A DNA stretch of 64,000 nt from Pectinatus sottacetonis (GTDB taxonomy: Bacteria; Bacillota; Negativicutes; Selenomonadales; Selenomonadaceae): the NCBI RefSeq assembly GCF_015732155.1, contig NZ_WIQK01000001.1, positions 1,064,001-1,128,000 of the forward strand, written 5' to 3'. A model generated the notes under the pieces. It searched no databases. It was not told the DNA's origin and saw nothing but the letters and a program-made list of their open reading frames with translations. The first letter of the stretch is position 1. Each line of letters opens with the position of its first letter. Positions 1-64,000 of this stretch are shown here, in pieces. A program made the position numbers and the translations under genes.

Positions 1-252
1 TAATATTTCAGCAAATTCATGCTGCCGCTGCATCACATTATGTGCAGCTTTCATTATAATTTCATAGCGCTGATACGGCGCAAGTTTTACCGTTTCAAAA
101 GCTTCTTGTGCGGCATCAACAGCCATTTTTACCTCTTTTTCTCCCGCAGTAGAAATTTGCGCAAAAACTTCTCCTGTCGCCTTGTCATATACATTTTCTG
201 TAGCTGCTGTCGGCATTTTTTTCCCATCAATAATAAGCTCATAACATTTCAT
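1..252 (-). CDS. Aldehyde dehydrogenase family protein, N-terminal part only
   Basis: The reverse strand reads from an ATG at 252 to the window edge, giving 84 residues (MKCYELIIDGKKMPT..., then ...YDKATGEVFAQIS...). This is the usual first part of NAD(P)-dependent aldehyde dehydrogenases: the beta-hairpin ahead of the Rossmann domain, followed by the helix with the V-D-A-A-Q-E-A-F pattern. A strong GAGGAGG ribosome site lies 6-8 bases upstream of the ATG, so the start is secure. The catalytic Cys/Glu region is outside the window, so the substrate (succinate semialdehyde, lactaldehyde, betaine aldehyde and so on) cannot be told. It is divergent from yhdT-panF. Confidence 0.85.
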   Translation of the reverse strand, partial: MKCYELIIDGKKMPTAATENVYDKATGEVFAQISTAGEKEVKMAVDAAQEAFETVKLAPYQRYEIIMKAAHNVMQRQHEFAEIL

Positions 253-346
253 AAAACATTCCTCCTCAAATTTGCAACGCATATTTATATTATACAAGTT
301 CATATTTAATTCCTGCCATTCATTACATAATATATGGCGGGACAGC

Positions 347-375
347 TTGTAAATTATCTATTTATATGATACTAT
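347..375 (+). promoter_or_regulatory. Sigma-A-type promoter for yhdT-panF
   Basis: TTGTAA (347-352), a 17-base spacer, then TACTAT (370-375). Transcription from about 382 would give a leader of roughly 300 nt before yhdT. Confidence 0.5.
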
Positions 376-514
376 TCAGTTAATATCGTACAGATGGCAT
401 TTAATAATATTTTTCATGAGTATATTATACAACTATCATACACTAATAAAAGCTATACTGACAACGATAATAAACATTTTATCCATTATGTATTAGTGGT
501 TTCTTATAACCGTT

Positions 515-620
515 ATATCTGCTTGGATCTTTACCGACTAAGACAGAAAGGAGTCATATTATTGTCTAAAAATCATTAAACATGCCTAGCGATATTTCTG
601 TCGATGGCATGTATTTTTTT
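515..620 (+). promoter_or_regulatory. Structured leader (candidate pantothenate-responsive attenuator) of yhdT-panF
   Basis: The leader contains ATATCTGCTTGGATC (515-529), ACCGA (533-537) and AAAGGA (547-552). The same elements in the same order and spacing occur in the panC leader at 55864-55904. Downstream is a terminator hairpin, ACATGCC (580-586) with GGCATGT (606-612), then a T-run (614-620). GACAGA (542-547) inside the motif is complementary to TCTGTC (597-602) in the terminator loop, so motif folding and terminator formation could exclude each other. The association with pantothenate genes is seen; the ligand is inferred. It may be a member of the published pan motif family or something new. 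Confidence 0.55.
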
Positions 621-688
621 GTCATGAAGCATCTGAGAACGAACAAAAATTCTATTTTATCAAGTACTAAAGGAGCTGTTTTTACCAC

Positions 689-973
689 ATGAAAAAACTT
701 TCTTATAAGGAAAAATTCACTCAAGTTAATCGCGAAGCCCGTATAACATGTATAATAACTGCTGTCATCATAGCTTTTTGGTGGCTTACGGCTTTTGGTG
801 TAAGTAAAGAAACAATGTTTTTTAATATGCCTTTATGGTTTATAGGTTCATGCATAGGTACTTATATTTTAGCAATAATTCTCGTTACCTTCGCCGTAAA
901 AAAATTTTTTCTCAATTTCAACCTTGATGATGAAGATACCTCAAATAAAGAGGTGAATAAAAAAAATGCGTAG
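689..973 (+). CDS. yhdT: YhdT family (DUF997) small membrane protein
   Basis: This 94-residue protein has two hydrophobic segments, roughly residues 19-40 (CIITAVIIAFWWLTAFGV) and 50-74, and a charged tail. The first segment carries the aromatic-rich FWWLTAFG stretch typical of the YhdT/DUF997 family. Family members are almost always encoded directly before the sodium/pantothenate symporter PanF, as here, where the stop overlaps the panF start by 8 bases. It probably assists or stabilises the transporter in the inner membrane; that role is inferred from gene linkage. AAAGGAGC lies about 12 bases upstream of the ATG. Confidence 0.85.
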   Translation: MKKLSYKEKFTQVNREARITCIITAVIIAFWWLTAFGVSKETMFFNMPLWFIGSCIGTYILAIILVTFAVKKFFLNFNLDDEDTSNKEVNKKNA

Positions 974-2471
974 TTTCACTATATTAATTCCTTCTGCTAT
1001 TTTTTTCTTATTGCTTTTAAGTATAAGCTTTTACCTTAAACAACAGGAAAAAACTAAACGAAATATAAATTTTTCCAAAGAATATTTTATCGGTGGCAGA
1101 AGCCTAAATGGATTTGTCCTTGCGATGTCATTAATTGCCACTTATGGATCAGTAAGTTCATTTGTCGGTGGTCCCGGTGTTGCCTGGCAGAAAGGCTTTG
1201 CCTGGGTATTATTCGCTTCCGTGCAAATAGTTGCTGCTTATCTTATATTAGGCATACTGGGCAAAAAAATGGCTCTTGTTGCCCGTAAAATAGATGCTGT
1301 GACAATTATCGACCTTATCCGATACCGTTATGCCTCAAATACACTCGCCAATTTATGTGCTTTGGTCTTATTAGTATTTTTTACAACACAAATGATTGCC
1401 CAATTTATCGGCGGCGCACAAATTTTTGCTGCCGTGACCGGTATGAACTATACCACAGGATTAATATTTTTTGCTGCCGTTGTAATTATCTATACAACAA
1501 TTGGCGGTTTTAAGACAGTAGCAATAACTGATACAATATGTGCTATTATGATGCTGCTGGGCATGTTTTTTCTGGCCTATGCCATTTTACAAAAAGGCGC
1601 AGGTCTTGCCAATATAATGCATACTATACAAGTTTTTTCCAATGATAAAAACAATATCGACATGCTATCCCCTACCGCCAGCGGCACTGTCTCCATTCCC
1701 CTGTTAATGAGCCAATGGATATTGTGCGGCATAGGAACTATTGGGCTTCCTCAGTCTGCCGTACGTTGTATAAGTTATAAAGACACACAATCCGTTCACA
1801 AAGCAATGATAATTGGCACCATTGTCTGTGGTGCCATGATGGTAGGAATGCCTCTTTTAGGTGTATTAGCACGCGGCGTGATCACACAGCCGCTATCGCA
1901 GCTCGGTGGTACTACCGACAAAATAATTCCTATGCTGATTGCCAATTACATGAATCCATGGCTGGCAGGACTTACTATAATTGGTCCATTAGCAGCAACA
2001 ATGTCAACTATATCTTCTCTGCTTATTGCTGGGTCTTCAGCAATAATAAAAGATATTTATCTCTTTTATACCAAAGATAACAACCGGAGTAATAACCAAA
2101 AATTTATCAGCCGCATAAGTATTTCAGTGACCGCTATAATGGGTATTATAACTGTTCTAATGGCAATAAAACCACCTGATATAATTGTATGGATAAACCT
2201 CTTTGCCTTTGGTGGTCTGGAAACAGCTTTTTTCTGGATCCTTATATTTGGCTTTTTTTGGCACAGAGCAAATGCTGCCGGTGCTATCTCTTCCCTTATC
2301 TGCGGATTATCCGCATATTGCCTGACAATGGCCTTCGGTATAAAAATTTCATCCTTCCACAACATAGTAATAGGTATAGGCATTGGTGCCATTGTTTTTA
2401 TCTTAGGAAGTATATTTACCAAATCACCTGACAAAAAAATCGGTCGTATTTTCTTTCCTGAACGATATTAA
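966..2471 (+). CDS. panF: Sodium/pantothenate symporter
   Basis: This 501-residue polytopic protein belongs to the sodium:solute symporter (SSS) family, with about 12-13 membrane segments. Visible hallmarks are the early SKEYFIGGRSLNGF region, the conserved ATYGSVSSFVGGPG stretch in the second membrane helix, and QMIAQFIGGA in a later one. Length and the adjacent yhdT gene fit PanF, which brings pantothenate, the CoA precursor, into the cell with sodium. It is translationally coupled to yhdT (8-base overlap) and lies downstream of a leader with a conserved motif and terminator. PanC and PanD are encoded near 55 kb, so the strain can both import and make pantothenate, provided panB is present elsewhere. 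Confidence 0.9.
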   Translation: MRSFTILIPSAIFFLLLLSISFYLKQQEKTKRNINFSKEYFIGGRSLNGFVLAMSLIATYGSVSSFVGGPGVAWQKGFAWVLFASVQIVAAYLILGILGKKMALVARKIDAVTIIDLIRYRYASNTLANLCALVLLVFFTTQMIAQFIGGAQIFAAVTGMNYTTGLIFFAAVVIIYTTIGGFKTVAITDTICAIMMLLGMFFLAYAILQKGAGLANIMHTIQVFSNDKNNIDMLSPTASGTVSIPLLMSQWILCGIGTIGLPQSAVRCISYKDTQSVHKAMIIGTIVCGAMMVGMPLLGVLARGVITQPLSQLGGTTDKIIPMLIANYMNPWLAGLTIIGPLAATMSTISSLLIAGSSAIIKDIYLFYTKDNNRSNNQKFISRISISVTAIMGIITVLMAIKPPDIIVWINLFAFGGLETAFFWILIFGFFWHRANAAGAISSLICGLSAYCLTMAFGIKISSFHNIVIGIGIGAIVFILGSIFTKSPDKKIGRIFFPERY

Positions 2472-2508
2472 TCCATTGCTGTTCATGATACAAACTTACA
2501 AATTATTA

Positions 2509-2537
2509 TTGACACAATATGAATTGAAAATTATAAT
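2509..2537 (+). promoter_or_regulatory. Consensus sigma-A promoter of metY
   Basis: A perfect TTGACA (2509-2514), a 17-base spacer and a perfect TATAAT (2532-2537) lie 60 bases before the metY start. No SAM riboswitch or S-box is visible between the promoter and the gene. Confidence 0.8.
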
Positions 2538-2597
2538 TATATGCATGGCAATAGCGTCAATTAAATATATCAGTCTTATAGAAAGAGGTTATCCAAT

Positions 2598-3887
2598 ATG
2601 AATGAGCATCAATACAAATTTGAAACACTACAGCTGCATGTCGGCCAGGAAGAAGCTGATCCAGCAACAGCTTCCCGTGCTGTCCCCATTTATCAGACAA
2701 CATCATATGTATTTAAGGATAGTCAGGAAGCAAGTGATTTATTCGGACTCAGAAAGGCCGGCAACATATATGGGCGCCTGACTAATACTACCCAGGACAT
2801 TTTTGAACGTCGCATTGCCGCCTTAGAAGGGGGTGTAGCTGCTTTAGCTGTAGCCTCAGGTGCAGCTGCCATAAATTATGTTCTTCAGGCACTAGCCCAT
2901 TCAGGCGACCATATTGTTGCTGCCACAACGATTTATGGTGGAACTTATAATTTACTTGAACATACCCTGCCAGATTATGGCGTGACCACAACCTTTGTCG
3001 ATCCTACACAAGGAGCAAGTGTATTTGAAAATGCTCTGAAAACCAATACCAAATGTGTTTTTATTGAAACCGTCGGTAACCCTAATGCCAATCTGATAAA
3101 CATAGAAAAAGTAGCTGCCATTGCACATGCCCATAAAATTCCCCTTGTCATAGATAACACATTTGCTACACCATACCAAGTAAAACCCTTTGAATATGGT
3201 GCTGATATTGTTGTCCACTCCGCAACAAAATTCATCGGCGGTCACGGAACAACTTTAGGCGGAGTAATAGTGGACAGTAGTAAATTTGACTGGGTGGCTT
3301 CCGGTAAATTTCCTCAGCTCGTTGAAGCAAACGCCAGCTATCATGGGATTAGCTTTGCTAAAGATGTAGGAGCTCCTGCGTTAGCTGTTTTTATCCGTGC
3401 TTTATTACTGCGTGATACCGGCGGCTGCATTTCTCCTTTCAATGCATTCCTGCTGTTACAAGGCACTGAAACTTTATCCCTGCGCGTTGAACGTCATGTT
3501 GAAAATGCCTTAAAAGTTGTTGATTTTCTAAGTAAACATCCCAAAGTTGCCAAAGTAAATCATCCATCCCTGCCCAACCATCCTGATCATGCACTATATA
3601 AAAAATATTTTCCTAACGGCGGCATATCTATTTTTACTTTTGAAATTGACGGTAATGAAGCTCAGGCCCGTAAATTTATCGACAATTTAAAAGTATTTTC
3701 TCTATTAGCAAATGTAGCTGATGTGAAATCACTGGTTATCCATCCGGCAAGCACTACACATTCCCAGATGAATGATGAAGAATTAGCACAAAGCGGCATT
3801 AAAAAATCAACCATCCGCCTGTCTATCGGCACTGAACATATAGATGATATACTATGGGATCTAAAACAAGCTTTCGAAGCAATATAA
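2598..3887 (+). CDS. metY: O-acetylhomoserine sulfhydrylase (aminocarboxypropyltransferase)
   Basis: This 429-residue enzyme belongs to the Cys/Met metabolism PLP family and makes homocysteine from O-acetylhomoserine and sulfide (or methanethiol) in the cytosol. Seen motifs: the N-terminal RAVPIYQTTSYVF region, the tyrosine-containing NIYGR.TN segment that contacts the PLP phosphate, and VVHSATKFIGGHG with the PLP lysine at K211. The C-terminal LVIHPASTTHSQM motif is typical of MetY rather than cystathionine synthase. The length matches MetY (about 425-435). It stands alone between its own consensus promoter and a strong terminator. Confidence 0.93.
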   Translation: MNEHQYKFETLQLHVGQEEADPATASRAVPIYQTTSYVFKDSQEASDLFGLRKAGNIYGRLTNTTQDIFERRIAALEGGVAALAVASGAAAINYVLQALAHSGDHIVAATTIYGGTYNLLEHTLPDYGVTTTFVDPTQGASVFENALKTNTKCVFIETVGNPNANLINIEKVAAIAHAHKIPLVIDNTFATPYQVKPFEYGADIVVHSATKFIGGHGTTLGGVIVDSSKFDWVASGKFPQLVEANASYHGISFAKDVGAPALAVFIRALLLRDTGGCISPFNAFLLLQGTETLSLRVERHVENALKVVDFLSKHPKVAKVNHPSLPNHPDHALYKKYFPNGGISIFTFEIDGNEAQARKFIDNLKVFSLLANVADVKSLVIHPASTTHSQMNDEELAQSGIKKSTIRLSIGTEHIDDILWDLKQAFEAI

Positions 3888-3931
3888 TAGTATACCTATT
3901 GAAGAATAGTATTCATCTTTTGCACACCTAT

Positions 3932-3976
3932 AAAAAAATACTGCAACAGCTGTTAATGCTGTTGCAGTATTTTTTA
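3932..3976. terminator. Bidirectional terminator between metY and the convergent gene
   Basis: A perfect 12-bp stem, TACTGCAACAGC (3939-3950) and GCTGTTGCAGTA (3958-3969), is flanked by A7 on one side and T6 on the other. It overlaps the last codons of the reverse-strand gene. Confidence 0.9.
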
Positions 3977-5068
3977 TTCTATTTCAGGAATAAATAAAGC
4001 CGGCATCTTTTTTATTATGTCGCAGACCTTTTGTTCCAAAACCAATGCTGCCTGATAATTTTCCTCCGCCTTTGTAAGCTCCATTGGATCATTTGTCCCC
4101 ATTCCTGCCGCAAAATCCTGCCATGCCTCAATTGTTTTTGCATTGCTCTGCATCCGCAGAATATGAAGATGCAATGCGCCTGAGGGAACATTTACCATTT
4201 GTAAATAATTTTCCCTGTCCCGATAAGCCGGAATTATTTTGTACAGGATGAAATTTTTTACTTTAGTGCGTTCTATGGCAGGAGTTGTTTCATTGATGTT
4301 CTCCGCCAAAAGGGAAAACTGTCCCTGAAGCCTACGAAAATAAGTATTGTACTGCGTAATTCTCATTTGTGTTCCATTTATATAAGCAGAAATATCACCT
4401 GCACATAAATCACGCACATGTACCAAATAATCATGGTAATTAATGATTTTTACTATTCTCCAAACATAACTTTTATCTTTTTCTAATAAAAATTGTAGAG
4501 TGAACTCTGTATTCGTATATCGGTCAACAACCAGTATCGGTAAGATCGTCTGCCCTGTTTTATTCGTTTCCGCGCGGCCTATCTTTTTTATCAAAGTATC
4601 TTTTACAAGCGAGCGTTCCAACAGTTCTTCGTAATCAATTCCCATTTCCCTGCCTTTTAATACTGATGATCCCCTTGGCGGCAGCCATTTATTTTCTGTC
4701 ATATATTCATTTACTATATTTACTGTTCCTTGACAAACAGCTGGTTTAATCAACTTATAAAATTGATTGAATGTTTGTTTTTCCTGTGCTTTCATATTCA
4801 CACCAGAAAACAAATCGCCCGTAACATCATCATAACAACCGCCTACTATCGAAGGAATATCAATATAACGGTTCAGTATATCAACGTTATTGTTTCTATA
4901 AGCAAACTTTATCTGCATAACTGTATACCATTTTGACTGCATAGCCAGCGCAAATATTAAATAAACAGCAATAAACCCTATTGCAAAGCCCACAACTATT
5001 CTATTTTCGTTAAACCATTGTTCTATTAAACCTTTTTTTTCATTATTTACCAAAGAACTCATGTTCAT
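3974..5068 (-). CDS. Membrane-anchored protein of unknown function, DUF2939-like N-terminal part
   Basis: This 364-residue protein has one hydrophobic helix near residues 27-46 (VVGFAIGFIAVYLIFALAMQ), so most of it probably faces the periplasm. The region just after the helix (YTVMQIKFAYRNNNVDILNR YIDIPSI) resembles the repeat-like start of DUF2939 proteins, but this is a weak pattern match only. No catalytic motif is recognised. AGGAGC lies about 10 bases before the ATG. It is followed by, and overlaps, a terminator shared with metY. The hydrolase gene upstream on the same strand is separated by about 125 bases and may be transcribed separately. Confidence 0.6.
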   Translation of the reverse strand: MNMSSLVNNEKKGLIEQWFNENRIVVGFAIGFIAVYLIFALAMQSKWYTVMQIKFAYRNNNVDILNRYIDIPSIVGGCYDDVTGDLFSGVNMKAQEKQTFNQFYKLIKPAVCQGTVNIVNEYMTENKWLPPRGSSVLKGREMGIDYEELLERSLVKDTLIKKIGRAETNKTGQTILPILVVDRYTNTEFTLQFLLEKDKSYVWRIVKIINYHDYLVHVRDLCAGDISAYINGTQMRITQYNTYFRRLQGQFSLLAENINETTPAIERTKVKNFILYKIIPAYRDRENYLQMVNVPSGALHLHILRMQSNAKTIEAWQDFAAGMGTNDPMELTKAEENYQAALVLEQKVCDIIKKMPALFIPEIE

Positions 5069-5194
5069 TAATAAAAGCTCCTATATTAAATTATATGCAA
5101 CGTTTTTATTATACTATATTTTTATCAACATATATATACCATATTCAGCAAATACTGCTACTAAGCAAATATTATTAAAACTATTATTTCCTTC

Positions 5195-6151
5195 CTAAAT
5201 AATATTGCTGTCATAGAGAAATTTTCTTAATACATCATAATATTCTCTTGGATTTTTCTCAATCGAAACGGCATGCGGCGAATCTGCAAAAATATGTGAT
5301 TCCTTATAAGATGAGCAGGCATCATATAATTTTTGCATTGAAGTTGTCGGCACCAGTTCATCTGCCCCCCCATGTAAAAATAATATTGGGCTTTTCGCTT
5401 TATGTACTGCACTCAAAGGAGAAAGCTCAGCCATCGTTCCACCGGTATGCCAATACATAGAAAGCTGGCAGTAAAACCACAACATATTAATAATAAAGTC
5501 ATTTTTCTGTACCTGCAAAAATGATCTGAACTTTTCATGATAAATATGCGATAAGTCATCATATGCACTGTCCTCAACATAAAACGCCGCCTGTATCGGT
5601 GGATTTGAACCGCTGTGCAGCAAAGCATATGATGCTCCTAGAGATATACCTTGAATTCCTATTATATTGTTTTTCTTTTGATTTTTTAAAAACGCCATCC
5701 ATGCATCAATATCGGTTACTTCTTTCTTGCCCCATGTCATCTGGCCCTTGCTCTCACCATGTCCCCGCAAGTCAATGAGCAGCACATTAAAACCCAGTTT
5801 CAGATAAATTGGCACATAGTCAATAGACATAGACCTGTTTTGATATATGCCATGCATTACAAGCACTGCCTTATCTGTAGGTACTGAATTTTTTATATAA
5901 GTTCCTACCATTACATAGCCGTCATTCGTTGTTATTGTCACTCTTTCCCATTTTTTCTCTGCTTCATATTTCTTAATTCTGTCAACATTTTGGGAATAAT
6001 CAGCTAGTACCGGGACCAAACGGTCAACATGCTGTTTATTAAACATCAGATAAAGTGTATTTCCAATAATTGCCCCGACAATATTTGCCATTATAAAACA
6101 ACCAATAATTATTCCTGTTAAAAGATATACATACTTATAATAATTTTTCAT
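5195..6151 (-). CDS. Membrane-anchored alpha/beta hydrolase
   Basis: This 318-residue protein has an N-terminal hydrophobic helix (about residues 8-36) and a complete alpha/beta-hydrolase domain. The catalytic triad is visible: nucleophile S170 in G-I-S-L-G, D264 in LHGGADELVP, and H293 in DSPHAV. The oxyanion-loop region is VLVMHGIYQNR and the RGHGESKG loop follows strand 4. It resembles the membrane-anchored YqkD/BAAT-type serine hydrolases found in many Firmicutes, whose natural substrates are mostly unknown, perhaps acyl esters or lipids. Its start has no close strong ribosome site, so a few residues of uncertainty remain. Confidence 0.85.
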   Translation of the reverse strand: MKNYYKYVYLLTGIIIGCFIMANIVGAIIGNTLYLMFNKQHVDRLVPVLADYSQNVDRIKKYEAEKKWERVTITTNDGYVMVGTYIKNSVPTDKAVLVMHGIYQNRSMSIDYVPIYLKLGFNVLLIDLRGHGESKGQMTWGKKEVTDIDAWMAFLKNQKKNNIIGIQGISLGASYALLHSGSNPPIQAAFYVEDSAYDDLSHIYHEKFRSFLQVQKNDFIINMLWFYCQLSMYWHTGGTMAELSPLSAVHKAKSPILFLHGGADELVPTTSMQKLYDACSSYKESHIFADSPHAVSIEKNPREYYDVLRKFLYDSNII

Positions 6152-6373
6152 CTAAAACACTCACCACATCTACTCAAATCCTGTTTATCCCCTTAACAAC
6201 CGTATTTATATATACCTGTCACAGTATTTTTTATTTTCCTGTCGGATAAAATATTAAGTCGCTTTACATGTAATGTCAAATCTAATTTTCCTAATTTATT
6301 ATATAATTTTCTTGCAATTAATATATTAATGTTTTATAATTATAGCCAGTGTCACGGGATTTTCGACGATTGT

Positions 6374-6449
6374 GGGGATGTAGCTCAGCTGGGAGAGCGT
6401 ACGGTTCGCATCCGTGAGGTCGAGAGTTCAATCCTCTTCATCTCCACCA
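6374..6449 (+). tRNA. tRNA-Ala (anticodon CGC)
   Basis: A 76-base cloverleaf with encoded CCA. The acceptor is GGGGATG/CATCTCC with the G3.U70 wobble that marks alanine tRNAs. The anticodon stem TACGG/CCGTG encloses the loop TTCGCAT, placing CGC at positions 34-36. The T-arm is AGAGTTCAATCCTCT. Confidence 0.93.
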
Positions 6450-6460
6450 ATAATAAATAT

Positions 6461-6536
6461 GGGGACGTAGCTCAGTTGGGAGAGTGCTTGAATGGCATTC
6501 AAGAGGTCGAGGGTTCGATCCCCTTCGTCTCCACCA
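6461..6536 (+). tRNA. tRNA-Ala (anticodon GGC)
   Basis: A 76-base cloverleaf 11 bases after the first alanine tRNA, with encoded CCA. Acceptor GGGGACG/CGTCTCC with G3.U70; the anticodon stem CTTGA/TCAAG encloses ATGGCAT, placing GGC at 34-36. The decayed integrated element starts right after its 3' end, so this gene is the likely insertion target. Confidence 0.95.
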
Positions 6537-6552
6537 TTATAAAATAAGGATT

Positions 6553-6621
6553 TATGAAGTTTGGGAGCAATCAGTTCAAGAGGTTATTGGGAGCAAACTG
6601 GGAGCAAAGTTCGTAAATTAA
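6553..6621 (+). pseudogene. Possible integrase C-terminal remnant at the left edge of the island
   Basis: Reading 6553-6621 gives YEVWEQSVQEVIGSKLGAKFVN and a stop. The ending ...GSKLGAKF.N is a tail I associate with Gram-positive phage tyrosine integrases. The frame stays open back into the tRNA-Ala 3' end. It is too short to prove by eye; the separate N-terminal integrase piece at 16887 on the same strand supports it. Confidence 0.35.
6563..6607 (+). repeat. Three direct repeats GGGAGCAA beside tRNA-Ala
   Basis: GGGAGCAA occurs at 6563-6570, 6589-6596 and 6600-6607, within 70 bases of the tRNA-Ala 3' end. Short direct repeats beside a tRNA attachment site are typical of integrase arm-binding sites, so this could be attL. 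No matching copy of the tRNA 3' end was found near 18 kb. Confidence 0.4.
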
Positions 6622-6628
6622 AAAATAG

Positions 6629-6657
6629 CCGATAGGATTTTTCCTACCGGTTTTTTT
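6629..6657 (+). terminator. Terminator after tRNA-Ala / integrase remnant
   Basis: CCGATAGGA (6629-6637) pairs with TCCTACCGG (6642-6650) with one A.C mismatch, followed by T7. Confidence 0.75.
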
Positions 6658-6690
6658 ATGTTTTAAAATAAATTTTATATGTAAATAAAT

Positions 6691-7096
6691 ATTCACCCGC
6701 ATAGCGGGTGGTTTTTCTTTTTCGGACATAGCCCTTTTTCACTGGCTGCGCATAAATGCGCTTTTTATTGGCCTGCCAGCCGTGCAACTTTTATTTGCTA
6801 CCCGTAAACGGGTCTCTTGGATCAAACAAACTTAATTGGTCTGCTTCCTTATCTCATTTTAGCTGATTTGCTATATATTCTGTTATAGCTTTTGTGTCTT
6901 TTCCAACTGTATCTACATAATATCATTTGTACCAAAATTCGCGATTTCTATACGCAAATTTCATATTCCCAAACTTTTGAAATATCATTAAGCTACTTTT
7001 CACTTTTAGATATCCCATAAATCCTGAAACGCTTATCTTTGGTGGTATACAAACCAGTAAATGTATATGATCTGGGCATATTTCTCCCTCAAAAAA
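6691..7096 (-). mobile_element. IS200/IS605-family remnant
   Basis: The segment contains a broken IS200-type tnpA and, on its 3' side, small hairpins typical of the imperfect ends these single-strand transposons use: CACCCGC-atag-GCGGGTG (6694-6710) and ACCCGT-aa-ACGGGT near 6801-6814. The left part of tnpA is missing, so only one end remains. Confidence 0.6.
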
Positions 7097-7108
7097 TACC
7101 GCCTGCAT
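6854..7108 (-). pseudogene. tnpA: IS200-type transposase TnpA, truncated and with an in-frame stop
   Basis: The reverse strand encodes ...CPDHIHLLVCIPPKISVSGF..., the HUH part of IS200/IS605 Y1 transposases (H-I-H metal motif), followed by ...NREFWYK. A TGA then interrupts the frame where the family normally has a glycine codon. The frame continues with YYVDTVGKDTKAITEYIANQ and stops at 6854; the first tyrosines there include the catalytic one. About 40 N-terminal residues are missing. The element is therefore dead by two lesions. Confidence 0.88.
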
Positions 7109-7122
7109 TTATTTGCAAGCGG
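7091..7122 (-). terminator. Reverse-strand terminator after phage remnant
   Basis: CCGCCTGCA (7099-7107) pairs with TGCAAGCGG (7114-7122) with one mismatch. Read on the minus strand it is followed by a run of T (A6 at 7091-7096). Confidence 0.7.
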
Positions 7123-7215
7123 CTTATTTGTTTTGATTGCGATACCAGTTAGCTTTTCCTCTTAATACATCACCCCCGCGAGTTCCATCGGTAGCCCAGG
7201 GATTATAGTTTCATG

Positions 7216-8052
7216 CTAATCAGGCCGGGTGAACTCTACATTTGAGCAATTTGAGATATCTAAGAGAAATGCTGTTGCTGGATCATAATCATCACGAACC
7301 AATTTAAATGACATTTTACCAGTAGCGGTATCCATAAATTTATAAGCATTTATATGTGTGAGTATATTATTAATAAGGTCCTTGGCTTCTGTTTTGCTGG
7401 ATAGTTGGATACTAATGCCAACACCTTCATCAGAAAGTGTTTTCCCTATCTTTATTAAGGATTCTTCACTTTCTCCTAGCCCCCAGTCATTATTGACATG
7501 AAGTTCAAATAAGACCTCAGCAGGGTTGGCATCTTCGCCAACAGCACCAAGACCTAAGCGATTAGGAATGTTTTGCATTTCAATCCATGTTTCAGGAATT
7601 GTAGATTGTTTGCCTATATAAGCGGTAGGAACAACAATAGACACAAATGGCTTGTAGGCTGGGGGTAGACCGCGCAAATCTTCTTGAACGCTATCTTTAT
7701 TCATTTGGTTAACCATCCATGCATCAGTGCCTTGGTTATTACCACCAAGATAAATATGCATGGTTCCATCAAAACCGCCTTGTTCATCCGGGCCACCAAA
7801 AAGGTTGTAATCATTTATGTTTATTTCATAAGGTTGACCATTTTGGGCTCTCTTTGACACAGAAGTTGCCCTGCCCTTACTTTCTGTTTTTCCATGTCCG
7901 GTAAAAGTCATTCCAATATATTCCATTATAAGTGATCTAACTAATGGCCATGCATTAAAGTTAGCATGGGCAGCGTATTCTTCTGTATATATTTCACTCC
8001 TGAAATCTCCGAAATATGATATTATAGGTGACTTTATAAGGCAACGCCCCAT
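7216..8052 (-). pseudogene. Phage tail-tip-like protein, remnant cut at both ends
   Basis: This open frame of 278 codons looks like the middle of a long phage tail-tip/host-specificity protein. It contains IPAVMGRCLIKSPIISYFGD just before and around the first ATG, and ends ...FKLVRDDYDPATAF..., ...SNCSNVEFTRP, where full-length relatives continue for hundreds of residues. The same frame extends upstream of the ATG (EISTGEADALKVSAPDTKIGNP) to a TAA near 8149. There a different frame carries a hydrophobic stretch (LGYGLSTLALYFLN), so a frameshift has separated the N-terminus. Just downstream (7124-7213) lies the tail of another phage-like frame (NPWATDGTRGGDVLRGKANW...). I infer prophage decay by deletions. 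Confidence 0.6.
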
Positions 8053-8326
8053 AACAGCAGGAATAGGATTGCCAATTTTAGTATCTGGTGCAGATACTTT
8101 TAAGGCATCAGCTTCTCCGGTCGATATTTCATTTTGCTGCTGGAACGTTTATTTAAAAAATATAATGCAAGAGTGGATAACCCATAGCCAAGATATTTGT
8201 TGAATCCCAAATAATCACCTCATTAAAATTCAATAATAAATATTATTGAAAAAATATTTTTTAGATGATAATATATAGTTAACTTAGTCATATATTTACT
8301 ATATCATATAAAATGGAGATAAATGA

Positions 8327-10588
8327 ATGAACGATTATATTGAAGTATTTGGTGCGAGAGAGAAAAATCTTAAAAATATTGATATTAAAATACCGAAAAA
8401 TAAAATTACAGTTTTTACGGGAGTTTCTGGTTCAGGAAAATCATCATTAGTATTTGATACTTTAGCTGCAGAATCACAGAGACAACTAAATGAAACATAT
8501 ACAAGCTTTATTCGGCAACGTATGCCACGTTATGGAAAACCTGATGTTGATAAAATAAAAAACCTTACGGTAGTTTTTATAATTACACAGAAAAGGTTAG
8601 GTGGAAATGCTCGATCAACAGTTGGAACAATTACAGATATTTACTCATTGTTACGGTTATTATTTTCAAGAATTGGAAAACCATTTGTGGGTTATTCAGA
8701 TGTATTTTCATTTAATAATGCTGCAGGAATGTGTTCTTATTGTGAGGGGTTGGGAAAAACAGAAACTATTGATATAAAAACGGTATTAAACTTTGAAAAA
8801 TCTTTAAATGAAGGCGCAATTCTTTTTCCTACTTTTGAAGTAGGTGGATGGCGTTTAACCCGGTATACTGATTCAGGTTTTTTTGACAATAACAAAAAAA
8901 TAAACGACTATACAGATAAGGAATTAGAATTACTACTTTATGGAGATAATATAAAAATAAATAATCCGCCACCTGAATGGCATAAAACTTCATTATATGA
9001 AGGAATAATACCGCGAATTGAACGGAGTTTTTTGAAAAAGGAAAATGGTGAAAAACTAAAATACATAAAAGCTATTGAGCCTTTTGTTATAAAACAAGAA
9101 TGTAAGCATTGCCATGGGATGCGGTTAAAAGATAAAGTGTTGTTATGCAAAATAAATGGTAAGAATATCGCGGAATGTACGAATATGAATATTGATTCAC
9201 TTTTTAATTTTATAAAAAATATTTCTGATATTAAAGTTAATGCGATTATATTAGAAATAACAAAAAGGCTGCAATATATTATATCAATGGGTATGGGATA
9301 TTTAAGTTTGAATAGAGAAACATCTACACTTTCAGGCGGTGAATCTCAAAGAATAAAAATGATTAATCAACTTGGTAGTAGTTTAACAGGCTTAACATAT
9401 ATTTTTGATGAACCTAGTATAGGACTTCATCCGTATGATATAGGGAAAATTAACAATCTCTTGAAATTGTTACGTGATAAGGGAAATACAGTTGTAATTG
9501 TTGATCATGATCCAGATGTGATAGAAATAGCAGATCATGTTATTGATATTGGGCCTGGAGCAGGGAAGTGTGGAGGAAATATAACATATCAAGGTAATGT
9601 CCTTGGTTTGAAGAAATCCAATACGATTACAGGTAAATTTTTGAGAAATAACTCTCAATTGAAGTCTAATATACGTATGCCAAAAGATTGGTTCTATATT
9701 AAAAATGCAAGAATGAATAATCTAATAAATGTGTCTGTAAATATTCCTAAAGGTGTAATGACTGTAGTCACTGGCATTGCTGGAGCAGGAAAAAGCACTC
9801 TTGTTAATGGGATATTAACTGATCTATGTAAAAATGTGATTATTATAGATCAAAAAAGCATACAAACTTCCAAGCGGTCTAATATTGCAACATTTACGGG
9901 GATTTTTGATATTATTAGAAAATTGTTTGCTAGAAACAATGGTATTAAAGCATCCTTATTAAGCTTTAATTCAAAAGGTGCTTGCCAAAATTGTAAAGGG
10001 TTAGGAGTTACTTATACAGATTTATCATTTTTAGATACAGTTGTTACAACATGTGAAAAATGTAGAGGAAAACGGTATACTGATGAGGTGCTTACCTATC
10101 GATTGAGAGAAAAAAATATTGCTGATATACTAGAAATGACAGTAGATGAAGCTTTGGACTTTTTTCATGAAAAAGAAATTGTATCAGTATTAAAATCGCT
10201 TTCTGATGTTGGAATCGGATATATTTCATTAGGGCAGTCTTTAAATACTTTTTCAGGTGGTGAGTTACAGCGGCTTAAGCTAGCAAAAGAACTTGAAAAC
10301 ACCGGAGAAGTTTATATTTTTGATGAACCCTCAACGGGATTACATATGTCAGATATAAAAAAATTAATGACTATAATGGATGTAATTTTAGCGAAAAATA
10401 ATACAATTATAATCATAGAACATAATTTGGAAATTATTTCTCAAGCTGATTGGATTATTGACCTAGGACCATATGCAGGGGATAATGGTGGGAAAATTGT
10501 GTTTTCAGGATTGTCCAAAGATATAATAAATTGTAAGTTGTCGTTGACTGGAAAATATTTAAGAAAATATATAAATGAAAATGAGTGA
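8327..10588 (+). CDS. Short UvrA-like ABC ATPase (drug-resistance-type UvrA paralogue)
   Basis: This 753-residue protein has the two-ATPase layout of UvrA but is about 200 residues shorter than the repair protein. Seen: P-loop GVSGSGKSS (32-40), zinc cysteines C136-x2-C139 and C259-x2-C262, RSTVGTITDIY (96-106), signature LSGGESQR (335-342) and Walker B YIFDEPS. The second half has P-loop GIAGAGKST (483-491), CQNC/CEKC (553-579), FSGGELQR (642-649) and VYIFDEPSTGLH. It lacks room for the UvrB-binding insert, so it is not a normal repair UvrA. Related short proteins accompany antibiotic resistance or self-protection; that role is inferred. It overlaps a MarR gene by 14 bases. GGAG lies 8 bases before the ATG. 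The A+T content is visibly higher than in the core genes. Confidence 0.85.
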   Translation: MNDYIEVFGAREKNLKNIDIKIPKNKITVFTGVSGSGKSSLVFDTLAAESQRQLNETYTSFIRQRMPRYGKPDVDKIKNLTVVFIITQKRLGGNARSTVGTITDIYSLLRLLFSRIGKPFVGYSDVFSFNNAAGMCSYCEGLGKTETIDIKTVLNFEKSLNEGAILFPTFEVGGWRLTRYTDSGFFDNNKKINDYTDKELELLLYGDNIKINNPPPEWHKTSLYEGIIPRIERSFLKKENGEKLKYIKAIEPFVIKQECKHCHGMRLKDKVLLCKINGKNIAECTNMNIDSLFNFIKNISDIKVNAIILEITKRLQYIISMGMGYLSLNRETSTLSGGESQRIKMINQLGSSLTGLTYIFDEPSIGLHPYDIGKINNLLKLLRDKGNTVVIVDHDPDVIEIADHVIDIGPGAGKCGGNITYQGNVLGLKKSNTITGKFLRNNSQLKSNIRMPKDWFYIKNARMNNLINVSVNIPKGVMTVVTGIAGAGKSTLVNGILTDLCKNVIIIDQKSIQTSKRSNIATFTGIFDIIRKLFARNNGIKASLLSFNSKGACQNCKGLGVTYTDLSFLDTVVTTCEKCRGKRYTDEVLTYRLREKNIADILEMTVDEALDFFHEKEIVSVLKSLSDVGIGYISLGQSLNTFSGGELQRLKLAKELENTGEVYIFDEPSTGLHMSDIKKLMTIMDVILAKNNTIIIIEHNLEIISQADWIIDLGPYAGDNGGKIVFSGLSKDIINCKLSLTGKYLRKYINENE

Positions 10589-11018
10589 TAATATTATGTC
10601 GACAAAAGAATTAGAAGAAGCTTATGTTCCTTTTCAATGTATGGTAGTATCAAATTCAAATAAATTTAATGTTGAGGGCGTTTCAACAGCGCAATATTAT
10701 ATAATTGATATTCTTGATAAACAAGGTTCGAAAACAACAAAAGAACTTGCTGAAATGAGGGGAATATCACAATCAGGCATTTCAAAATTAACAAAGCGTT
10801 TATTGGAAAAAAAATACATAGCGCAAGAAAGAAGAGTTAATGACCGACGTGTTTATAATATAGTGCTTACCAAAGAAGGTAAGTTTTTCTTAAATCGTGT
10901 TGAAAAATTTGGAAATGAAATAATGAATATAATAAATGATGCATTGAGTGTAGAAGAAATACATAAATTTTCAGTAATGTGTAAAAAAATTACAGCATTA
11001 TATGCGAAAAAACAATAA
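10575..11018 (+). CDS. MarR-family transcriptional regulator
   Basis: This 147-residue protein carries the winged-helix core of MarR: AQYYIIDILDKQGSKTTKELAEMRGISQSGISKLTKRL followed by the wing with D-R-R (...NDRRVYNIVLTKEGK). It overlaps the end of the UvrA-like gene and was probably acquired with it, so it is the likely regulator of that gene in response to a drug-like ligand (inferred). Alternative starts at an internal ATG (codon 3 or 8) are possible; the ribosome site is inside the upstream gene. Confidence 0.88.
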   Translation: MKMSDNIMSTKELEEAYVPFQCMVVSNSNKFNVEGVSTAQYYIIDILDKQGSKTTKELAEMRGISQSGISKLTKRLLEKKYIAQERRVNDRRVYNIVLTKEGKFFLNRVEKFGNEIMNIINDALSVEEIHKFSVMCKKITALYAKKQ

Positions 11019-11041
11019 AATTTGTTATTATGCTAAATAGG

Positions 11042-11239
11042 TTACCTTTGTTTAAATAGATGACTATATAATTTACTATTCTTAACTACAGTTGTTGTGA
11101 TGAAACCTTCTAGTTTTTTGCTATCCACAGTATTTTGAATATGAGTATTTACTATTGGTGTTTTTGAGCTATTACTTATATTAAAAGCAAATTTGTCCAT
11201 AGTTCCATTTAAAGCATTAGAACCAGCTCTATGAAAAGA
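11042..11239 (-). pseudogene. Open-frame fragment of unknown, possibly phage, origin
   Basis: The reverse strand is open for 65 codons directly after a TAA (…AGSNALNGTMDKFAFNIS…, …NTVDSKKLEGFITTTVV…) and ends at 11042. There is no upstream start or ribosome site. I do not recognise it; its place among phage remnants suggests a truncated phage gene. Confidence 0.25.
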
Positions 11240-11245
11240 TTAGTT

Positions 11246-11404
11246 TTTATTCCTTTTCCTTTTTAGTTTGAGTTTCACGCGGCTGCCTCTTATTGATTCA
11301 GGGCACATATGGTCGTCTCTGCAAACAGGTACCGGTGTGCCATCCATTAAAATCTAGATATTGTAGTTTGAATATAGTTGCTTACCACAACGCCAACAGA
11401 ACAT
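11246..11404 (-). pseudogene. Small zinc-ribbon-like protein interrupted by an in-frame TAG
   Basis: Behind a ribosome site that matches the whole anti-Shine-Dalgarno (AAGGAGGTGATC, ending 3 bases from the ATG) the reverse strand reads MFCWRCGKQLYSNYNI, then TAG at codon 17. It continues in the same frame with ILMDGTPVPVCRDD and HMCPESIRGSPRE to a TAA at 11246. The two cysteine pairs (C-x2-C ... C-x5-C) on either side of the stop suggest one 52-residue zinc ribbon broken by a point mutation. It starts 12 bases after the HTH gene, as its operon partner. Confidence 0.45.
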
Positions 11405-11416
11405 TTGATCACCTCC

Positions 11417-11635
11417 TTAAGCAGATTTTTCTTTAGACTTAGATTTATTATTAAAAGTATTTTTAGTACAGTTGGAGGATAAAAAGATATTAGCTATTTT
11501 GCTTGCAATATCTAATGATGGTGTACGTGTTCCCTGTTCAATAAAGGAAATGTATCGTTCCGTTACCCCTACAGCATTTGCTAAATCTTTTTTTGTAAAA
11601 GATTGTTCTTCTCTTATGATTCTTAAGTTATTAAT
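11417..11635 (-). CDS. Cro/CI-type HTH regulator with apparent ATT start
   Basis: A 72-residue reverse-strand frame gives NNLRIIREEQSFTKKDLANA then VGVTERYISFIEQGTRTPSL, a clear lambda-repressor-like HTH, with a lysine-rich tail. No ATG, GTG or TTG lies at the expected place. A strong AAGGAGGT is followed, 7 bases on, by ATT in exactly the position where relatives begin with M-N-N-L-R. Either ATT is used as a rare start (as in infC) or the start codon mutated. It is divergent from the repressor-like gene at 11760, with paired operators between them, forming a phage-type switch. Confidence 0.7.
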   Translation of the reverse strand: MNNLRIIREEQSFTKKDLANAVGVTERYISFIEQGTRTPSLDIASKIANIFLSSNCTKNTFNNKSKSKEKSA

Positions 11636-11651
11636 ATTAGTACCTCCTTAT

Positions 11652-11678
11652 GTACTAATAGTACAGTACTTTTAGTAC
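11652..11678. promoter_or_regulatory. Tandem operators between divergent HTH genes
   Basis: Two 13-bp palindromes of the same pattern, GTACTAATAGTAC (11652-11664) and GTACTTTTAGTAC (11666-11678), are separated by one base, so their centres are 14 bp apart. A weaker relative (GTATTTTTAGTAC) lies near 11456-11468 in the tail of the HTH gene. The arrangement fits cooperative binding of a CI/Cro-type protein. Confidence 0.7.
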
Positions 11679-11759
11679 ATTGTTAACAGGAATTTAAAAC
11701 TAAATGTAGTATTATATAAAAATAACTTATTGTTCAGATTTTTAGAAAGGTGCATAATT

Positions 11760-12215
11760 ATGATTTCCAAAAGGATAAAAGAATTACGTACTGAAAAAAA
11801 TTTAACACAAAAAGAATTAGCAAATCTTCTTAGTTTAACACCAAAGATGATTTCGTTTTATGAGCTTGGGCAGCGGACGCCACCAAGTGATATAATTCTT
11901 AAATTAGCAGAAATTTTTAATGTTTCCACAGACTATTTGCTTGGCCGTGAATCAGATGAATATGATAAATTATCAAATGAAAATTTACCTAAATTAAATA
12001 AAAAAGACAAAAAAGATATTAGTAAAATTTTAGATGCATTAGTAAACGATCTAGCTGGAAAGGAAGCGGTTGCATTCTATAATGGTGATGAAGAACTAGA
12101 TGATGAGACTAGAGCATTAATTGCCCAAAGCTTAAAAGTATCAGCGGTAATAGCAAAGCAAAAGGCAAAAGAAAAATTCACACCAAAAAAATATAAAAAG
12201 AATGATAACGAATAG
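11760..12215 (+). CDS. XRE-family (CI-like) repressor
   Basis: From the ATG at 11760 (AGAAAGG 7-8 bases upstream) the protein is 151 residues. It begins MISKRIKELRTEKNLTQKEL with the HTH continuing through LSLTPKMISFYELGQRTPPSD and the ...DYLLGRESDEYD end of the DNA-binding domain, then a charged C-terminal part. There is no LexA-like peptidase Ser/Lys pattern, so it would not self-cleave; control may come by an external anti-repressor or metallopeptidase. The upstream in-frame ATG at 11730 lacks a ribosome site. Divergent from the ATT-start HTH gene; it probably binds the operators between them. Confidence 0.85.
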   Translation: MISKRIKELRTEKNLTQKELANLLSLTPKMISFYELGQRTPPSDIILKLAEIFNVSTDYLLGRESDEYDKLSNENLPKLNKKDKKDISKILDALVNDLAGKEAVAFYNGDEELDDETRALIAQSLKVSAVIAKQKAKEKFTPKKYKKNDNE

Positions 12216-12244
12216 GCAGGGATGCTGCATATGGATATATATAA

Positions 12245-12663
12245 TGAACCCATAAATTAAGACAAAAAATCAGTTGTTTTACAGATAGGAACCCCAACGA
12301 TTATGAACAGTGATCAAGGCAGCGATTTTACCAGTCCGCGATACACTAAGATTTTTATTGATGCTGGTTGCAAAATAAGCATGGATCACCGTGGACGTGC
12401 CTATGATAATATTTTCATTGAACGCTTATGGCGTACCGTAAAATATGAGAATGTGTATCCGAGAGAATATAGATCTCCAAGAGAAGCTCGTATCGGCATC
12501 AATGAATATATGAAATATTACAACGAAAAACGGCTGCATCAAAGCCTGAATTATAATACCCCACAGGAAATATATTTCACATCTGGCAGGTGATATTTAT
12601 AAAATTTAATTTTCAAAAACATAACTTATTTTTATAAAAAATCTGTCTTGACAAAGGGGTTCA
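12245..12663 (+). mobile_element. Internally deleted IS3-family element with both ends
   Basis: The left end TGAACCCATAAATTAAGACA (12245-12264) matches the reverse complement of the right end (TGAACCCCTTTGTCAAGACA, 12644-12663) in the outer TGAACCC and inner AAGACA blocks. Between the ends only the last third of the transposase remains, so this is a 419-bp non-autonomous derivative. No clear target duplication was seen. Confidence 0.65.
12284..12593 (+). pseudogene. IS3-family transposase OrfB, C-terminal fragment
   Basis: The frame gives IGTPTIMNSDQGSDFTS, then DHRGRAYDNIFIERLWRTVK and YYNEKRLHQSLNYNTPQEIY. This is the end of the rve integrase core of IS3 transposases, with the second D (S-D-Q-G) and the E of the DDE triad. 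The first D and the whole HTH part are missing, so it cannot be active. Confidence 0.9.
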
Positions 12664-12720
12664 CTTTAGTAATTGTGGTCCGGCTTTTTATTTTATGATA
12701 TTAGTTTAAAGGAAATTGAT

Positions 12721-14232
12721 ATGTTAGATTATATAGTAGAACAAACTAATTTATATATAAAAGAAATGCCAAAACTTGAGCGGAAGAAGTATGGCCAATT
12801 TTTTACGAGTAAAGAAACGGCTGTATTTATGGCAGGTTTATATGATATACCAAATAACGTGGATAAATTAACTATACTAGATGCTGGAACAGGTTCGGGG
12901 ATTTTATCGGCGGCATTAATTGAACGATTACAAAATAATAGTATACATACTGTAGAATTAACTTGTTATGAAAATGATGAAAAAATATTAGGTTTATTAC
13001 AAACTAATTTAGCATATATACACGAAAAGGTGAGCTTTAAATTCAATTACAGGGTTATTACAGAAAACTATATTACAAACCAGTATTTAGGATTAGAAGG
13101 TAATCTGGCATATGAAGATTCGGTAGAAAAATATGATATCGTTATAGGAAATCCGCCCTATAAGAAATTACCAAAGGAAGCCCCGGAAGCAGCAGCGTTA
13201 CCAGATGTTTGTTATGGTGCTCCTAATATGTATTTTCTTTTTGCTACAATGGCTCTTTATAACTTAAAAGACAATGGCGAAATGGTATATATAATACCAC
13301 GTTCATGGACATCAGGAGCTTATTTTAAAAAGTTTCGTGAATATTTTTTGAACAACTGTACTATAGAGCATATACATTTATTTATTAGCAGAAGCAAAGT
13401 ATTTAAAAATGAAAATGTTCTTCAAGAAACCATGATAATAAAAATAAAAAAATGTATAAATCATGATGGGAATATAGCGGTGACATCTTCTGCCAATAAT
13501 AGTTTTGATGATGTAAAAGTTATTAATGTGCCTTATAATATAGCAGTTTCTGGAAAAGATTATTATGTGTATCTTATTACTGATGAAAAAGAATTGAAGC
13601 TTCTTGAAAAATTTAGATGTTTAAAAGATACGCTGCCAAGTATTGGGTTGAAGATGCATACAGGATTAACAGTTGATTTTAGAAATAGAGAATTACTGTG
13701 TGATGAACCTAAAGAAGGTACTGTACCATTATTCTATGCACAGCATCTAAAGGCTGGACGAGTGGAATTTCCTATAAATAAAACTGGGGAGTATGTTTTT
13801 ACTGATAAGGCAGGATTGTTGCAGCCAAATAGGAATTATCTATTTGTTAAAAGATTTACTTCAAAAGAAGAAAGCCGAAGACTGCAGTGTGGAATATACT
13901 TAGCACATGAGTTTCCATTTTATGAATTGATCAGTACGCAAAATAAGCTAAATTTCATTGATAATAAAGAGCATAACATATCAGAAAGTGTTGTATATGG
14001 GCTTTATGTTTTATTTAACTCAACTGCATATGATATGTATTACAGAATTTTAAATGGCTCTACACAGGTTAATTCTACTGAAGTTAATTCTATCCCAGTA
14101 CCAACAATCAATGAAATTGAAGAACTAGGAAACGAACTTATTAAAAGCAATGATTTAACAGAAGAAAATTGTGATAAAATTCTAGGGAGTTTTTTTAATG
14201 AACAAAATAGAAGAAGCGAGAAAGTTTCTTGA
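12721..14232 (+). CDS. Type II adenine-N6 DNA methyltransferase (partner of PstI/BsuBI-like endonuclease)
   Basis: From the ATG at 12721 (AAAGGAA upstream; the in-frame ATG at 12673 is in the IS end) the protein is 503 residues. Motif I LDAGTGSG (53-60) binds S-adenosylmethionine and motif IV NPPY (144-147) is the N6-adenine catalytic motif. The order motif I then NPPY marks a gamma-class enzyme like M.PstI/M.BsuBI/TaqI. The next gene, overlapping by 35 bases, is a PstI/BsuBI-like endonuclease, so CTGCAG is the expected target (inferred from the family). CTGCAG is not avoided in this window: it occurs at several places, for example near 19560 and 41523-41535. Confidence 0.9.
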   Translation: MLDYIVEQTNLYIKEMPKLERKKYGQFFTSKETAVFMAGLYDIPNNVDKLTILDAGTGSGILSAALIERLQNNSIHTVELTCYENDEKILGLLQTNLAYIHEKVSFKFNYRVITENYITNQYLGLEGNLAYEDSVEKYDIVIGNPPYKKLPKEAPEAAALPDVCYGAPNMYFLFATMALYNLKDNGEMVYIIPRSWTSGAYFKKFREYFLNNCTIEHIHLFISRSKVFKNENVLQETMIIKIKKCINHDGNIAVTSSANNSFDDVKVINVPYNIAVSGKDYYVYLITDEKELKLLEKFRCLKDTLPSIGLKMHTGLTVDFRNRELLCDEPKEGTVPLFYAQHLKAGRVEFPINKTGEYVFTDKAGLLQPNRNYLFVKRFTSKEESRRLQCGIYLAHEFPFYELISTQNKLNFIDNKEHNISESVVYGLYVLFNSTAYDMYYRILNGSTQVNSTEVNSIPVPTINEIEELGNELIKSNDLTEENCDKILGSFFNEQNRRSEKVS

Positions 14233-15118
14233 ATCAATAGGTATGCCTGAGCGGCAGCAAGCTGATATTGCTTGTTACACATTGTTGGCATTGGCACAAA
14301 TAAAAAAATCCGATGATTGGAATATGGCAACCAATGAATGGTTTAGAATACATGATATTATACAGTTCACTAATAGTCATTATGATATGACTTATGCTGA
14401 AAATAGTAGAGAGACATTTCGTAAGCAAGCTTTACATCATTTTAGAAGAGCAGCTGTTATAGAAGATAATGGGAAACCAACAAATAGTCCTAATTATAGG
14501 TATCGCTTAACACCGGAAACGTTAACGCTAATAAAATCATTTAAGAGTGAATTATGGGAGAATAATTTTAATGATTTTTCATTAGTACATGAAAAGCTTA
14601 TTAATGTGTATGCTTCAAAAAAGAAAAGGGAAAAGATGCCAGTTAACATTAATAATATTGAACTTACTTTTTCTCCGGGAAAACATAATGAGTTACAAAA
14701 GGCTATTATAGAAGAATTTGCGCCACGATTTGCAGGTGGTTCAGAGTGCTTGTATGTAGGGGACACTATAAAAAAAGATTTGGTTAAAAATGAAACAGTC
14801 TTGAAAAAATTAGGGTTTGAAATAACGCAGCATGACAAAATGCCAGATGTAGTATTGTACTGCAAAGATAAAAATTGGATATATTTTATTGAGGCAGTTA
14901 CGTCTGTTGGCCCCATGGACCCAAAACGAATAGAAGAAATTAAGCTTATGACGCAAAATGTGACAGCTGGTAAAATATTTGTTACAGCATTTTGGGATTT
15001 TAAAACATATAAAAAATTTGTAGATTCTTTGGCATGGGATACAGAAGTATGGTTGGCTGAAATGCCAGAACATATGATACATATGAATGGTGACAGATTT
15101 ATGGGACCGAGAAATTGA
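14198..15118 (+). CDS. BsuBI/PstI-like type II restriction endonuclease
   Basis: This 306-residue protein has the two-part layout of the BsuBI/PstI family: an N-terminal helical region (ALHHFRRAAVIEDNG...YRYRLTPE) and a C-terminal PD-(D/E)xK nuclease. The active-site signature is visible: GGSECLYVGDT (180-190), D217 in MPDVVLY and E232 in WIYFIEAVTS, followed by VGPMDPKR. The length is close to that of known members (about 315). It would cut CTGCAG unless methylated by the upstream enzyme. The 35-base overlap with the methylase suggests coupled translation so that protection precedes cutting. Confidence 0.92.
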   Translation: MNKIEEARKFLESIGMPERQQADIACYTLLALAQIKKSDDWNMATNEWFRIHDIIQFTNSHYDMTYAENSRETFRKQALHHFRRAAVIEDNGKPTNSPNYRYRLTPETLTLIKSFKSELWENNFNDFSLVHEKLINVYASKKKREKMPVNINNIELTFSPGKHNELQKAIIEEFAPRFAGGSECLYVGDTIKKDLVKNETVLKKLGFEITQHDKMPDVVLYCKDKNWIYFIEAVTSVGPMDPKRIEEIKLMTQNVTAGKIFVTAFWDFKTYKKFVDSLAWDTEVWLAEMPEHMIHMNGDRFMGPRN

Positions 15119-15138
15119 TTTATAAGGAGAATAACGGT

Positions 15139-16242
15139 ATGAGTTTAGAAGAAGAAATAAAGAGAAAAAGACAGGAAATAACTATAGATTCTTATGCAAT
15201 GTCAATTGGAGAAATAGCAAATCTTTATCGTGATGGAGAATTGGAGATTCATCCAGAATTTCAACGTTTTTATAGATGGGGCGATGAACAAAAAACAAAA
15301 CTAATAGAATCAATATTATTAGGTATTCCTATTCCGCCTATTTTTGTTGCACAAAAAACTTCTGGAGTATGGGACGTTATCGATGGACAACAACGGTTAT
15401 CTACTATATTAGAATTTATGGGATTATTGAAAGATTCAGATGGTAATAAATTAATTCCATTGGTATTAGAAGCGACTAAATTTCTTCCATCATTAGAAAG
15501 TGTCATTTGGAATGATGATAATCGTTTTAATTCAACTCAGCGTATAGAGTTTAAACGAGAAAAATTGAATTTCACGATAATAAAAGAGAAAGATAATTCA
15601 GATCAAACAAAATATGAATTGTTTCAGCGGTTAAATACAGGGGGAACTCATTTATCACCGCAGGAAATTAGAAATTGTATCCTGATTATGATCAATAGAC
15701 CATTATACTTATTGTTAGAAGAACTAAACGAATATGATAGTTTTTCTAAATGTGTGGCAATATCAGAGAATAAGGCCAATGAACGAAAAGATATTGAAAT
15801 GATTGTGAGAACTATAATTTATATTAATCTTAATCAAGATACTTTTGATAGAAAAGATGAAGGAAAAAATATTTCAAAGTATATTACAGAAAAAATGGAA
15901 AAATTAGCAGCAAATAATGAGATTGATAAGGATAAATTTAAAAGTAATTTTAAACGAACATTTGATATATTAGAAAAATTATTTGGTAGAAATGCTTTTA
16001 AAAAATATAGTAATGATAAATTTTCAGGAGCATTTAGCGATGCATCTTTCGAAGCAATAGTACCAGGCATATATGAAAATATTTCTTATTGGGAAAAAAA
16101 TGAAGAACTTTTAAAAGAAAAAGTTAAAAACTTATATAGTGAAGAAAAATTTCAGGAAGCTACCAAGCATGGTGTAAGACCAGTACAAAGAATTTTTCAA
16201 TTAGTAAACTTTAGTAGACAGTGGTTTAAGCATGAAGATTAA
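15139..16242 (+). CDS. DUF262 (GmrS/ParB-like) protein without an HNH domain
   Basis: From the ATG at 15139 (ATAAGGAGA 8 bases upstream) the protein is 367 residues. The DUF262 signature is clear: EIHPEFQRFYRW (36-47), then VWDVIDGQQRLST (77-89), the ParB-like nucleotide-binding/hydrolysis motif. GmrSD-type enzymes add a DUF1524 HNH nuclease; here the protein ends after a helical region (...VQRIFQLVNFSRQW) with no H-N-H motif. The next gene, overlapping by 11 bases, is a HEPN protein that could supply the effector activity. It lies 20 bases after the restriction endonuclease in the same operon, so a role in phage defence is likely (inferred). Confidence 0.85.
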   Translation: MSLEEEIKRKRQEITIDSYAMSIGEIANLYRDGELEIHPEFQRFYRWGDEQKTKLIESILLGIPIPPIFVAQKTSGVWDVIDGQQRLSTILEFMGLLKDSDGNKLIPLVLEATKFLPSLESVIWNDDNRFNSTQRIEFKREKLNFTIIKEKDNSDQTKYELFQRLNTGGTHLSPQEIRNCILIMINRPLYLLLEELNEYDSFSKCVAISENKANERKDIEMIVRTIIYINLNQDTFDRKDEGKNISKYITEKMEKLAANNEIDKDKFKSNFKRTFDILEKLFGRNAFKKYSNDKFSGAFSDASFEAIVPGIYENISYWEKNEELLKEKVKNLYSEEKFQEATKHGVRPVQRIFQLVNFSRQWFKHED

Positions 16243-16873
16243 TACTTTGGAAGATTTGCAAGATAAATTATCTAGTGATTTATCTTGGAGAAAAAGAGAA
16301 TTAATATATATGAAGCAAAATATTGCTACAACAAATAATCCTACATTGATACGTGCAGGAGTAGCACTCCTTTCAGCGCATTTTGAAGGCTTTTTGAGAA
16401 CAGCGGCTAATTATTATGTTATATATATTAGCAATCAAAATATTTGTAACAAAGATTTAAAAAAGAATTTTTTTGCATTACAATGTAAAAATAAAATAAT
16501 AGAAGCGGGAAAAACAGAAAAAACATCAACGCATACAATACTTATAAATAATATGTTAGAGTTACTTTCACAAAAATTTCATATAAGAAAACCTGATATT
16601 TCAACTGAAAGTAATCCTAGCTCGAAGATATTTAGAGAAATAATGAAAAGTATATCTTTAAATTTTACTAATTATGAAACAAAGGTTAATTATATAGATG
16701 CAGATTTATTAAGTAATCGTCATAAAATTGTTCATGGAGAACGATGGAATGTAGACGCTGATGAATATTACGAAACTTTAACAGAGATATTAAAAATCAT
16801 GGATAATTTAAATAATCAAATTTTTGAAGCGGCAAAGAATAAAGAATATCTTTTAAGTGAAAATATTACATGA
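16232..16873 (+). CDS. HEPN-domain protein (MAE_28990/MAE_18760-like), candidate defence RNase
   Basis: This 213-residue all-helical protein starts inside the DUF262 gene (11-base overlap). The C-terminal motif L-S-N-R163-H-K-I-V-H168-G-E is the R-x4-H signature of catalytic HEPN RNases. An earlier helix with GVALLSAHFEGFLRTAANYY (43-62) fits the first HEPN helices of the MAE_28990/MAE_18760 group, which I recall as being linked to DUF262 and restriction systems. The likely job is RNA cleavage when the DUF262 partner senses phage or foreign DNA, giving dormancy or death. No toxin-antitoxin partner of MNT type is present. Confidence 0.8.
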   Translation: MKINTLEDLQDKLSSDLSWRKRELIYMKQNIATTNNPTLIRAGVALLSAHFEGFLRTAANYYVIYISNQNICNKDLKKNFFALQCKNKIIEAGKTEKTSTHTILINNMLELLSQKFHIRKPDISTESNPSSKIFREIMKSISLNFTNYETKVNYIDADLLSNRHKIVHGERWNVDADEYYETLTEILKIMDNLNNQIFEAAKNKEYLLSENIT

Positions 16874-16886
16874 GTGAGGTGATAAA

Positions 16887-17105
16887 ATGCCTACAAAAAG
16901 AACGCACGGAGAAGATTCTGTCTATTTTGAGGAATCTAGACAAAAATGGGTAGCATCTTTTTTTGATGCCCTAGGAAAACGCCATAAAAAGAGATTTGAT
17001 GGCGAAAAAGAGGCTCGTGTATATTTAATAGATCAGATAAACGAAATTAATAAAGGCAGTTTTATCACACCTACCAATTTGACTGTGGGTGAATGGGTAA
17101 AGTAA
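16887..17105 (+). pseudogene. Tyrosine integrase, N-terminal fragment
   Basis: With a good ribosome site (GAGGTGATAAA) before the ATG, the frame gives 72 residues. They include the AP2-like N-terminal arm-binding domain (VYFEESRQKWVASFFDALGK..., then RFDGEKEARVYLI) and the beginning of the core-binding domain (TPTNLTVGEWVK). It is cut there by the junction with IS66 sequence. It follows the HEPN gene by 13 bases, so the defence genes sat directly upstream of the integrase in the mobile element. Confidence 0.85.
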
Positions 17106-17966
17106 TAGACATTTACCGGGAAACATTTGAATGCCGCACTTGCCGAAAAAATGAACAGTACAGGTAATGGGCGAAAAAAACCGTAAAAACACAGCAAAAT
17201 CCTATATGTGGCTGTATAGCAGCGGTAAATATGACCCAATACATAACATCCGGATATTCGAATACCAGCCAGGAAGAAAAGGCGATTATGCCCAAAACTT
17301 TCTCCAAGGATATAACGGGTATTTGCACACTGATGCCTATGTTGGCTATGAAAAAGTAGAAAACATAAAACATTGTCTGTGCTGGGCCCATGCCAGAAGA
17401 TACTTCGTTGAAGCAATACCTTCTGACACTGATGAACTTTCCGGGACAATAGCACAAGAAAGCATAAAACAAATAAATAAACTGTTTGCCATAGAAAAAC
17501 TATTAATAAAAGAACCCATACAAAACAGGCAAAAAGAACGTCTCCAGCAAGAAAAACCGCTGCTAGAGGCCTATTGGTCATACCTTAAAATAAACAAAAA
17601 TAAAATATTGCCAAAATCAAAACTAGGCAAAGCAATAAACTATGCCCTAAACAACCAGCAAAAATTGCAGACCTACTTAGAAAATGGTCATTGTGACATA
17701 TCCAATAACCTAGCAGAAAACAGCATCCGTCCATTTACCATAGGCCGGAAAAACTGGCTGTTTTCCGGTTCGCCCAAAGGAGCCAAAGCAAGCGCCGCAG
17801 TATACAGCATAATAGAAACCTGCAAAGCAAATAAAATAGATACATATAAATATATCTTGAATACATATTTAAAAAGCTGCCTAACCAGCCAATTATTCAT
17901 AATCCTGCGCTGATAGAAAATTATCTGCCATGGAGTGACGAAATAAAAAATAACTGTAGTCAATAA
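17106..17966 (+). pseudogene. IS66-family transposase (TnpC), internally deleted and frameshifted
   Basis: The first piece (VIDIYRETFECRTCRKNEQYR) is the IS66 zinc-binding region. After an internal deletion, an open frame from 17167 carries SYMWLYSSGKYD, HTDAYVGYEK, HCLCWAHARRYF and CDISNNLAENSIRPF, the later part of the DDE transposase. Near 17871-17876 one A appears lost from an A-run: the family ending (KLPNQP..., ...ENYLPWSDEIKNNC) continues in another frame to 17966. Its insertion ends the integrase fragment. It marks the right side of the island. Confidence 0.88.
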
Positions 17967-17980
17967 TTATAAAGTTATAA

Positions 17981-18030
17981 AAATGCCGCTAGTCCTTGTA
18001 TGTAGAATACAGGATTAGCGGCATTTTTTC
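17981..18030 (+). terminator. Strong hairpin terminator at the right edge of the island
   Basis: AATGCCGCTA (17982-17991) pairs with TAGCGGCATT (18016-18025), with further inner pairing (TCCT/AGGA), then a T6 run. Confidence 0.8.
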
Positions 18031-18109
18031 TATACACCATTTGATTGATTGCTTACGTTTTAGCATCATATTTATCATAATTAAGGGGACTAAATAAATT
18101 TACAATGGT

Positions 18110-18134
18110 TTATAACGCAAAAAATGTGTTATAA
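18110..18134. promoter_or_regulatory. Palindrome over the -10 region of the Lrp gene
   Basis: TTATAAC (18110-18116) and GTTATAA (18128-18134) are inverted repeats; the second arm contains the TATAAT hexamer (18130-18135). A site of this form at its own promoter suggests autoregulation by the following Lrp-type protein. Confidence 0.4.
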
Positions 18135-18205
18135 TAAGGCAATAATTATATATGACCCAGTTAATTGAATTGTTGCCAAAAGAAAATAAAGTATTGTGAG
18201 GCTTT

Positions 18206-18655
18206 ATGAAAAATAATAAACTTGACCACATTGATTTGAAAATTATACAAATGCTTCAAAAAAATGCCCGAATATCGCTAAAAGAAATTGCCAAAGTAGT
18301 GTTTCTTTCATCACCTGCTGTTTCTGCGCGTATCAAGACACTGATGGATGCGGAATATATTACGGGGTTTTATGCCTGCGTTAATCCTAAATCCTTTGGT
18401 TACTGCATAAAGGCATTTATTAATGTAGAAGTCGACCTCACAGACAAAAAAACATTTTATCCGTTTATTCGCAGTCAGGGATGTGTTATTGAATGCAATT
18501 GTGTCACTGGTGATTATTCTATGCTTTTAGAAGTTTTATTTTCTAGTACCGATAAATTGGATGAGTTCATTGGAAAGCTTCAACGTTTTGGAAAAACGAA
18601 AACGCTTATTGTTTTTTCGACAGTAATTGAACATCGTGATGTTGATATTCAGTAG
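18206..18655 (+). CDS. Lrp/AsnC-family transcriptional regulator
   Basis: This 149-residue protein has the N-terminal HTH LDHIDLKIIQMLQKNARISL then KEIAKVVFLSSPAVSARIKTL, and a C-terminal RAM ligand domain (FINVEVDL..., ...CNCVTGDYSMLLEV). GTGAGG lies just upstream of the ATG. The ligand cannot be told from sequence. Neighbouring murD may or may not be a target; there are 148 bases and a perfect inverted repeat between them. Confidence 0.9.
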   Translation: MKNNKLDHIDLKIIQMLQKNARISLKEIAKVVFLSSPAVSARIKTLMDAEYITGFYACVNPKSFGYCIKAFINVEVDLTDKKTFYPFIRSQGCVIECNCVTGDYSMLLEVLFSSTDKLDEFIGKLQRFGKTKTLIVFSTVIEHRDVDIQ

Positions 18656-18663
18656 ATCTTTTT

Positions 18664-18699
18664 ATCATAATTTAATTGTTGTGATGATTAAATTATGAT
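18664..18699. repeat. Perfect 13-bp inverted repeat between lrp and murD
   Basis: ATCATAATTTAAT (18664-18676) and ATTAAATTATGAT (18687-18699) are separated by 10 bases. No T-run follows on either strand, so it is more like a protein-binding site or mRNA-stabilising hairpin than a terminator. Confidence 0.5.
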
Positions 18700-18803
18700 G
18701 GTTATGGAATGAGGCGATACCAATATAAAAGGCAGCGTGTGTTTGTTATGCAGTATAGTCTTATCTACAGATGTAATTTTACTATTTTAAGGGGGCTATC
18801 GAT

Positions 18804-20177
18804 GTGAATTTTCATCGTAAAAAAATATTAGTTATTGGGGCTGGTGTCAGCGGTTTTGCCGCTGCAATGATTGGACGAAAGCTGGGGGCTGATGTTGTAT
18901 TGTCTGATGCCAAACCAGAACAAGAATTAAAATATGATTTTAAGAAGTTTCGTGCTGCTGGAATTAAACTGTTTTTTGGTAAACAGGAAGATGGATTATT
19001 AACAGATGTTGATCTTATAATAGTGTCACCAGCAGTGCCAATAAGTACACCGCTTGTTAAAAAAGCATTGCAATGTGGAATACAGGTTATTAGTGAAATA
19101 GAACTGGCTCAGAATCTGGCGCAGTCACCTTTCTATGCGGTTACTGGGACAAATGGCAAGACGACAACTGTTACTTTGCTGGGATTATTGATTGCAACAA
19201 TGTATGGTAAAGATAAAACAGGCGTAGGCGGTAATATAGGTGTTTCATTATCAGATGAAGCGTTACGTATCGGCAGTAATGGCGGCATCGTAGCAGAAAT
19301 ATCCAGCTATCAATTAGAAGCAACAAATCACTTCCATCCACATGTATCCGCAGTACTTAATGTAACACCGGATCATATTGTGCGGCATGGATCGATGGAA
19401 GTTTATCAGAAGATGAAGGAACGCATTTTCCATGAGGAAACAAATGATGACTTCCTTGTTCTTAACTATGATGATGAAAGGACTCGCTCAATGGCTGAAC
19501 GAACAAAAGCCCGGGTATGTTTCTTTAGCCGTAAAGAAGAACTGCAGGAGGGGGCCTGCCTGCAGGGCGATACCCTTGTTATTCGCTGGGATAATCAATG
19601 CTGGCCTCTCTGTACAGTAAATGATCTGGGGATAAAAGGATCTCATAATGTAGAAAACGCTTTGGCAGCTAGTGCTATGGCTTTTTTAGCGGGCTGTAAA
19701 CCAGAAAAAATGATTCCTGTTTTAGAATCATTTCGCGGAGTGGAGCATCGTATTGAATATTTTGCTACAATTGATGGTATTCCTTATTATAATGATTCTA
19801 AGGCTACTAATACTGATTCGGCAATTAAGGCACTGGAAACTTTCCCGGCACATATTGTTCTGCTTGCCGGCGGAGATGATAAAATGACTGATTTAACGGA
19901 TTTTATGCAGCTTGTCAAGGAACGCGTAGATGAGCTTATCCTGCTTGGTAATGCTTCAGAACGTTTTCATAAAGCAGCTGTAAAGCAGGGCATTGAAGAA
20001 GTTCATATCCATGAAGCTGGCTATTCTATGGAAAAAGCTGTTGCCATTGCTCACTCATTGGCTCATGTACCGCAGGTTGTGTTGCTTTCACCGGCTTGTG
20101 CCAGCTTTGACATGTATGATGGGATGGCGCAGCGTGGACGTGACTTCAAACGCTTAGTTCGCAAGTTCCAGCATTAA
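18804..20177 (+). CDS. murD: UDP-N-acetylmuramoyl-L-alanine--D-glutamate ligase
   Basis: This 457-residue cytosolic enzyme adds D-glutamate to UDP-MurNAc-L-Ala in peptidoglycan synthesis. Seen: N-terminal nucleotide-binding fold (ILVIGAGVSGFAAA), the Mur-ligase P-loop VTGTNGKTTT, AEISSYQLE, LNVTPDHIVRH, GSHNVENALAA and the C-terminal YYNDSKATNTDSAIKAL. It starts at GTG behind AAGGGGGC. It is outside a dcw cluster here, so the genome may have a second murD. Six kilobases away lies a D-glutamate metabolism operon, a possible functional link. It is followed by a very strong terminator. Confidence 0.93.
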   Translation: MNFHRKKILVIGAGVSGFAAAMIGRKLGADVVLSDAKPEQELKYDFKKFRAAGIKLFFGKQEDGLLTDVDLIIVSPAVPISTPLVKKALQCGIQVISEIELAQNLAQSPFYAVTGTNGKTTTVTLLGLLIATMYGKDKTGVGGNIGVSLSDEALRIGSNGGIVAEISSYQLEATNHFHPHVSAVLNVTPDHIVRHGSMEVYQKMKERIFHEETNDDFLVLNYDDERTRSMAERTKARVCFFSRKEELQEGACLQGDTLVIRWDNQCWPLCTVNDLGIKGSHNVENALAASAMAFLAGCKPEKMIPVLESFRGVEHRIEYFATIDGIPYYNDSKATNTDSAIKALETFPAHIVLLAGGDDKMTDLTDFMQLVKERVDELILLGNASERFHKAAVKQGIEEVHIHEAGYSMEKAVAIAHSLAHVPQVVLLSPACASFDMYDGMAQRGRDFKRLVRKFQH

Positions 20178-20207
20178 GCTGCATATCCAACATTGGAATA
20201 TGTTAAA

Positions 20208-20268
20208 ATGATATAGTAAAAGAGGTGAATTCTTAAGAGTTCACCTCTTTTACTATATCATTATTTTG
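20208..20268 (+). terminator. Terminator after murD
   Basis: A perfect 22-bp stem begins ATGATATAGTAAAAG (from 20208) and ends CTTTTACTATATCAT (to 20261) around a 10-base loop, then TTATTTT. Confidence 0.85.
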
Positions 20269-20395
20269 CACTGCCATTTATTAAAAAGATAAACATTTTG
20301 TATTATATTAGTTAGTGTAGTGCAGCTTTTTTGTTCGTCTTTCTAAGAAAATTAATAAATCGTTTATAATATATTAATCTTTGAAAATTTAACTT

Positions 20396-20419
20396 TTGTT
20401 TATATTTATCAAGTATAAT
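20396..20419 (+). promoter_or_regulatory. Promoter with TTGTTTATATTTA box upstream of the sensor kinase
   Basis: TTGTTTATATTTATC (20396-20410) ends 3 bases before TATAAT (20414-20419). The same box at the same distance from a -10 hexamer precedes the PAP2 gene (22771-22794). The box covers the place of a -35 element, as expected for activation by an OmpR-type regulator. Confidence 0.5.
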
Positions 20420-20451
20420 AAAAAAGAGTTACTATGAGAGAAAGGAAAAAT

Positions 20452-21981
20452 ATGCAAATACGTGATATTTCAGTAAAAAAACGATTATTATTTGTTAATT
20501 TTATAATGGTTTTTATTCCAATATGTTTATTAATCGTTATTGTAATGTTGGTTTTAGCTGGATTTCATTTTTCTGGGATTGCTCAGCAGCGTGAACTAAC
20601 ATTGCTATGGCCAGAAAAAGGGCCAGCACTTTCCATTCAATATGCAGTAAATTCATTGCAGGTTAAATCGGAAAAAAAAGGACATCCTGATATAAAAGAA
20701 TTAGAAGAAGACTGCCATATTCTTGAATCACAAGGTATTAATACAATGATATTAAAAAGTGATAAAATTATTTACGAAACACCAAATATAGATAGTACAG
20801 CATTACAAATAAGCGTACAAGAAAAATGTGGCGATCGACATTCAATAATGCTATGGACGGATAAAGATTTTACTTTTTGCTATAAATCGTTGCATAATGG
20901 AATAACTATTTTAGCCACAGGAACCATACCATTTGTAACGAAAAAACCTATTTGGACATATAATACAAAAAATATATGGGAAACGATTATTACTATCATA
21001 TGGGGAACTGCTATTATTATTTTTTTAGGTATAGCTGTTTTCATAATTATTGCAACGGGTATTTATTTATCAAAACTGCTTGCAAAGCAGATTCTCGATC
21101 CATTATCTACGTTGCGTTTTGCGGCCAACGAAATTCAAAAGGGTAATTTAGATGCTCCAATGGTAGTTCAGACACAAGATGAATTGGGAGAAACTTGTCA
21201 GGCTTTTGATCGTATGCGCCAAGAATTAAAAATTGCCAGAGAAACACAAGAACGATACGAACAAAATCGTAAAGAACTAATTGCTGGGATATCTCATGAT
21301 TTATCAACACCTTTGACTTCAGTTAAAGGATATGCAAGTGGTATTTTAGAAGGAATAGCGCAAACTGATAAAAAACAACGTCATTATGTAGAGATGATTT
21401 ATAAAAAAGCTTGTACAATGGAAAATTTGGTGAAAAGTTTATTTTTATTTTCTAAATTAGATTTAGGTAGTATACCCTTTCATTTTGAAATAGTAGAAAT
21501 GTATTCTTATTTTGCGGATTTTGCGGCAGATAAAAGAGAGCTTTTAGAAGAACGTGGGGTAAAATTATTATTTTTAGCAGAAAAAAACAATTTGCCCGTA
21601 CGGCTTGATCGTATACAATTTCAACGTGTTATAGAAAATTTAATTGAAAATAGCATAAAATATAAAAGTAATAAATCTGTCCATGTTAAATTAAATTTAA
21701 TACGAATAGCAGATAAAGTTAAAATTTCTTTTTCTGATGACGGTTTAGGGGTAAAAGATACAGAACTTCCGAAAATTTTTGATAGCTTTTACCGTACTGA
21801 TCCGGCGCGAACAAATGTAGCCAAGGGAAGTGGGCTGGGATTAGCAATTGTAAAACAGATTATCTCCAGTCTAAAGGGAGAAATCTGGGCAGAACAAACT
21901 CCTGGTGGAGGTTTAACTATTTGTATATTATTGCCAATTTTGGAGGAGAAAAATGAAAAAAGTTTTACTCATAGAAGATGA
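20452..21981 (+). CDS. Membrane sensor histidine kinase (OmpR-partner type)
   Basis: From the ATG at 20452 (GAAAGGA upstream) the protein is 509 residues. It has two membrane helices (about 15-40 and 180-205) flanking an external sensor domain of about 140 residues, a HAMP linker (LAKQILDPLSTL...), and a HisKA domain with the phospho-acceptor H282 in ISHDLSTPLTS. The HATPase domain has N-L-I-E-N-S, D-D-G-L-G-V and GSGLGLAIVK. It overlaps the response regulator by 29 bases. With the PAP2 phosphatase and lipid-type methyltransferase behind it, it probably senses envelope damage or cationic peptides (inferred). Confidence 0.92.
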   Translation: MQIRDISVKKRLLFVNFIMVFIPICLLIVIVMLVLAGFHFSGIAQQRELTLLWPEKGPALSIQYAVNSLQVKSEKKGHPDIKELEEDCHILESQGINTMILKSDKIIYETPNIDSTALQISVQEKCGDRHSIMLWTDKDFTFCYKSLHNGITILATGTIPFVTKKPIWTYNTKNIWETIITIIWGTAIIIFLGIAVFIIIATGIYLSKLLAKQILDPLSTLRFAANEIQKGNLDAPMVVQTQDELGETCQAFDRMRQELKIARETQERYEQNRKELIAGISHDLSTPLTSVKGYASGILEGIAQTDKKQRHYVEMIYKKACTMENLVKSLFLFSKLDLGSIPFHFEIVEMYSYFADFAADKRELLEERGVKLLFLAEKNNLPVRLDRIQFQRVIENLIENSIKYKSNKSVHVKLNLIRIADKVKISFSDDGLGVKDTELPKIFDSFYRTDPARTNVAKGSGLGLAIVKQIISSLKGEIWAEQTPGGGLTICILLPILEEKNEKSFTHRR

Positions 21982-22648
21982 TAATGGAATTGCTGAACTA
22001 GAAAGAGATTATCTTGAAGCCAGTGGATTTATTGTTGACATGGCAGAAAATGGAACAAAAGGATTAAAAAAGGCATTGTCAAATGTTTATAATATTATAC
22101 TTTTAGATATTATGTTACCAGGTATAGATGGTTTTAAAATTTGTCGTGAAATTCGTAAAGTAAAAAAAATACCTATTCTTATGATATCGGCAAAACGAGA
22201 AGATATAGATAAAATTCGCGGCTTTGGTTTAGGGGCAGATGATTATATTGTAAAACCATTTAGCCCTGGAGAATTAGTTGCTAGAGTAAAAGCACATATT
22301 TCTCGTTATGAACAGTTAACGGGAGAAAAAAATTGTAAAAATCAACAAAAAATTCTACAAACAGGTAACTTAGAAATACAGCTTGAAACACATAGGGTAT
22401 ATTTATCGGAAAAAGAAGTTATACTGACAAATCGTGAATTTGAATTGTTAGTATTTTTAGCAAAAAATCCAGGTATAGTTTTTAGTAAAAATAGCTTATT
22501 TGAACGAGTATGGGGGCTTGAGGCTATGAGTGATACAGCAACTGTCATGGTACATATAAATCGCATACGGGAAAAAATTGAACCAGATCCATCTAGCCCC
22601 TTTTATATTGAAACTGTATGGGGAGCTGGATATCGTTTTCATAAATAG
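21953..22648 (+). CDS. OmpR/PhoB-family response regulator
   Basis: This 231-residue protein has a receiver domain with the acidic pair E8-D9-D10, phospho-acceptor D52 in LLDIMLPG and K101 in YIVKPF, and a winged-helix DNA-binding domain (EVILTNREFELLVFLAKNPG, later TVMVHINRIREKIE). TTGGAGGAG precedes the ATG. It is paired with the upstream kinase by overlap. Its probable binding box (TTGTTTA repeats) occurs before the kinase gene and before the PAP2 gene, suggesting autoregulation plus control of the downstream pair. Confidence 0.94.
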   Translation: MKKVLLIEDDNGIAELERDYLEASGFIVDMAENGTKGLKKALSNVYNIILLDIMLPGIDGFKICREIRKVKKIPILMISAKREDIDKIRGFGLGADDYIVKPFSPGELVARVKAHISRYEQLTGEKNCKNQQKILQTGNLEIQLETHRVYLSEKEVILTNREFELLVFLAKNPGIVFSKNSLFERVWGLEAMSDTATVMVHINRIREKIEPDPSSPFYIETVWGAGYRFHK

Positions 22649-22759
22649 ATTCATTTTTATCTATATTTATATGATATTATTTTTCTAATAAATGTGGTAG
22701 AATGTCCCATAATAATAGGTGTCATATATCGAGATGCAGTTTTATAAAAAATTTCTTTC

Positions 22760-22794
22760 TTGTTTAAAAATTGTTTATATTTAACCACTATACT
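22760..22794 (+). promoter_or_regulatory. Promoter with direct TTGTTTA repeats before the PAP2 gene
   Basis: TTGTTTA at 22760-22766 and again at 22771-22777 form direct repeats with 11-bp spacing, typical of OmpR-family binding. The second is part of TTGTTTATATTTAAC, 18 bp from its start to the -10 TATACT (22789-22794). Confidence 0.5.
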
Positions 22795-22826
22795 AAAACA
22801 ATAAAAGAAAGAGGGCAAAATTATAT

Positions 22827-23423
22827 ATGGAAAATATTCTTAACTTAGATACAACATTAATTTTTTTTGTTCAGAATCATTTAGTAATAAGTATACTGTC
22901 ACCTATAATGATAGGACTATCTACTATCGGAAATTTTGGAATAATATGGATTTTACTTGGAATTGTACTATTTTTTAAAAAAAGGGGCGGAAAGGGGCGG
23001 AAAATTAGTGTAGGAATATTTATTAGTTTAGGATTTAGTTTAGTTGTTGGAAATATAATTTTAAAACATATGATAATGCGTGTACGTCCATGCATCGAGT
23101 ATCCTTGGGTACCAATGCTCATAAATATTCCTGCTACTAATAATTTTTCTTTTCCATCTGGGCACACATTTTCTTCTTTTGCAGCAGCTACGATATTGTT
23201 TAAAGGATTAAAAAAGAAGTGGGGAATTATTGCTCTAGTTTTAGCTTCGGGCATTAGTTTTTCCAGAATTTATTTATTTATGCACTATCCAAGTGATATA
23301 TTAGCTGGAATTATTTTGGGTATTGGGTTTGGCAATTTGTCATATTATCTATCAGGTAATTTGACTAGATTTAATATTTGTCAAAATTTGAATTGCATAA
23401 AGAAAGATATCAATAAATGGTAA
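22827..23423 (+). CDS. PAP2-family membrane phosphatase (BcrC/YbjG-like)
   Basis: This 198-residue protein has about six hydrophobic segments and the three phosphatase motifs of the PAP2 family: KHMIMRVRP (K-x6-R-P), P-S-G-H (FPSGHTFSSF) and SRIYLFMHYPSD (S-R-x5-H-x3-D). Such proteins dephosphorylate undecaprenyl pyrophosphate or related lipids on the outer face of the inner membrane. Placement behind a two-component system and before a lipid-type methyltransferase (7-base overlap) fits a role in envelope stress or bacitracin/polymyxin resistance; the substrate is inferred. Confidence 0.88.
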   Translation: MENILNLDTTLIFFVQNHLVISILSPIMIGLSTIGNFGIIWILLGIVLFFKKRGGKGRKISVGIFISLGFSLVVGNIILKHMIMRVRPCIEYPWVPMLINIPATNNFSFPSGHTFSSFAAATILFKGLKKKWGIIALVLASGISFSRIYLFMHYPSDILAGIILGIGFGNLSYYLSGNLTRFNICQNLNCIKKDINKW

Positions 23424-23968
23424 ATTATAATATTTTTTTACGGGAATTTTTCGAAAAACCAACAAAAATTGGTAGCATTATACCAAGTTCAAATTTTTTG
23501 GTAAGAAAAATGTTACAATCCCTATCATGGGATGAAATTGACAGCATAGTCGAGTTAGGCGCAGGCACAGGTGTTTTTACTAAATATATTGCCCAACATA
23601 AAAAGAAAAATTGCGCAGCTGTTATTATTGAGCAAAATAGCTTAATGAGACAATCACTGGAAAATCATTTTCCAAAATTATTTTTTGGGGAACAAGCAGA
23701 AAATTTATCATTTATTTTACAAAATTTGGGACTAAAAAAAGTTGACTGTATTATTTCTAGTCTTCCTTTTGCAATGTTTAATAAAAAATTAAGAGAACAA
23801 ATAATATATGAAGTGATGTTCTCTTTAAAAAAAGGTGGAAAATTTATTGCATTTCAGTATTCGTTACAGATGTATCCTAGTCTGCACGAAAAGTTTTCAA
23901 AAATAAAACTTGATTTTGAAATATTAAATTTTCCTCCGGCATTTATATATCGCTGTGAAAAAAAATAA
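23417..23968 (+). CDS. Phospholipid N-methyltransferase-like SAM enzyme
   Basis: This 183-residue protein begins F-L-R-E-F-F-E-K-P-T-K-I-G-S-I-I-P-S-S, the substrate-side signature of PmtA-like phospholipid methyltransferases, then the SAM motif IVELGAGTGVFTKY and IISSLPFAMF in place of the NPPY-type motif. It may methylate phosphatidylethanolamine or a similar lipid; members of this family are also confused with rRNA adenine methylases, but no KsgA motif is present. Its start overlaps the PAP2 gene, so the two are co-translated. Confidence 0.8.
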   Translation: MVNYNIFLREFFEKPTKIGSIIPSSNFLVRKMLQSLSWDEIDSIVELGAGTGVFTKYIAQHKKKNCAAVIIEQNSLMRQSLENHFPKLFFGEQAENLSFILQNLGLKKVDCIISSLPFAMFNKKLREQIIYEVMFSLKKGGKFIAFQYSLQMYPSLHEKFSKIKLDFEILNFPPAFIYRCEKK

Positions 23969-24109
23969 AGTAGTTTTGTTATGCTGATTAAAATCATGGT
24001 TTTTCCCATAATATTTTGTAAAATTAAAGGATTAAAAAATATAGTTTATAATATTGAAATTATAAGAAAAATTTCTATTTTGGATTTGTCAATGTGTAGT
24101 GTAGATTGC

Positions 24110-24162
24110 AAAAAGCTGTCTTTGTCCATTCCTTAAAAGATTGGATAAAAGACAGCCTTTTT
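24110..24162 (+). terminator. Terminator after the two-component/PAP2 block
   Basis: GCTGTCTTT (24115-24123) pairs with AAAGACAGC (24148-24156), with inner TCCA/TGGA, preceded by A5 and followed by T5. It can act on both strands. Confidence 0.8.
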
Positions 24163-24242
24163 ATATATTTATATTAACTGGTATAATTAATATTATTGTC
24201 TGAGTCTTGTGAGTTATAATTAAAAGGGTATATTTATAGTAC

Positions 24243-24360
24243 TGAACCTCCCACGACTAAAGTCGCGGGGTTCCTGCTTCACGGATAGTTGCGCCAAAAG
24301 CACGTCTTATATTATCTCCACAGGCTATCCCCGCAGTTCCTACGGTTCTTATATATGTTA
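24243..24360 (-). ncRNA. Omega-RNA-like 3' end of an IS200/IS605 element
   Basis: Directly after the tnpB stop, the minus strand carries ACCGTAGGAACTGCGGGGATAG, AGACGTGCTTTTGGCGCAAC and the end hairpin CCCGCGACTTTAGTCGTGGG followed by GGTTCA. This order matches the guide-RNA scaffold and right end that follow tnpB in many IS605-group elements. With almost all of tnpB gone, any transcript has no cognate protein here. Confidence 0.7.
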
Positions 24361-24481
24361 TTACGCTGTTATATTTAATATTCTTAATCCTTCATTGCGA
24401 ATGTTTATGGCGGCATTTATATTTCTGTCATGCTGGGCTTTACAATTAGGACATTCCCCTTTAATCAATATTTTAGGTTGA
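24361..24481 (-). pseudogene. tnpB: TnpB C-terminal fragment
   Basis: The last 39 codons remain: ...ILIKGECPNCKAQHDRNINA then AINIRNEGLRIL, the second half of the TnpB zinc finger and the HDR.INAA.NI motif with the RuvC-III aspartate. Everything upstream is deleted. The fragment overlaps the last codons of the DUF1445 gene, which now ends inside IS-derived sequence. Confidence 0.88.
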
Positions 24482-25250
24482 TATTTTTTATATCAGTTAT
24501 GAACATATGTCCGGGTGCATGTGTAATTACTAGTTCAGGTTTGGATTGCATGATAGCATTTTGCGGAGTCACACCGCAAGGCCAAAATACAGGAACCTCT
24601 CCCGGTTTAATCGTGACAGGATCGCCGTAATCAGGCTGCGCGATATCTTTGATGCCAATAATTTCAGGATTGCCGATATGAAGTGGGGCACCGTGGACTT
24701 TGGGCATTTGTCCGGTAATCAATACAGCTTTTGGCACAAGGGAATAAGGAATAGGCCGCATTGAAACAACCATATTCCCATGGAAGATACCCGCTGATGC
24801 ACAGGGAATATTTGTATTATACATTGGTACATTTCGCTTTTCCTCAATATGACGAACGGGAACATCGGCTTCAAGCAGATCACCTTCAAAGGAAAAACTA
24901 CAGCCGATTAGGAAACTGACAAAATTATCCTGCCATAAATCTACAATGTCAGTGTATTCTCCGGTTAGTTCACCGTGCTTATAGACACGATATTTCGGTA
25001 AATCTTGGGCAATATCAGCATTTTCTGCAATCTGATGCAGCAGCCTTGATCCTGTATCACTTACTTCAAGAAGCGGACATGGTCTTGGATTGCGTTGGCT
25101 GAACAGAAGAAAATCGTAGGCAATATCCTGGGGCAGAATAACCAGATTAGCTTGTGCGTAGCCATCACACATGCCAGATGTCTGACCTGTTATCTTGCCA
25201 TCATGAATAAGGGCCCTTACTTCTGATGGTTTAGAATAACTATAATCCAT
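24465..25250 (-). CDS. DUF1445 / YcsI-family putative hydro-lyase (D-glutamate cyclase N-terminal homologue)
   Basis: This 261-residue protein is a full-length DUF1445 member: GMCDGYAQANLVILP at the start, FLIGCSFSFEGDL in the middle, VFWPCGVTPQNA and the typical near-end ITHAPGHMFITD. The last seven or so codons run into the tnpB remnant, so the natural tail was probably replaced. In animals this domain is fused to DUF4392 in D-glutamate cyclase (DGLUCY); here DUF4392 is encoded separately two genes upstream. AGAGGT lies 8 bases before the ATG. Bacterial YcsI proteins otherwise lack an assigned reaction. Confidence 0.85.
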   Translation of the reverse strand: MDYSYSKPSEVRALIHDGKITGQTSGMCDGYAQANLVILPQDIAYDFLLFSQRNPRPCPLLEVSDTGSRLLHQIAENADIAQDLPKYRVYKHGELTGEYTDIVDLWQDNFVSFLIGCSFSFEGDLLEADVPVRHIEEKRNVPMYNTNIPCASAGIFHGNMVVSMRPIPYSLVPKAVLITGQMPKVHGAPLHIGNPEIIGIKDIAQPDYGDPVTIKPGEVPVFWPCGVTPQNAIMQSKPELVITHAPGHMFITDIKNINLKY

Positions 25251-25327
25251 CTTTAAGTACCTCTTTTCTGTATAAAAAAATTAATTATTATATAATTTTC
25301 ATATTGTAATATACATAAATACATTTT

Positions 25328-26167
25328 TCAATTTGTTGCTTGCAGAAATTCGTCAAGCAGGGTTTTACGGATTTTTTCAAATAACGCTGACTGTTTACCG
25401 CCAACTTTTTGCCCATCAATGTAATCAACGCGTAAGCAGAAGTTGCTAGAACTTGTGACTAGGATTTCCTCAGCATTCATAAGGTCTTTTAAATAATACG
25501 GTGTTTCACTTACACCTATACCTAGCTCTTTGCATTTACGGATAAGATGTGCTCTGGCAATGCCTGGAAGTATAAGCTCATCTGTTGGAGCTGTATATAG
25601 CTTACCATCCTTGATAATATGACAGTTACTGTGGGCACATTCTGTGATGCGGCCGCCTGGACGATAAAAAATAGCTTCCTTACACCCTTTTTGTTTGGCA
25701 TGCTCTGCTGCCATCACTGATGGAATCAAGTTTACAGTTTTGATATTGCAATGATAAAAGCGGGTATCCGGTTCGGTAATAACTTGTATTGGAGTTGTTC
25801 CATCTGATATTTCAGCGGGAACCAGGGTAACCCATAAGTTACCTTTTCCTGGTGTAAATACGTGGTTGCGGATTCCGGTACCGCGAGTAACCTGATAATA
25901 GACAAATTGGTTTCCGGTGTCGAGCTTACGGACTAATTCTTGTAGAAGATCCTTTAAGGCCTGTTTTGTAAGAGGCATTACTATGTCAAGCAATGCAGCA
26001 CTATTAAAAAAACGATCAACATGTTCATCTATGGCAAAAATATTATAGTTTCGGCAAGGCCCTGCATCATAAACTCCGTCACCGAACCAATGTACCCGAT
26101 CATTCATGGGGACAGTCATTTTTTCTAATTCATCAAATTTTCCGTTGTAATAGCCAAGATTCTTCAT
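25328..26167 (-). CDS. dat: D-amino-acid aminotransferase (class IV PLP enzyme)
   Basis: This 279-residue protein has the fold-IV layout: early MNDRVHWFGDGVYDAGPCRN, catalytic lysine K143 in CNIKTVNLIPSV, EAIFYRPGGRITECAHSNCH and LPGIARAHLI near the PLP phosphate. The D-x-R-x-x-x-G-D-G and length fit D-alanine transaminases better than branched-chain ones. It exchanges amino groups between D-alanine and D-glutamate (2-oxoglutarate). A strong AAGGAGAG precedes the ATG. It is between DUF4392 and DUF1445 genes, which indicates a D-glutamate role. Confidence 0.9.
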   Translation of the reverse strand: MKNLGYYNGKFDELEKMTVPMNDRVHWFGDGVYDAGPCRNYNIFAIDEHVDRFFNSAALLDIVMPLTKQALKDLLQELVRKLDTGNQFVYYQVTRGTGIRNHVFTPGKGNLWVTLVPAEISDGTTPIQVITEPDTRFYHCNIKTVNLIPSVMAAEHAKQKGCKEAIFYRPGGRITECAHSNCHIIKDGKLYTAPTDELILPGIARAHLIRKCKELGIGVSETPYYLKDLMNAEEILVTSSSNFCLRVDYIDGQKVGGKQSALFEKIRKTLLDEFLQATN

Positions 26168-26207
26168 GATATTCTCTCCTTGATATATAAGTATACTGGT
26201 TGTTATA

Positions 26208-27047
26208 TCAGCTGTATAAGTTTAATTGTACTTTGTCAATCAGTGCATCTACGATTTCTTGCTCTATTCCTTCATCAAAGCCGTCAACATGGGGAACACG
26301 TTCATGCGTGACACCGTCAATGCTGCCGATAGTTACGGTTTCAGCTATATATGAAGCTATCCAGGGATACTGCGGCATAAGCAGCTTTCTGTTCAATATA
26401 GATAGATATGCTGCAATACCATAAGCACCCCAATTTGAGACACTGGCAATCACCAAAAAATCAACAGCTACTTTACAAGGACTTAGGTTTAGCTCTCTTT
26501 CAATGATATCAGCCAATACACCCATGCCAATCTCATTGCCGCCATCACCTATTCCAATGGTTTTTATGAAGAATTCCGGGGCAATACGAAACAGGATATC
26601 TGCCGGGGCATTGTGTTCACGGATAGAAATACCACACATATTTTCATAATCATTTCGTGTATTTAGGCCGCAGCGCTCGACTGAAATCATGCCTACAGGC
26701 TGATAATCCCTGACTAACTGCCTACAATATTGTTCCCCGTTACCAATATCGACAGGGACGACATCAAAGTCCCGGATAGTGAATAATCCTGCGTAAGCAG
26801 ATTCGGTAACAATTACTGGATGGAAGCCCATTTCACGTAAAGCACTGGCTAATACGGCCGTACCAGCTGGTCCGTCTGTTTCAGGAAACCCGGCAACATA
26901 AAAGCCGGTGGTTAGAAAGATAATACCGCGTTTCCAGGAGAGAATTTCTTCTGCTGCCAGGCGGCAATAATCTATATCCATATGTGGACGCAGTTTTTGC
27001 ATGCCGCGTTTTGAATGACGAAGAATGATATCTTCTATTTTATCCAT
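26208..27047 (-). CDS. DUF4392 protein (D-glutamate cyclase C-terminal-domain homologue)
   Basis: This 279-residue protein matches DUF4392: FLTTGFYVAGFPETDGPAGT near residues 44-64, ISVERCGLN, and GIGDGGNEIGMGVL in the centre. In vertebrate DGLUCY this domain converts D-glutamate to 5-oxo-D-proline. It is the first gene of an apparent three-gene operon, 40 bases ahead of the D-amino-acid aminotransferase, and may remove or salvage D-glutamate. The catalytic details are from the family, not from this sequence. Confidence 0.87.
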   Translation of the reverse strand: MDKIEDIILRHSKRGMQKLRPHMDIDYCRLAAEEILSWKRGIIFLTTGFYVAGFPETDGPAGTAVLASALREMGFHPVIVTESAYAGLFTIRDFDVVPVDIGNGEQYCRQLVRDYQPVGMISVERCGLNTRNDYENMCGISIREHNAPADILFRIAPEFFIKTIGIGDGGNEIGMGVLADIIERELNLSPCKVAVDFLVIASVSNWGAYGIAAYLSILNRKLLMPQYPWIASYIAETVTIGSIDGVTHERVPHVDGFDEGIEQEIVDALIDKVQLNLYS

Positions 27048-27210
27048 TATAACACCTGCTTTCTCTAAAATAAATTTATCAATGGTAATTTAATCCTTTT
27101 AAGAAGAATATTTGTATTACTTTTTAATACATAATCTTATGGAGTAAGTAAAATAAAATGCAGCTGTCAGTACTTTTTTAGTGTATTCATCTGTTGTTTT
27201 ATAAAAAAAA

Positions 27211-27252
27211 TAACAGACGAAAAACGCTGTATACAGGCGCCTTTGTCTGTTA
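27211..27252 (-). terminator. Terminator-like hairpin directly at the start of the D-glutamate operon transcript
   Basis: On the minus strand TAACAGAC and GTCTGTTA (27252-27245 and 27218-27211) form a stem with inner GGCGC/GCG pairing, followed by T8. The loop carries the palindrome CTGTATACAG. The hairpin begins within a few bases of the predicted transcription start, so most transcripts could end at about 50 nt. Confidence 0.6.
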
Positions 27253-27259
27253 TGGTGAT

Positions 27260-27288
27260 AGTATATACTCTGCCAAAATAAATTACAA
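27260..27288 (-). promoter_or_regulatory. Promoter of the D-glutamate operon
   Basis: On the minus strand TTGTAA (27288-27283), a 17-base spacer and TATACT (27265-27260). Confidence 0.5.
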
Positions 27289-27459
27289 TATTTTCTGCTA
27301 TGATTTTTCGGAGTTTAACTATTTTTTTAAATTACTTGAAATACGTATATAAAATATATGCTTTAGTTAATTATATTAAGTTGTAATTAATAGTAAGAAA
27401 ATATGAATTAAAAAATAAAAAGTATTTATTGCTGGAAAAGATAAAGGTAGTGTAATGAA

Positions 27460-27488
27460 TTGTCATGTTTTTAGCGATGCTGTATAAT
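27460..27488 (+). promoter_or_regulatory. Promoter of the DUF554 gene
   Basis: TTGTCA (27460-27465), a 17-base spacer and TATAAT (27483-27488). Confidence 0.65.
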
Positions 27489-27502
27489 AAAGTATATTAA
27501 TC

Positions 27503-27559
27503 GGAGGGTATGATATGTACCGGATAAGATAGTAGGAAACTACAGTCTTGTCCTTTTTT
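27503..27559 (+). promoter_or_regulatory. Leader with five-codon ORF and overlapping terminator before DUF554
   Basis: GGAGGG (27503-27508) stands 6 bases before ATG TAC CGG ATA AGA TAG (27515-27532, MYRIR). The hairpin GGATAAGA (27522-27529) / TCTTGTCC (27546-27553) followed by T6 overlaps the end of this mini-ORF, so ribosome position could decide termination. The main ribosome site (TTTTAGGAGG) comes just after the terminator. Confidence 0.5.
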
Positions 27560-27576
27560 GTTTTAGGAGGAAAAAA

Positions 27577-28269
27577 ATGACAGCTGTTATTATTAATACA
27601 ATCGCAATAATTTTGGGGAGTATACTAGGGCTGCTATTGCGTAAAGGAATACCCCAATCGGTGGCAGATGCTTTAATGAAGGGACTGGGACTTTGCACCA
27701 TTATAATCGGAATACAAGGGGCCGTAAAAGAACAGAATATTTTATTGCTCATTATGGCAGTAGTAATAGGAATATTCATTGGTGAAAGTATAGATTTAGA
27801 TGGGAAAATAAATAGGTTTGCAGAACGTGTAATGTCACATTTTCGTGATAACGGTGATTCAGCAAAAACAGCAGAAGCGTTTATAACAGCCTGTTTAATT
27901 ATGAATGTGGGGGCAATGGTCATTGTTGGTTCTTTGGATGCTGGGTTAAGCAGGAATTATACGATGCTTTATACTAAATCACTGCTGGATTTTATTTCAG
28001 GGATAATGTTGGCGGCAACACTGGGGATCGGAGTCATGGGTTCAGGTTTGTTCACTTTCCTGTTTCAGGGAACTATAGTTGTTATGGCCGCTTATATAGC
28101 ACCATATCTGTCTGATAGGTTGATTGCTGAAATAAACTGCACGGGTTGTTTACTGATATTGGCTATTGGGTTGAATATGGCGGGATTAAGCAAGTTTAAA
28201 GTTATTAATTTTTTACCGGGATTATTTGTTGTACCGATTATTTTGCTGGTTCAAAAATTATTATTTTAA
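27577..28269 (+). CDS. DUF554 (YqgA-like) membrane protein
   Basis: This 230-residue protein has about seven hydrophobic segments and the DUF554 pattern: an N-terminal IINTIAIILGSILGLLLRKG, DALMKGLGLCTIIIGIQGA, NVGAMVIVGSLDAGL and the ending GLNMAGL.K.KV.NFLPGL. Members are described as putative transporters; the substrate is unknown. It has its own promoter and an attenuator-like leader. AGGAGG lies 7 bases before the ATG. Confidence 0.9.
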   Translation: MTAVIINTIAIILGSILGLLLRKGIPQSVADALMKGLGLCTIIIGIQGAVKEQNILLLIMAVVIGIFIGESIDLDGKINRFAERVMSHFRDNGDSAKTAEAFITACLIMNVGAMVIVGSLDAGLSRNYTMLYTKSLLDFISGIMLAATLGIGVMGSGLFTFLFQGTIVVMAAYIAPYLSDRLIAEINCTGCLLILAIGLNMAGLSKFKVINFLPGLFVVPIILLVQKLLF

Positions 28270-28424
28270 TAATATTGTGCGAAGTCTTGCATATTAAGTA
28301 ATAGTGCACGTCATTCTTAAATAAATATTATTGACGCTATAAATCTTTGTTGTCAGCGATAGGGTATATGGTCATGATTTTTATAATTAAAATACGAATG
28401 CCATTTAACTGGAAAAGTAAATAA

Positions 28425-28460
28425 ACAAAAAAAGGCTTCACAGCAAAATGCCGTGAAGCT
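28425..28460 (-). terminator. Terminator of tRNA-Gly
   Basis: GCTTCAC (28435-28441) pairs with GTGAAGC (28453-28459); on the minus strand it is followed by a T7 run. Confidence 0.75.
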
Positions 28461-28472
28461 TTGGATTTCCTA

Positions 28473-28546
28473 TGGAGCGGGCGAGGGGAATCGGACCCCC
28501 CTCTTAAGCTTGGGAAGCTCACATTCTACCAATGAACTACGCCCGC
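28473..28546 (-). tRNA. tRNA-Gly (anticodon CCC)
   Basis: A 74-base cloverleaf on the minus strand with acceptor GCGGGCG/CGCCCGC, encoded CCA and D-arm TAGTTCATTGGTAGA. The anticodon stem TGAGC/GCTTA holds the loop TTCCCAA, giving CCC. The T-arm is GGGGGTCCGATTCCCCT. The identity fits glycine (discriminator U). Confidence 0.93.
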
Positions 28547-28614
28547 GTAACTGACTTAATAATTTTAGCACATTAGTGCCTATTTGTAAAATAATAACTA
28601 ATTTTTATATATAA

Positions 28615-29211
28615 TTATTTATATTGGGCAAACATATTTTGCAATTCTATTTCATTTATGGTTTTTTTTGTCAATAACCCGTGAACTAATGTATGATAAG
28701 CAGGTAGTTTTTGGCTGTTCCATAGTAATGAAATGTTTAGAAATTTTTTTGTTATGGCACTTAAGTCTATACCGAAAGAATCAAGAGAATAACGCATTTT
28801 TTCTGGTTTACGGCAAGGCTCATTTTGGGGACGAGTACAGCGGCAACAAAAATCACAGCCACCAGAAGAAAGGGATAATGTTTCTGGAAAATGTTTTTCC
28901 GCAGCTAATAATATAGTACTTACTTGTTTTTTTATTTTTTTAGTAGCTGCCAGGGAAACAGCAGTTATTTTTTCACTGGTATCAGCAGCAGCAATAGTCT
29001 GTTTATCATAAAAAAGCTGAATACCAATGAAGTAAATATAAGTATATGGCTGCAGATAATCATTAGGAGAAAAAGATAAAGGTGGACACGACCAGCGGTT
29101 TTCATATTTACTGCAGGTTTTGCAGTAAGCAAGAAATTTTTCCTTATGCTGGTATTTTGCCAGTATGGTTTGCAATAGACCAGCTTTTATTGTAATTTTT
29201 AAATTTTCCAT
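28615..29211 (-). CDS. DUF2284 cysteine-rich metal-binding protein
   Basis: This 198-residue protein has the DUF2284 cysteine pattern: CKTCSKYENRWSCPP (residues 30-44), then GGCDFCCRCTRPQNEPCRKP (117-136) and MRYSLDSFGIDL. The cysteines suggest an iron-sulfur or other metal centre. Such proteins are common in anaerobes and are sometimes linked to corrinoid metabolism; the function is not established. An orphan cobalamin riboswitch lies 500 bases away but on the other strand. Confidence 0.85.
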   Translation of the reverse strand: MENLKITIKAGLLQTILAKYQHKEKFLAYCKTCSKYENRWSCPPLSFSPNDYLQPYTYIYFIGIQLFYDKQTIAAADTSEKITAVSLAATKKIKKQVSTILLAAEKHFPETLSLSSGGCDFCCRCTRPQNEPCRKPEKMRYSLDSFGIDLSAITKKFLNISLLWNSQKLPAYHTLVHGLLTKKTINEIELQNMFAQYK

Positions 29212-29261
29212 ATTGTTGATATCCTTTATGTTGAATAAAAATGGGAAGGTAATATAGAGTG

Positions 29262-29576
29262 TTAATCATTGATCATCATATGGCATAGATCTTCTTCCGA
29301 TACTGCACCAATTATTTGTCCTGTTGACTGACCGTTTTTGAATATTATAATAGTAGGAATTGTGGTAATATTATATCGGCTTACTAACTCCTGTTCTTTA
29401 TCAACATCTATACAACCTACTTTGTATTTACCTAAAGCTTTTTTTTCCATTTTTTCAATAATTGGAGCGAATTTTTGGCAGGGGGCGCACCATTTGGCCC
29501 AAAAGTCAACAAGTACGGGAATATTTGCTTGTAAAACCTTTGCGGTAAAATTGTCTTTAGTATATGTTTCCAGCAT
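29262..29576 (-). CDS. trxA: Thioredoxin
   Basis: This 104-residue protein has the thioredoxin fold with active site W-C-A-P-C (residues 29-33 region, FWAKWCAPCQKFAP), the conserved D of VDFW, and cis-proline in TTIPTIIIFKNG. The active site has Ala where classical thioredoxins have Gly (WCGPC), a known variant. GAGGAGG precedes the ATG. It stands alone and would reduce disulfides in the cytosol with a thioredoxin reductase encoded elsewhere. Confidence 0.94.
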   Translation of the reverse strand: MLETYTKDNFTAKVLQANIPVLVDFWAKWCAPCQKFAPIIEKMEKKALGKYKVGCIDVDKEQELVSRYNITTIPTIIIFKNGQSTGQIIGAVSEEDLCHMMIND

Positions 29577-29650
29577 ACTGTTCCTCCTCAGTTATGTAAA
29601 TAATTGTTATAATATGTTTAATATACCTTTAATTTATATTTATTGCAAGA

Positions 29651-29679
29651 TTGACAAAGTTTTTTTGAAGTGCTATTAT
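29651..29679 (+). promoter_or_regulatory. Promoter of the orphan cobalamin riboswitch
   Basis: TTGACA (29651-29656), a 17-base spacer and TATTAT (29674-29679). Confidence 0.7.
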
Positions 29680-29700
29680 ATAAAAAACAAATAATGTTGG

Positions 29701-29860
29701 ATTAGGCGTCAGAGATGACTTAATAGGGAAATCGGTATATTTTAGGCCGATGCGGTCCCGCCACTGTAACACGGAGCAACCCCGCAGGTTTTCCATTGGA
29801 ATTTAATATTCTGAGAAGGAGCGGTAAGGTGATGATGTGGAGCCAGGAGAACTACCTAAT
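29701..29860 (+). ncRNA. Cobalamin (B12) riboswitch
   Basis: The closing stem ATTAGG (29701-29706) / CCTAAT (29855-29860) encloses the conserved parts in order: TTAATAGGGAA, GATGCGGTCCCGCCACTGTAA, and the B12 box GAGCCAGGAGAACTACCT. It has its own consensus promoter and is followed by a terminator at 29943. No cobalamin transport or synthesis gene follows on this strand; the next large gene (alsS) is on the other strand. Confidence 0.93.
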
Positions 29861-29942
29861 TTACAGTCACCGTTTATACATTTTGTATAAGTACCTGCGA
29901 GCGATGGGAAGGAGATTACTGCAAAATATTGTAGATAACTAT

Positions 29943-29983
29943 ACCCTCTTTTGGCGTTCGCCTGGAAGAGGGTTTTTATTTTT
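29943..29983 (+). terminator. Expression-platform terminator of the B12 riboswitch
   Basis: ACCCTCTT (29943-29950) pairs with AAGAGGGT (29966-29973), inner GGC/GCC with a GTTC loop, followed by TTTTTATTTTT. Confidence 0.85.
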
Positions 29984-30102
29984 GTATGCAGCCCCTTTGT
30001 ATCTTCAGCTAATATAAAGGGGATCATGCTCATAGAGTTTTACTTCCTCTTAAACACTGCAGTAGCAGGACCTTGCTTTAACAGCAAGGTTTTTTTTTAT
30101 AA
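29984..30102 (+). other. Short region between two terminators; no B12 gene
   Basis: CCCCTTT (29992-29998) and AAAGGGG (30016-30022) form a hairpin that would hide the ribosome site of a 44-codon frame starting at ATG 30026 (MLIEFYFLLNTAVAG...). I do not recognise it. A second terminator, ACCTTGC/GCAAGGT (30070-30090) with T9, lies inside this frame, so the frame is probably not a working gene. It may be what is left of a deleted B12-regulated gene. Confidence 0.4.
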
Positions 30103-30140
30103 AAAAATATGTGCTATGCAAAATATTTTTTACATAACAC
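30103..30140 (-). terminator. Terminator of alsS
   Basis: GTGCTATGCA (30111-30120) and TACATAACAC (30131-30140) form an imperfect stem; on the minus strand a T7 run follows. Confidence 0.6.
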
Positions 30141-30199
30141 AATATTTTAGAGCTATATAGATAACCATATTTTTATTATTCAGTGTAGTATATGGTGTA

Positions 30200-31858
30200 T
30201 TATAAATTATCCATCAGCTGATTAAGATGTTTAGTCAGTTTCATGTTTTCACTATAATCAACACGGCAGTCAATGATTGCCGGAACATCAAGTTTAAAAG
30301 CTTTTTCTAAAGTAGGGATAAGCTCTTCTGCTTTTTTTATGCGGAAACCTGCTGCGTGCATGCTTTCAGCAAATTTTATAAAATCAGGATTTGTAAAGTC
30401 AACACCGTAGCTATGGTTATAATGATCCTCCTGTTTCCATTTTATTAAACCGTAACTGCAGTCATTGAATATAAGAGTTACGAAGTTAGTACCAAGACGA
30501 ATAGCTGTTTCAAATTCCTGGCAGTTCATCATAAAACCACCGTCACCGGTAATCGCAAGTATTTTTTTGTTAGGATAGACAAGTTTTGCAGCGACAGCAC
30601 CTGGTACGGCAATTCCCATAGTGGCAAATCCGTTGGAAATAATACATGTATTCGGTTTGTAACAGTTATAATGGCGTGCTATCCAGACCTTGTTGGCACC
30701 AACATCTGAAATTACTATATCATCAGGTCCCATTACTTTACGTACATCATTTAAAATACGCTGTGGCTTCATGGGAAAAGAATTATCAGAAGCATATGAT
30801 TCATGTTCTGTAACCATTTTTTCCCGTAGAGCAAGGGCTTCTTTGGGTTCCTGCAGACGAGCCGCACGTTCTGCTATACGTTTGAGGGAATCGGGAATAT
30901 TGCCAACCACTTCAATGTTGGCTTGATAAAGTTTATTGATATCTGCTGGGGATGCATCAATATGAATAATATCAAGATCACCAGTTTTATTCCATTTTGA
31001 AGGGGCATATTCGATAATATCATAACCGACAGCAATTACCAGACTGGCTTTTTCTAAAAGTTTATTTTGATAATCGGAAAAAGGAATGCCGATTGTCCAC
31101 ATAGCATATTTATTATCAAAAGGAATAGCTCCTTTTGCCATCATAGTATTTATTACTGGTATTTTTAATTTTTCTGCGAATGCCGTTAATTCTTTGGCTG
31201 CGTGAGAGCGAATAACACCGCTGCCAGCTAATATAACCGGATTTTTGGCATATGAGATCATTTCAGCAGCCTCATCAATTGTATGAACAGCAGCATACTC
31301 TTTTATAGGATATTGTTTTTGTAAAGGACGTTCATTATCTTCAATGGGCATCATACCGATGTTTACAGGAAGGTCAATATGACATGCACCAGGTTTTTCT
31401 CGTTCAGCATATTTAAAAGCCAGACGAACAATTTCGTTAACGGTATCGGGACGAACTACCATTTTAGTACGACGGGTTATTGGTTCAAACATCTTTGTCA
31501 GATCGAGAAATTGATGTGAAGTAATGTGCATACGTTCCGTTCCAACCTGTCCTGTTATAGCTACCAATGGTGCTCCGTCACTGTCGGCATCTGCTACGCC
31601 GGTAACAAGATTTGTGGCACCAGGACCTAATGTGGCAAGACAGACACCAGCTTTACCGGTCAACCGGCCATATACATCAGCCATAAAGGCAGCACCTTGT
31701 TCGTGGCGGACAGTAATAAATTGTATTTTTGAATGTTCCAAAGCATTCATTATAGCTAGATTTTCTTCTCCTGGAATACCAAAAATATATTTAACCCCTT
31801 CTTCTTCCAAACATTCAACTAATAGATCGGCAGTACAACGCTTACTTTTATCACCCAT
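30200..31858 (-). CDS. alsS: Acetolactate synthase (catabolic, AlsS-like)
   Basis: This 552-residue thiamine-diphosphate enzyme joins two pyruvates to acetolactate. Seen: the N-terminal FGIPGEENL, catalytic glutamate E53 in RHEQGAAFMADVYGR, LATLGPGATNLVTGVADA and the C-terminal TPP motif GDGGFMMNCQEFETA. No ilvN small subunit follows, and F-G-I-P-G-E-E-N fits the FAD-independent AlsS group better than IlvB. No alsD lies next to it. AGGAGG is 16 bases before the ATG, so an earlier non-ATG start is possible. The likely role is overflow of pyruvate to acetoin/butanediol or valine synthesis. Confidence 0.85.
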   Translation of the reverse strand: MGDKSKRCTADLLVECLEEEGVKYIFGIPGEENLAIMNALEHSKIQFITVRHEQGAAFMADVYGRLTGKAGVCLATLGPGATNLVTGVADADSDGAPLVAITGQVGTERMHITSHQFLDLTKMFEPITRRTKMVVRPDTVNEIVRLAFKYAEREKPGACHIDLPVNIGMMPIEDNERPLQKQYPIKEYAAVHTIDEAAEMISYAKNPVILAGSGVIRSHAAKELTAFAEKLKIPVINTMMAKGAIPFDNKYAMWTIGIPFSDYQNKLLEKASLVIAVGYDIIEYAPSKWNKTGDLDIIHIDASPADINKLYQANIEVVGNIPDSLKRIAERAARLQEPKEALALREKMVTEHESYASDNSFPMKPQRILNDVRKVMGPDDIVISDVGANKVWIARHYNCYKPNTCIISNGFATMGIAVPGAVAAKLVYPNKKILAITGDGGFMMNCQEFETAIRLGTNFVTLIFNDCSYGLIKWKQEDHYNHSYGVDFTNPDFIKFAESMHAAGFRIKKAEELIPTLEKAFKLDVPAIIDCRVDYSENMKLTKHLNQLMDNL

Positions 31859-32159
31859 GGTATTTTTAATAAAGCCTCCTAAGAAATAAAAATTAATATC
31901 AAGTCTAATAATACATAGTTAAGAAAAAATTATCAATAAAAATTTACAAATAAAATAATTTATATTGTAAAATATGTTAACCGAATAGAATAAAGTATGT
32001 TTTTTCTATATGGATTTTTTTACAGTTAAAAGTTTAAGATATTAAGATATAATGTAAGAGAAAAACCTACAAAGAAAAATAATTAATATTCATGGTATAA
32101 TATATGTATTAGAAAAAGAAACATGGGAATAATAGATTAACCTTTATAAGGAGAAGCTT
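31859..32159. other. Divergent promoter region between alsS and the reductase gene
   Basis: A very A+T-rich stretch. TATAAT hexamers at 32048-32053 and 32096-32101 could serve the plus-strand gene. No hairpin leader or ORF is seen. Confidence 0.4.
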
Positions 32160-33023
32160 ATGAAAAAAATAGGATTTATTGGAACCGGTATTATGGGTGC
32201 TCCGATGGCCGGGCATTTGCTGGAAGCCGGCTATGAAGTGAGTATTTATAATAGGACAAAAGAAAAAGCAGAAAAATTACTGCAAAAAGGGGCGCGTTGG
32301 TGTGACAGTGCAGGTGAATGTGCCAGAAATAAAAATGTAGTAATAACTATTGTCGGATATCCGCAGGATGTCGAAAAAATATATTTAGGGGAAAATGGTA
32401 TTTTGGCTAATGCAGATGAGGGAACTTATGTTGTGGATATGACTACCTCATCACCACTGCTGGCAAAAAAAATATATGATGAAGCCAGAAAAAAGGGGAT
32501 AGCTGCTATTGATGCTCCCGTTACGGGCGGAGATACTGGAGCAAAGAATGCTTCCTTATGTATTTTGCTGGGAGGAGATAAAAAAGCATGTGATGATATA
32601 ATGCCAGTCCTTGCTAAAATGGGGAAGAATGTTGTTTACGAAGGCAGTGCCGGTGCAGGACAAAAGACGAAAGCATGTAATCAAATCGCCATTGCAGGAG
32701 CTTTGGCTGGTGCCTGTGAAGCTTTTTCCTATGCTGAAGCGGCAGGGTTAGATGTAAAAAAAGTATTCGAGGCAATATCCAAGGGGGCTGCCGGCAGCTT
32801 TCAAATGACAAATGTGGCAGCTAATGCCTTAAAAAATGATTTTGCACCAGGATTTATGTTGAAACATTTTATTAAGGACATGAAAATAGGCGTAGAAACG
32901 GGAGAAAATTTTTCTCTTGAGCTGCCTGTTTTAAAACAGGTTTTGCAGGAAGCAGAAAAACTGGCAAAGGCAGGGCTGGGAGAACAGGGAACCCAGAGCC
33001 TGTTAAAATATTATCAAAAATAA
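32160..33023 (+). CDS. Beta-hydroxyacid dehydrogenase (2-hydroxy-3-oxopropionate reductase / GarR-like)
   Basis: This 287-residue NAD(P)-dependent enzyme has the family signature at the N-terminus (IGFIGTGIMGAPMAGHL), the substrate-binding DAPVTGGDTGA near 118-128, and the catalytic lysine K171 in GAGQKTKACNQI. GarR, GlxR and 3-hydroxyisobutyrate dehydrogenase share these motifs; the exact substrate (tartronate semialdehyde, succinate semialdehyde and so on) cannot be fixed. AAGGAGAAGC lies just upstream. Convergent with ansA. Confidence 0.88.
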   Translation: MKKIGFIGTGIMGAPMAGHLLEAGYEVSIYNRTKEKAEKLLQKGARWCDSAGECARNKNVVITIVGYPQDVEKIYLGENGILANADEGTYVVDMTTSSPLLAKKIYDEARKKGIAAIDAPVTGGDTGAKNASLCILLGGDKKACDDIMPVLAKMGKNVVYEGSAGAGQKTKACNQIAIAGALAGACEAFSYAEAAGLDVKKVFEAISKGAAGSFQMTNVAANALKNDFAPGFMLKHFIKDMKIGVETGENFSLELPVLKQVLQEAEKLAKAGLGEQGTQSLLKYYQK

Positions 33024-33043
33024 AGCTGTCGTGGTAAATAGTG

Positions 33044-34027
33044 TTATTGGTTGCTTTCAATATAGTTTTTTATTATTTTTCTGTCAGTAGTTTGAGCCAG
33101 AATAATCATAAGACGGATGGTAAGTTCTTCTGTTGTCAATAATTTTCCTGATATTGCCCCTAATCGTGCCGCAAGTATACCAATGGGATATTTGTCCAGC
33201 TGCGCTCCGTCATACAGACATTGTGTTGTACAGATGATAATAATTCCCTTTTTTATGGCTTGTTCAATGGCTGGCAGAAAATTATTGGCGGATTTGTCAT
33301 TAGGAACACCGCCAGCACCATAGCCTTCTATTATGATTGCCTTGTAACCAGCATTAGTTAGTAGGTCTAATATTAGTGGCTTTAATCCAGGAATTAATTT
33401 AATAACACATATATTTTCTTCCAATTTTTTAACTATAGAAATATTACCATAATGTACTGGAATGATAATATCATTATTCCAATGAATAGTATTATTAATT
33501 ATTTTTCCCGCCGGCAAGGCATTTATACTTTCAAAGCCAATAAAATTTTGCGAGTATATTTTTTTTACATTATGGCCTATATGGATTAGGCCGTTAAATA
33601 CAAGAAAAACACCTGGCTTTTCTCCGCAAGCGGTTAAAAAAGAGTCAATGATATTTTTTTCGGCATCTGTTTTAGGCATTTCTAATGGTTTTTGTGCTCC
33701 GGTCAATATGATTGGCTTGTCCAAATTTTTGATTATATTGGCTAAAGCAGCTGCAGTATAGGCCATAGTATCAGTACCATGTGTTATTACAAAGCCATCG
33801 TATTGAAGATAATTGTTTAATATGCTCTGGGCTATATTCAGCCAATCACTGGGAATAATGTTGGAACTGTCTATACTCATTAGCTCCAGACAGTTTATAG
33901 TGCACATATCTTTTAAGGCAGGAAGCAGGGCAATTATGTTATTGCCGGAAAGGCGGGGAACAAGGCCATCCGCTGATGGCTGGGAAGCAATAGTGCCACC
34001 TGTGGCAATCATTAGAATTTTTTTCAC
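33044..34027 (-). CDS. ansA: L-asparaginase (type I-like)
   Basis: This 327-residue enzyme hydrolyses asparagine to aspartate and ammonia. Both catalytic threonine motifs are present: MIATGGTIAS near residues 6-15 and ITHGTDTM near 84-91; the lysine of the second triad lies in TGAQKP. The absence of a signal peptide and the length fit the cytosolic form. The start is GTG behind AAGGGA. Convergent with the reductase gene, with 20 bases between stops. Confidence 0.92.
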   Translation of the reverse strand: MKKILMIATGGTIASQPSADGLVPRLSGNNIIALLPALKDMCTINCLELMSIDSSNIIPSDWLNIAQSILNNYLQYDGFVITHGTDTMAYTAAALANIIKNLDKPIILTGAQKPLEMPKTDAEKNIIDSFLTACGEKPGVFLVFNGLIHIGHNVKKIYSQNFIGFESINALPAGKIINNTIHWNNDIIIPVHYGNISIVKKLEENICVIKLIPGLKPLILDLLTNAGYKAIIIEGYGAGGVPNDKSANNFLPAIEQAIKKGIIIICTTQCLYDGAQLDKYPIGILAARLGAISGKLLTTEELTIRLMIILAQTTDRKIIKNYIESNQ

Positions 34028-34071
34028 GTGGAGTCCCTTCTTGTAATAAAAATTTATTTTATATTTATTTT

Positions 34072-34122
34072 AGCACAAAAAAGCCTTATGCAGCTTACAC
34101 GGCATAAGGCTTTTTTGTGCTG
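34072..34122. terminator. Bidirectional terminator between the dehydrogenase and ansA
   Basis: A perfect stem AGCACAAAAAAGCCTTATGC (34072-34091) with its complement (34102-34121) around a 10-base loop. It contains A6 and T6 runs so it can stop transcription in both directions; the upstream minus-strand gene is the likely user. Confidence 0.85.
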
Positions 34123-34219
34123 ACACATGAACAAGTATTAACTTTATAAAAGGTAAATCTTCGCACCTAGAGATTTTTGACTTCTTGAAGATGGAAAAAG
34201 AAAATGAAGCATAGCAATT

Positions 34220-35173
34220 TTAAATCAGGTTATTACCCTTTAAAACAGTTTTTATACTGTCAGCACTTTTATATAATGCATTCAGTTCTTCGGAAGGGAA
34301 GTTGATTATTAAGCGTTTTTCTACACCATTCTCACCAATTATACTGGGAAGACTCAGTGCAACATCAGATAAATCATATTCGCCTGTTAAAGGCATGGAA
34401 ACTGGAGTAATGCACCGTGTATTAAAAAGAACAGATTTAGCTAAATAGCAGGCACCCATGGCTATCCCTGTATTGGTCCAACCTTTTGACAGAAGTACAT
34501 CATAAGCTGTTTTTACGACTAAGTCAGCTGTTTTTCCCTTATCAAAAGGCTGATCATAGTCATAATATTTATCAAGATCTTGTAAGCGTACACCGCCAAT
34601 ACTTATCGTACTCCATGCTGGAAAAGCAGAGTTACCATGTTCTCCCAGCATGAATCCCTGGACATCCTTGGCATTTACATTATAGTGGTTAGCGATAATG
34701 CGTTTTAAACGTAGTGTTTCAAGAGTAGTACCAGTCCCGAAAAGCTTGCCCGGCGCGTAGTCAAATCTGGTAGCGGCAAGATATGTAGTGACATCTAAGG
34801 GGTTGGTTATCATTATAAAAATAGCATCATGTGTATATGAAGTAACCTGTGTCATTATATCAGTTATGACTTTTATATTGCGCTCAGCCAGAATAAGACG
34901 ATCAAGTTTTTCATCAGGAAGAATGCTGGGACCGCCAGAACAAATTATTATATCAGCGCCTTTACAATCAGAAAAATCACCAGAACGGACACTAACATTA
35001 GGGCTGCATAATGCTGGTGTAGCATGTGTCATGTCAAGAGCCTCGCCATGAGCCTTTTTCTTATTGATATCAACACAGATAATTTCTGCTGCGAGCTGCT
35101 GCGACACAGCTTGAACTAATACAGCTGACCCTACATTTCCCATTCCAATGATTACAAGTTTATGCTTTTGCAA
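34220..35173 (-). CDS. Lactate/malate dehydrogenase-family protein with an unusual substrate loop
   Basis: This 317-residue protein has the Rossmann start VIIGMGNVGSAV, the NAD-binding D35, the ITNPLDV motif and catalytic H179 in GEHGNSAFPAW. The mobile loop reads GGPSILPDEKLDR instead of the usual G-A-x-Q-K-P-G-E-T-R-L-D of lactate dehydrogenase. Aligned from L-D, the specificity residue 102 is Ser and Arg109 is Lys; the D168 position is Glu (L-E-T-L-R). It may therefore act on another 2-hydroxy acid or be a diverged lactate dehydrogenase. It starts at TTG behind GAGGAGG. It lies 38 bases after a MarR gene on the same strand. Confidence 0.85.
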   Translation of the reverse strand: MQKHKLVIIGMGNVGSAVLVQAVSQQLAAEIICVDINKKKAHGEALDMTHATPALCSPNVSVRSGDFSDCKGADIIICSGGPSILPDEKLDRLILAERNIKVITDIMTQVTSYTHDAIFIMITNPLDVTTYLAATRFDYAPGKLFGTGTTLETLRLKRIIANHYNVNAKDVQGFMLGEHGNSAFPAWSTISIGGVRLQDLDKYYDYDQPFDKGKTADLVVKTAYDVLLSKGWTNTGIAMGACYLAKSVLFNTRCITPVSMPLTGEYDLSDVALSLPSIIGENGVEKRLIINFPSEELNALYKSADSIKTVLKGNNLI

Positions 35174-35211
35174 TATAAACGTCCTCCTCTAAGAACAAAA
35201 CAGTAAAATTA

Positions 35212-35643
35212 TTACGACAATGATATTTTACCAAATAATTTCATTAATGTCTTTAGGGATTTGCCAAATTCTTCAATTTCTTTTTCAGATAGTACAGAAA
35301 GATTGGTTTCTAAATGGGCTTTGATTTTATTTTGATGTTCTGTAATGAATTTACGTCCTTTAGGAGTCATTTGTATTTTTATGCGGCGGCGGTCTTTAGA
35401 ATCAGGTAGTCTTTTAACAAGATTATTTTCTTCGAGTTTATTTATAATTGGAGAAAGCTGTTGTTTTATTATAGACAATCTTTTGCCTATTTCAGAAAAA
35501 GTCATACTTCCCTCATCAGTAAGAATACATAAAACGACAAATTGATTTATAGGGAGAGGAATGGAAATATGGCGAAAGATGCGATGTCTTAGTAAAAAAA
35601 GCATTTCCAGAAAATCATCTGATATATTTCGTTTATCAATCAT
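35212..35643 (-). CDS. MarR-family regulator divergent from the RND pump
   Basis: This 143-residue protein has the winged helix MTFSEIGKRLSIIKQQLSPIINKLEENNL followed by the wing P-D-S-K-D-R-R-R-I-K. It is transcribed away from the efflux operon, and a 30-bp perfect palindrome lies between them just downstream of the pump promoter. It is therefore the likely repressor of the pump and of itself, released by a drug-like ligand. The dehydrogenase gene follows 38 bases on and may be co-transcribed. Confidence 0.9.
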   Translation of the reverse strand: MIDKRNISDDFLEMLFLLRHRIFRHISIPLPINQFVVLCILTDEGSMTFSEIGKRLSIIKQQLSPIINKLEENNLVKRLPDSKDRRRIKIQMTPKGRKFITEHQNKIKAHLETNLSVLSEKEIEEFGKSLKTLMKLFGKISLS

Positions 35644-35674
35644 TTTATAGTTCCTTTCATTTGTTTATTATAGC

Positions 35675-35703
35675 TTGACTTTTCAATAAATATACTATAC
35701 TAT
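35675..35703 (+). promoter_or_regulatory. Promoter of the RND efflux operon
   Basis: TTGACT (35675-35680), a 17-base spacer and TACTAT (35698-35703). Confidence 0.6.
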
Positions 35704-35710
35704 AATGTTC

Positions 35711-35740
35711 ATTGATAGTAAATATTTATTTACTATCAAT
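35711..35740. promoter_or_regulatory. MarR operator, 30-bp palindrome
   Basis: ATTGATAGTAAAT (35711-35723) and ATTTACTATCAAT (35728-35740) are perfect inverted repeats around 4 bases. The site covers the predicted transcription start of the pump operon. Confidence 0.75.
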
Positions 35741-35889
35741 TTGGTTTAATTATAGTTTAAATTAAATTGGTAAAGTATTATAGATGTTTATTTTGAAATA
35801 AGAAATTATTAACTTAATTTTAATATAAACTTGTATAATATTGTGATAATGTTTTTATAATAAGTATTTTTTTATGGAGGGAATAATTG

Positions 35890-37080
35890 ATGGTAAAACG
35901 CTGGGGCAAAATGGTTTGTGCTTTTACTGTCCTTTTAGCAATGACAGCATTACTTTTTGGGTGTGGAAATAAAAAACAAAATGTAATGTCAGGTGCTCAG
36001 GTGAAAGCGATTACAGCTATTCAACAGGACACGCCGCTTTCTTTTGAATATGCGGGTGAAGTCAAGGGAACTAACGAAGTGAAAATACAGCCGCGTGTTT
36101 CCGGTTCAGTAGTGGCAAAGTATATTCACGGGGGACAGCAGGTTTCAGCAGGTCAGGCATTATATAAAATTGATGATGGTAATTATTCCAGCGCATTAAA
36201 TCAGGCGAGAGCATCATTGGCAGAATCACAAGCCAAACTTAGTGATGCCCAGCAAAATCTGGCACGGTATGCTGAGCTGATAAATAATAATGCAATTTCA
36301 GATCAGACATATACAAACCAGCAGCATACGGTGGCAGCATATGAGGAAGTTGTCAAAGCTAATGAAGCTCTTGTCGACAAGGCTCAAAAAGATTTTAATG
36401 ATACTATTGTTCGTGCGCCCATTTCAGGACGGCTTGATGTCAATGATGTGGCATTGGGAATTTATGCGACAGCGGGTAATACGACTTTAGTTACGCTTGG
36501 TGCAATTAATCCAGTATATGTGCAGTTCAGTTTGAGCGAAAATGAATATTTGAAATTTAATAATATTTTTAATGGCAAATTTATAGGAAAACCTGTCAAT
36601 ATAAAATTGAGTGATGGCAGTGTATATCCGGTAGAAGGAAAAATTGCGGAAATTGATCGTTCAATGGGTAATGATACTGGAACATTAACAGTAAAAGCAT
36701 TATTTTCCAACCCGAATATGCTGCTTTTGCCAGGAATGTTTGCCAGAGTAGAACTCACAGGAGAAACAGTAAAAAATGCGATTCTTGTGCCGCAGCGTGC
36801 AGTACAGCAACTGCTTGATAAATCCTTTGTAATGGTAGTAGGCTCAGATAATAAGTCTGTTTCGCGTGTTGTGAAACTGGGAAGTAAAGTGGGCAGTTAT
36901 CAAATTATCGAAAGTGGCATAAATCCTGGTGATAAAGTTATTGTGGAAGGTCTTACAAAGCTACGTGCCGGTATTCCACTTAAAGTAACAATGGTTACAG
37001 CTAAACAATTAGGATTGTCACTTGATAATAGCTCAGATATGAATGCTGATTCTTCCGCGAACTCCAGCCAAAAACAGTAA
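35890..37080 (+). CDS. RND efflux periplasmic adaptor (AcrA/MexA-like lipoprotein)
   Basis: A 396-residue membrane-fusion protein. It begins with a lipoprotein signal, ...LLFG-C25-GNKK, so it is anchored by a lipidated cysteine. Then come the lipoyl/barrel-sandwich half (FEYAGEVKGTNEVKIQPRVS, ...VSAGQALYKID), a coiled-coil hairpin (about residues 100-165) and the returning half (IVRAPISGRLDVNDVALG). The ATG at 35890 and a TTG one codon earlier are both usable starts. It precedes the pump by 13 bases. No outer-membrane TolC gene follows, so that channel must come from elsewhere. Confidence 0.92.
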   Translation: MVKRWGKMVCAFTVLLAMTALLFGCGNKKQNVMSGAQVKAITAIQQDTPLSFEYAGEVKGTNEVKIQPRVSGSVVAKYIHGGQQVSAGQALYKIDDGNYSSALNQARASLAESQAKLSDAQQNLARYAELINNNAISDQTYTNQQHTVAAYEEVVKANEALVDKAQKDFNDTIVRAPISGRLDVNDVALGIYATAGNTTLVTLGAINPVYVQFSLSENEYLKFNNIFNGKFIGKPVNIKLSDGSVYPVEGKIAEIDRSMGNDTGTLTVKALFSNPNMLLLPGMFARVELTGETVKNAILVPQRAVQQLLDKSFVMVVGSDNKSVSRVVKLGSKVGSYQIIESGINPGDKVIVEGLTKLRAGIPLKVTMVTAKQLGLSLDNSSDMNADSSANSSQKQ

Positions 37081-37093
37081 GGGGTGAGATATT

Positions 37094-40000
37094 TTGGCAA
37101 GATTCTTTATTAACAGGCCGATTTTTGCTATCGTTATATCGCTTATAATAGTGATATTAGGGCTTATTTCGATGTTTAATCTGCCGGTAGCGCAGTATCC
37201 ACAGATATCACCACCGACTATCCGTGTCAGTGCTTCTTATAATGGGGCTAATGCCAGTGTTATAAATGAAACAGTGGCTCAGGTAATAGAACAACAGGTA
37301 AACGGAACCGAAGGAATGGACTATATGTCTTCCACTTCGAGTGATGATGGTACTTATCGTCTGCAAGTCGTATTCAAATTGGGAACAAATGGTGATATTG
37401 ATTCCGTAAAAGTCCAAAATAAGGTTGCTGCGGCTAATTCTAGCCTGCCCAGTGATGTCCAGACTAATGGGGTAACTACAAGCAAGGCTTCGACAGATAT
37501 GGCAATGATTTTTGCACTCTATTCACCTAATGGCTCATATGATAGAACGTTTTTAAAAAATTATGCCGATGTATATTTGACGGACAAAATAAAACGTGTG
37601 TCTGGTGTTGGGGATTTATTAGTATTTGGATCGGATTATTCCATGCGTGTGTGGATCAATCCTGATAAATTAGCTGAATTGGGACTTACAGTAAGTGATC
37701 TTATTTCAGCAATACAGGAGCAAAATCAACAGGCACCTGCTGGTAATATAGGGGAAGAACCATCACCTAAAAACCAGGAATTCCAATATACCAATAAAGT
37801 AGAAGGCCGCTTAAGCACAGTTGACCAGTTTAAGAATGTCATAATTAAGCGTAATACAGATGGTTCTCTTGTAAGGCTTAAGGATGTAGCAAGAGTTAAT
37901 ACCGGTCCGCGTAGTAATGATATAGATTCACAATATAATGGGAAAAATAGTATTGCAATAGGAGTACAACTAACTAATGACGCTAATGCAATGCAGACTG
38001 TTGCCGGAGTAGAAAAAGTATTACAAGAAGCATCACTTGATTTCCCGGCAGATTTCACTTATAAAGAAGTTGTTAACAATACTGATTATATCAGAGAATC
38101 CATCACAGAAGTAGTAAAAACATTTGTCGAAGCATTAGTTCTGGTTATGATAATAATGTTTTTATTTTTACAGACATGGCGGGCAACACTTATTCCTTTG
38201 TTAGCGGTACCAGTGTCGTTAATAGGAACATTTGCGACCTTTACTGTATTGGGCTTTTCGATAAATACACTTACATTATTTGCCATGGTCCTGGCAATCG
38301 GACTAGTTGTTGATGATGCTATTGTTGTTATTGAAAATGTTGAGCGTCATATCCGAGAGGATAAGCTTGGTCCGAAGGAAGCTACCAGGCGGGCCATGGA
38401 TGAAGTTTCAGGTCCGGTAGTGGCTATTGCCTTTACACTAGCGGCAGTATTTGTTCCTGTTGCCTTTTTAGGCGGCATGACAGGTATTTTATACAGGCAG
38501 TTTGCTTTGACAATCGCTATTTCAATGGGATTGTCCGCATTTGTGGCATTGTCGCTTACACCAGCCTTATGTGGGATATTATTGAAACCGCATGATCCTG
38601 ATGCCCATAAGGGCATGCTGGCAAAATTTTTTGACGCATTTAATAGCTGGTTTGATAAATTTACACGTGGTTATGTGAAAAAAGTTGCTGTATTCATAGG
38701 TAAGGCAAAATATTGTGTTATATTCTTAGTTATCATAGTAGGACTTATGGGCTGGCTGTTTAAAGTTCTGCCGTCCACATTTGTTCCTAGTGAAGACCAG
38801 GGCTATTACATTGCTTCAGTTAACATGCCAGAAGGTACATCCCTTAACAGGACAAAGGGAACAGTAAATGAATATGCATCAATGTTGAAAAAAATTCCTG
38901 GTGTTAAAAATGTAATGGCGATATCGGGTTATGATATTCTTTCCAGTGCTTCTAAATCTAATGCTGGAACACTATTTATCGGGCTTGATCCATGGAGCAA
39001 AAGAAAAACACCACAGACACAGATTGGAGCAGAGATAGGGGCTGCATTTAAGACTGGCTTTATGCTGCCACAGGCGTCAATATTAGCTTTTAATATGCCG
39101 CCGTTGCCAGGCCTGGGCACTGTAGGTGGATTTAATCTGCAGTTGCAGGATATGAGCGGACACAGCGATGAAGAATTAAATACAATAACACAAAAAATAG
39201 TGGCAGCTGCTAATCAAAGGCCGGAACTGCAAGGTGTATATTCTACTTTTAAAATAAATACACCAAATTATGATTTTGATATAGACAGAGATAAAGCTAA
39301 GAAGCTGGGTGTAAAATTGACCGATATATTCAATGCCCTTCATGTTGAGTATGGTGGTTATCCAGTAAATGATTTTAATAAATTCGGACATACTTATAAA
39401 GTTATGCTTCAGGCAGATGCTGATTATCGAGGGAATGTCAATTCTACACGGTTTCTTTATGTAAAGGGATCTTCTGGACAATTGATCCCACTTAATACTC
39501 TTTTAAAACCTAAATTGGGAACAGCACCGGCAATTATTTCCCGTTTTAATGCGGCAAAAAGCATTACCATTCAAGGAAATCCAGCATCCGGATATAGTTC
39601 CGGGCAGGCAATGGCTGCGATAGAACAAGTTGTAAAGCAGGTTGCACCAACAGGCTTTACAATTGATTGGTCAGGTCAGAGCCGAGAAGAAAAAGAAGCA
39701 GGGAATACGACAGTACAAGTTATGTTGTTAGCGATAGTGTTTGTGTTCTTATGCCTGGCAGCACTTTATGAAAGCTGGAGCGTGCCTTATGCTGTATTAT
39801 TTGCAGTACCTACAGGAATTTTTGGGGCATTATTATCCGAAATGGTGATGCATCAGCAAAATAGTATTTATATGCAGATAGGTGTTATTATGCTTATTGG
39901 GTTGGCTGCGAAAAATGCAATCCTTATTGTAGAATTTGCTAAAGTAAGAGTTGATACTGGTATGCCGGTACTAAAAGCTGCGCTAGAAGCAGCCAGACTG

Positions 40001-40249
40001 CGCCTACGCCCGATATTGATGACCTCATTGGCATTCATTATAGGCTGTCTGCCACTAGCGGTAGCCAGTGGTGCAGGAGCTGCAGCACGTAACAGCATGG
40101 GAGTTGCTGTCGTTGGCGGGATGTTTATAGCTACCTTGTTTGGTATGTTTCTCATCCCGGTTATGTTTGTCGTTGTAGAAAAAGTAGCAGCGTTATTTAC
40201 AAAGAAAAAAGAAGTGCATACAAAGAAAAATCCTGACGAATATATGTGA
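37094..40249 (+). CDS. RND multidrug efflux transporter (AcrB/MexB-like, HAE1)
   Basis: This 1051-residue inner-membrane pump has the full RND layout: the N-terminal FFINRPIFAIVISLII helix, two large periplasmic loops and twelve membrane helices. The proton-relay aspartates are in GLVVDDAIVVIENVERH (helix 4) and the matching lysine is in LAAKNAILIVEFAK (helix 10). The size and A-R-F-F-I-N-R-P start fit hydrophobe/amphiphile exporters. It starts at TTG behind GGGGTG. Together with the adaptor, it is strong evidence for a diderm envelope. Expression is probably controlled by the divergent MarR protein. Confidence 0.95.
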   Translation: MARFFINRPIFAIVISLIIVILGLISMFNLPVAQYPQISPPTIRVSASYNGANASVINETVAQVIEQQVNGTEGMDYMSSTSSDDGTYRLQVVFKLGTNGDIDSVKVQNKVAAANSSLPSDVQTNGVTTSKASTDMAMIFALYSPNGSYDRTFLKNYADVYLTDKIKRVSGVGDLLVFGSDYSMRVWINPDKLAELGLTVSDLISAIQEQNQQAPAGNIGEEPSPKNQEFQYTNKVEGRLSTVDQFKNVIIKRNTDGSLVRLKDVARVNTGPRSNDIDSQYNGKNSIAIGVQLTNDANAMQTVAGVEKVLQEASLDFPADFTYKEVVNNTDYIRESITEVVKTFVEALVLVMIIMFLFLQTWRATLIPLLAVPVSLIGTFATFTVLGFSINTLTLFAMVLAIGLVVDDAIVVIENVERHIREDKLGPKEATRRAMDEVSGPVVAIAFTLAAVFVPVAFLGGMTGILYRQFALTIAISMGLSAFVALSLTPALCGILLKPHDPDAHKGMLAKFFDAFNSWFDKFTRGYVKKVAVFIGKAKYCVIFLVIIVGLMGWLFKVLPSTFVPSEDQGYYIASVNMPEGTSLNRTKGTVNEYASMLKKIPGVKNVMAISGYDILSSASKSNAGTLFIGLDPWSKRKTPQTQIGAEIGAAFKTGFMLPQASILAFNMPPLPGLGTVGGFNLQLQDMSGHSDEELNTITQKIVAAANQRPELQGVYSTFKINTPNYDFDIDRDKAKKLGVKLTDIFNALHVEYGGYPVNDFNKFGHTYKVMLQADADYRGNVNSTRFLYVKGSSGQLIPLNTLLKPKLGTAPAIISRFNAAKSITIQGNPASGYSSGQAMAAIEQVVKQVAPTGFTIDWSGQSREEKEAGNTTVQVMLLAIVFVFLCLAALYESWSVPYAVLFAVPTGIFGALLSEMVMHQQNSIYMQIGVIMLIGLAAKNAILIVEFAKVRVDTGMPVLKAALEAARLRLRPILMTSLAFIIGCLPLAVASGAGAAARNSMGVAVVGGMFIATLFGMFLIPVMFVVVEKVAALFTKKKEVHTKKNPDEYM

Positions 40250-40260
40250 TATGCATTATA

Positions 40261-40295
40261 AATATAGGAATGTTTTGGCATTCCTATATTTTTTT
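40261..40295 (+). terminator. Terminator after the RND operon
   Basis: AATATAGGAATG (40261-40272) pairs with CATTCCTATATT (40279-40290), followed by T5-7. Confidence 0.85.
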
Positions 40296-40345
40296 GCAAA
40301 AATACGCTATAATATTAGCCATATGCCGATAGGAGGGTATTAAAA

Positions 40346-40957
40346 ATGGAAAATATAAAAAATAAAATAGTATTTAGTTTTTTTGCAATTTCTCTCAGCA
40401 TTAGTGCTGCACTGCCTGCTAAGGCAGCTGCATATACTTATACTAGCAGAGAATATGGCTTCAGTATTGAATGTCCCCAAAAACCTTTAGGAGTTGTTCC
40501 CTTAGTAGATTCTAAACAAAAAGGGGAGATTCTTGTTTTTAGTAATGATGGATATTTTATTTTAAAAGGATGGATTATTGCTACTAATGCATTTGATACA
40601 AATAAAATGCCTGATTTTGATAATCTTGATGCGAAAGAAACACAAAAATATGTCAATAACTTGAAGGAAAATAATAATTATGCTATTGTAAGATTGATTA
40701 AACTGCATGGTCATAAAGTTTTGTATGCAGTAACCCAGAAAGATGCATATGTCAATGATGATAACAAGAAAGCACCATTGAAACAAAGCACCAGCCAGCG
40801 TATAGAAACTTATATACCTGGAGAAAAAACAAATTATGCTATTGTGTTTTTTAAGTCAGGGGATATGACGAAAGAAGATATCTATGATTATCAAGAAGGA
40901 TTGATTTCATTTAAAGAAATCATAAATAATAAAGTAAAAGATACGAAAAAAAAATAA
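40346..40957 (+). CDS. Secreted protein of unknown function
   Basis: This 203-residue protein has a clear signal peptide (NKIVFSFFAISLSISAALPAKA, cleavage likely after A-K-A) and a mature part that begins Y-T-Y-T-S-R-E-Y-G-F-S-I-E-C-P, which looks like the start of PsbP-like or related small periplasmic beta domains. I do not recognise a specific family. GGAGGG lies 10 bases before the ATG. It stands alone between the RND terminator and the convergent TerC gene; a loose hairpin (ACCGTA near 40974 with TACGGT near 41066) may end its transcript. Confidence 0.65.
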   Translation: MENIKNKIVFSFFAISLSISAALPAKAAAYTYTSREYGFSIECPQKPLGVVPLVDSKQKGEILVFSNDGYFILKGWIIATNAFDTNKMPDFDNLDAKETQKYVNNLKENNNYAIVRLIKLHGHKVLYAVTQKDAYVNDDNKKAPLKQSTSQRIETYIPGEKTNYAIVFFKSGDMTKEDIYDYQEGLISFKEIINNKVKDTKKK

Positions 40958-41083
40958 TAAAAAAAATAGGCTACCGTATATAACAGCATTAACCTCATAA
41001 AATGCAGTGATGACCATTTGATAAGTAAGTGAAAAGGTACACATTTTATGAAAGAGAATGTTTATGTACGGTGCCTTATTTTT

Positions 41084-41737
41084 TCAGGTCGATTTTTTTA
41101 AGACATATGAAGAAATGAGCGTTATCAGGACAAAAATTATAGGAAGCAGGTACGGCATATATTGATTTAAAGCAAGAAGACCATTTCCAATTATCAAATC
41201 ATTATTGATCATGGATGCAGAAGTATATGCTAAAATACAGGCACCTATGGTTACAAGAAAGGGAAGCCTATTCATACAGGCAGCTATGAAGTTACTGCCA
41301 GAAATAATTATGGGTATGCTTATGATAAGCCCAATGATAATCAGCCAGAAGTTTCCCTGTGCAGCTCCGGCAATAGCGAGGACATTATCTATTCCCATTG
41401 CAGCATCAGCAATTATTATGGTTCTGACTGCAGCCATAAAAGTGACCGAAGAACTTATAGACTGGACATTATTGGCAGTTGGGCGTAGCAGCTTTATGGC
41501 GATAGGCAGCAACAACAAGCCACCTGCAGCCTGCAGATAGGGAATAGTCAGCAAATAAGTAGCTAAAAAAGTCATCAAAATTCTAATTACTACGGCTCCG
41601 GCCATACCAATGAAAATAGCTCTTTTCCGCATACTATCGGGAAGTCTGCGTGAAGCTAAAGCTATAACTACAGCATTATCACCAGCTAGAATTAAATCTA
41701 ATAGTATTATTGTTCCAAGTGAGGTTGCAAAATCCAT
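41084..41737 (-). CDS. TerC/YjbE-family membrane protein, probable manganese exporter
   Basis: This 217-residue protein has seven hydrophobic segments. The acidic pair L-I-L-A-G-D-N-A-V in the first helix and the second I-A-D-A-A-M-G-I-D-N-V are the TerC-family metal motifs. It lies behind a yybP-ykoY manganese riboswitch, the usual control of TerC/YkoY/Alx proteins, so manganese export is likely. AAAGGAGAA lies 5 bases before the ATG. Confidence 0.9.
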   Translation of the reverse strand: MDFATSLGTIILLDLILAGDNAVVIALASRRLPDSMRKRAIFIGMAGAVVIRILMTFLATYLLTIPYLQAAGGLLLLPIAIKLLRPTANNVQSISSSVTFMAAVRTIIIADAAMGIDNVLAIAGAAQGNFWLIIIGLIISIPIIISGSNFIAACMNRLPFLVTIGACILAYTSASMINNDLIIGNGLLALNQYMPYLLPIIFVLITLISSYVLKKST

Positions 41738-41787
41738 AAAATTCTCCTTTGTATTTATAATAAATTGTGATCATAAGAAAATTTTGT

Positions 41788-41829
41788 AAAAAAAAGACTT
41801 TTAATGCACAGATAATGTACATTAAAAGT
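41788..41829 (-). terminator. Expression-platform terminator of the manganese riboswitch
   Basis: ACTTTTAATG (41797-41806) and CATTAAAAGT (41820-41829) form a perfect stem; on the minus strand it is followed by T8. Ligand binding would prevent this hairpin. Confidence 0.8.
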
Positions 41830-41912
41830 CTCACTAATCGCTTTTCGACGTTATTACCAGCTGATAAAACAGCAGTGATGTTGATAATAACATTAAAGTT
41901 ACTCCCTTTTAA
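41829..41912 (-). ncRNA. yybP-ykoY manganese riboswitch
   Basis: On the minus strand the conserved parts appear in order: AAAGGGAGTAAC, CAACATCACTGCTG, CAGCTGGTAATAACGTCG, and AAGCGATTAGTGAGACTTTT, which runs into the terminator. It lies in front of a TerC-family gene, as is usual for this riboswitch class. Confidence 0.85.
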
Positions 41913-42112
41913 TTATAGCCAAATTATATGAAATAATAATAATATTGTCAAGAAATATTATTATTAATAATTTATTAACAGGATGCCATTTGGAAGAATC
42001 CTACCTTTTTAGTACGGCAGGATTGTTAATGGGCATAGTGCTTCTCATTAATTCTTATCGATGGGAAGCACATTTCTGAGATTTAAAATTGTTTTTATTT
42101 AATACAGGAATT

Positions 42113-42997
42113 TTATTGTGAATGACTTACTTTATAACAGCTGTCTATAAAAGTTTGCATAGCAGAAGTTATAAATTTATCCTTATGATAAACGATCCAA
42201 AATGAGCGGGAAAATATAAGGCCGGGAATGGAAAAAGTTATCAGCTTATTTGCTTCTAACTCTGGTAGTACAGCACGCTTCGATATTACACTTATCCCCA
42301 AATTAGCCGATACGGCTTTTTTTATTGTTTCCGCGCTGTTATAAATGCCGCCTACTTTATAGTTTGCATGAGCATTATACATTGTGTTCTCAAATAACTG
42401 TCTTGTACCACTTCCTTCTTCACGCAGAAAAAATGTTTGGTTTTCTAAATCAGATGGTGTGATATTTTTTTTACCGGCTAAGGAATTATAAGGTGAGGCA
42501 ATGAATATAAGCTCATCTTTCATAAAGGCTTCTTTTTTTAAATAATTGGATTGAATACTGCCTTCTACCAGCGCAATATCAAGTTTGCTGTCAAGGAGCA
42601 TAGTTTCCAACATAGAGGAATTATGAATTTGTGATATAATCTGCTGCTGGGGAATTATTTCAGCAGCTCTTTTTAATATATCAATAAGTACGGATTCTCC
42701 GATTGTTATACTGGCTCCTATTCGTAGTGGATTTATTTTGGTAAACGCACGCATTGCTTCTTCTGTTTGTATGTTCAGATGAACAAGATTTTTAGCATAT
42801 GACAGCAAGCGTGTACCGGCATCAGTGATGAATAACCGTCGTCCTAACCGTTCAAATAATAAAATACCATAGTGGGTTTCTAACTCCTGCACAGCTTGAC
42901 TGACAGAAGGCTGGGTAATGTGAAGTTTTTTTGAGGCAGCGGTTACACCACCCTGTTGACAGACACAGATAAATATAGAAAGATGTCTCAGCGTCAT
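42113..42997 (-). CDS. LysR-family transcriptional regulator
   Basis: Taken from the ATG at 42997, where the family usually begins (M-T-L-R-H-L-S-I-F), the protein is 294 residues; a GTG four codons earlier is also possible. It has the N-terminal HTH (GGVTAASKKLHITQPSVSQAVQELE) and a C-terminal substrate-binding domain (ALVEGSIQS..., ISVISKRAVLPELEANKL). The effector is not known. No divergent target gene lies next to it, but a 35-bp perfect palindrome just upstream suggests autoregulation. Confidence 0.9.
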   Translation of the reverse strand: MTLRHLSIFICVCQQGGVTAASKKLHITQPSVSQAVQELETHYGILLFERLGRRLFITDAGTRLLSYAKNLVHLNIQTEEAMRAFTKINPLRIGASITIGESVLIDILKRAAEIIPQQQIISQIHNSSMLETMLLDSKLDIALVEGSIQSNYLKKEAFMKDELIFIASPYNSLAGKKNITPSDLENQTFFLREEGSGTRQLFENTMYNAHANYKVGGIYNSAETIKKAVSANLGISVISKRAVLPELEANKLITFSIPGLIFSRSFWIVYHKDKFITSAMQTFIDSCYKVSHSQ

Positions 42998-43047
42998 TGT
43001 AGTTTGCACCTGCTCCTAATGGGTTTATTTGTCTATAACCATGATGT

Positions 43048-43082
43048 AATCTTAATATGATATTCATTATCATATTAAGATT
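43048..43082. promoter_or_regulatory. Perfect 15-bp inverted repeat upstream of the LysR gene
   Basis: AATCTTAATATGATA (43048-43062) and TATCATATTAAGATT (43068-43082) around 5 bases, 51 bases from the LysR start. The probable role is operator. The rest of 43083-43289 shows no gene. Confidence 0.5.
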
Positions 43083-43289
43083 AGAATTGGATTGATAGGT
43101 ATAAAAGATATGAGAGAAAATTAGTTTATAATAATAACAAGGAATAAAAGAAAATATACATCTCTGAAAGTATAATATATATAGCAGGCGTATTCAATGA
43201 AATATTACAGAGTATATTGTATAAAAAATAAAATATACAATATATTTTCATATTTTTCTCAAATAAGAGAAAAAATATGATATATCTAT

Positions 43290-43318
43290 TTGACAATTTT
43301 GAACCTACATGTTATAGT
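43290..43318 (+). promoter_or_regulatory. Promoter of the cold-shock gene
   Basis: TTGACA (43290-43295), a 17-base spacer and TATAGT (43313-43318). Confidence 0.7.
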
Positions 43319-43348
43319 AAGGCTGTATTCAGAGATTGGCAACGGACT

Positions 43349-43409
43349 CACATGCTCTTGTAAGTCATTGATTGGTTAATTCGATGTTTTACAAGAGCAT
43401 GTGCTTTTT
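43349..43409 (+). promoter_or_regulatory. Leader hairpin with T-run before csp
   Basis: CACATGCTCTTGTAA (43349-43363) pairs perfectly with TTACAAGAGCATGTG (43389-43403), followed by CTTTTTG. It lies about 55 bases before the csp start, between the promoter and the gene. It looks like an intrinsic terminator within the 5' leader, so read-through is needed for expression. Confidence 0.65.
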
Positions 43410-43463
43410 GTTTAATTCTATTGAATATATAATATTTTTTTAATTCTCAGGAGGACTCATATA

Positions 43464-43673
43464 ATGACAGGAACAGTAAAATGGTTTAACGCTGGTAAAG
43501 GCTATGGCTTCATCACTAATGATGATGGAAGTGGAGATTTATTTGTACATTTTTCCGCTATTCAGGCTGAAGGCTATAAAACCCTTGAAGAAGGCCAGAA
43601 AGTAACCTTCGATGCTGAACCAGATAGCCGCGACAGCAGTAAAATGCGCGCTGTTAATGTTTGCGTTGCCTAA
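43464..43673 (+). CDS. csp: Cold-shock-domain protein (CspA/CspB type)
   Basis: This 69-residue protein has RNP1 K-G-Y-G-F-I ([12 protein letters not shown]) and RNP2 L-F-V-H-F ([10 protein letters not shown]) of the cold-shock OB fold, which binds single-stranded RNA and DNA. The codons are strongly biased, as for abundant proteins. AGGAGG is 9 bases before the ATG. It has its own consensus promoter, a leader of about 140 nt with a terminator-like hairpin, and a strong terminator after it. Confidence 0.96.
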
Positions 43674-43696
43674 TTGATATATAGGAATACAAATGT

Positions 43697-43736
43697 AAAA
43701 ATACCGTCTGACAAAATGTCAGACGGTATTTTTTTT
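43697..43736. terminator. Terminator after csp
   Basis: ATACCGTCTGAC (43701-43712) pairs with GTCAGACGGTAT (43718-43729), followed by T8. Confidence 0.9.
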
Positions 43737-43789
43737 CACAAATTTGTCATAATTTGCAGTTATAATTAAAATTGTATTTTAATTCTTCA

Positions 43790-43819
43790 TTGTCGCAAGG
43801 AGTTTTTTAATGCTATAAT
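43790..43819 (+). promoter_or_regulatory. Promoter of the metallo-hydrolase / htrA / rlmH cluster
   Basis: TTGTCG (43790-43795), an 18-base spacer and TATAAT (43814-43819). The predicted start near 43826 lies after the in-frame ATG at 43823, which supports the later TTG as the true start of the first gene. Confidence 0.55.
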
Positions 43820-43852
43820 TATATGCATAGAAAACATGAGGAGACGAGAAAT

Positions 43853-44629
43853 TTGCAAGTTTCTGTTTTGGCCAGTGGTAGTAAAGGAAATGCTATTTTT
43901 GTCGAGATGTTTGGAACCCGACTTTTAATAGATGCAGGAATCAGCGCTCGGCGTATTAATAAGGCACTCTTGGAGTTAGATGAGGACATTAAAAATATTG
44001 ATGGAGTAATTATTACGCATGAACATCGTGATCATATAACAGGATTACCTACGCTTTGCAAGAAATATAATCTGCCTGTTTATTCCCGACTTGGCACTTT
44101 TAAAGCGATGTTTTGTCTGGATAAATTACCAGAAAAGTGTATTAATCCAATTAGCGATAATTTTATTATTAAAGATTTAGCGATAGAAGCATTCAATATA
44201 TCACATGATGCTGCTGACCCGGTAGGATATAGTATAAAAAGCCATAACAAAAAATGTACTATTGCTACAGACTTGGGGTTTGTTACCAGTAATGTACAAG
44301 AGGCTATCGATAATTCAAACGTTTTGGTGCTGGAGGCTAACCATGATCCGCAGATGCTACAGGCCGGAGTATATCCGTTAGCATTGAAAAAGCGTATTAT
44401 GAGTAATAAGGGTCATTTATCAAATAATGATGCGGCATGGGCACTGGTAAGGATGAAAAAACAACATCCACATATTTTTTTGGCGCATATGAGCGAAGAA
44501 AATAACTGTCCGTTTATTGCGGCAAAAACGATTACTGATATAATAAAAAAACAGGGAATTGTGCCAGGTACAGATCTTAGTATACAAATAGCCAGACAAA
44601 ATGAAACAGTAACTTTATGCGATAATTAA
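43853..44629 (+). CDS. walJ: Metallo-beta-lactamase-fold hydrolase (WalJ/YycJ-like)
   Basis: From the TTG at 43853 (AGGAGA upstream, and downstream of the predicted transcription start) the protein is 258 residues and begins L-Q-V-S-V-L-A-S-G-S-K-G-N, the usual YycJ start. The metal motif T-H-E-H-R-D-H (THEHRDHITGL), later HDAADP and the ATDLG stretch define the family. YycJ/WalJ has 5'-exonuclease activity and a link to the WalRK cell-wall system. It is followed by an HtrA protease and rlmH, the conserved Firmicute order. Confidence 0.88.
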   Translation: MQVSVLASGSKGNAIFVEMFGTRLLIDAGISARRINKALLELDEDIKNIDGVIITHEHRDHITGLPTLCKKYNLPVYSRLGTFKAMFCLDKLPEKCINPISDNFIIKDLAIEAFNISHDAADPVGYSIKSHNKKCTIATDLGFVTSNVQEAIDNSNVLVLEANHDPQMLQAGVYPLALKKRIMSNKGHLSNNDAAWALVRMKKQHPHIFLAHMSEENNCPFIAAKTITDIIKKQGIVPGTDLSIQIARQNETVTLCDN

Positions 44630-44724
44630 CAAGATAGGGTTTGGATGAAAAACTGTAAAAACACAAAATCTGGTACCTTATAAACAGGAAAATATTTAAT
44701 TTTAATATGAGAAGGGTGATATAT

Positions 44725-45855
44725 ATGTTGAAGAATGTTAAGTATAGGTCTTATTTTTCACATGGATTGTCTTTTTTGGCGGGAGTTTTAGTCATAATGA
44801 TAGTCTTGTTATCAGGCTGTTCTCTGGGCTCAGCGGATAACAATAAAGGCACAGCTGCTTACAATACGCAACAGGCAGCTAAAAAAACTTCACAGGGGCC
44901 AATTTCTGCAGCACGTGATACAGCTGTGGTTCGCGCGGCAAAGGCAGTAGGGCCAGCAGTCGTTGGAATAACTAATAAGGCTGTGGCTCGTGATTGGTTT
45001 AATAATCAGGTGGAAATCAGCCAGGGTGTTGGTTCCGGCGTAATATTCAAAAGTGACGGATATATCGTAACAAATAACCACGTTATTGCAGGAGCTAAGG
45101 AAATTACGGTATCTCTGGCTGATGGACGTACGCTTCCAGGCAAACTTGTTGGAACTGATCCGGTAACCGATATAGCTGTTGTTAAGATAGATGCTAAAAA
45201 TCTTCCCGTTGCTAAGTTTGGTAATTCAGATGATATCATGGTGGGAGAACCAGCTATTGCCATAGGAAACCCAATGGGACTGGAATTTCAGGGTAGTGTT
45301 ACAGCAGGTGTCATAAGTGCCTTGAATCGTACACTTAATATAGGGGAAGGCCGTGTTAAATTATTGCAGACTGATGCGGCAATAAATCCTGGTAATTCAG
45401 GCGGAGCACTTGTAAATGCCGATGGGCTTGTCATAGGGATAAATAGTGCTAAACTGGCTGCCGCCGGAGTTGAAGGCATGGGTTTTGCTATTCCCATAAA
45501 TACTGTAAGGCCGATAATAGATCAAATAATAGCCAAGGGGCATGTATCAAGACCATATCTTGGTGTAGGTGTATTTGACAAAAACACCGCGGCAAAAAGT
45601 GGGTATCTCCTTAATATCGATAGGGGCGTTTATGTTGTACAGGTAGAAAATAATGGTCCGGCGGCAAAAGCAGGGATACGCCGTGGCGATATCATTGAAA
45701 AGATAGATGGTAAAGCTATTAATACCGTGAATGACTTGCGTGACACTATTGCGACACATAAAATTTCTGATAAAGTTTCACTCGTAATAGTAAGAAATGG
45801 TAAGGAAATAACCGTTGAAGCACAGCTGGAAGAAATGCCGGCAAGGAATCAGTGA
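44725..45855 (+). CDS. htrA: HtrA/DegP-like serine protease with one PDZ domain
   Basis: From the ATG at 44725 (GAAGGGTG upstream) the protein is 376 residues. The N-terminus has a hydrophobic segment ending in L-S-G-C32, a possible lipobox, so it is membrane-anchored and faces the periplasm. The trypsin-like triad is visible: H119 in TNNHVI, D149 in VTDIAVVKI and S225 in NPGNSGGAL. A single PDZ domain follows (YLGVGV..., GPAAKAGIRRGDIIEKIDG). It degrades or refolds damaged envelope proteins. It ends on the start codon of rlmH. Confidence 0.93.
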   Translation: MLKNVKYRSYFSHGLSFLAGVLVIMIVLLSGCSLGSADNNKGTAAYNTQQAAKKTSQGPISAARDTAVVRAAKAVGPAVVGITNKAVARDWFNNQVEISQGVGSGVIFKSDGYIVTNNHVIAGAKEITVSLADGRTLPGKLVGTDPVTDIAVVKIDAKNLPVAKFGNSDDIMVGEPAIAIGNPMGLEFQGSVTAGVISALNRTLNIGEGRVKLLQTDAAINPGNSGGALVNADGLVIGINSAKLAAAGVEGMGFAIPINTVRPIIDQIIAKGHVSRPYLGVGVFDKNTAAKSGYLLNIDRGVYVVQVENNGPAAKAGIRRGDIIEKIDGKAINTVNDLRDTIATHKISDKVSLVIVRNGKEITVEAQLEEMPARNQ

Positions 45856-46331
45856 AAATAACGGTAATAAGCGCAGGAAAAATCAAGGAAAAATATTTAC
45901 GTGAGGGAATAGCTGAGTTTTGTAAAAGACTACGTCCTTTTACCCAGCTGGAGATCATTGAAATTATGGAAGAAAAAATGCCCGATTCGCCTTCTCCCGC
46001 GGCAAAAGAGAAAATTCTTATTGCTGAAGGGAAAAGACTCATGCGGCGAATTCCTGCAAATGATTTTTTATTTGTGCTTGATGTATATGGACGGCAGCTT
46101 TCTTCAGAGGATTTTGCCGCTAAAATAAGTACATTGGGACTTAATGGCAGAAGCAAATTTACCTTTATAATAGGAGGACCATTTGGCTTATCGGAGGAAC
46201 TACGCGAAAAAGCCGATATGCGTATAAGTTTTTCCTCGATGACATTTACACACCAAATGGTAAAGTTGCTTCTGGTAGAACAGGTTTATCGGGCTTTTAA
46301 AATAAATAATGGAGAAAAATATCATTGGTAA
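45852..46331 (+). CDS. rlmH: 23S rRNA (pseudouridine-1915-N3)-methyltransferase
   Basis: This 159-residue SPOUT methyltransferase has the family start M-K-I-T-V-I-S-A-G-K-I-K-E-K-Y, the SAM-knot FTFIIGGPFGLSEEL and the C-terminal SFSSMTFTHQMVKLLLVEQ with Y-R-A-F-K-I and ending K-Y-H-W. The GTG start overlaps the htrA stop by 4 bases. The modified site is in helix 69 of the large ribosomal subunit. Confidence 0.96.
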   Translation: MKITVISAGKIKEKYLREGIAEFCKRLRPFTQLEIIEIMEEKMPDSPSPAAKEKILIAEGKRLMRRIPANDFLFVLDVYGRQLSSEDFAAKISTLGLNGRSKFTFIIGGPFGLSEELREKADMRISFSSMTFTHQMVKLLLVEQVYRAFKINNGEKYHW

Positions 46332-46719
46332 ATGAAACTGATATACAAACAGTTGGACTCTTATAAAGAGAATGCTTATCGCCACGCTTTCTCTGGTGTC
46401 ATTAGTAAAGCAATTGAGGAATATTTATGAGAATAACAGCTGTGTACATCAGTTTTATTTTACTAAGTATTATAAATATGAAAAACAGTTTAGCTGTTAA
46501 TATTTATGACAGAAAATTTTCATAAGCATTAGCAAAGTTACAGTTTTTACGATATAATATAAGTAGATAGTAATTTATTATTTATTGTTTCGAAATAGGC
46601 AGGGAGCATGTCCGAATACATGGATAGTAATTTAGTCACAGCTGGTTATTAAATATATGTGGTTTTGAGGAAGCTGTCTGTCGGGAAAAAATACTTGTGC
46701 TATAAAGGAGGGCTTCATT
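46332..46719 (+). other. Intergenic leader region before the small gene and tadA
   Basis: A 388-base gap without a convincing gene. TATAAT at 46553-46558 could start a leader of about 155 nt. In it the 12-mer GATAGTAATTTA occurs twice (near 46567 and 46623), the second copy after AGGCAGGGAGCATGTCC. No known riboswitch is recognised. Confidence 0.35.
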
Positions 46720-46923
46720 ATGGTACCGCGTATTGAACGAATTGCCAGGACAAATAAAATTGTAATGAATTATGGATATAAGCAGTTTGAAATGCATGAT
46801 AGGGAGTTTAAGGAAAACAAAAAAAAGAAGTCTCCAAATTTTAAAAAAGTATTAAATAAAATGATAGACAAATCTCATTCTGCTCCGTATACAGTAGAAA
46901 TAAATGAAAAAAAATTTCTCTGA
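46720..46923 (+). CDS. Small basic protein of unknown function
   Basis: A 67-residue lysine-rich protein (MVPRIERIARTNKIVMNYGY..., ...KENKKKKSPNFKKVLNKMID). A near-perfect AAAGGAGGGC lies 8 bases before the ATG, so translation is likely. It overlaps tadA by 20 bases and may provide its translation. No domain is recognised; it could be a lineage-specific protein. Confidence 0.65.
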   Translation: MVPRIERIARTNKIVMNYGYKQFEMHDREFKENKKKKSPNFKKVLNKMIDKSHSAPYTVEINEKKFL

Positions 46924-47371
46924 TAAATATATGATGCAGCAGGCATTGCAACAGGCAGAACAAGCTTTTGTGCTTGATGAGGTTCCAGTGGGGGCTGTTA
47001 TAATAGATTCAACAGGCAATATTATAGCAACGGCACATAATGAACAGGAACACCGCAATGATGTTTCAGCTCATGCTGAGATGCTTGCAATACGACAGGC
47101 AGAAACGAAACTAAAACGGTGGCGGCTTGATGATTTGACTTTGTACGTGACGTTGGAGCCTTGTCCTATGTGTGCAGGAGCTATTTTGCTCAGCAGGATA
47201 AAACGGCTAGTTTATGGCACGGCGGATATTCGTATGGGAGCAATTGAATCTTTATTTGCTATTCCGGTGCACCCGGCTTTGAGTCATAAAATAGAAATAC
47301 GGGCGGGTGTTTTAGAAACTGAGTGCAGGCATATTTTGCAGACTTTTTTTGTGGCAAAACGGCATAAATAA
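46904..47371 (+). CDS. tadA: tRNA-specific adenosine deaminase
   Basis: This 155-residue zinc deaminase converts A34 to inosine in tRNA-Arg(ACG). The active site is visible: H57-A-E59 (SAHAEMLAI) and C87-P-M-C90 (EPCPMCAGAI). The end ECRHILQTFFVAKR fits TadA. It has no ribosome site of its own apart from weak A-rich sequence and overlaps the upstream small gene, so translation is probably coupled. Confidence 0.95.
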   Translation: MKKNFSDKYMMQQALQQAEQAFVLDEVPVGAVIIDSTGNIIATAHNEQEHRNDVSAHAEMLAIRQAETKLKRWRLDDLTLYVTLEPCPMCAGAILLSRIKRLVYGTADIRMGAIESLFAIPVHPALSHKIEIRAGVLETECRHILQTFFVAKRHK

Positions 47372-47476
47372 TAATATGAGTTTTCTGGCTGCTGATGTAC
47401 AGGGTATTTTATAGACAATTAAGGATAATTATATTATAATTATTCATGGTTCGATAATTGCAATGGAGGGGTTCAT

Positions 47477-47899
47477 ATGGATAATATAAAAACTATTCTT
47501 GTTCCGGTAGATGGTTCTGAAGGTTCTGATAAAGCAGTAGAATTTGCTATTAAATTGGCACAGGTATACCAGGCTAAAATTGATTTTTTATATATTGCTA
47601 ATATTAATCAATTGGCTATTAATGCATGTTTGTCAGACGCTATTTTAGATGCAGTTACTAAGGCTGGAGATGCTATTTTAGACAGAGCATTGGCTAAAGT
47701 TCCTCAGGGTATCAAAGTAGAAGCTTTCTCGGAAACAGGTTCTCCATCAGTTACTATTCTGGAATTTGCTGAAGAAAATAAAAATGATATGATAGCGATG
47801 GGTAGCCGCGGCCTTGGAGTTGTTAAAGGGGTGCTTTTAGGCAGCGTAAGTCAGTACGTTGTTGAAAATGCTAAATGTCCAGTCGTAATTGCTAAATAA
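47477..47899 (+). CDS. Universal stress protein (UspA family)
   Basis: This 140-residue cytosolic protein has the Usp start ILVPVDGSEGSDKAVEFA and the ATP-binding motif near the end, M-G-S-R-G-L-G-x9-G-S-V-S (MGSRGLGVVKGVLLGSVSQY). It probably binds ATP and helps in stress survival; no partner gene is adjacent. ATGGAGGGG precedes the ATG. Confidence 0.93.
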   Translation: MDNIKTILVPVDGSEGSDKAVEFAIKLAQVYQAKIDFLYIANINQLAINACLSDAILDAVTKAGDAILDRALAKVPQGIKVEAFSETGSPSVTILEFAEENKNDMIAMGSRGLGVVKGVLLGSVSQYVVENAKCPVVIAK

Positions 47900-48065
47900 T
47901 TTTTTCGTTTTTATTAAGATTTGTGAAACTGTCGCGTGTAGGTATTTTTTATAAATCTTGCAAGGATTTGTTTTTCGGTAGAATGGGAAAATGAATAACG
48001 ATGGTAATGTGTATTTTATGAAGTTGATATTTATTAAGAAACAATTTTGCTTCTGTTATAATTTA

Positions 48066-48115
48066 AACAGCTGATAGTAATGCATTAATACAATGCATTA
48101 CTATCAGCTGTTTTA
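48066..48115. terminator. Bidirectional terminator between usp and purL
   Basis: CAGCTGATAGTAATGCATT (48068-48086) pairs with AATGCATTACTATCAGCTG (48092-48110) around 5 bases, with A-rich and T-rich flanks for both convergent genes. Confidence 0.85.
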
Positions 48116-48133
48116 GTTTAAGAAAAGCTGTTA

Positions 48134-51100
48134 TTATCTGTAATATGCGACGCCTGATTCAAATATCATTTGATTTTTTTCGCCAGGAACATTTATGCCT
48201 AAATCGTCTGTTATACGTTCAGAATGTCCCATTTTACCAAATACACGACCATCAGGACTGGTGATACCTTCTATGGCGTTTATGGAACCATTAGGATTAT
48301 ATTTTATATCCATAGAAGCAGTTCCTTCAAAATCAACATATTGTGTTGCAATTTGGCCTTTTTTACGCAGTTGGCTTATTACCTCTGTTGTAGCGAAGAA
48401 TCTGCCTTCACCATGAGATACAGCCATTGTATGTACTGATCCCAGCTTTACTTTAGAAAGCCATGGAGATAAATTAGAAACAACCTTAGTCTGGACCATT
48501 CTGGAAACATGGCGTCCTATTTCATTATAGGTAAGCGTAGGCGTATCAATATCAAGGTCACGTATTTTACCATAAGGTAGCAGGCCTAATTTTATAAGAG
48601 CTTGAAAACCGTTACATATGCCGAGCATCAATCCATCACGCTGATATAGTAATTTATTTATAGCATCTGCAATGCGAGGATTTCTAAATGTGGCAGCAAT
48701 AAATTTTCCGCTGCCGTCTGGTTCATCACCACCGGAAAATCCACCGGGAAGCATAATTATTTGCGAGGACTGGATAGCTTTTTCTATTGCTAATACGGAT
48801 TCTTCAACGGTGGAAACAGTTAAATTGCGTATGACCAATATTTCTACTTTGGCACCGGCACGTTCAAATGCTGCCTGAGTGTCATATTCACAGTTGGTGC
48901 CAGGAAATACAGGAATAAATACCTTCGGCTTGGCAATGGTGATATCCCTAGAAATGATTTTCTTGGCATGATAGATCATGCTTACTGTCTTAGAAAAATT
49001 CCTATTGCTGTAAGGGGAAATACTGGGGCTATTTGTAGCGAATACTTTTTCTGCTTCTAAACCTAGATTATTATTTGCTGTTTCAGAAAAAGGTTTGATA
49101 TTGCGTTTTACAGGACTTTTTATTTGTGTGGGAAATATACTTTCCAACGGAGAGTTGAAAGCTTTGTCGATAGTATCAAGCGCAATAGTGACATTGCCAT
49201 AAACAATGCTAGGATTACTTGAAGTATAGCCTAGCAGGTAAGCACCAGTATTTTTTAGTTCCGACAATTCGGCCCCCTTGGCTACTTCAATAATTATCGT
49301 ACCATATGAACTGCCAAACATTTTAGGAATATCATAAGAAATATTATCATTGAATTTAAAGCCGATATTCTCACCCAGACACATTTTACTTATTGTTGCG
49401 GCAATACCACCTTTCCCAACACTCATGGCAGAATAAATTTTTCTGCTGTCGATTAGATTGTAAATGGCCGTAAAATTTGCTTTTAGCTTGTCAAATAAAG
49501 GTAGATAGGCTTTATCTTTATGGGCAGGAACTACATATACAAGATTGCCGCTTAATTTAAATTCGGAAGATATGACTTTTTTTACGGAAACAGGACATAC
49601 AGCAAAGGCAATAAGTGAAGGCGGAACAGTCAGATTCATGAATGTTCCTGACATAGAATCTTTACCACCAATGGCAGCTGTACCAAATTCATGCTGTGCT
49701 TTTAAAGCACCTAAGAGTGCTGCAAATGGTTTGCCCCATTTTACTGGATCAGTCCCCAGGCTTTCAAAATATTCCTGTAGTGTCAAACGAGCTCTCGTAT
49801 AGTCACCACCCATAGCGGTTATTTTGGCAAGTGCAGCTACGATGGAATAAATAGCACCATGATAAGGACTCCATTCTAGTAGATAGGGGTCAAAGCCAAA
49901 AGACATAAGGGTTGCTGTATCCGTATTTCCGCCGATAACAGGCAGCTTGGCAGCCATGCCTTCTGCCGGAGTGCGCTGTGTATAACCGCCATAAGGCATT
50001 AATACAGTCCCTGCACCAATTGATGAGTCAAACTGTTCAGCAAGACCTTTTTGATTGCAGACATTCAGATCCTGCAAATTTTCCAGCCATAAATGCTCCA
50101 CAGCATCTTTTCCATATTTCAGGGATGGCAGCTGGGAGAAATAGGTCTTGTATTTATCGGGAGCAGTTACTTTTACCGTAACATGCTGTTGTACACCATT
50201 TGTCTGGAGGAAAGAACGGCTTATATCGACAATAGTTTTTTCCCGCCAAACCATGCGCAGGCGATTATTATCAGTAACAACTGCGACTACTGTGGCTTCA
50301 AGATTTTCTGCACTGGCATAGTTGATAAATTTTGGGGCGTCATTTTTATCAACGACAACAGCCATGCGTTCCTGTGATTCAGAGATAGCTAGTTCCGTAC
50401 CATCTAAACCGGCATATTTTTTCTTTATTCTATCTAATTCAATATAAAGTCCGTCTGCAAGTTCTCCAATGGCAACGGCTACACCACCGGCACCAAAATC
50501 GTTGCAACGTTTTATGAGCTGGCTTACATTTTTATCTCTAAATAAACGCTGGAGCTTTCTTTCTGTAGGTGGATTACCCTTTTGGACTTCGGCTCCGCAG
50601 GTTTCCAATGATTCCACAGTGTGCTCTTTCGATGAACCTGTGGCACCGCCAATGCCATCGCGGCCGGTTCGCCCGCCTACAAGGATTATTACATCGCCAG
50701 GCTGCGGTTGTTTCCGTACCACATTTTTCTGGGGAACAGCACCAATTACGGCACCTACTTCAAGGCGTTTGGCTAAAAAACCATCATGGTAGACTTCATG
50801 AACCTGTCCTGTAGCAAGGCCAATTTGGTTACCGTAAGAACTATATCCATGGGCGGCATCACGGGTGATTTTCCTTTGCGGCAGCTTACCTTCTATAGTT
50901 TCATCCAGGCTGCGGCGCGGATCGGCTGCTCCTGTGACACGCATGGCCTGGTATACATAAGCACGGCCCGATAATGGGTCTCGAATTGCTCCACCGAGAC
51001 AGGTAGCCGCGCCACCGAAAGGTTCTATTTCAGTAGGATGATTATGGGTTTCATTTTTGAACATAACCAGCCAGTTTTCCTTTTGTCCATTTACAATAGC

Positions 51101-52021
51101 AGGAACAACAATACTGCAGGCATTAATTTCCTCTGAAACATCAAGGTCATCGAGTTTGCCAAGCTTTTTTAACTTTTTCATGCCTATTACGGCCAGATCC
51201 ATTAAAGTCATGGGCCGCGGTGTATCATAAATACTGCTGCGGTCTTGCTGGTAGAGCATATAAGAACTTTGCAGGCTTTCTGTAAATTCGTTGCTGTCAA
51301 TAAAAACAGAATCAATAGCAGTGGTAAAAGTAGTATGACGACAGTGGTCAGACCAATAGGTATCAATAACACGTATTTCGGTTATGGTTGGATTGCGGTT
51401 TTCCTGATCGCGAAAATATTTGCGACAGAACAGAAAGTCTTCATAGCTCATGGCCAGACCTAATTTTTCGTGCAGTTTATGTATTTCAGTATCGGTCATT
51501 ATTATAAAATTTTCAAGTTGTGCAACATCTGCGGGTATGTCAGTTTTCATGGCAAGCGTATGCGGTTTTTCCATGGAGGCTTCACGGCATTCAACTTCAT
51601 TTATGCAGTATTTTTTTATCTTAGCGAAAGAATCATCATCTATGTTACCCATCAGGGCAATTATTTTAGCGGTTCTGACAAGCGGACGTTCTTTTTGTGT
51701 AATAAGCTGGACACATTGTGCTGCTGAATCAGCTGTTTGGTCAAATTGACCGGGCAGAAATTCTACTGCAAACATACGGGTGTTTTTCATATGCGGCAAA
51801 TTTTCGTCGTAAATAACATCGACAGGGGGTTCTGCAAAAATTACATTTTTGGCTTTAGTGAATTCTTCATTGGTAATATTTTCTATATCGTAACGACGAA
51901 AAATACGTACGATTCTTAAGTCGGGTATAGTAAACATACTTTTGAGATCAGCACAAAGTTTTTGTGCCGGAATATCAAAAAATCCGGGACGTTTTTCCAC
52001 ATAAATTCGTTTAACTGACAT
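48134..52021 (-). CDS. purL: Phosphoribosylformylglycinamidine synthase, single-chain PurL
   Basis: This 1295-residue enzyme makes FGAM from FGAR, glutamine and ATP in purine synthesis. The synthetase part shows ...NETHNHPTEIEPFGGAAT, NDFGAGGVAVAIGELADG and AIGGKDSMSGT. The C-terminal class-I glutaminase has catalytic C1136 in MLGICNGFQAL with H1266 and E1268 in MGHSER. Its length is that of the fused form rather than the split PurL/PurQ/PurS set. It stands alone, with GGAGG before the ATG. Upstream (52022-52260) there is no recognisable purine riboswitch. Confidence 0.95.
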   Translation of the reverse strand: MSVKRIYVEKRPGFFDIPAQKLCADLKSMFTIPDLRIVRIFRRYDIENITNEEFTKAKNVIFAEPPVDVIYDENLPHMKNTRMFAVEFLPGQFDQTADSAAQCVQLITQKERPLVRTAKIIALMGNIDDDSFAKIKKYCINEVECREASMEKPHTLAMKTDIPADVAQLENFIIMTDTEIHKLHEKLGLAMSYEDFLFCRKYFRDQENRNPTITEIRVIDTYWSDHCRHTTFTTAIDSVFIDSNEFTESLQSSYMLYQQDRSSIYDTPRPMTLMDLAVIGMKKLKKLGKLDDLDVSEEINACSIVVPAIVNGQKENWLVMFKNETHNHPTEIEPFGGAATCLGGAIRDPLSGRAYVYQAMRVTGAADPRRSLDETIEGKLPQRKITRDAAHGYSSYGNQIGLATGQVHEVYHDGFLAKRLEVGAVIGAVPQKNVVRKQPQPGDVIILVGGRTGRDGIGGATGSSKEHTVESLETCGAEVQKGNPPTERKLQRLFRDKNVSQLIKRCNDFGAGGVAVAIGELADGLYIELDRIKKKYAGLDGTELAISESQERMAVVVDKNDAPKFINYASAENLEATVVAVVTDNNRLRMVWREKTIVDISRSFLQTNGVQQHVTVKVTAPDKYKTYFSQLPSLKYGKDAVEHLWLENLQDLNVCNQKGLAEQFDSSIGAGTVLMPYGGYTQRTPAEGMAAKLPVIGGNTDTATLMSFGFDPYLLEWSPYHGAIYSIVAALAKITAMGGDYTRARLTLQEYFESLGTDPVKWGKPFAALLGALKAQHEFGTAAIGGKDSMSGTFMNLTVPPSLIAFAVCPVSVKKVISSEFKLSGNLVYVVPAHKDKAYLPLFDKLKANFTAIYNLIDSRKIYSAMSVGKGGIAATISKMCLGENIGFKFNDNISYDIPKMFGSSYGTIIIEVAKGAELSELKNTGAYLLGYTSSNPSIVYGNVTIALDTIDKAFNSPLESIFPTQIKSPVKRNIKPFSETANNNLGLEAEKVFATNSPSISPYSNRNFSKTVSMIYHAKKIISRDITIAKPKVFIPVFPGTNCEYDTQAAFERAGAKVEILVIRNLTVSTVEESVLAIEKAIQSSQIIMLPGGFSGGDEPDGSGKFIAATFRNPRIADAINKLLYQRDGLMLGICNGFQALIKLGLLPYGKIRDLDIDTPTLTYNEIGRHVSRMVQTKVVSNLSPWLSKVKLGSVHTMAVSHGEGRFFATTEVISQLRKKGQIATQYVDFEGTASMDIKYNPNGSINAIEGITSPDGRVFGKMGHSERITDDLGINVPGEKNQMIFESGVAYYR

Positions 52022-52260
52022 TATCCAGCCTCCATAATAAAATAACTACATATGTATAAGTATCCTCTGGAAAAATAGGTGCATACGCCGCATCCGTAAA
52101 TAATAGCAAACTTATATATTATAGGGGCGTGAGAACATTATTCACCTATTGGACAGAAACGATACCATAACTTATATAATAATATTTTACATTAGAAATG
52201 TTATGTTGTCTATTATATGGAAAATATTTAACTGAAAAGATAAAATTTCGATAAATTTGT
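52022..52260 (-). other. purL upstream region
   Basis: The minus-strand leader contains some short inverted segments (ATAGGTGA... CCTAT near 52128-52152) but nothing I can assign to a known riboswitch class. No ORF. Confidence 0.3.
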
Positions 52261-52314
52261 AAAGCTTTTTACTTGCAAATACACACATGGTTGTGATAGT
52301 ATATTGTCATATAA

Positions 52315-52532
52315 AAAATAGCGATGAACAAATGAGTACGATATATCGACTTTTCAGAGAAACGGCGGGTGGTGTGAGCCGTAAAAGCTGTATATTGGAA
52401 GGCTACTTGTGAGCTGTCAATAAAAAATTGACCGCTTTATCTGGCGTTACAGGATATAAAGTGAGCATTATGCTAACTAAGGTGGTACCACGGGAACAAT
52501 GTCCTCGTCCTTTTCGGACGGGGACTTTTTTT
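52315..52532 (+). promoter_or_regulatory. T-box leader, specifier apparently GCU (Ala)
   Basis: Seen in order: AATGAGTACG (stem I AGTA motif), the apical GGCGGGTGGTGTGAGCC, AAGGCTACTTGTGAGC, the T-box AAGGTGGTACCACG (52479-52492) and the terminator GTCCTCGTCC/GGACGGGGAC (52501-52525) with T7. Aligning NNN-ACY-TNTGAGC as in other T-boxes puts GCT (52402-52404) in the specifier position, which means uncharged tRNA-Ala would allow read-through. The specifier call is by alignment from memory and less sure than the T-box itself. Confidence 0.88.
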
Positions 52533-52654
52533 ATCTTTTTTTATTAGATATTCGCGAATAAGATAGTACAAGTTCTAAATATTTTTAAAGTGGTTTATAG
52601 AAAATTTCAGAAAGTGCAGCTGAAATGATGATTTTGTAAAGGGAGAAATTTATT

Positions 52655-53134
52655 ATGAAAGAGTTATTAAAACTTTTAGAACATGACGCTCGCCGTTCGG
52701 TAAAAGAACTGGCAGTAATGCTGGATAAATCTGAATATGAGATTGAAGATGCAATAAAAAAGCTGGAAGATAATAAGGTAATAATGAGCTATAATACACT
52801 GATTGACTGGGAAAAAGCCGGAGATCACACGGTAACATCTATCATAGAAGTAAATGTTTCACCGCAGCGGGAAGTAGGGTTTGATGCCATTGCAGAAAGA
52901 ATATACCGTTTTGATGAAGTAAAAACGGTATATTTGATGTCGGGTAGTTTTGATCTGCTGGTGATAATTGAAGGGCAATCTCTGAATAAAGTTGCTGATT
53001 TTGTAGCACGTCGCTTATCAACGATAGAAGGCGTCACTTCGACACGCAGTCATTTTATGCTCAAGGCCTATAAAAAAGACGGCACAATAATGGATGATAA
53101 GGAAAATGACCGCAGGCTGGTGATGACACCATGA
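52655..53134 (+). CDS. Lrp/AsnC-family regulator behind the T-box
   Basis: This 159-residue protein has the HTH (LLEHDARRSVKELAVMLDKSEYEIEDAIKKLED) and a RAM domain (VTSIIEVNVSP..., VYLMSGSFDLLVIIEG). GGGAG lies 10 bases before the ATG. It overlaps the aminotransferase gene by 4 bases, and both sit behind a T-box, so both are raised when a given tRNA is uncharged. It may fine-tune the aminotransferase according to its amino acid. Confidence 0.9.
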   Translation: MKELLKLLEHDARRSVKELAVMLDKSEYEIEDAIKKLEDNKVIMSYNTLIDWEKAGDHTVTSIIEVNVSPQREVGFDAIAERIYRFDEVKTVYLMSGSFDLLVIIEGQSLNKVADFVARRLSTIEGVTSTRSHFMLKAYKKDGTIMDDKENDRRLVMTP

Positions 53135-54300
53135 ATAAATGGCAGCATAAGACTTCTGATTTAGTTAACAAAGTACCGCCTTCCGGGATTAGAAAGTTCT
53201 TTGATGTCGCGGCAAAGATGGATGATATAATAACTTTGGGAATAGGCGAACCTGACTTTGTGACGCCATGGCATATTCGTGAGAGCTGTGTTTACGGATT
53301 AGAAAAAGGATATACTTCTTATTCTACCAATAAGGGAATGCTGCCCTTACGGCAGGAGATAGCAAATTTATATAAAAAAAATTATGCTATAGAATATGAT
53401 CCGGCTGAAGAAATAATTGTCACTGTCGGAGTAAGCGAAGCCGTTGATCTGGCTATGCGGGCAGTCATAAATCCTGGAGATGAGGTGCTGATTCCTGAGC
53501 CTTGCTATGTTTCGTATAAGTCCTGCGTGATTTTGGCAGGAGGCAGACCGGTACCTGTACCTACAACAATAGAAAATGAATTCCGTGTCACAGCAGATGA
53601 TTTGGAAAAATATGTTACAAATAAGACAAAGATGCTTTTAATAGGATATCCCAATAATCCTACCGGGACTGTTTTGACCAGGGATGAACTGAATGGGCTG
53701 GCAGAATTTGCCCAAAAATACGATCTTATAGTTTTATCTGATGAAATATATGGTGATTTAACATATGGCGGAATGAAACATGTCTGTTTTTCAACTCTCC
53801 CAGGAATGAAAGATCGTACAATTGTTTTTAATGGATTTTCTAAAGCATATGCAATGACTGGCTGGCGGCTGGGATATGCTTTGGCTAATCCTGTGTTTAT
53901 AGAAGCCATGAATAAAATTCACCAGTATACTATGCTCTGTGCACCGGTTACTGCACAAGTCGCTGGTATAGAGGCTCTGCAGAATGGGGAAAACAGCATG
54001 CATAAGATGATCCATGAGTATGACAGGCGGCGGCATCTCATTTATGAAGGATTCTGCAGGATGGGTTTGAAAACATTTGAACCTAAAGGAGCTTTTTATA
54101 TATTCCCCAATATTGAAAGTACAGGATTATCCTCAGAACAGTTTGTTGAGGAATTATTAAAACGAGAACATGTAGCAGCTATTCCGGGAAATGCTTTTGG
54201 TGAAAGCGGGGAAGGTTTTATTCGCTGTTCGTATGCTACGTCTATTGATAAAATAGCGGAGGCATTGAATCGGATAGAAAACTTTTTGCAACATTTATGA
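53131..54300 (+). CDS. Class I/II aminotransferase (AraT/PatA-like, possibly alanine-forming)
   Basis: This 389-residue PLP enzyme has ITLGIGEPDF at the start, YPNNPTG near 175-182, the catalytic lysine in FNGFSKAYAMTGWRLGY (S-K), and the arginine in FIRCSYATS. The I-x-L-G-I-G-E-P-D-F group includes aromatic, N-acetyl-diaminopimelate and alanine aminotransferases. The upstream Ala-like T-box specifier would suggest alanine; that is inference only. It overlaps the Lrp gene by 4 bases and ends at a good terminator. Confidence 0.9.
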   Translation: MNKWQHKTSDLVNKVPPSGIRKFFDVAAKMDDIITLGIGEPDFVTPWHIRESCVYGLEKGYTSYSTNKGMLPLRQEIANLYKKNYAIEYDPAEEIIVTVGVSEAVDLAMRAVINPGDEVLIPEPCYVSYKSCVILAGGRPVPVPTTIENEFRVTADDLEKYVTNKTKMLLIGYPNNPTGTVLTRDELNGLAEFAQKYDLIVLSDEIYGDLTYGGMKHVCFSTLPGMKDRTIVFNGFSKAYAMTGWRLGYALANPVFIEAMNKIHQYTMLCAPVTAQVAGIEALQNGENSMHKMIHEYDRRRHLIYEGFCRMGLKTFEPKGAFYIFPNIESTGLSSEQFVEELLKREHVAAIPGNAFGESGEGFIRCSYATSIDKIAEALNRIENFLQHL

Positions 54301-54308
54301 TTATATGG

Positions 54309-54352
54309 AAAAATACAGCCCTTGGCTTAAAGAGCCGGGGGCTGTATTTTGC
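54309..54352 (+). terminator. Terminator after the aminotransferase
   Basis: AAAATACAGCCC (54310-54321) pairs with GGGCTGTATTTT (54339-54350), with inner GGCT/AGCC. Confidence 0.85.
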
Positions 54353-54512
54353 GTAAATGTATTTTTATGAAATTAATGGATATATATAGTTTTATCATGA
54401 CTTCTTACATTGTATTTCATAAAATGATGTAAAAATAAATTACGGTTGAAGATAAATGGCTGACTTTATTTGTTTTGGGGATAGTTTAATAAAGCTGCTC
54501 ATAATACAATAC

Positions 54513-54920
54513 TTAAATGTTTTCCTTAAGGGCCATTTGTGTAGTCTGACATGGTTGTTCAATGTGCGTGGTTGTAACCGGGTGATTATTGGCATCCACA
54601 ATAACAACTTTGGGTTTTAATGTGCGGGCTTCAGTCTCATTCATAAGGGCATAAGCAATGATGATGATAGTGTCACCTATAGCTGCTTTACGGGCAGCAG
54701 CTCCATTTAAGCAGATAATACCGCTGTCCTTTTTACCGGCTATTACATAAGTTTCCAGACGGGCACCATTATTATTATTTACTATCTGTACTCGTTCACC
54801 TGGTAGTATTCCTGCCAGTTCCATGAGCGTTTCATCGATAATTATGCTTCCCACATAAGAAAGATCAGCCTGGGTGACGATGGCACGATGTATTTTTCCA
54901 TGAAACATATTATATATCAT
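54513..54920 (-). CDS. panD: Aspartate 1-decarboxylase
   Basis: This 135-residue proenzyme makes beta-alanine for pantothenate. G24-S25 (L-S-Y-V-G-S-I) is the self-cleavage site that yields the pyruvoyl group. M-F-H-G-K-I-H-R and N-G-A-A-A-R-K-A are family motifs. It is slightly longer than usual at the C-terminus. Its ATG shares a base with the panC stop (TAATG), so the genes are coupled. Confidence 0.95.
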
Positions 54921-55774
54921 TATTCTGCCTCCAGAATTATGTTGTCAATGAGCCTGGTTTCACCAAATTTAACAGCTACAGCGAGTAAAACAGGCTGAGT
55001 AATCGTTGTTGGTACAGGGACTAATCCAGGCAACCCGTATAGCTCCACATAATCTATATGGCTCAGAGGCTCAGCAGCTATCATTGAGGTTACTGCTGAT
55101 ATAAGCGTCTGAGGACGGCGCTCTCCTACGGTAAATAGTTTTTTGGCATACTGCAGGCTTTTATATAATACCACAGCAGCTTTCCGCTGTTCACTAGTCA
55201 AATATGTGTTACGGGAACTTTTTGCTAGTCCGTCACTTTCACGGATGATGGGCATTATCCGTAATTGTACAGGGAAAAATAAATCTTTAACCATTTTTTT
55301 TAGGACTTCAACCTGCTGGGCATCTTTTTGTCCAAAATAAGCTTTATCAGGGTTAATAATATGGAATAACTTGGTTATAATAGTAGCTACTCCGCGAAAA
55401 TGAATAGGTCTGGTTCGGCCACACAGAACTTTTACAATATTGCCAGTGACTTCTACCCAAGTCATATCATTGCTAGGATAGAGTTCTTTTGGTTTAGGAG
55501 AAAAAATTATATCAGCACCGGCAGTATCGGCAGTCTGGCAGTCTTTTGTTAAATTTCGGGGATATTTTTCGTAATCTTCGTTGGGCCCAAACTGGGTAGG
55601 GTTAACAAATATACTAACAACAGTCAAGTCGTTTTCTTTGTGGCATGCAGTGATAAGTGAGGCGTGTCCTTCATGCAGTGCGCCCATCGTTGGAACGAGG
55701 CCTATTGATTTTCCATTATGGTGAGCGGAGTTAAGCAGGTTTTTTAACTCTAATATAGATTTGCATAGAATCAA
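54920..55774 (-). CDS. panC: Pantothenate synthetase
   Basis: Translation most likely starts at TTG 55774, behind AAGGAGAG with 7-base spacing. This gives 284 residues, the normal PanC length; the ATG at 55813 would add 13 untypical residues. Seen: [14 protein letters not shown] (the H-I-G-H-like motif), [22 protein letters not shown] and [12 protein letters not shown] (KMSKS-like). It joins pantoate and beta-alanine. panD follows. No panB is near. The leader has a conserved motif shared with panF and a terminator. Confidence 0.95.
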
Positions 55775-55828
55775 GGTATATCTCTCCTTAAAGGTGTATT
55801 TTGTAACAAACAAAGAAGAGAAAGATAA

Positions 55829-55857
55829 TAAAAAAAACGCACTGTGAGAAAAGTGCG
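55829..55857 (-). terminator. Attenuator terminator of panCD
   Basis: CGCAC (55838-55842) and GTGCG (55853-55857) form the stem; on the minus strand a T8 run follows. CACTGTGA at 55840-55847 can instead pair with TCACAGTG at 55884-55891 in the upstream motif, which would break this hairpin. Confidence 0.65.
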
Positions 55858-55863
55858 CAAATA

Positions 55864-55904
55864 TCCTTTGCTATTCGTCTCGGTCACAGTGATCCAAGCG
55901 ATAT
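55864..55904 (-). promoter_or_regulatory. Conserved leader motif of panCD (shared with yhdT-panF)
   Basis: On the minus strand: ATATCGCTTGGATC, ACTGTG, ACCGA, ten bases, AAAGGA. The panF leader (515-552) has ATATCTGCTTGGATC, TTT, ACCGA, nine bases, AAAGGA. Both copies stand between a promoter and a terminator ahead of pantothenate genes. It is a candidate ligand-binding RNA; known membership (for example the pan motif) needs a covariance search. Confidence 0.55.
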
Positions 55905-55978
55905 TATGTATAATATTTGAATAAGCAGCTGTGATACAGTTCATGAGATACTGTTCATCTTATGCTTGTTACTCGCAT

Positions 55979-56007
55979 ATAATAGCATAGATAAAATATC
56001 TATGCAA
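55979..56007 (-). promoter_or_regulatory. panCD promoter with palindrome filling the spacer
   Basis: On the minus strand TTGCAT (56007-56002), a 17-base spacer and TATTAT (55984-55979). The perfect palindrome GCATAGATA-aaa-TATCTATGC (55985-56005) lies between the two hexamers, overlapping the -35, an ideal repressor site. Confidence 0.6.
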
Positions 56008-56234
56008 ACATTTTATACTGTTTTTTATATTGAAACTGTAGATTTTTTATACTATAATTATATATATTTAAATATTTATAAGCAATGAAGCTTCGAAACT
56101 TATTACAATAATACATTTAGAGTAAAAACTGCCAAACTGTCAGATATGCTGTTTTGTGCAGTATGTGTTTGACAGATAATGAATGTGTTAGTAATAAATG
56201 TTTTGGAGCCTTTTTGTTTTTAGGAGGCTTGTGT

Positions 56235-57692
56235 ATGGGAAAACGATATGGTCTTATTTTAGGAATATTGATTTTGGGAATAATATTATTTTTACCTACA
56301 CCGGATGGTTTGTCTATAGCCGGGCAGAGAATTCTTGGTATATTGATATTTTCTGTGGTGATTTGGATGACAGAGGCAGTTTCTTATCCAGTAAGCTCAG
56401 TGATTATTGTTTTATTAATGGCATTTTTGCTGGGATTTTCACCTGATCCGTCTAATCCGGTAAAGATGCTGGGAACATCGCATGCATTGAAATATGCTTT
56501 ATCTGGTTTTAGTACAAATGCCGTGACACTGGTCGGCGGAGCTATGTTCATTGCGGTAGCAATGGTCAAAACGGGACTTGATGAGCGAATTGCTTTGGTT
56601 ATTTTATCAAGGATAGGCACAAAAACAAACAGAGTGTTAATAGGTGTAATAGCAGTTGGGTTTATTCTAAGCTTTTTTGTTCCAAGTACTACAGCCAGAG
56701 TTTCCTGCATGGTTCCTATAATATTGGGTATTATTAATTCTTTTGGTGTTTCAAAGAACAGTCGTTTTGCTGCTGTGATGATGATAGCGGTAGCGCAGGC
56801 AGACAGTATCTGGAATGTGGGTATAAAAACGGCCGCCGCGCAGAATATGATTGCACTGAATTTTATAGAAAAACAGCTGGGATATTATATAAGCTGGGGC
56901 GAATGGTTTATTGCAGCGGCACCTTTTGCTGCAATTATGTCCGTGGTACTGTACTTTATTTTACTTAAATTGATACCACCAGAAACTAAGGAAATAGCCG
57001 GAGGAAAAGAAGCTGTAGCGAAAGCTTTACAAAAATTAGGCCCTATGTCAACCGATGAAAAAAAACTGATGGTTATATCATTGGGGATGCTGTTTTTATG
57101 GTCTACAGAAAAAATTCTTCATCCACTTGATACGACTACAATAACTATTCTGGCAGTTGCGGTTATGATGCTGCCCGGCATTGGTATTATGGATTGGAAA
57201 TATGTGCAGAACCGTATAAGTTGGGGGACATTGATGTTATTTGGCACAGGAATAAGCCTTGGTTCAACAATATTATCGACAAAGGCAGCACACTGGATCG
57301 CAGGGGGTATAGTAAATAAGCTGGATTTATATACTATGACAGCATTTGGCATATTAGCAGTTTTGAGTATATTTTTAATTGTTATACATTTGGGATTTGC
57401 CAGTGCTACAGCATTGTCGGCAGCGATGATTCCCATAATGATATCTATACTGCAGGGTGTTAACCAGCATCAGGCAATCAACGTTGTTGGAATGACAATG
57501 ATATTGCAGTATGTAATATGTTTTGGTTTTATACTGCCGGTTAATGCACCGCAGAATATGGTCGTTTTCAGTACGGATACCGTTACTGCACGTGACTTTA
57601 TTCGCACTGGTATTCCCATAACAATAGCAGCCTATCTACTCATTTTATTAATGGCGGCAACTTATTGGAAATGGCTGGGAATTATATTATAA
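56235..57692 (+). CDS. DASS/SLC13-family anion transporter
   Basis: From the ATG at 56235 (AGGAGG 7 bases upstream; the in-frame ATG at 56154 has none) the protein is 485 residues with about 11-12 membrane segments. It has the SLC13 pattern: WMTEAVSYPVSSVIIVLL, FFVPSTTARVSCMVPI (N/S-T-T motif), and near the end FGFILPVNAPQNMVVF. Such proteins carry dicarboxylates, citrate or sulfate with sodium; in an anaerobe, succinate, malate or tartrate exchange is plausible. It stands alone. Confidence 0.88.
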   Translation: MGKRYGLILGILILGIILFLPTPDGLSIAGQRILGILIFSVVIWMTEAVSYPVSSVIIVLLMAFLLGFSPDPSNPVKMLGTSHALKYALSGFSTNAVTLVGGAMFIAVAMVKTGLDERIALVILSRIGTKTNRVLIGVIAVGFILSFFVPSTTARVSCMVPIILGIINSFGVSKNSRFAAVMMIAVAQADSIWNVGIKTAAAQNMIALNFIEKQLGYYISWGEWFIAAAPFAAIMSVVLYFILLKLIPPETKEIAGGKEAVAKALQKLGPMSTDEKKLMVISLGMLFLWSTEKILHPLDTTTITILAVAVMMLPGIGIMDWKYVQNRISWGTLMLFGTGISLGSTILSTKAAHWIAGGIVNKLDLYTMTAFGILAVLSIFLIVIHLGFASATALSAAMIPIMISILQGVNQHQAINVVGMTMILQYVICFGFILPVNAPQNMVVFSTDTVTARDFIRTGIPITIAAYLLILLMAATYWKWLGIIL

Positions 57693-58299
57693 TTGTTTAT
57701 CTTTAATGACTGTTATATGAATGATATTAGATTTATAAACTATAACTATTATGGCACTATTGCATGAATGAGCATAAATCTTATAAAGACGCAATTTATT
57801 ATCATTAAATATTTCCCTGTTTTTTAAGGAAAGATAAAATGGCAAAACTGCTTATTTATGATGGATTTATGTGTTATAAGCTTTCATAAAATAGTTTATA
57901 AATAAAAATGCATTGTATAACAGTCATTTTTTTATAATATGAAGCTCGTAAAAGGATTAATTTCATGGATAATGATAAAAAATATTAAAAACAACTTATA
58001 AAATAGAAATAATAGTTCTAACATCTTATGTAAAAAAACAAATAATTCATACTGATATTATAAACATTGTAAGGAAATTTTATTAAATAATAAGTATACT
58101 AATGAAAATAGTTTTAAAACATAAAAAATAATAATTGTTAATTTTTTTTAAAAAAAGTTTTTAGAAAAAATATTTATTCATAAAAACTGAAAATATATAT
58201 TGACAAGTATGTGCTAATAAACTATTATTTATTTAAATTATACTAATATTCAGATTCATAACAAGGATGTATAAAGAGTAAAATAAGGGAGATAATATT
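57693..58299 (+). other. Long A+T-rich gap with the chemoreceptor promoter
   Basis: No gene is seen in 607 bases. TTGACA (58200-58205), a 17-base spacer and TATTAT (58223-58228) form a promoter for the following receptor gene. No sigma-28 (TAAA...GCCGATAA) motif was found. Confidence 0.5.
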
Positions 58300-60021
58300 T
58301 TGAATTATTTACAAAGCCTTAAAGTAAAGGGAAGAATAGTTTTTTTACTTTCAATTTTATTAGCTGCTCTAGTATGCATAGGGTTAATAGGCTATTATTT
58401 TTTGCATGAAGCAAATATAAGTGCAGACAAAATGTATAAAGAAAAATTATTGGCAGTACAGTGGATTAATGACTGCAGAGTTCATCCCCGCAAAATTGAA
58501 TCAGATATGTATGAAATAATGCTAACATCTGATGCAAATAACAGACAGTCATTAATTGATGATATGAAAGATAGAAATAAAAAATTTACTACCAGTTTTG
58601 AAAAACTTGCCAAGCTGCCACTAGATAACGCAAACAGGCAGGAAATAGATAAGATAAAGCTTGATTTAAGGCAATATAATGATATCAATAATAATACCGT
58701 AGAGTTGGTGCGTCAGGACAAGACATCACAAGCGTATACATATTATAAAGCTAATGGCGCAGCAGTAATTGAAAGTTTTAATAACGAACTAATTAAACTG
58801 GCAGCTTCGATGGACAAATCAGCCCAGGAAATGAATAAGGAAAATGAAGATAAATTTGTACTAGCCAATACATTATTCATTGTAATAGTAATAGTTTCTG
58901 TGATTTTAGGAATATTGCTGGGCTGGATAATTGTAAAACAGATTACAGAACGTTTGGCAGAAACTGTAGCCTTTTTGAAAGTTTTAGCAGTGGGGGATTT
59001 TTCACAAAAGATAGCGCAAGAACATTTATACGATAAAAGTGAATTTGGTGATGTTGCAAGGGCTGTTGATGCAATGAGCAAGGGGATAAGGCAGCTTATT
59101 AAAAGACTGTCAGATTCCTCAACACAGCTTGCTTCATCTTCACAGGAACTGACAGCTAGTGCTGAACAATCAGCTCAAGCATCCAATCAAGTGGCTGGTT
59201 CTGTTACCGAAGTAGCCCATGCAGCGGAAAAACAGCTTGAAGTTATAGGCAATGCCAATAATATTGTACAGCAGATTTCTACTGCTATATCGCAGGCAGC
59301 TTCAAATGCCCAGACGGTCTCAAGCTACGCTGACCAGACTGCAGAAGCAGCCAATAGTGGAGAAGTGAATATAAAGAAGGCTGTTGACCAGATGCAGCTT
59401 ATTGAAGAAAAAACGATTAATACAGCAGGTGTAGTTGATGAGCTGGAAGATAAATCAAAACAAATAGGTCAAATAGTAGATGTTATTTCTAATATTGCCG
59501 GGCAAACAAATTTGCTGGCCTTAAATGCAGCAATAGAAGCAGCTAGAGCAGGAGAAGCAGGTAAGGGATTTGCTGTAGTAGCAGAAGAAGTAAGAAAGCT
59601 GGCTGAACAGTCACAGGAAGCAGCTAAACAAATAACAGAATTGATAACACAAGTGCAGACAAAGACTGACGATGCGGTTATATATATGTCAGCGACTAAA
59701 GAACAGGTCAATGCCGGGACTAATATTGTATCAGGAGCAGGTAAGAGTTTCGAAACTATATTGCACATGGTTCGTGATATGACAGCACAGATACGTAACA
59801 TATCCGCTGGTATTGAAGAAATTACTGGTAATATCCATAATGTAGTAACAGCTGTTGGTGATATTGATAGCCAAAGTAAAAAAGCTTCCGGGGAAAGCCA
59901 GAATATTTCTGCCGCCACGCAGCAGCAATCTGCCTCTACAGAAGAAATAGCATCAGCCAGCCAGCATTTAGCAAAAATGGCAGAAGAACTTCAAAATGCT
60001 ATTCGAAAGTTTAAAATATAA
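58300..60021 (+). CDS. Methyl-accepting chemotaxis protein
   Basis: This 573-residue receptor has membrane helices at about 12-33 and 188-212 around a four-helix-bundle-type periplasmic domain, then HAMP. The signalling hairpin tip is [18 protein letters not shown] (about 405-422) with [18 protein letters not shown] after it. It starts at TTG behind GGGAG. A terminator follows. The ligand is unknown. It shows that the organism has chemotaxis and thus probably flagella. Confidence 0.94.
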
Positions 60022-60145
60022 TTTTTGCCCAAAAATAAAAAAGATACTGAATGGAATGTAAGCCATTAGTATTTTACTGTCTTCATAATGATGGCAGTCG
60101 TATGATAATAGTGTTCATTTACTACCTCTAGATATGTAATTAAAA

Positions 60146-60205
60146 TAAAACAGCATTTGTTTTACTATGGTTAAAAAACAGTAAAACAAATGCTGTTTTA
60201 TTTGG
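60146..60205. terminator. Bidirectional terminator between the chemoreceptor and the XRE gene
   Basis: AAAACAGCATTTGTTTTACT (60147-60166) pairs with its complement ending at 60199, around a 13-base loop, with T- and A-rich flanks. Confidence 0.8.
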
Positions 60206-60216
60206 AAAATAAGTAA

Positions 60217-60570
60217 TTATTTTATACCGGAATGTGTGTCCTTTATAGTACACTCATATTGCAAAAGAAAATCAATCGTATTTTTACCGCGTTGATCTAA
60301 GGCACGGTATTTTTCTATATGTTCTCTTTCACTGGGAGTAAAAGGATTATATTTTTCCGCATATTTACCATAAATGTCCAGTAGAGTAATATTTAATATT
60401 TTGCATATTCTTAATAATATGTCTAAATCTATTGAATTGGTTCCGTTTTCCCAGCTGGAAATAGTATTGTGTTTTACTCCTAACTTGACAGCAAGATCAC
60501 GCTGCGTTAATTTTAATCTTTTTCTATAGTATGCTAAATTTTTGGCAAGTTCGTCTTTAACGGAATTCAA
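60217..60570 (-). CDS. XRE-family HTH regulator
   Basis: Taken from TTG 60570, which follows AAGGAGGG with 7-base spacing, the protein is 117 residues; the ATG at 60612 lies upstream of that ribosome site. It begins L-N-S-V-K-D-E-L-A-K-N and carries the HTH LTQRDLAVKLGVKHNTISSWENG. The C-terminal part has no clear domain. It is divergent from the second chemoreceptor; a perfect 39-bp palindrome lies between them and may be its operator. Confidence 0.88.
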   Translation of the reverse strand: MNSVKDELAKNLAYYRKRLKLTQRDLAVKLGVKHNTISSWENGTNSIDLDILLRICKILNITLLDIYGKYAEKYNPFTPSEREHIEKYRALDQRGKNTIDFLLQYECTIKDTHSGIK

Positions 60571-60662
60571 TTGTCGTCCCTCCTTTTTTATGAAATGTAG
60601 CATAAATTTCACCTAAAATCAAGGGTACTATTAATACACTATCTAATAATATTATTGACATT

Positions 60663-60701
60663 ACTTTTAAAATTAATTACCATAATATTAATTTTAAAAG
60701 T
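60663..60701. promoter_or_regulatory. Perfect 15-bp inverted repeat in the divergent region
   Basis: ACTTTTAAAATTAAT (60663-60677) and ATTAATTTTAAAAGT (60687-60701) around 9 bases, between the XRE gene (from 60570, minus) and the chemoreceptor (from 61192, plus). TTGACA ends 2 bases before it (60655-60660) and TATAAT overlaps its end (60702-60707). The rest of 60571-61191 is very A+T-rich with no gene. Confidence 0.5.
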
Positions 60702-61191
60702 TATAATATATCAAAAAATAAAATAACAAGCTTAAAAATAGAGAATATATGGCACTAAAAAGATTATTATTTCTTTGTATGATCAGAATTTTATAGATTT
60801 CATATAGTGATATTTTAAAGTTATACTCAGAAAAAAAAGAAACTTAGAACAAAAAAATATTTTTTATTTACTATATATTTAGGAGTAAATTTATTTTTTT
60901 TGGGAAAAACCTAATAATTAGAATGTTATTGTAAAATAACAAAAAAACATAAAATGATGTTTTTTTTATTGTTTTATAAATAAACTTATTAAAAAGGCAA
61001 GGAGGAAAAATTAAAAAGTAAGGGTAAAATTTTTTGCCCTATAATATAAGACTACCTAATATTTAAAAATATAATATACCATGGAAAATTAAAGTAATAT
61101 GTATGACAATAAGATATTTTGTAGTAAGGATTTATTGAAATAGGAAATAGTATAAAACTGGTCAATTAATTTTACGTGAGGGGCATTATAT

Positions 61192-62889
61192 ATGGGAAAG
61201 CTTACTATTAAAAAGAAGTTATATAGTATTTTTGGTGTACTTATTATCATTTTTATCTGTAATGGCATTTACTCGGCATATACGTTGAGCAGTATAAGCA
61301 ATGGGGCATTGCGTATTGCAACGAAACACCTGCGAAGTGTTTTAGCAGTGGAAGACAGTAGTGCTGCCATGTCAAATTATCGACAGAAAGAATATGCTAT
61401 TGTTACAGCAGAAACGTTGCCAGACAGGGTGAGAGCAGAGCAGGAAACAAAAAAGCTTGCGGACCAGATTGACATTACTTTCAATGGAATTAAACCAACA
61501 CTTTCCGGTGATGCCATACAGAATTTTTCTCAGATGAACCAAATATGGGATAAGTATAAAAAAGATATGCCTAAGCTCATAAATTATGCGGAAAATAATC
61601 AAGAAGGCAGAGCAATCAATCTTCTAGGGGCATCTAATCCTGAATATCAGCAGATTGGTTACAAATTAGGACTTGTTCTTGATAATCGCAAAGATTTTAT
61701 TCATAAAGAAAGTTTAGCCGCAGCAGCGCAGTATGAAAGAGCAAGGATAATTTTAGTGATATCTATTCTGTGTGTAATAATATTGTCTTGCTTTATGGCA
61801 TGGTATTTAAGTTCATCAATAAATTATGCTGTACAGTATCTTATGAAAATTTCCAAAAAAATTGCAAAAGGAGAACTTAATTTAGCAATAACAGCAAAAA
61901 CAGAAGATGAATTTGGTATACTGACTAATGCTTATAAAGATACAGTAGGAGAATTACGGACACTTATCAATAATATAAAGGAAACGGCAGAACATGTAGC
62001 AGCTTTTTCTGAACAATTAACTGCTAATGCTGGGCAATCAGCTCAGGCAACACAGCAGGTGGCTGCCTCGATAAGCAAGGTAGCTGTTTCAGCTAACAGA
62101 CAAAAGGAATCTGCCGGGATATCAGCAGATAGTGTAAATAAAATGTCAGCTAATATAAATAATTTTCAGGAACGGGCAGCGGCGTCTTCCAAATCTGCCA
62201 ATCATGTGGGAAAAATAGCAGCTGATGGAAAAACAGCGGTTGATAGAGCTATGGCGCAAATAAATAAAATAACGGATTCTGTAGTAGAATCATCGGGAGT
62301 TATCGAAAAATTGGCTAAACGCTCTGTGGAAATAGGACAAATCAGTGATACTATATCCAATATAGCTGATCAGACAAATCTGCTGGCACTAAATGCAGCT
62401 ATAGAAGCGGCAAGGGCTGGAGAAGCTGGTAAAGGATTTTCTGTTGTTGCTGAAGAAGTCCGGAAATTAGCTGAAGAATCAGGAAAGGCAGCACAACAGA
62501 TAGCCGGGCTTATAACAACGATACAAACAGATACAGAACAAGCAGTAGAACGAATGAAAAAAGGTACGGTTGAAGTTAAAAATGGGAAAAAAGTTGTGGG
62601 AAAAGCTAGTAAAACCTTTGGGATCATTGCTGATGCGGTTGATGAATTGACAAATAACGCGGAAAATATTCTTTCGGCGGCCAAAAATTCGGCAACTGAA
62701 GTACAAAATGTCGTTAAAATAATGAATGATATAAATACTACCAGCGGCAGTGTGGCAGAAGAAACAGAATCTGTATCAGCGGCAACGGAACAGCAGTCAG
62801 CATCTATGGATGAAATCGCCGGAGCAAGCCAAAAGCTGGCAGAACTAGCGCAGTCACTGCAAAATTCAACAGCTAAATTTAAATTATAA
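61192..62889 (+). CDS. Methyl-accepting chemotaxis protein paired with a sugar-binding protein
   Basis: This 565-residue receptor has helices at about 10-31 and 187-209, a four-helix-bundle-type periplasmic domain, HAMP, and the signalling tip [18 protein letters not shown] with [26 protein letters not shown] lies about 12 bases before the ATG. A ChvE-like sugar-binding lipoprotein gene starts 13 bases after it, so the receptor probably responds to the sugar-loaded binding protein (inferred). Its cytoplasmic half is closely similar to the receptor at 58300. Confidence 0.94.
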
Positions 62890-62902
62890 GGGGGTAAACA
62901 GC

Positions 62903-63925
62903 GTGAAAAAAATATTTATTATATTTTTTATTTTGGCAGTTGTAACAGGGTCTTTTTTTATTGGCGGATGCAGTAAGAGTTCCAATAGTGATAAGAAAGT
63001 AGATATTTTTTTCCCGGCCGGTATGGAAAGATGGGAAAAAAGTGGTCAGCAGTTTAAAACAGAATTGGAAAAACAGGGTTTTAAAGTGAATCTTTTATTT
63101 GCCAAAACCGCAGATGAACAATCCAAACAGGTAGAAAATGCCATAAAAGATAAAGCAAACTGTGTTGTTATTGGCGCAGTAGATTCTAAGACTATTGGTA
63201 AAGCTTTAGAAAAAGCTAAAAAGAATAATATACCAATAATTGCTTATGACCGTTTACCAATGAATACAAATGCGGTTAGTTACTATGCCACTTTTGATAA
63301 TGAAGGTATCGGCATTGCCATGGGAAAATACATTGTAAATAAATACAATTTAAAAAGTGGAGCAGGGCCATATACTATAGAGTTTTTTCAAGGTGCCGAT
63401 GATGATAATAATGCTCATATAATAAATAAAGGTGTTATGTCTGTGCTTAAGCCTTATATGGATGACGGACAGCTTGTTGTCCCATCAGGACAGATTGATT
63501 TTAAGGCTACTAATACACCTGAGTGGTCGCCTCAGAATGCTGCTAAACGAATGGAAAAACTGGTAGCACAATATTATGGCACCCGCAATCTGGATATAGT
63601 ATTGTCAGCATCAGACAGTGTTACTGATGGAGTCATACAAGGGCTGATGAACGCAGGCTACAGCGGAAGCTGGCCGTTTATTACAGGACAGGATGCCACC
63701 AAAAAAAATCTTGCCTATGTTGAACAGGGGAAACAAGGATTTACTATTTTAAAGAGTGCTGATCTTATAAACAGTAAATGTATAAGAATGGTAAAAGCTG
63801 TAATTGATGGCAGCCAGTTAGAAATAAATGATGTAAAAACTTACAATAATGGCGTAATCACAGTACCGTCATATCTTTGCATACCTTTGATAATCGATAA
63901 AAATAATATTGCACAAGTGCATTGA
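62903..63925 (+). CDS. Sugar-binding lipoprotein (ChvE/XylF-like, periplasmic-binding fold I)
   Basis: This 340-residue protein has a lipoprotein signal ending F-I-G-G-C23-S-K-S. The mature part follows the ChvE/GguA-associated multiple-sugar-binding pattern: I-I-A-Y-D-R-L-P, AVSYYATFDNEGIG, GPYTIEFFQGADDDNNAH, VLKPYMDDGQLVVPSGQ and PFITGQDA. It would bind aldoses such as xylose, arabinose or galactose. It directly follows a chemoreceptor gene rather than preceding ABC transporter genes; what follows is outside the window. GGGGG precedes the GTG start. Confidence 0.9.
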   Translation: MKKIFIIFFILAVVTGSFFIGGCSKSSNSDKKVDIFFPAGMERWEKSGQQFKTELEKQGFKVNLLFAKTADEQSKQVENAIKDKANCVVIGAVDSKTIGKALEKAKKNNIPIIAYDRLPMNTNAVSYYATFDNEGIGIAMGKYIVNKYNLKSGAGPYTIEFFQGADDDNNAHIINKGVMSVLKPYMDDGQLVVPSGQIDFKATNTPEWSPQNAAKRMEKLVAQYYGTRNLDIVLSASDSVTDGVIQGLMNAGYSGSWPFITGQDATKKNLAYVEQGKQGFTILKSADLINSKCIRMVKAVIDGSQLEINDVKTYNNGVITVPSYLCIPLIIDKNNIAQVH

Positions 63926-64000
63926 TGCTCTGATACCAATAATTTTTGCTATCAATTTAATAAATCTGATTGTAATTTTAAGTTGTTTTATCTATACTTG

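Follow-up and report, generated by a model that had tools for sequence, protein, structure and literature searches.

A pan RNA in the panCD leader of Pectinatus sottacetonis, and pan RNAs before vitamin B5 synthesis and import genes across the Negativicutes

In Pectinatus sottacetonis, a conserved RNA motif and an intrinsic terminator lie between the promoter and the first gene of the panCD operon, which raises the question of what the motif is, whether it competes with the terminator, and which signal such a leader would report. A first-pass annotation of the window (the whole 64,000-nucleotide stretch analyzed here) had named the pan motif as a candidate, and this assignment was borne out. 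Segment 55870–55960 of the minus strand is a tandem pan RNA of Rfam family RF01749: the covariance model of the family gave 59.7 bits, compared with a gathering score of 36.2, and was aligned over its full length (1–92), including both hairpins. The match (55871–55957, minus strand; E 6.4e-8 over the window) is the sole Rfam pan match above the cut-off in the window, and our class model, R1, scored the leader at 65.6 bits. With two tandem hairpins carrying conserved bulged As, and with panC and panD downstream, the leader has the traits of this known family and is an ordinary member of it. The sequence ATATCGCTTGGATC (55904–55891, minus strand) occurs once without mismatch in the window; a site with two mismatches (23286–23299, minus strand) was rejected, being opposite an open reading frame (22827–23423, plus strand) and giving no pan match up to E 5. 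The other Rfam matches in the window are a T-box (52315–52515, plus strand), a cobalamin riboswitch (29687–29873, plus strand) and a cspA-thermoregulator match (43341–43732, plus strand) barely over its cut-off (78.8 versus 78 bits); weak matches to the Enterococcus sRNAs Ref70 (29.3 bits) and RefA9 (23.6 bits) at 24112–24351 on the minus strand are far under theirs.

All parts of the leader lie on the minus strand. Directly upstream of it, as had been claimed, is a promoter-like TTGCAT/TATTAT sequence. Read from the sequence, the promoter (55979–56007) has a −35-like TTGCAT, a spacing of 17 nt and an extended −10 element, TATGCTATTAT, with transcription expected to start near 55972; a promoter scan listed TTTGCA-18-TATTAT (9/12) as one of four promoter-like sites in the stretch, where 2.7 were expected. 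The element TCTATGCTATTATA likewise stands upstream of the panCD leaders L013, L018, L094 and L106, which come from the same genus. A 9-bp perfect inverted repeat, GCATAGATA...TATCTATGC, lies between the −35 and −10 elements (55985–56005); it was rejected as an operator, since same-genus relatives share the right half only, which is part of the extended −10. Hairpin 1 (55932–55957) and hairpin 2 (55875–55901; TCGCTTGG A TC ... GACCGAG A CGA), each with two bulged As, were placed by the RF01749 and R1 alignments and by covariation among 66 sequences. The interval first annotated, 55829–55920, covers hairpin 2 and the terminator and misses hairpin 1, which lies upstream. The terminator (55830–55858), found by a terminator scan and by folding, consists of the hairpin GCGCACT...AGTGCGT (55858–55837) and, as annotated, eight Ts (55837–55830); the scan listed two terminator-like sites in the stretch, where 0.1 were expected. 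It is followed by panC, encoding pantoate--beta-alanine ligase (54920–55774; TIGR00018, 350.8 bits; PF02569), and panD, encoding aspartate 1-decarboxylase (54513–54920; TIGR00223, 169 bits). The panC reading frame opens at a TTG at 55813; judged by eye, the TTG at 55774, behind AAGGAGAG, is the likelier start.

The motif is conserved in related genomes, as the annotation would have it. RF01749 was matched at E ≤ 0.05 in 217 of the 380 genomes of the class, in 179 of them above the cut-off, and R1 at E ≤ 0.01 in 206. Covariation was assessed on 66 pan RNAs, mostly taken from a set of 154 loci and picked for clear hairpins and for spread over genera, and it fits the two hairpins. With the structure drawn as two hairpins that carry four bulged As in all, standard pairs filled 97.2% of the alignment cells, and 14 of 21 pairs had changed on both sides; none of 500 shuffles scored as high on any of five measures. 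When the structure was slid by one to three columns, 32–42% of the cells were paired. Such controls are lenient toward a structure derived from the very sequences tested, but the 270 double-change cells greatly exceed the 28–70 of the slid structures. In each hairpin the two bulged As are five base pairs apart. Invariant or near-invariant columns are found at the bulges and neighboring pairs, and the loops vary.

Two further copies are found in this genome, in which R1 gave three matches at E ≤ 0.01. The annotation had placed the same motif before panF, where a second pan RNA is present (468–551, plus strand; R1 34.0 bits, E 8.4e-6 over the window) in diverged form: at 28.5 bits it falls under the RF01749 gathering score of 36.2, so that, compared with the Rfam pan entry, the panCD leader lies above the cut-off and the panF copy below. 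In the R1 alignment, the core of hairpin 2 is kept with both bulged As and two non-standard pairs, and hairpin 1 is degenerate. We regard this copy as a diverged relative because its counterpart before yhdT-panF in Pectinatus brassicae (L176), the closest named relative found, whose PanF is 82% identical, passes the Rfam cut-off with 39.1 bits; before the same genes in a further genome (G143, locus L126), pan scored 46.3 bits. Downstream on the plus strand are a terminator-like hairpin, ACATGCC...GGCATGT (580–612; −13.3 kcal/mol), with a U-run (to 620), a gene for a yhdT-like small membrane protein of 94 residues (DUF997; 689–973; PF06196), and panF, encoding a sodium/pantothenate symporter (966–2471; TIGR02119, 527.6 bits, cut-off 328). 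The simple terminator scan listed nothing at 580–620, owing to its loop limit of 8. No coupling between pan and terminator was computed for this leader; in L126 it reached 6.0 kcal/mol, and L176 has, by eye, the GAAAGG/CCTTTC pair that is usual in the class (see below). At 545–580 of the window, AAAGGAG is followed by TTG TCT AAA AAT CAT TAA, resembling the yhdT start of locus L117 (TTGTCTAAAAATAAAATG); this stretch is possibly, judging by its sequence, a remnant of a directly translated arrangement.

The third copy lies outside the window (G000:C1:1439391–1439480, minus strand; L003, L151), before a DUF2520-panB operon whose panB is at 1437613–1438386 on the minus strand. It scored 22.5 bits with Rfam and 48.4 bits with R1, whose alignment includes a hairpin 1 lying farther away. 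Its hairpin 2 has CUUUG/CAAAG in place of the usual CUUGG/CCGAG or CUUAG/CUGAG; locus L118 of genome G141 has the same paired change. Two other own-genome matches, L004/L152 (20.9 bits) and L005/L153 (15.1 bits), were rejected on their low scores; R1 gave 20.8 bits for the first, which adjoins open reading frames that we take to resemble flagellar export proteins, and no match for the second.

After removal of five entries (these two weak matches, each held twice, and L151, a duplicate of L003), 149 of the 154 loci were counted. In 131 of these, panB, panC or panD was found in the fetched stretch; ten had import genes only, five only DUF2520 or PanS-like genes, two birA-coaX and one (L038) none of these. 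The first gene after pan was PanS-like in 55, DUF2520 in 38 and PanC in 30 of the 149 loci, proportions that are no survey of the class because loci were picked mostly by pan score. Gene groups were formed by blastp and labeled by Pfam and NCBIfam searches with a few representatives rather than gene by gene, and the PanS label denotes a match under its cut-off (293.5 versus 400). The two birA-coaX loci (L093 in G290 and L125 in G291), which encode a biotin ligase/regulator and type III pantothenate kinase and have no B5 synthesis genes in the fetched stretch, come from two genomes that belong to a single genus; the completeness of one of these is 65%. In another genome (G334; L038/L155), pan precedes a gene for a 5′-nucleotidase/e(P4)-type phosphatase (TIGR01533, 218.1 versus a cut-off of 216.05), which may have a role in the salvage of phosphorylated B5 compounds.

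Genomes without matches to the synthesis genes bear on the signal. PanC was matched in 240 of the 380 genomes. A pan match with no PanC match was found in 27; we took 21 of these and left out six that are less than 80% complete (G034, G038, G045, G086, G087 and G291). One genome (G147, 24.9 bits) and a second match in G320 (25.2 bits) were then dropped on account of neighboring genes without a link to B5. In all 20 Negativicutes genomes that were examined, PanB, PanC and PanD gave no match and CoaB is kept, so these organisms should import pantothenate. The genomes are 80 to 100% complete, which makes single absences weaker in the poorest of them, and they are not independent, as a single genus (g10) accounts for 12 of them and seven further genera for the rest. 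Behind pan, B5 importers were found in 19 of the 20 (12 PanF and 7 PanT-like) and the phosphatase in the remaining one, G334. The PanF cases comprise nine with YhdT-PanF, two with PanF directly and one with a YhdT/PanF reading frame (G165, also of g10), whose pan match of 27.1 bits is, by eye, a single hairpin; matches in G186, G195 and G165 are under the Rfam cut-off. The PanT-like label rests on PDB matches, as NCBIfam does not name these ECF S components PanT: searches with L028, L132 and L160 gave no PDB relatives at E ≤ 1 other than 4rfs_S and, for two of them, 6zg3_C, entries that come from ECF-PanT structures (PMC11521937, PMC7755397).

In 16 of the 20 genomes, a Shine-Dalgarno sequence is set against hairpin 2. 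A pattern of GGAGG directly after the hairpin 2 strand, with a start codon within 11 bases, was found in 15 of these 16 leaders; the remaining one (L163) has the same layout by eye, outside the scanned stretch. Of the other four genomes, three (G046, G276 and G334) have terminators; the fourth is G165. The occurrence of terminators in some leaders and Shine-Dalgarno sequences in others points to the same RNA with two kinds of output.

Looking beyond the class, we sampled 34 PanF-like loci by protein rather than by RNA, among them one poor relative (L209, 21% identity) and one with only 325 bases upstream (L191). In 21 of them, a single pan-like hairpin, GGRYRGUAUUCC...GGAAACUAUACC, lies on the strand of the symporter, 394 to 714 bases upstream of its match. 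The pattern, which was written after some of these sequences had been seen, gave no other match in the 221,337 bases when both strands were searched. R1 responds weakly to these loci (E 0.007 to 3.5 for 12), and the one Rfam pan match among the 11 PanF loci scanned was that of P. brassicae, which is counted apart from the 21; the pattern gave nothing in the remaining 12, which include L209. The single hairpins come from Mogibacterium, Clostridiales and Eubacteriales records, mostly metagenome-assembled, with one isolate, Bacilliculturomica massiliensis (L199). The 5′ strand of pan and the 5′ arm of the terminator are complementary in these leaders, and coupling at equilibrium was unsupported, the native terminator exceeding foreign ones from other pan leaders in 8 of 19 (two of the 21 loci gave no terminator).

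On this evidence, we think it likely that the pan leader is a negative-feedback switch on B5 supply, with a signal at or after pantothenate and with termination as the output in the panCD leader. Starting from the structure, the conservation, the gene contexts and the competition computed for the panCD leader, we infer the direction of control, the nature of the signal and any regulation in the cell. The two hairpins with their bulged As would be the sensing part. When B5 and CoA are plentiful, the signal, either a metabolite of the CoA pathway or a protein that reports on such a metabolite, would stabilize the pan fold and keep hairpin 2 closed, CACUGUGA included, whereupon the terminator would form and panCD would be off; under scarcity, that strand would be released and could pair with the terminator, and RNA polymerase would read on. 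Because copies stand before three operons (panCD, DUF2520-panB and yhdT-panF), one signal would govern both synthesis and import; the motif does stand before both kinds of genes, in this genome and in others. The annotation had also proposed an attenuator sensing pantothenate, CoA or pantoate. The anatomy is that of an attenuator leader, but pantoate is disfavored, as is beta-alanine, by pan standing before importers in genomes without PanB, PanC and PanD matches; the signal is more likely pantothenate or a later product of the CoA pathway than a de novo intermediate. The birA-coaX leaders hint at CoA or a late product, since pantothenate itself would hardly be a sensible cue for turning off the kinase that consumes it.

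The sensing step could take either of two forms, and our confidences in them overlap because both are versions of the same best explanation. In the first, which we hold at only a little short of an even chance, pan is not a metabolite-binding riboswitch; a dedicated RNA-binding protein, probably a dimer, recognizes it and reports B5 or CoA status. Hairpins this simple, with their two bulged As and frequent tandem arrangement, fit a protein site, as does the concentration of invariant columns at the bulges and their neighboring pairs while the loops vary, and the single hairpins before panF (21 of 34 loci) show that the second hairpin is not always needed. The discoverers of the motif suggested binding by a dimeric protein (PMC2864571). 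Against this, we know of no candidate protein, and the two output layouts, terminator and Shine-Dalgarno, are as in riboswitches, which is compatible with a protein too. In the second form, which we find plausible though somewhat less than evenly so, pan acts as a riboswitch with pantothenate or a later metabolite of the CoA pathway as its direct ligand. This would account for pan before importers in genomes that keep CoaB and have no PanB, PanC or PanD match, and for pan before birA-coaX in G290 and G291; if regulation of the birA-coaX leaders runs the same way, CoA or a late intermediate would be a better candidate than pantothenate, but those cases are confined to two genomes of one genus, one of low completeness. 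Small simple hairpins are, as far as is generally known, unusual for metabolite aptamers. Two riboswitch reviews point to CoA as a conspicuous case among the ligands without a known riboswitch (PMC9971707, PMC10043782). A bolder idea, which we consider unlikely, is that pan represents the riboswitch class still missing for coenzyme A or one of its late precursors. If it were true, a single RNA family would, through a terminator or by blocking the Shine-Dalgarno sequence, shut down B5 synthesis, the uptake of pantoate and pantothenate and, in certain genomes, pantothenate kinase, and would live on in B5 auxotrophs purely as an import switch.

The output step rests on the relation between hairpin 2 and the terminator. 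The annotation had proposed that an 8-mer of the terminator pairs with one inside the motif. The two are indeed exact complements, with the sides the other way round: CACTGTGA is in hairpin 2 of the motif (55891–55884), and TCACAGTG is in the loop and 3′ arm of the terminator (55847–55840). As a conserved device, the CACUGUGA:UCACAGUG helix did not hold up, being missing in all four other same-genus panCD leaders (L013, L018, L094 and L106), in which exact complementarity between hairpin 2 and terminator extends over four contiguous bases at most. Folding calculations placed the structure with the helix forced 2.7 kcal/mol above the best fold (−30.2 versus −32.9) and its pairing probability at equilibrium at about 0.014. 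Hairpin 2 is predicted to be stable alone (0.99), so that the terminator would form at equilibrium without any signal, and a switch would have to be kinetic. The helix may accordingly be a coincidence, with the panCD terminator constitutive or under another pairing, and we entertain this tentatively, as a reading with rather more against it than for it. Its absence from the four relatives and the dominance of the terminator at equilibrium speak for it, as does a calculation in which the L106 terminator, which is without the 8-mer, gave about as much coupling behind the window's pan as the native one (6.78/7.12, 6.51/6.41, 5.20/5.06 and 5.22/4.81 kcal/mol in four set-ups). Against it stands the size of the native coupling between hairpin 2 and terminator, 7.1, 6.4, 5.1 or 4.8 kcal/mol depending on the length of the flank and U-run, which was reached with the window's pan by only 1, 1, 3 or 6 of 135 unrelated terminators. 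Over the same variations, the probability of the terminator without hairpin 2 went from 0.04 to 0.56. The coupling of the four relatives themselves is 1.7, 0.7, 1.6 and 3.3 kcal/mol (L013, L018, L094 and L106, respectively), that of L018 being under its control. These models suggest that the panCD leader probably couples pan to its terminator and that the 8-mer may not be the whole of this coupling.

A class-wide tendency to such coupling also argues against coincidence. A hairpin with a U-run follows pan in 139 of 144 leaders, a set that excludes L052, L096, L123, L132 and L137, which were missed by the hairpin 2 pattern (L123 and L132 are of the Shine-Dalgarno type). Some terminator picks in this set look wrong (e.g. 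L012, L115 and L135), and the coupling of L003 rests on a doubtful terminator. Commoner in the class than the 8-bp helix is another device, in which the pan tail GAAAGG is complementary to CCTTTC in the 5′ arm of the terminator; CCTTTC occurs in 75 of the 139 pan terminator arms and in 1 of 87 unrelated ones. Pairing between tail and 5′ arm averaged −10.8 kcal/mol, compared with −7.7 for shuffled tails and −7.0 for unrelated terminator arms, with only 39% of leaders beating 95% of their own shuffled tails and 57/139 beating 95% of 30 unrelated arms. Swapping partners among leaders weakened the pairing slightly with one leader per genus (53 leaders; −10.9 versus −10.0; p 0.0005 to 0.013 in ten draws), and with one per family (26 leaders) p was 0.002 to 0.066. 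In partition function calculations, the mean coupling was 2.62 kcal/mol for native terminators and 0.90 for unrelated ones; native terminators coupled more strongly in 95 of 127 leaders and, by family means, in 24 of 26 families, the exceptions including f2 (11 leaders), whose mean was negative (−0.55 kcal/mol). Counts over the 139 leaders are not independent owing to shared ancestry (54 come from one family).

Intermediates of de novo synthesis (pantoate, ketopantoate, beta-alanine or ketoisovalerate) are very improbable as the signal: the commonest first genes (PanS-like, DUF2520 and PanC) all lie around pantoate, beta-alanine or ketoisovalerate could arise by other routes, and another clade could use another signal, but 20 of 20 genomes without PanB, PanC and PanD matches keep pan, 19 of them before importers.

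The presence of pan before importers in apparent non-makers of pantothenate removes much of the list of candidate signals. The RNA can serve as a marker for B5 transport genes, among them PanT-like S components and PanS-like transporters, and also for the e(P4)-type phosphatase, with its possible part in salvage. The single-hairpin and Shine-Dalgarno versions are compact and easily tested forms.

How, then, does the leader compare with known systems? It resembles transcription-attenuation riboswitches, as generally known, in having a conserved fold whose strand, by calculation for the panCD leader and on average in the class, would compete with a terminator; it differs in that its hairpins are simpler than typical aptamers, no ligand is known, and the competing pairing varies between clades. 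No ligand or proven signal for pan was found in the open-licence PMC literature, as far as the consulted parts of these articles go (including PMC11487621, PMC5670726, PMC6593275, PMC4342826 and PMC4634765). PyrR and TRAP leaders, again from general knowledge, use a short RNA structure to choose between terminator and antiterminator in a biosynthesis operon, as proposed for pan, but they are controlled by proteins, and no protein is known for pan. The T-box leader, of which the window holds an example (RF00230; 52315–52515, plus strand), shares the proposed nutrient-responsive choice of terminator or antiterminator, yet it is a separate Rfam family and is generally known to sense uncharged tRNA.

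The closest comparison is with RF01749 itself. The pan motif was described in 2010 by Weinberg et al. (PMC2864571), whose main text places it before operons with panB, panC and aspartate decarboxylase genes and gives most, not all, pan RNAs as tandem. No report of pan before panF or panT was found in the open-licence PMC literature, in which the 2010 paper is represented by its main text, and relative to that literature, as far as it was seen, four things are new: pan before importers, its presence in auxotrophs, the version with a Shine-Dalgarno sequence and the lone hairpin before panF. The panCD leader of P. sottacetonis matches the family as described, with tandem hairpins, two bulged As in each, and a position upstream of biosynthesis genes. 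The differences lie in the wider set, in which pan also stands before yhdT-panF, PanT-like ECF S components, PanS-like genes and birA-coaX, is kept in B5 auxotrophs, where a Shine-Dalgarno sequence is set against hairpin 2, and takes a single-hairpin form before panF.
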